From NCBI GenBank assembly GCA_017308345.1, contig JAFKFE010000264.1, positions 1-13,964 of the forward strand: a stretch of DNA of 13,964 bases, in the 5' to 3' direction. Both the position numbers and the translations under genes were made by a program. The notes under the pieces are model-generated. The model made no database searches. It had not been told where the DNA came from and was given only the letters and a program-made list of their open reading frames with translations. The DNA comes from Alphaproteobacteria bacterium (lineage in GTDB: Bacteria > Pseudomonadota > Alphaproteobacteria > Rhizobiales > Rhizobiaceae). Positions 1 to 13,964 of the stretch are shown in pieces. The first letter of the stretch is position 1, and each line of letters starts with the position of its first letter.

Positions 1-744
1 GTGAAGAGACTTATGGTACTTGCCGTGCTGGCCGGGCTCACCGCGACTGCGGCTTCCGCCGCGGATATGGTTGGTACAGTTGCCGGCTCAGCCTATGACT
101 GGAGCGGCTTCTATGCCGGCGCGCATATCGGCGTCGCCAATGGTGACATAACGGCGACCGATGTCACGCAGCCGAATGGCGGCTTCTTTACCGACCTGGT
201 TCCCGCCGGGACCGAAGGCTTCCATTTCAGCGACACCAATATAGCGGGCGGCGTGCATGTCGGCGCCCAGTATCAGTGGAACCAATTCGTACTGGGTGGT
301 GAAGCCTCGTGGACCGCGACGGGGATAAGGAAGACGATCGTCAGCCCGTATTTCCCCGACAGCGATACGGAGACCGGCCGGATCCAGCATTATGCAACGG
401 TGGTAGGCCGGATCGGCTATACCTTCGATCGCGTTCTGATCTACGCCAAGGGCGGCTATGCCGGCGGCGAGGTCGGCTTCAAGGCTCGCGACAATGACGC
501 CCTCGTCACTTACGAGCAGAACGACTGGCACAACGGCTATGCCATCGGCGCAGGCATCGACTATGCCCTCACCGACAAGCTCAGCCTCGGGGTCGATTAC
601 ACGCATATCGATCTCGGCTCAAAGACCAGCACTGGACCCAATGTGTTCGACAACGGTTCGCTGGGAGCCAATCCTGAGACATACAAGGTCAAGGCCAAGG
701 CCGACGTCGTCATGGCGCGGCTGAGCTACAAGTTCGGCAACTGA
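1..744 (+). CDS. Omp25/Omp31-like outer membrane beta-barrel protein
   Basis: This is a rhizobial outer membrane protein of the Omp25/Omp31 eight-strand barrel type, 247 residues from the first base. Residues 1-20 form a signal peptide (basic KR, hydrophobic core, ASA then AD), so cleavage is expected near residue 20 or 21. The mature part begins with the family mark WSGFYAG (about 34-40), has alternating hydrophobic and glycine/tyrosine-rich strands, and ends in ARLSYKFGN, a typical C-terminal strand although the last residue is Asn, not Phe. The family stabilises the outer membrane and is abundant in Brucella and rhizobia; a specific role here is not visible. The start is GTG at base 1 of the window, with an in-frame ATG at codon 5; no upstream DNA is available, so a start further left cannot be excluded. 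A terminator follows at 772-798. Confidence 0.85.
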   Translation: MKRLMVLAVLAGLTATAASAADMVGTVAGSAYDWSGFYAGAHIGVANGDITATDVTQPNGGFFTDLVPAGTEGFHFSDTNIAGGVHVGAQYQWNQFVLGGEASWTATGIRKTIVSPYFPDSDTETGRIQHYATVVGRIGYTFDRVLIYAKGGYAGGEVGFKARDNDALVTYEQNDWHNGYAIGAGIDYALTDKLSLGVDYTHIDLGSKTSTGPNVFDNGSLGANPETYKVKAKADVVMARLSYKFGN

Positions 745-1181
745 TCGATCGATAGCATCGATTTGGATCGGGCCCGGCCTCGCGCCGGGCTTTCCTTTGA
801 CGGGCGGCGTCCGAAGAACCCTTCGAGAAACGCCGCCGCCGCATACGAGATACCGAGCTCGGTCTCCGGCCGACCGTCCTTCCAGTCCTTGAAGCGCTTG
901 AGTTCGTCACGGCCCAGGGGTTTCGTCGCCAGGGCGGTGCGACGGATGGAAACGGAGACGCGCGGTGTCTGCCGTTCGAGATCGGGACGTCTCGGAATGG
1001 CTTCCGAGAATGTCACGACGCCCCGCGCGACAAGCCCCTGCCCGCCCTCATTCTCGCTGGCGAACAGGAAGACGGCGTCGCCTTCGGCGATGCGCTTGCC
1101 GCCATACATGGTTTTCTGGGAGGCGAGGACGAACCTCATCGCCCGCGGGTCATCGATTCCGGCCTTGATGGCGTACGCCAT
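726..1181 (-). CDS. Small EVE/PUA-like protein of unknown function
   Basis: The frame encodes 151 residues. The N-terminal 60 residues (MAYAIKA start, YGGKRIAEGD, VFLFASENEGG, GLVARGVV) look like the beta-rich core of EVE/PUA-like proteins, a fold that usually binds modified nucleotides or RNA; the assignment comes from pattern recognition and the function is unknown. From memory, relatives carry about a dozen residues between the PETEL and GIS motifs that are absent here (residues 105-111), and they stop soon after the FLEGFF motif (118-123). Here the frame runs about 28 residues further as a basic tail, through the porin terminator, overlapping the end of the porin gene by 19 bases. The start ATG at 1181 comes 3 bases after the stop of the upstream epimerase gene, which implies translational coupling. 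The C-terminus should be treated as doubtful. Confidence 0.7.
   Translation of the reverse strand: MAYAIKAGIDDPRAMRFVLASQKTMYGGKRIAEGDAVFLFASENEGGQGLVARGVVTFSEAIPRRPDLERQTPRVSVSIRRTALATKPLGRDELKRFKDWKDGRPETELGISYAAAAFLEGFFGRRPSKESPARGRARSKSMLSIDQLPNL
772..798 (+). terminator. Rho-independent terminator of the porin gene
   Basis: The arms GCCCGGC (772-778) and GCCGGGC (784-790) pair perfectly around the loop CTCGC and are followed by TTTCCTTT (791-798). It lies 28 bases after the porin stop codon, correctly placed to end that transcript. It also lies inside the 3' part of the open frame of the convergent EVE-like gene. On the - strand no T-run follows the stem, so it looks one-directional. 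Confidence 0.75.
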
Positions 1182-1184
1182 GCC

Positions 1185-2060
1185 TCATGGTTCCCGGCTG
1201 AGGCCTATCCGGTAGCTCAGCACGCGCCGCGCACCGGGCTCGATCAGCATGACACCCGGCTTGTCGGCGAACTCGCCGTCGAAATCGACGGGACTGGCGA
1301 CGCCATGCCAGGGCTCGATGCACAGGAACGGGGCGCCGCCGGGCTTGGACCAGATCCCCAGTTCGTTCAATCCCTGCCACGACATCTCGATTGCCGGCCC
1401 TCGCCCGGCCGCATAGCGCACGCTCCTGCTGGCCGGCCTGTCGAGGATGACGGCGTCGTCGACGAACAGTTTTTCCGAAAGCGGCAGCGTATTGCCCTTG
1501 ATGGGCGTCGGTTGCGGGTCCGGCAGCAGCAGGCCGTCCTTCAGGCGGCGCACCGGCGCCGGTTCATTCTCGGCGAAGGTCAGCCGATAGGCTTCCTTGG
1601 GCAGTTCCGGCAGCAGCGGCCAGTTGAACGCCGGATGCGCGCCGATAGAGGCCGGCAGCGGCTCGTCGCCGGTGTTGATTATCTCGAAGGTGACGCCGAG
1701 CTGCCGTGGTTTCAGCTCGTAGCCGATGGCCAGGCGAAAAGCGAAGGGGTAGTGCGTTCGGGTCTCGGCGTCATCGGTCAGCACCAATGTGCAGGAGGCC
1801 GGCCCCTGCTCCGCCCAGGCGAAACGCCGGTCGCGGGCAAATCCGTGCTGCGTCATCGGATAGGTTTGGTTGCGATGCCGTAGCTGGTCGCCCTTGAGCC
1901 GGCCGACGATCGGGAACAGGACTGGCGAGTGACGGCGCCAGGCAGGGCCAGCCTGCCACAGAAGCTCGGTGCCGTGGGCATCGCGTAGCGAGACCAGTTC
2001 AGCCCCCTGCCCGACGATGGTCGCCGAGATACCGTCGGCGTGAAGCGTCAGCTGTTCCAT
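1185..2060 (-). CDS. Aldose 1-epimerase family protein (galactose mutarotase-like)
   Basis: This 291-residue protein of the galactose mutarotase-like superfamily probably interconverts alpha and beta anomers of a sugar or sugar phosphate in the cytoplasm. The expected active-site landmarks are in order: H72 in QHGFARD, H142 in GAHPAFNWP and E249 in CIEPWHG, the probable catalytic base. SPVLFPIVGRLKG (45-57) is typical of the LacX-like branch, so the substrate need not be galactose. Length fits the family (about 290). The ATG at 2060 has a good ribosome site, GAGG with a 5-base gap (2066-2069). The gene is the first of a two-gene operon with the EVE-like gene. A probable promoter lies at 2090-2118. 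The family is clear, the substrate is not. Confidence 0.88.
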   Translation of the reverse strand: MEQLTLHADGISATIVGQGAELVSLRDAHGTELLWQAGPAWRRHSPVLFPIVGRLKGDQLRHRNQTYPMTQHGFARDRRFAWAEQGPASCTLVLTDDAETRTHYPFAFRLAIGYELKPRQLGVTFEIINTGDEPLPASIGAHPAFNWPLLPELPKEAYRLTFAENEPAPVRRLKDGLLLPDPQPTPIKGNTLPLSEKLFVDDAVILDRPASRSVRYAAGRGPAIEMSWQGLNELGIWSKPGGAPFLCIEPWHGVASPVDFDGEFADKPGVMLIEPGARRVLSYRIGLSREP

Positions 2061-2089
2061 TGCGTCCTCGCGGCTGCTGGTCGCCGGCA

Positions 2090-2118
2090 GGCTAGCAAAA
2101 GGCCGTGCAAGAACTCAA
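2090..2118 (-). promoter_or_regulatory. Candidate housekeeping promoter of the epimerase operon
   Basis: On the - strand TTGAGT (2113-2118) and CTAGCC (2090-2095) are separated by exactly 17 bases, resembling the alphaproteobacterial sigma-70 pattern CTTGAC-N17-CTATAT. The predicted transcript would start about 20 to 25 bases before the ATG at 2060. This is prediction from pattern only. Confidence 0.4.
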
Positions 2119-2170
2119 GCGCCGCAGGCATGCGGTCCCGTGCGCGCAGTGCGCGTCCTCCCGGCGATGG

Positions 2171-2202
2171 GAAAGAAAATGGCCGGAGGTTTCCCTCCGG
2201 CC
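2171..2202 (-). terminator. Rho-independent terminator of the Bax inhibitor gene
   Basis: A perfect 9-bp stem (GGCCGGAGG at 2181-2189 with CCTCCGGCC at 2194-2202) closes a GAAA tetraloop when read on the - strand, and the T-rich run ATTTTCTTTC follows (2180 down to 2171). It lies about 37 bases past the Bax inhibitor stop codon at 2239. It is the strongest terminator in the window and separates this transcript from the epimerase operon. Confidence 0.9.
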
Positions 2203-2238
2203 ACGGCGAGGCCTGCAGTGTTGCCTGCTACGGCTCGG

Positions 2239-2928
2239 CTATTCGCGCTCGCCGGTGAAATTCAAGAGCAGCTGGAAGATGTTGATGAAGTTCAGATAGA
2301 GCGAGAAGGCGCCGAAGACGGCGAGCTTCTGCTGCGATTCCGCATCGAAGTTCTCCGCATACTGCTCCTTGATCGTCTGAGTATCCCATGCGGTGAGGCC
2401 GACGAAGACGGCAATGCCGATCACCGAGATGGCGAACTGCAGCGCGGTCGAGCCAAGGAACAAATTGACCAGGCTTGCGATCACCACGCCGATCAGGCCC
2501 ATGATCAGGAAGGACGAGAACTGCGTCAGGTCACGCCTGGTCGTGTAGCCGTACAGGCTGGTGGCGCCGAACATCGTGGCGGCGATGAAGAAGGTGCGCG
2601 CGATGCTGGTCGAGGTGAAAACCAGGAACACGGAGGCCAGCGACAGGCCCATCACGGCGCAGAAAGCCCAGAACATTGCCTGCGCGCCCGAGGCCGACAT
2701 CGTCTGCATCCTGAACGAGAAGAGCATGACGAAGGCCAGCGGCGCCAGCATCACCACCCATTTCAGCGGGCTGGAGAAGATCGGCACGTAAAGCGCCGGG
2801 GTCGAGGCCACGAAAAAGGCGACGAGGCCGGTGACGACGAGACCGAGGCCCATATAGTTGTAGACGCGCAGCATGTGCTTGCGCAGGCCCTCGTCATAGA
2901 CGGCTCCGGCCTGAGCGCCGGTGCCCAT
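2239..2928 (-). CDS. Bax inhibitor-1/YccA family membrane protein
   Basis: This is an inner-membrane protein of the Bax inhibitor-1 (TMBIM/YccA/YbhL) family: 229 residues from the ATG at 2928, with seven hydrophobic segments (about 23-42, 56-72, 84-104, 108-127, 138-158, 161-181, 200-224). YDEGLRKHMLRVYNYM at the N-terminus, RTFFIAA in the middle and the W-D pair before TQTIKEQY (181-182) are family marks. Members are linked to calcium or proton leak and, in bacteria, to control of membrane proteolysis. The start is uncertain. The frame stays open to ATG 3042, deep in the anti-sigma gene, and GTG 2961 is another option. PNLGYR just before the chosen ATG looks like native N-terminal sequence, suggesting the original start codon was lost in a deletion. 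A weak GGGA lies 6 bases before ATG 2928. A strong terminator follows. Confidence 0.85.
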   Translation of the reverse strand: MGTGAQAGAVYDEGLRKHMLRVYNYMGLGLVVTGLVAFFVASTPALYVPIFSSPLKWVVMLAPLAFVMLFSFRMQTMSASGAQAMFWAFCAVMGLSLASVFLVFTSTSIARTFFIAATMFGATSLYGYTTRRDLTQFSSFLIMGLIGVVIASLVNLFLGSTALQFAISVIGIAVFVGLTAWDTQTIKEQYAENFDAESQQKLAVFGAFSLYLNFINIFQLLLNFTGERE

Positions 2929-3700
2929 TCGGTATCCCAGATTGGGGCTGCTCGGCGGCACGGTCGAGACTGCCGGCGTCGCCGCGTCCGACCACCGCGT
3001 AGGCGACCTCGCCGATCTGGAAATAGGCCGATGAGATGTCATCGGCGGGCGCCACCGTCGGCTTCACGACGTCGAACGTGCCCGGCCTGATGGCGAACAG
3101 CGAGACAAGACCGAGGTCCCTGGTCTCGACCGCGACCTCGACGCTCGGCCCGAATTGCGAGGGATAGACCTGAACGTCGCGGATCTTCCAGTCGTCGGGC
3201 AGCGACGGCATGACGATCGCCGTCGCGGCTCGGATCTCGTCGGCATTGTAGGCCGGCGCTTCTTGCTGCGACGGCATGGTTTCACGCACCAAAGTCGTGC
3301 GGTGCGCCCGGACCGCATCCTCGACATAGGCCGGCGGCTGTGTCGAGGCGGCCACCTTGGTCACGGCGATCGGCCCGAAAATACCGTTGGCCAGCCAGCC
3401 CGCGGCGACCAGCACGGCAGCGGCGGCGGCCCGATGCAGCACGGCAAGCATACGCCCCCTGGCAAGCGCCCTTTCCAGCCGCCGCGCCGCCTCGGTCGTG
3501 GCCGGACGCGCCATGCCGACGGGGCCGGCAAGCGCCACGCGCAGTTCGTCGCGCGTCCTCAGATCCGACATCACGCGCGCCGCCGCTTCCGGGCGCGCGG
3601 CGAGGTGCGCCTCGACCTCGATGCGGCGGGCGACATCCAGCTGATCGTCGACATAGGCGTCGAGGTCGGCATCGGTTACGGGGTCGACAATGACGGTCAT
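2894..3700 (-). CDS. Membrane anti-sigma factor of the adjacent ECF sigma factor, C-terminus altered
   Basis: The 268-residue frame has an N-terminal anti-sigma domain (about 8-60: DADLDAYVDDQL, then ARRIEVEAHLAARPE) without the HxxxCxxC zinc motif. A basic linker follows, then one transmembrane segment (about 91-110), and a presumably periplasmic C-terminal domain with AIVMPSLPDDWKI (161-173) and FGPSVEVAVETRDLGLVSLF (183-202). It should sequester the ECF sigma factor at the membrane and release it on an envelope signal; the signal is unknown. The start ATG (3700) overlaps the sigma stop codon as ATGA, the usual arrangement for such pairs. The family-like sequence ends at DRAAEQ (246-251). 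The last 17 residues (252-268) are read out of frame from the Bax inhibitor gene, and the stop lies 35 bases inside that gene. This tail looks like the product of a deletion and may or may not matter for function. Confidence 0.8.
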   Translation of the reverse strand: MTVIVDPVTDADLDAYVDDQLDVARRIEVEAHLAARPEAAARVMSDLRTRDELRVALAGPVGMARPATTEAARRLERALARGRMLAVLHRAAAAAVLVAAGWLANGIFGPIAVTKVAASTQPPAYVEDAVRAHRTTLVRETMPSQQEAPAYNADEIRAATAIVMPSLPDDWKIRDVQVYPSQFGPSVEVAVETRDLGLVSLFAIRPGTFDVVKPTVAPADDISSAYFQIGEVAYAVVGRGDAGSLDRAAEQPQSGIPNGHRRSGRSRL

Positions 3701-4248
3701 TGATCGTCTCCCACGATCTTGAGATGAGGCCTGGCTTTCGGAGGCGCCCCCTCCTCCATTTCGCGCAGCGCGGCACGCGCGCGGCCGATGCGCGACATCA
3801 TGGTACCGAGCGGCACGCCGATGACCTCGGCGGCCTGCTGATAGGAAAGCCCTTCGATGGCTACGAGATGCAAGGCGGAGCGCTGCTCCTCGGGCAGCGA
3901 AAGAAACGCCTCCCGGACCTGCGACAAGCGCACGGAATGGTCCTGGGAGGCCGGCATGCTCTGGTCGGCGACAAGGCCGATCTGTTCGATGCGCGCCGCC
4001 TCTGAGCGGCGCGAGCGGATGCGGTCGATGAAGATGTTGTGCAGGATCGCCAGAAGCCAGGCGCGCAGATTGCCGCCCGAGCGAAAGGTCGCGCGCCGCT
4101 CATAGGCGCGCACCAGCGCGTCATGGACGAGATCCTCGGCCTCGGTGCCGTCGCGCGTCAGCGAGCGCGCGTAACGCCGCAGCGACCCCAACTGCCCAAC
4201 GATATCGAAGCGTGCCATCGACCGTTTCATGCCCTGTTTACGAAGCAT
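3697..4248 (-). CDS. ECF-family RNA polymerase sigma factor
   Basis: The 183-residue group 4 (ECF) sigma factor has region 2 at about 22-82 (core binding and -10 recognition: DLVHDALVRAYE, NLRAWLLAILHNIFIDRIR) and region 4 at about 110-162 (SLPEEQRSALHLVAIEGLSYQ, then a helix-turn-helix ending in GTMMSRIGRARAALRE), which reads the -35 box. Nothing extra is fused to it. It is followed directly by its membrane anti-sigma factor with a 4-base ATGA overlap, so the pair probably senses an envelope or stress signal. Starts at ATG 4248, 4230 and 4218 are all possible; none has a strong ribosome site, and conserved sequence begins only at MARFDIVGQL (4218). A 14-bp inverted repeat lies just before ATG 4248. 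I cannot assign an ECF group number or target promoter. Confidence 0.9.
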   Translation of the reverse strand: MLRKQGMKRSMARFDIVGQLGSLRRYARSLTRDGTEAEDLVHDALVRAYERRATFRSGGNLRAWLLAILHNIFIDRIRSRRSEAARIEQIGLVADQSMPASQDHSVRLSQVREAFLSLPEEQRSALHLVAIEGLSYQQAAEVIGVPLGTMMSRIGRARAALREMEEGAPPKARPHLKIVGDDQ

Positions 4249-4351
4249 GTAGGGATTTTAATCCCCTGCCCGGCATTTCTTTTCGTGCAGCCGTCTCTTA
4301 AGGAAACCGCTGGCGTGCCGACATCGATTTGCGTATCACTCCGCCGCCATT

Positions 4352-4355
4352 GGAG
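4352..4355 (+). promoter_or_regulatory. Ribosome binding site fixing the aminotransferase start
   Basis: GGAG lies 9 bases before ATG 4365. The frame is open further upstream to ATG 4329, but that start lacks a ribosome site and would add 12 residues not expected in the family. Confidence 0.7.
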
Positions 4356-4364
4356 TCCTTTTCG

Positions 4365-5549
4365 ATGTTCGAGACCCTGCAGCCCGCGCCCGCCGACAAG
4401 ATCCTTGCCCTGATCGGCCTCTATCGCAACGACCCGCGGCCCGGCAAAGTCGACCTCGGCGTCGGCGTCTACAAGGACATCGACGGCAAGACGCCGGTGA
4501 TGCGCGCCGTGCGCGAGGCCGAGAAGCGGCTGCTGGCGAGCCAGGACACCAAGACCTATCTCGGCCTTGCCGGCGACACCGGCTTCAACGCCGCCATGAT
4601 CAAGCTCGCCTTTGGCGACAAGGCGGACCATTCGCGCATCCGCGCCGCGCAGGCGCCGGGTGGATCGGGCGCGCTCAGGCTGGTGGCGGAGCTTCTGCAG
4701 CGCACGCGGCCCGGCGCGACGGTCTGGCTGTCCGATCCGACCTGGCCGAACCATCCGCCCGTGATGCGCGCCGCCGGCTTGCAGGTTCGCGACTATCCCT
4801 ATTTCGATGCCGCTTCGGGTTCCGTCCGCTTCGATGAGATGCTGGCGGCGCTCAAGACGGCCAACAGCGGCGACGTCGTGCTGCTGCATGGCTGCTGCCA
4901 CAACCCGACCGGCGCCAACCTCGATGCCACGCAGTGGGCCAAGGTCGCCGATGTGCTGCTGGAGCGTGGCCTGCTGCCCTTCGTCGACATCGCCTATCAG
5001 GGTTTTGGCGAGGGCCTGGATGCCGATGCCGCCGGCCTGCGGCTGCTGGCTGACAGCGTGCCGGAGATGGTCGTCGCCTCAAGCTGCTCGAAGAATTTCG
5101 CTGTCTATCGCGACCGCGTGGGCGCGGCGATGATCATGGCCAAGGACGGCGCCCAGGCGGATGTGGCGATGAGCCAGATGCTGGCGGCCGCTCGCGCGCT
5201 TTATTCGATGCCGCCGGATCACGGCGCGGCGGCCGTTCGCATGGTGCTGGAAGACACTGATCTGAGGAAGGACTGGGAGACGGAGCTCGAAGGGATGCGG
5301 CTGCGCATGCTGAGATTGCGCGTCGCCCTCGCCGAGGCGTTGCGGCGGCAGTCGAACTCCGACCGCTTCGATTTTGTCGCCAGCCACCGCGGCATGTTTT
5401 CGAGGCTTGGGCTGACCGAGGCGCAGGTCGAACGCCTGCGCACCGAGCATGCCGTCTATATGGTGGGCGACAGCCGCATCAACGTGGCCGGCCTGCCGGA
5501 GGGCGGCATGGACGATCTTGCCAAGGCGATCGTCTCGGTGCTCGACTGA
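4365..5549 (+). CDS. Aromatic amino acid/aspartate aminotransferase (PLP, class I)
   Basis: This is a cytoplasmic PLP enzyme of the AspC/TyrB subfamily, 394 residues, the usual length (about 396). It exchanges amino groups between aspartate or aromatic amino acids and 2-oxoglutarate. Landmarks counted from ATG 4365: GGSGALR (99-105) for the cofactor phosphate, the tryptophan of DPTWPNH (124-130) stacking on PLP, HNPTG (179-183), D208 and Y211 in DIAYQGF, the Schiff-base lysine K243 in SSCSKNF, R278 in ARALYSMPPDHG (side-chain carboxylate contact from the partner subunit) and R371 in DSRINVAG (alpha-carboxylate). Retained R278 supports dicarboxylate use; whether aromatic or aspartate substrates dominate cannot be read. 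It is divergent from the ECF sigma gene with 116 bases between them, and mazG follows 70 bases later on the same strand. Confidence 0.9.
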   Translation: MFETLQPAPADKILALIGLYRNDPRPGKVDLGVGVYKDIDGKTPVMRAVREAEKRLLASQDTKTYLGLAGDTGFNAAMIKLAFGDKADHSRIRAAQAPGGSGALRLVAELLQRTRPGATVWLSDPTWPNHPPVMRAAGLQVRDYPYFDAASGSVRFDEMLAALKTANSGDVVLLHGCCHNPTGANLDATQWAKVADVLLERGLLPFVDIAYQGFGEGLDADAAGLRLLADSVPEMVVASSCSKNFAVYRDRVGAAMIMAKDGAQADVAMSQMLAAARALYSMPPDHGAAAVRMVLEDTDLRKDWETELEGMRLRMLRLRVALAEALRRQSNSDRFDFVASHRGMFSRLGLTEAQVERLRTEHAVYMVGDSRINVAGLPEGGMDDLAKAIVSVLD

Positions 5550-5582
5550 GGCTGTGGACAACTCGTTTCAGCGTCCGACCGG

Positions 5583-5598
5583 CATTGGTCGACCAATG
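5583..5598. promoter_or_regulatory. 16-bp perfect palindrome before mazG, possible operator
   Basis: CATTGGTCGACCAATG reads the same on both strands and lies 21 bases before the mazG start, in the 70-base gap after the aminotransferase. The inner ATTGGT/ACCAAT halves resemble operators of the FadR-like branch of GntR regulators (for example PdhR, ATTGGT-N3-ACCAAT), though here the gap is 2 bases. It could also fold as a short hairpin in the mRNA leader. The binding protein is unknown. Confidence 0.45.
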
Positions 5599-5619
5599 GC
5601 CTCGGGATAGGCTCGACCC

Positions 5620-6444
5620 ATGAAGCCCTCCAAGGACATTTCCCGGCTGATCGAGATCATGGCCGCGCTGCGCGCGCCGAAGACCGGCTGCCCCTGGGAT
5701 GTCGAGCAGAATTTCTCGACCATCGCGCCTTACACGATCGAGGAAGCCTATGAAGTGGCCGACGCGATCGCTCGTGGCGACTTCGATGACCTGCGCGAGG
5801 AGTTGGGCGACCTGCTGCTTCAGGTCGTCTATCATGCGCGGATGGCCGAGGAGATCGGCGAGTTCGCCTTCGGCGATGTCGTCGAGGCCATCACCACCAA
5901 GATGATCCGCCGCCACCCGCATGTCTTCGGCGACGAGAAGGCGCGCAGCGCCGGCATGGCCAAGGGCATGTGGGAGAAGATCAAGGCGGCCGAAAAAGCC
6001 GAGAAGCGCGACGCCCGGCTCGCGCGCGGCCTTGATCCGGAAGATCATGGCAAGGGCTATCTCGATAGCGTTCCGGTGGCGCTCCCTGCCCTGACGCGCG
6101 CGCTCAAGCTGCAGGAGAAAGCAGCGCGTGTCGGCTTCGACTGGAGCGAGGCAGCCCCCATCCTCGACAAGATCGAGGAGGAGATCGGCGAATTGCGCGA
6201 GGCGCTGGCCGGCGGCGATACCGGGCCGATCAAGGACGAGTTCGGCGACATGCTGTTTGCCGTCGTCAATCTCGGCCGCCACCTCAAGCTCGATTCGGAG
6301 GCGGCGCTCAGCGGAACGAACGAAAAATTCCGTTCGCGATTCCACTATGTCGAGCAGGCGCTGGAGGCCTCGGGCGGGTCGCTGGAAAAAGCCACGCTCG
6401 ACGAGATGGAAGCGCTCTGGCAGCAGGCCAAAAGCGCCAAATAA
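5620..6444 (+). CDS. mazG: Nucleoside triphosphate pyrophosphohydrolase MazG
   Basis: MazG hydrolyses (d)NTPs to NMP and pyrophosphate, a house-cleaning role in the cytoplasm. In Escherichia coli it also affects ppGpp levels and survival in starvation. The 274-residue protein (E. coli 263) has both tandem MazG domains. Domain 1 starts with LIEIMAALRAPKTGCPWD (10-27), the hallmark of the family, with magnesium-binding acidic residues E41/E42 and E60/E61/D64 (DLREELGDLLLQ). Domain 2 has E186/E187 (KIEEEIGELREAL) and E207/D210 (KDEFGDMLFAVVN). The C-terminal domain is the catalytic one in the E. coli enzyme, and its acidic set is complete here. Translation starts at ATG 5620 with an AGG about 9 bases ahead. 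It converges with hflX with only 8 bases between the two stop codons and no terminator between them. Confidence 0.93.
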   Translation: MKPSKDISRLIEIMAALRAPKTGCPWDVEQNFSTIAPYTIEEAYEVADAIARGDFDDLREELGDLLLQVVYHARMAEEIGEFAFGDVVEAITTKMIRRHPHVFGDEKARSAGMAKGMWEKIKAAEKAEKRDARLARGLDPEDHGKGYLDSVPVALPALTRALKLQEKAARVGFDWSEAAPILDKIEEEIGELREALAGGDTGPIKDEFGDMLFAVVNLGRHLKLDSEAALSGTNEKFRSRFHYVEQALEASGGSLEKATLDEMEALWQQAKSAK

Positions 6445-6452
6445 ACAGGCTC

Positions 6453-7841
6453 TTAGCTGCCGCTCTTGCGATGCAGGCGGCTCTCGATCTCCTGCCTTGC
6501 GCTGTGCGTGGCCGTCAGCGAAAGGGTGACGCTGCCGTCTTCATTGTCCATGCGTGAAACCACGTCGCCATTGCGGTAGAGCCAGTCGACCTGGCCGAGC
6601 TGGGCCGGGCTCAACGTCACCGTCATCGTTTCCAGCTCGCCCGATACACGCGTCTCGATGAGCGCTTTCAGCGTGTCCAGTCCTTCACCGGTCACCGCCG
6701 ATATGGCGATCGGCGGTGTCTTGCCGCTTGCGCCTTCGGCGAGAAGCCGCTCCCGGTTGCTCTCATCGAGCAGGTCGATCTTGTTCCAGACCTCGATCAC
6801 GCGGTTCGTGTCGGCGGCGTCGACGCCGAGATCGCCGAGGATGCGCTCGACATCTTCGGCCTGGGCCGCCGTGTCGGGATCGGAAATGTCGCGCAGATGC
6901 AGCACCAGATCGGCTTCGACGACTTCTTCCAGCGTCGCCCGGAAGGCGGCGACCAGATGCGTCGGCAAGTCGGAGATGAAGCCGACCGTGTCCGACAGGA
7001 TAACCGGCGTGCCGTGCGGCAGCCGCACGCGCCGCAAGGTGGGGTCGAGCGTGGCGAACAGCATGTCCTCGGCCAGCACCCCTGCCCCGGTCAGCCGGTT
7101 GAACAGCGTCGACTTGCCGGCATTGGTGTAGCCGACGATCGCCACCACCGGGAAAGGAACCTTCTTGCGCTTGGCCCGGTGCAGGTCGCGCGTGCGCCGC
7201 ACCGTCTCCAACTCGTGCTTCAGCTTGGTGATCTTGTCCTGCAGTATGCGCCGGTCGGATTCGATCTGGGTTTCGCCGGGACCGCCGAGGAAACCGGCGC
7301 CGCCGCGCTGCCGCTCGAGGTGGGTCCAGCTCCGCACCAGCCGACCCTTCTGGTAGTTGAGATGCGCGAGCTCGACCTGCAGCGTGCCTTCCTTGGTGCG
7401 CGCCCGCTCGCCGAATATCTCTAGAATCAGCCCCGTGCGGTCGAGCACCTTGGCGTTCAGTTCCTTTTCGAGATTGCGCTGCTGAACCGGTGTCAGCGGA
7501 TGGTCGACGATGACCAGTTCCGCCTTGCGCTCCTTCACGATGTCGGCGAATTCGGCCACCTTGCCGCTGCCGAGCAGTGTCGCCGGGCGCGGGTCGGCCA
7601 CCGTCACCACAGCGGTATGGACCGGATTGAGATCGATCGCGCTGGCAAGCCCGACCGCTTCGTCGCGGCGGGCGTCGGCCGAGCGGCTCAGGCGGGGGCG
7701 GTTCGACTCATCGTCGTCGCGCGGCTGGCGGGTAAGCACCGGCACAATGACGACAGCCCGGGTCGGATCCTTGGCTTCCGGCCCGAGTTGGTGTCCTTGT
7801 TTTCCGCGAACGCTGCGGTTCGCGTCCTTGTCACGTGCCAA
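6453..7841 (-). CDS. hflX: Ribosome-associated GTPase HflX
   Basis: HflX is a GTPase that binds the 50S subunit and splits stalled ribosomes, notably after heat stress. The 462-residue frame has the N-terminal HflX domain (about 75-200) ending in GFLGGPGETQIESDRR (183-198), a helical linker, then the G domain: G1 GYTNAGKST (237-245), G3 DTVGF (284-288), G4 NKID (353-356) and G5-like SAVTGEG (381-387). A C-terminal tail of about 60 residues follows. The start is TTG at 7841, immediately after the hfq stop (TGATTG). The only other early starts in frame are GTG codons at V33 and V35, which would trim a poorly conserved N-terminus. No gap separates it from hfq, so the pair is very likely cotranscribed and coupled, as in many bacteria. 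Confidence 0.93.
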   Translation of the reverse strand: MARDKDANRSVRGKQGHQLGPEAKDPTRAVVIVPVLTRQPRDDDESNRPRLSRSADARRDEAVGLASAIDLNPVHTAVVTVADPRPATLLGSGKVAEFADIVKERKAELVIVDHPLTPVQQRNLEKELNAKVLDRTGLILEIFGERARTKEGTLQVELAHLNYQKGRLVRSWTHLERQRGGAGFLGGPGETQIESDRRILQDKITKLKHELETVRRTRDLHRAKRKKVPFPVVAIVGYTNAGKSTLFNRLTGAGVLAEDMLFATLDPTLRRVRLPHGTPVILSDTVGFISDLPTHLVAAFRATLEEVVEADLVLHLRDISDPDTAAQAEDVERILGDLGVDAADTNRVIEVWNKIDLLDESNRERLLAEGASGKTPPIAISAVTGEGLDTLKALIETRVSGELETMTVTLSPAQLGQVDWLYRNGDVVSRMDNEDGSVTLSLTATHSARQEIESRLHRKSGS

Positions 7842-8087
7842 TCAGGCGCCCTGGCTTTCCTCGCCATCGAACATCTGAACCGGCTGGCTCGGCATGATCG
7901 TGGAAATGGCGTGCTTGTAGACGAGCTGGGAGTGCCCGTCACGCCGCAACAACACACAAAAATTGTCGAACGAGGTGACGACGCCAGTCAGCTTCACGCC
8001 GTTGATGAGGAAGATGGTAAGTGGATTTTTGCTCTTGCGAACTGAATTCAGGAACAGGTCCTGAAGGTTTTGCGATCGTTCCGCCAT
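7842..8087 (-). CDS. hfq: RNA chaperone Hfq
   Basis: Hfq is the hexameric Sm-like RNA chaperone that pairs small RNAs with mRNAs; in rhizobia it influences nitrogen fixation, nitrogen metabolism and stress responses. It has 81 residues, the normal alphaproteobacterial length. The Sm1 motif is in [17 protein letters not shown], with [12 protein letters not shown] after it, and Sm2 is [14 protein letters not shown]. The rim and proximal-face residues QNLQDLFLN and YKH are intact, and there is only a short acidic tail. The frame is open upstream to 8189, but ATG 8087 gives the standard [10 protein letters not shown] start, and a promoter-like element lies in the extra upstream part. Its stop codon is directly followed by the TTG start of hflX. 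Confidence 0.96.
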
Positions 8088-8126
8088 TTTTCTTGTCTTT
8101 CGCCGATCCCCTTCGGTTTGCGGGCC

Positions 8127-8155
8127 AATGCGCCAAATTACGCGGCACCTGTCAA
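8127..8155 (-). promoter_or_regulatory. Candidate hfq promoter
   Basis: On the - strand, CTTGACA (perfect TTGACA at 8150-8155) is followed after 17 bases by CGCATT (8127-8132), a poor -10 box. The -10 lies about 40 bases before the hfq ATG at 8087. The -35 is convincing and the -10 is weak, so an alternative spacing or partner is possible. It suggests hfq-hflX can be transcribed separately from the ntr genes. Confidence 0.5.
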
Positions 8156-8170
8156 GCGCGCAAACCCCCT

Positions 8171-8190
8171 CTTGCCGATACAAAGGCAAG
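8171..8190 (-). other. Hairpin between dat and hfq
   Basis: CTTGCC (8171-8176) and GGCAAG (8185-8190) form a 6-bp stem with an 8-base loop, about 40 bases after the dat stop codon and just upstream of the candidate hfq promoter. No T-run follows on the - strand, so it is at best a weak or Rho-dependent terminator or a pause site. Confidence 0.3.
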
Positions 8191-8230
8191 CAGAACGAGA
8201 TAGTTGAGGTTCATTCCAGTTGTGCGGTTA

Positions 8231-9094
8231 TCAGGCTGGACTTTTTTCCGCAACGTCAAAAAAGGCCTGCCGCAACGAAAGTGTCATGGAGCCCGGATGG
8301 CCATTTGCGATCGGCGCGCCGTCGATTTCGACCACCGGCATGGCGATCGTGGTCGCCGAGCTGATGAACGCTTCCTTGGCCGCCTTGGCCTCGGCGACCG
8401 AAAAGCCACGTTCCTCGATCTTGAGGCCAAGCTTTGCGGCGACATCGAAAAGCGTCGTGCGGGTGATGCCGCGCAGGATGCCATGCTCGGCCGGCCGGGT
8501 GACCAGGACACCGTCGCGGGTAACGATCCAGGCGTTGGACGAGCCGCCTTCCTTGACGTTGCCGTCGGCGTCGACGAACCAGGCCTCCTGGGCGCCGGCT
8601 TCCTTGGCCTTCTGCTTGGCAAGCACATTGGGCAAGAGGCCCGTGCTTTTGATGTCGACCCGGTCCCAGCGATTCTCAGGCACGGTGATGACCTTTATTC
8701 CGGTCTCGACCCGCTTCGCTCCCGCGGCCGGATCGGCTTTTCTGGCGGTTATGACCAGGGATGGCCTTGTACCTGCCGGCGGAAACACGAACTCACGGCT
8801 GGCGACGCCGCGCGTCACCTGCACATAGACAAGGCCGTTGACCACGCCGTTGCGATTGACCACCTCGCGCAGCAGGACCGGCAGGACGCCTTCCGAAACC
8901 GGCCACGCGATCGACAGTTCCTTCAGCGAGCGCTTGAGCCGGGCAAGGTGGCGCGGCATGTCGACGATATGGCCGCGCGCCACCTCACACACCTCATAGA
9001 CGCCATCGGCGAACTGGTAGCCCCGGTCCTCGATATGGACGCTGGCTTGAGAATGGACGACGTAGCGCCCGTTGACATAGGCAATGCGCGGCAT
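8231..9094 (-). CDS. dat: D-amino acid aminotransferase (class IV, PLP)
   Basis: This PLP class IV (fold type IV) aminotransferase has 287 residues from ATG 9094. It is expected to exchange amino groups between D-alanine, D-glutamate or related D-amino acids and 2-oxo acids, feeding peptidoglycan precursors. Landmarks: MPRIAYVNGRYV at the start, HIEDRGYQFADGVYEV (20-35), RLKRSL (52-57), K149 in RVDIKSTGLLPN as the Schiff-base lysine, and KEGGSSNAWIV binding the cofactor phosphate. The branched-chain and aminodeoxychorismate lyase relatives share this fold, but the RGYQFADGVYEV motif favours Dat. An ATG two codons upstream (9100) is less likely because its ribosome site would overlap it. The gene lies between ntrX and hfq, its usual place in rhizobia. 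Confidence 0.87.
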   Translation of the reverse strand: MPRIAYVNGRYVVHSQASVHIEDRGYQFADGVYEVCEVARGHIVDMPRHLARLKRSLKELSIAWPVSEGVLPVLLREVVNRNGVVNGLVYVQVTRGVASREFVFPPAGTRPSLVITARKADPAAGAKRVETGIKVITVPENRWDRVDIKSTGLLPNVLAKQKAKEAGAQEAWFVDADGNVKEGGSSNAWIVTRDGVLVTRPAEHGILRGITRTTLFDVAAKLGLKIEERGFSVAEAKAAKEAFISSATTIAMPVVEIDGAPIANGHPGSMTLSLRQAFFDVAEKSPA

Positions 9095-9100
9095 GGGCAT

Positions 9101-9104
9101 CCTC
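9101..9104 (-). promoter_or_regulatory. Ribosome binding site fixing the dat start
   Basis: GAGG on the - strand directly abuts ATG 9100 but sits 6 bases before ATG 9094, the ideal distance. This favours 9094 as the true start. Confidence 0.65.
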
Positions 9105-9204
9105 AGGGAAATATCCGGCTTTCTTAGGCGATTCCGCCCCTGCCGTAATGAACAATCGCGTGGGCCAAGCCGGTTCCAGGGAGTCTACTCAATTCCGGAC
9201 GGAA

Positions 9205-9232
9205 GGTTACGGCGAAGCCGCCGACCCTAACC
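9205..9232 (-). other. Hairpin after ntrX, possible weak terminator
   Basis: On the - strand GGTTA-(GGGT bulge)-CGGCG pairs with CGCCG-TAACC around a GCTT loop, a 10-bp interrupted stem about 25 bases after the ntrX stop codon. The following TTCCGTCC is only mildly T-rich. It might attenuate read-through from ntrYX into dat. Confidence 0.3.
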
Positions 9233-9256
9233 GCCGCGCACTTTTCCTCGAATCGC

Positions 9257-10590
9257 CTACACGCCGAGCGACTTCAGCTTGCGGTGGAGCGCCGAGCGCT
9301 CCATGCCGATGAATTCGGCGGTCTTCGAGATGTTGCCGCCGAAGCGGTTGATCTGGGCGATCAGATAGTCCTTCTCGAATTGCTCGCGCGCCTCGCGCAG
9401 CGGCAGCGCCATGATGTGCTGGTCCGACTGGTTGGGCGTGCGTGGCATCACGTCGCCGATCTCGGAAGGCAGAAGGTCGGCGGTGATCGGCGCATCGGCC
9501 TCTTCACCGCGAGCCAGAATCATCAGCCGCTCGACATTGTTGCGCAACTGGCGAACGTTGCCCGGCCAGTTGTGCGCCTGCAGCACGGCCAGCGCATCGT
9601 CGCCGATACGGCGCGGCTTGATGCCGGCCTGGCGCGCAATCTGCTTCATGAAATTGTCGACGAGATAGGGAATGTCCTCGCGCCGCTCGGCGAGCCCGGG
9701 CACCATGGGTCCTCGCGGAAGCGGCCATCGGCGATCATTGCCTCAAGGTTTTGCGAGGTGGATGAGATGATGCGCACGTCGACCTTTACCCGCTTGGTGC
9801 CGCCTACCCGCTCGAATTGCTGCTCGACCAGCACGCGCAGGATCTTGTTCTGCGTCTCGCGCGGCATGTCGGCCACTTCGTCGATGTAGAGGATGCCGCG
9901 ATGCGCCTCTTCGAGCGCGCCAACCTTGCGCTCGGTGCCGTTCGATTCGGTGCCGAACAGCTCGATCTCCATGCGCTCGGGCGTGATCGTGGCGGCGCTC
10001 AGCGTCACGAACGGGCCGGTCTTGCGCGACGATAGCGCGTGGATGGCGCGTGCCGTCAGTTCCTTGCCGGAGCCGGAGGGGCCGACGATCATGACGCGGC
10101 TGTTGGTGGGAGCGACGCGCTCGATGGTCTGCCGCAACTGGCTCATCGCCGACGACATGCCGATCAGATCGAAGGTCTCGCCGCTGCGCTGCTTGAGGTC
10201 GGAGACCTCGCGCCGCAGCTTGGACGTCTCCAGGGCGCGCTCGGCGACCAGGATGAGGCGATCGGCCTTGAACGGCTTCTCGATGAAGTCGTAGGCGCCG
10301 CGCCGGATGGCCGAGACCGCCGTTTCGATGTTGCCGTGGCCGGAGATCATCACCACCGGCATGTTCGGATGCATGGTCTTGATCTCGTCGAGCAGCGCCA
10401 GGCCGTCGAGGCGTGAGCCCTGCAGCCAGATGTCGAGGAAAATCAGACGCGGCGCGCGGTCGGCGATCGCCGCCAGCGCGCTGTCGGCATCATGTGCCGT
10501 GCGGGTTTCATGACCCTCGTCGCTCAGGATACCGGCGACAAGTTCGCGGATGTCTTCCTCGTCATCGACGATGAGAATGTCAGACGCCAT
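9257..10590 (-). pseudogene. ntrX: Frameshifted ntrX, NtrY/NtrX response regulator
   Basis: NtrX is the partner regulator of NtrY, linked to nitrogen, redox and microaerobic control in alphaproteobacteria. The first part (ATG 10590 to 9709, 294 residues) has the receiver domain with the phosphorylated D53 in IFLDIW and K105 in EKPF, then the AAA+ domain with Walker A GPSGSGKE (170-177) and Walker B ILYIDEVAD (233-241). GAFTGA is absent. Right after FRED (291-294) the frame breaks and a stop follows 20 wrong residues later (9646). The rest of the AAA+ domain (from MVPGLAERREDI) and the Fis-type helix-turn-helix (GNISKTAEFIGMERSALHRK) continue in another frame from 9706 to 9257. NtrC in this window has 10 residues where only two bases remain here, so about 28 bases are missing. 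The summed length of about 453 residues would fit the family. The start overlaps the ntrY end by 11 bases and has AAGG 7 bases ahead. Confidence 0.85.
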
Positions 10591-12871
10591 TACCGACCTT
10601 TTCAGTTTCTCTTTCGTGTTCGCTTCGACCTTCACCGCGTGGCGGCGCGGCTGAGGTCGTCGCCTGGGGCAGGATGATCGAGATCATCGCGCCCCGGCCA
10701 CCGTGGAAATCCGCTGGCGCGTCGTGCAATTCGAGACGGCCACCATGGTCCTCCACGATCTTCTTGACGATAGCGAGGCCGAGCCCGGTGCCTTTCTCGC
10801 GCGTCGTCATATAGGGCTCGAGAAGCCTTTGGCGATTCTCGCGCGGCAGCCCCTTGCCGTTGTCGATAACATCGATTCGTATGGCGCCATCTTGGCGCGC
10901 GGCCTGAATCCGGATTGTGCCGTCCGAACGGTCTTGCGCATCAAGTCCGTCGATCGCCTCGGCGGCGTTCTTGATGACGTTGCCGAAGGCCTGCGCCATC
11001 AGGCGGCTGTCGAAAGTGCCCTTCAGCTGCTCGCTGCCAAAATCGCGCTCGAAGGCGATGTCGGAGCGGCTGACCTCGACCAGGAAAGACGCCTCGCGCA
11101 GCGATTCACGCAGGTCGATCGCCTTCATCTCCGGCTTCGGCATGCGGGCGAAGGCCGAGAACTCGTCGACCATGCGGCCGATGTCCTCGACCTGGCGGAT
11201 GATGGTATCGGTGCACTGGTCGAAGACCTCGCGGTCCTCGGTGATGACCTTGCCGTAGCGGCGCCTGATGCGCTCGGCCGAGAGCTGGATCGGCGTCAGC
11301 GGGTTCTTGATCTCATGCGCGATGCGCCGCGCCACGTCGGCCCAGGCCGACGAACGCTGCGCCTGGACGAGATCGGTGATGTCGTCGACGGTGACCACAT
11401 AGGACTTCTCTTCCTCGCCGCCGTCGCCGGATTCGACGGTGACCTGAACATTGAACGTGCGCTCCAGGCCGGTGCGGAAGAAGGTCACCTGCTCGCGATA
11501 GACCGGCTTGCCTGACTGGCGTCCGATCTCGAAGACGCGGCCGACAAGGGGCAGGACCGCCGAAATGTTCTGGCCGAGCGCCGCGCTTGCCGAAATCGCC
11601 AGCATGGTTTCGGCCGAGCGATTGACGATGGTGATGATGCCGTATGGGTCGACGCCGATGACGCCGGCGGTGACGCCGGCCAGCACCGCCTCGGAGAAAC
11701 GCCGGCGCTCGTCGATCAGATCCTTGGCCGAGAGCAGCTCGTTGCGTTGCGATTTTAGTTCGAGGATCATGTTGTTGAAGGTGTCGCCGAGCGAGGCGAC
11801 GTCGCCGTCGGACTGGCGTACCGCAACGGCGACATCGAGATTACCGGTCGCCACCTCGTCGGCGGCGCCGATCAGCTGGCGGATCGGCCGCACGATCCGG
11901 TCGGCGACCGCGATGCCGGTCCAGATCGCCGACAGGATGATGATCAGCGTGAGCGACAGGTAAGGCAGCGCGAAGGCGACCTGAGAGGTCCGCCGGTTGT
12001 CCTCCAGATTGCGGTATTCGTCGGTGTTGGCCTTGACGATCTGGCGCGCCTTGATCACGTCGGGATCGACCAGCCGGATCGTATAGAGGTAAAGCCCCTC
12101 GATCTCGCGCAGCTTAATGATGGCGCCCATGATGTTGCGGGTACGCGGCTCTATCAGCACCGGCTTGCCGTCCGCCGCGGTGTCGACAGCGCCCGCCGGC
12201 GGCTCTGGCATGGGGAAATCGGCGTCGGTCTTGGCGTTCATGACGAACGAGCCGTCGGGCTTGATCAGGGCCGCGTGCGCCAGTCCGCGCCCGACGGCTT
12301 CCTTGTTCAACAGATCGAGGAAGCCGCCCCGGTCGAGACCATAGAGCGTGCGCGAGGCATCGAGATCATATGCCATCGACAATGTCGTGCCCTGGAGGTT
12401 GCGCGCGTTCTCCTGGACATAGGCGTCGGCGATCGACAGCGACGAGTTGACGATCGTCTTGGTGCGGATCTCGAACCAACGGTCGAGCCCGATGTCGAGC
12501 GTGATGGAAGCGATGATCGCGACCATGATGGCCGGAATCGCGGCAACCAGCGCGAACATCGCGACGATGCGCACATGGAGCCGCGAGGCGGCCCGGCCGT
12601 GGCGCCGCGCCAGGACGATGCGGCGCACCTCGCGGGCGATCAGCGCGATCAGGAACAGGACAAAGACGGCGTTGGCCGCGACCAGCGCCCAGGTCGTGTC
12701 GGCGGTCGGCGCGATCGGCGTTGCGCCGACCAGGATCGCAAACGAGATCGCCGCCGTGATCACCGCGCCGGCGATGGCAACCACGCCGGGCAACGCCAGC
12801 AACCGCCGGCCGTCGCGCGTGCCGGCCTGGCTGAAAAGCGGTTGGTTCAGGATCGGAGCCTCAGCTGCCAT
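10580..12871 (-). CDS. ntrY: Sensor histidine kinase NtrY
   Basis: NtrY is a membrane sensor kinase of 763 residues (usual about 750 to 770). Segments at about 27-50, 61-79, 101-123 and 300-322 are transmembrane, with a periplasmic domain (about 125-299) between the third and fourth. A HAMP domain (about 323-375) and a PAS domain (about 388-500) follow. The dimerisation domain carries the phosphorylated H519 in RRIAHEIKNPLTP. The ATP-binding domain has N635 in GNVIKNAAEAI, G1 DNGKGLP (670-676) and G2 GTGLGLA (694-700). It is complete, and its expected partner is NtrX; in Brucella the PAS domain binds haem and senses redox state. The start ATG at 12871 has no strong ribosome site. It ends 11 bases inside ntrX. 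The 139-base gap to ntrC contains repeats that could be an operator. Confidence 0.94.
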   Translation of the reverse strand: MAAEAPILNQPLFSQAGTRDGRRLLALPGVVAIAGAVITAAISFAILVGATPIAPTADTTWALVAANAVFVLFLIALIAREVRRIVLARRHGRAASRLHVRIVAMFALVAAIPAIMVAIIASITLDIGLDRWFEIRTKTIVNSSLSIADAYVQENARNLQGTTLSMAYDLDASRTLYGLDRGGFLDLLNKEAVGRGLAHAALIKPDGSFVMNAKTDADFPMPEPPAGAVDTAADGKPVLIEPRTRNIMGAIIKLREIEGLYLYTIRLVDPDVIKARQIVKANTDEYRNLEDNRRTSQVAFALPYLSLTLIIILSAIWTGIAVADRIVRPIRQLIGAADEVATGNLDVAVAVRQSDGDVASLGDTFNNMILELKSQRNELLSAKDLIDERRRFSEAVLAGVTAGVIGVDPYGIITIVNRSAETMLAISASAALGQNISAVLPLVGRVFEIGRQSGKPVYREQVTFFRTGLERTFNVQVTVESGDGGEEEKSYVVTVDDITDLVQAQRSSAWADVARRIAHEIKNPLTPIQLSAERIRRRYGKVITEDREVFDQCTDTIIRQVEDIGRMVDEFSAFARMPKPEMKAIDLRESLREASFLVEVSRSDIAFERDFGSEQLKGTFDSRLMAQAFGNVIKNAAEAIDGLDAQDRSDGTIRIQAARQDGAIRIDVIDNGKGLPRENRQRLLEPYMTTREKGTGLGLAIVKKIVEDHGGRLELHDAPADFHGGRGAMISIILPQATTSAAPPRGEGRSEHERETEKVGNGV

Positions 12872-12904
12872 GTCGCGGTACGGAGTCGGTCATCGCCTCG
12901 GATG

Positions 12905-12933
12905 TATGCAACGCATTGTGGCGATTATGCAAC
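12905..12933. promoter_or_regulatory. Repeated TATGCAAC motif with CAA-N4-TTG palindrome before ntrY
   Basis: TATGCAAC occurs at 12905-12912 and 12926-12933, a period of 21 bases or two helical turns. The first copy extends into the inverted repeat CAA-CGCA-TTG (12909-12918). Brucella NtrX is reported to recognise CAA-N3-5-TTG at the ntrY promoter. On the - strand the second copy overlaps CATAAT, a good -10 box, 53 bases before the ntrY start codon, but no good -35 is present at 17 bases. It is a candidate NtrX or other operator, by inference. Confidence 0.45.
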
Positions 12934-12965
12934 AAGTGTGGCCGGGACGAAAATCTTTCCCCCAT

Positions 12966-12992
12966 CAATTCGCCAAAGGAGGCCAATTCGCC
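12966..12992. repeat. Short direct repeat after ntrC
   Basis: CAATTCGCC occurs at 12966-12974 and 12984-12992, a period of 18 bases, and the match extends to CAATTCGCC(A/G)AA. It is in the noncoding gap between the ntrC stop and ntrY. It may be regulatory or chance. Confidence 0.4.
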
Positions 12993-13010
12993 GAACGGAC
13001 AAGGGTGACG

Positions 13011-13964
<954 letters not shown>

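Follow-up and report, generated by a model that had tools for sequence, protein, structure and literature searches.

The ntrX gene of the window, the 13,964-base stretch of DNA analysed here and an entire contig (C843) of its assembly, is split within the AAA+ domain by the absence of 28 bases. This split is very probably a local assembly error, and in the organism itself an ordinary, unbroken ntrX most likely lies beside ntrY. We favour an error because the same contig holds a second gene-breaking deletion, ileS is split in the same assembly, scaffold gaps are mis-sized, and purifying selection on both parts of ntrX is undiminished. Our confidence in an artefact is lowered somewhat, since junction microhomology proved uninformative and an unfiltered count of breaks showed no excess. 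The main rival to this reading is a real, recent deletion.

The assembly comprises 1307 contigs and 5.41 Mb, with 79.9% completeness and 1.84% contamination. Its fragmentation suggests a metagenome bin as the source. Table 1 gives the features on which the argument turns.

Table 1. Features of the window, with positions, strand and basis
Feature	Positions	Strand	Basis
ntrX first part: receiver and most of the AAA+ domain	9709..10590	-	294 native residues; PF00072, PF00158
ntrX junction: 28 bases of congeners absent, frame broken	9707..9708	-	alignment, genus search
ntrX second part: AAA+ lid (PF25601) and Fis-type HTH (PF02954)	9257..9706	-	149 aa from internal Met
ntrY, intact sensor kinase (NtrY_N, HAMP, PAS, HisKA, HATPase_c)	10580..12871	-	763 aa
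Second junction: about 63 bases of three relatives absent	2951..2953	-	comparison with G105, G112, G118

The ntrX locus and its relatives

The minus-strand genes around ntrX are part of an NtrC-type gene, ntrY and a class IV aminotransferase gene. As in the NtrY/NtrX systems of alphaproteobacteria, the locus encodes a receiver, a sigma-54-type AAA+ domain, a lid and a Fis-type HTH, and ntrY adjoins; the difference is that the window's NtrX domain set, complete with PF00072, PF00158, PF25601 and PF02954, is spread over two reading frames. The first frame opens at ATG 10590 and its native residues end in GRFRED, after which another 20 residues follow out of frame before a stop that ends at 9646. 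The second frame begins with ATG 9706 and stays open to 9257. An earlier note, made from the letters of this DNA, had described a 28-base deletion in the AAA+ domain that breaks the frame and separates the DNA-binding domain, next to an intact ntrY. All of this was borne out: the Fis-type HTH is open in the second frame, and NtrY retains all its domains. The same note held that ATPase sensor residues are lost, and here it needs correction. In the nearest relatives the ten missing codons encode LYHRLAVVPV, which corresponds to the arginine-finger neighbourhood of NtrC-type ATPases and not to the sensor residues. In the spacer between ntrX and the aminotransferase gene, about 81 bases (9175-9255) are present in the window and in the single-contig genome G105 and absent from G112 and G118.

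Aligned with 29 congener loci, the window's ntrX showed a single gap in 919 columns, and this gap is 28 bases long. A search of the genus, the comparison with relatives that the earlier note had proposed, showed that in each of the 145 other genomes the matched ntrX span exceeds that of the window by exactly 28 bases. A 22-base string across the junction occurs in one genome of 146, the window's own, and so the relatives sharing the junction that the note had allowed for were not found among them. The closest of the 145 genomes, G079 (94% over the ntrX span), has the 28 bases, and its assembly is also fragmented (630 contigs, 86% complete). The best named matches of the first part are from Mesorhizobium, with the proviso that this comparison may omit the records closest to the window. 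A motif-based frame check was passed by 102 of 109 related ntrX loci, including one cut by a contig end (L087) and one that is a single residue off in the end motif (L117). Among the seven that failed, L084 and L118 are whole, L094, L100, L103 and L109 have open frames of 453-480 residues, and the seventh is L095. Three NtrX proteins close to that of the window (P0001, P0002 and P0043), from contigs of 2.0-3.8 kb, are without 6, 39 and 7 residues, respectively, each in a different place; these are possibly similar assembly errors.

We compared both parts of ntrX with four relatives. In all eight comparisons dN/dS was 0.00-0.03, indicating strong purifying selection, and against G079 the two parts differ by 37 synonymous changes and 1 non-synonymous change. 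The usual signs of a pseudogene, relaxed selection and further disruptions, were thus not seen in ntrX, which has no other gap. Such undiminished selection is what either an artefact or a change of extremely recent date would show.

The earlier note had also raised the possibility of an intact second ntrX elsewhere in the genome. None was found among the readable contigs of the assembly, where other matches are at most 46% identical. When 62 of the 1307 contigs were picked by contig number, 29 proved to be all N, the longest of these having 2,853 bases, and a copy on a short contig could be hidden.

Other broken genes in the window and the assembly

At position 2953 of the window, a stretch that is present in three of three relatives examined is missing. 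In these it holds the last codons and the stop of one ORF as well as the codon at which the Bax1-I ORF starts. Its loss breaks both, and the end of the upstream ORF runs into the Bax1-I start region. In the relatives the string GGAG stands directly before the Bax1-I start and resembles a ribosome-binding site for it. No Pfam match was obtained for the upstream ORF; from the look of its neighbour, this ORF is presumably an anti-sigma factor.

Similar results were obtained for ileS, and it is on this gene that the case for an artefact chiefly depends. The readable contigs contain one copy, in which residues 7-851 and 876-1003 lie in two frames of contig C840 (L229, G000:C840, 9019-11936), with 94 bases missing; the two remaining ileS matches in this assembly were too weak for listing. 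The break falls within the region of the isoleucine--tRNA ligase model (residues 39-903). In 29 of 30 other genomes ileS is a single stretch that reaches residue 1002 or 1003, and in the thirtieth, G079, it is cut by a contig end. Four of the 29 have a single TGA inside the match, which we take to sit at its upstream edge; the open frame nonetheless has at least 1001 residues. A cell with only a split ileS should not live, and therefore, unless an unreadable contig carries an intact copy, the split of ileS is most likely artefactual.

Five further essential families (rpoB, rpoC, alaS, dnaE and gyrA) were checked, and no further two-frame split was seen. The genes dnaE and gyrA are whole in this assembly. 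Among the readable contigs, rpoC was not found, nor were true rpoB and alaS, whose matches are other proteins; gene absence in this assembly therefore says little. When a single gene seems lost from a fragmented assembly, other, essential genes of the same assembly should be checked. One of the matches, on the minus strand of contig C455 (L277:1001-2047, G000:C455), is a 348-residue ORF with HTH_31/HTH_3 and a piece of RNA_pol_Rpb2_6 (59.9 bits). It is an unusual-looking fusion and not true rpoB.

The sampled contigs also contain six runs of N, of 9, 16, 34, 47, 64 and 88 bases. Four of these could be placed against a relative, whose spacing at the same positions is 25 (N 9), 81 (N 47), 63 (N 64) and 43 bases (N 88). 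The runs thus deviate from the relative by -16, -34, +1 and +45 bases, although the relative may itself differ naturally. If gap sizes were misjudged in this way, the split of ntrX could be explained as follows. In the true genome the two ntrX stretches would be parted by a short piece that had no usable reads. They would have been joined end to end, the 28 intervening bases being lost and no N put in, presumably at a gap whose size was estimated as zero or less. A gap sized at zero would be joined without N, and the product would resemble a clean deletion of such size.

In metagenome assemblies, incorrect genes are known to arise from local assembly errors and scaffolding gaps (Chen et al. 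2020, PMC7111523). The present case resembles the errors described in the cited part of that work in being short-range, at or near scaffold joins in a fragmented assembly, and in yielding incorrect protein-coding genes. It differs in the criterion applied, which there is a region without perfect read support and here is sequence comparison only; moreover, a gap joined without N does not figure in the cited part of that description.

Deletion counts across the assembly

Besides the window, 30 sampled contigs have at least 6 kb. Of these, 21 could be placed on the single-contig genome G105 by means of tags; overall, 24 of 33 tags found a place (this assembly, 21 of 30; G079, 3 of 3). After three duplicates had been dropped, 102 genes of this assembly were checkable inside. 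We counted as lone a deletion with no other gap within 150 columns, a filter chosen after the unfiltered count had been seen.

With this filter, lone frame-breaking deletions of at least 20 bases were found in 4 of 102 genes here, whereas among the 237 genes of the controls there was 1 (p = 0.03 in a one-sided Fisher test, the filter being post hoc). The four genes are ntrX, ileS, an M3 oligoendopeptidase gene and an amidohydrolase-like gene. When in-frame cases are set beside the frame-breaking ones, the lone deletions of this size are 4 + 2 of 102 here and 1 + 1 of 195 in G112; G079 plus G118 gave 0 of 42. For all lone deletions, the pooled one-sided Fisher p was 0.01. Compared to the 42 divergence-matched genes only, the values were p = 0.25 for frame-breaking deletions and 0.12 for all. 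Without the filter there was no excess: frame-breaking gaps of at least 20 bases came to 4 in this assembly, spread over 4 of 105 genes, and to 7 in G112, spread over 4 of 195. This assembly had 31 clean indels of at least 10 bases over 187,071 aligned bases and G112 had 34 over 257,922; of the deletions, 11 of 20 here fell within called ORFs, compared to 4 of 16 in G112. As support for an artefact, these counts are suggestive at best.

Two further signs were considered and dropped. Junctions with 0-2 bases of microhomology were found in 15 of 17 deletions here and in 11 of 15 in G112, after the exclusion of 3 of the 20 deletions here and 1 of the 16 in G112, for which the realigned gap differed in size. 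Such junctions are equally common in the control, and microhomology was therefore rejected as a sign of an artefact. General genome decay was the second. The genes with lone frame indels of 1-9 bases were 2 of 102 in this assembly, 1 of 195 in G112 and 1 of 42 in G079 plus G118, and genes with internal stops were 2 of 105 here, 2 of 195 in G112 and 1 of 30 in G079. These counts are too few to show decay.

Alternative explanations

One possibility is that this strain, or part of its population, truly and very recently lost the 28 bases, so that NtrX is inactivated and NtrY left without a partner. In its favour, the junction is clean and the aligned part of ntrX has no other gap; clean deletions without microhomology also separate the better-assembled G112 from G105. 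Loss of ntrX is not always lethal: in Caulobacter the gene is described as conditionally essential, and on minimal medium a strain lacking it could be isolated (PMC5892882). In Sinorhizobium meliloti, on the other hand, the cited part of another study states that its authors did not obtain an ntrX deletion and that a depletion strain barely proliferated without inducer (PMC9223101). It is hard to see how the companion breaks, at 2953 and in ileS, could all be genuine in a viable organism, and purifying selection is unchanged across both ntrX parts. We therefore regard a real deletion as unlikely. Recent pseudogenes made by small deletions resemble this locus in that a single deletion breaks the frame of a gene that is conserved elsewhere along its length; they differ from it in that companion breaks accompany the one in ntrX, including that in ileS, of which the readable assembly has one copy, and in that selection is not relaxed.

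The earlier note had offered two readings, a sequence error and a real loss that leaves NtrY orphaned. The first is favoured by the companion breaks, the N gaps and the selection on ntrX, and the second was not supported. A broader proposal, that a Mesorhizobium-type population has lost NtrX function or makes two proteins while the intact NtrY signals through another regulator, likewise seems to us improbable. If the loss were real, an NtrY without NtrX would make two-component cross-talk directly testable.

Another possibility is that NtrX works in two pieces, the receiver/AAA+ part and the lid/HTH part being made as separate proteins, the second from ATG 9706. Each part keeps its domains, the second frame is open, and its ATG stands behind a purine-rich stretch with GAGGA directly upstream; however, that stretch consists of conserved arginine-glutamate-aspartate codons found also in relatives, the ATPase core itself is interrupted, and the junction is in no other genome of the 146, so that a functional two-piece NtrX is very improbable. 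Free C-terminal NtrX pieces do exist in the protein collection, at least 120 among 6517 matches in the length range, but for 79 of the 120 listed the longest contig is below 3 kb, as cut-off genes would show. For 25 of the 120 listed pieces, including P0122, P0125, P0195, P0204 and P0214, the longest contig has at least 10 kb.
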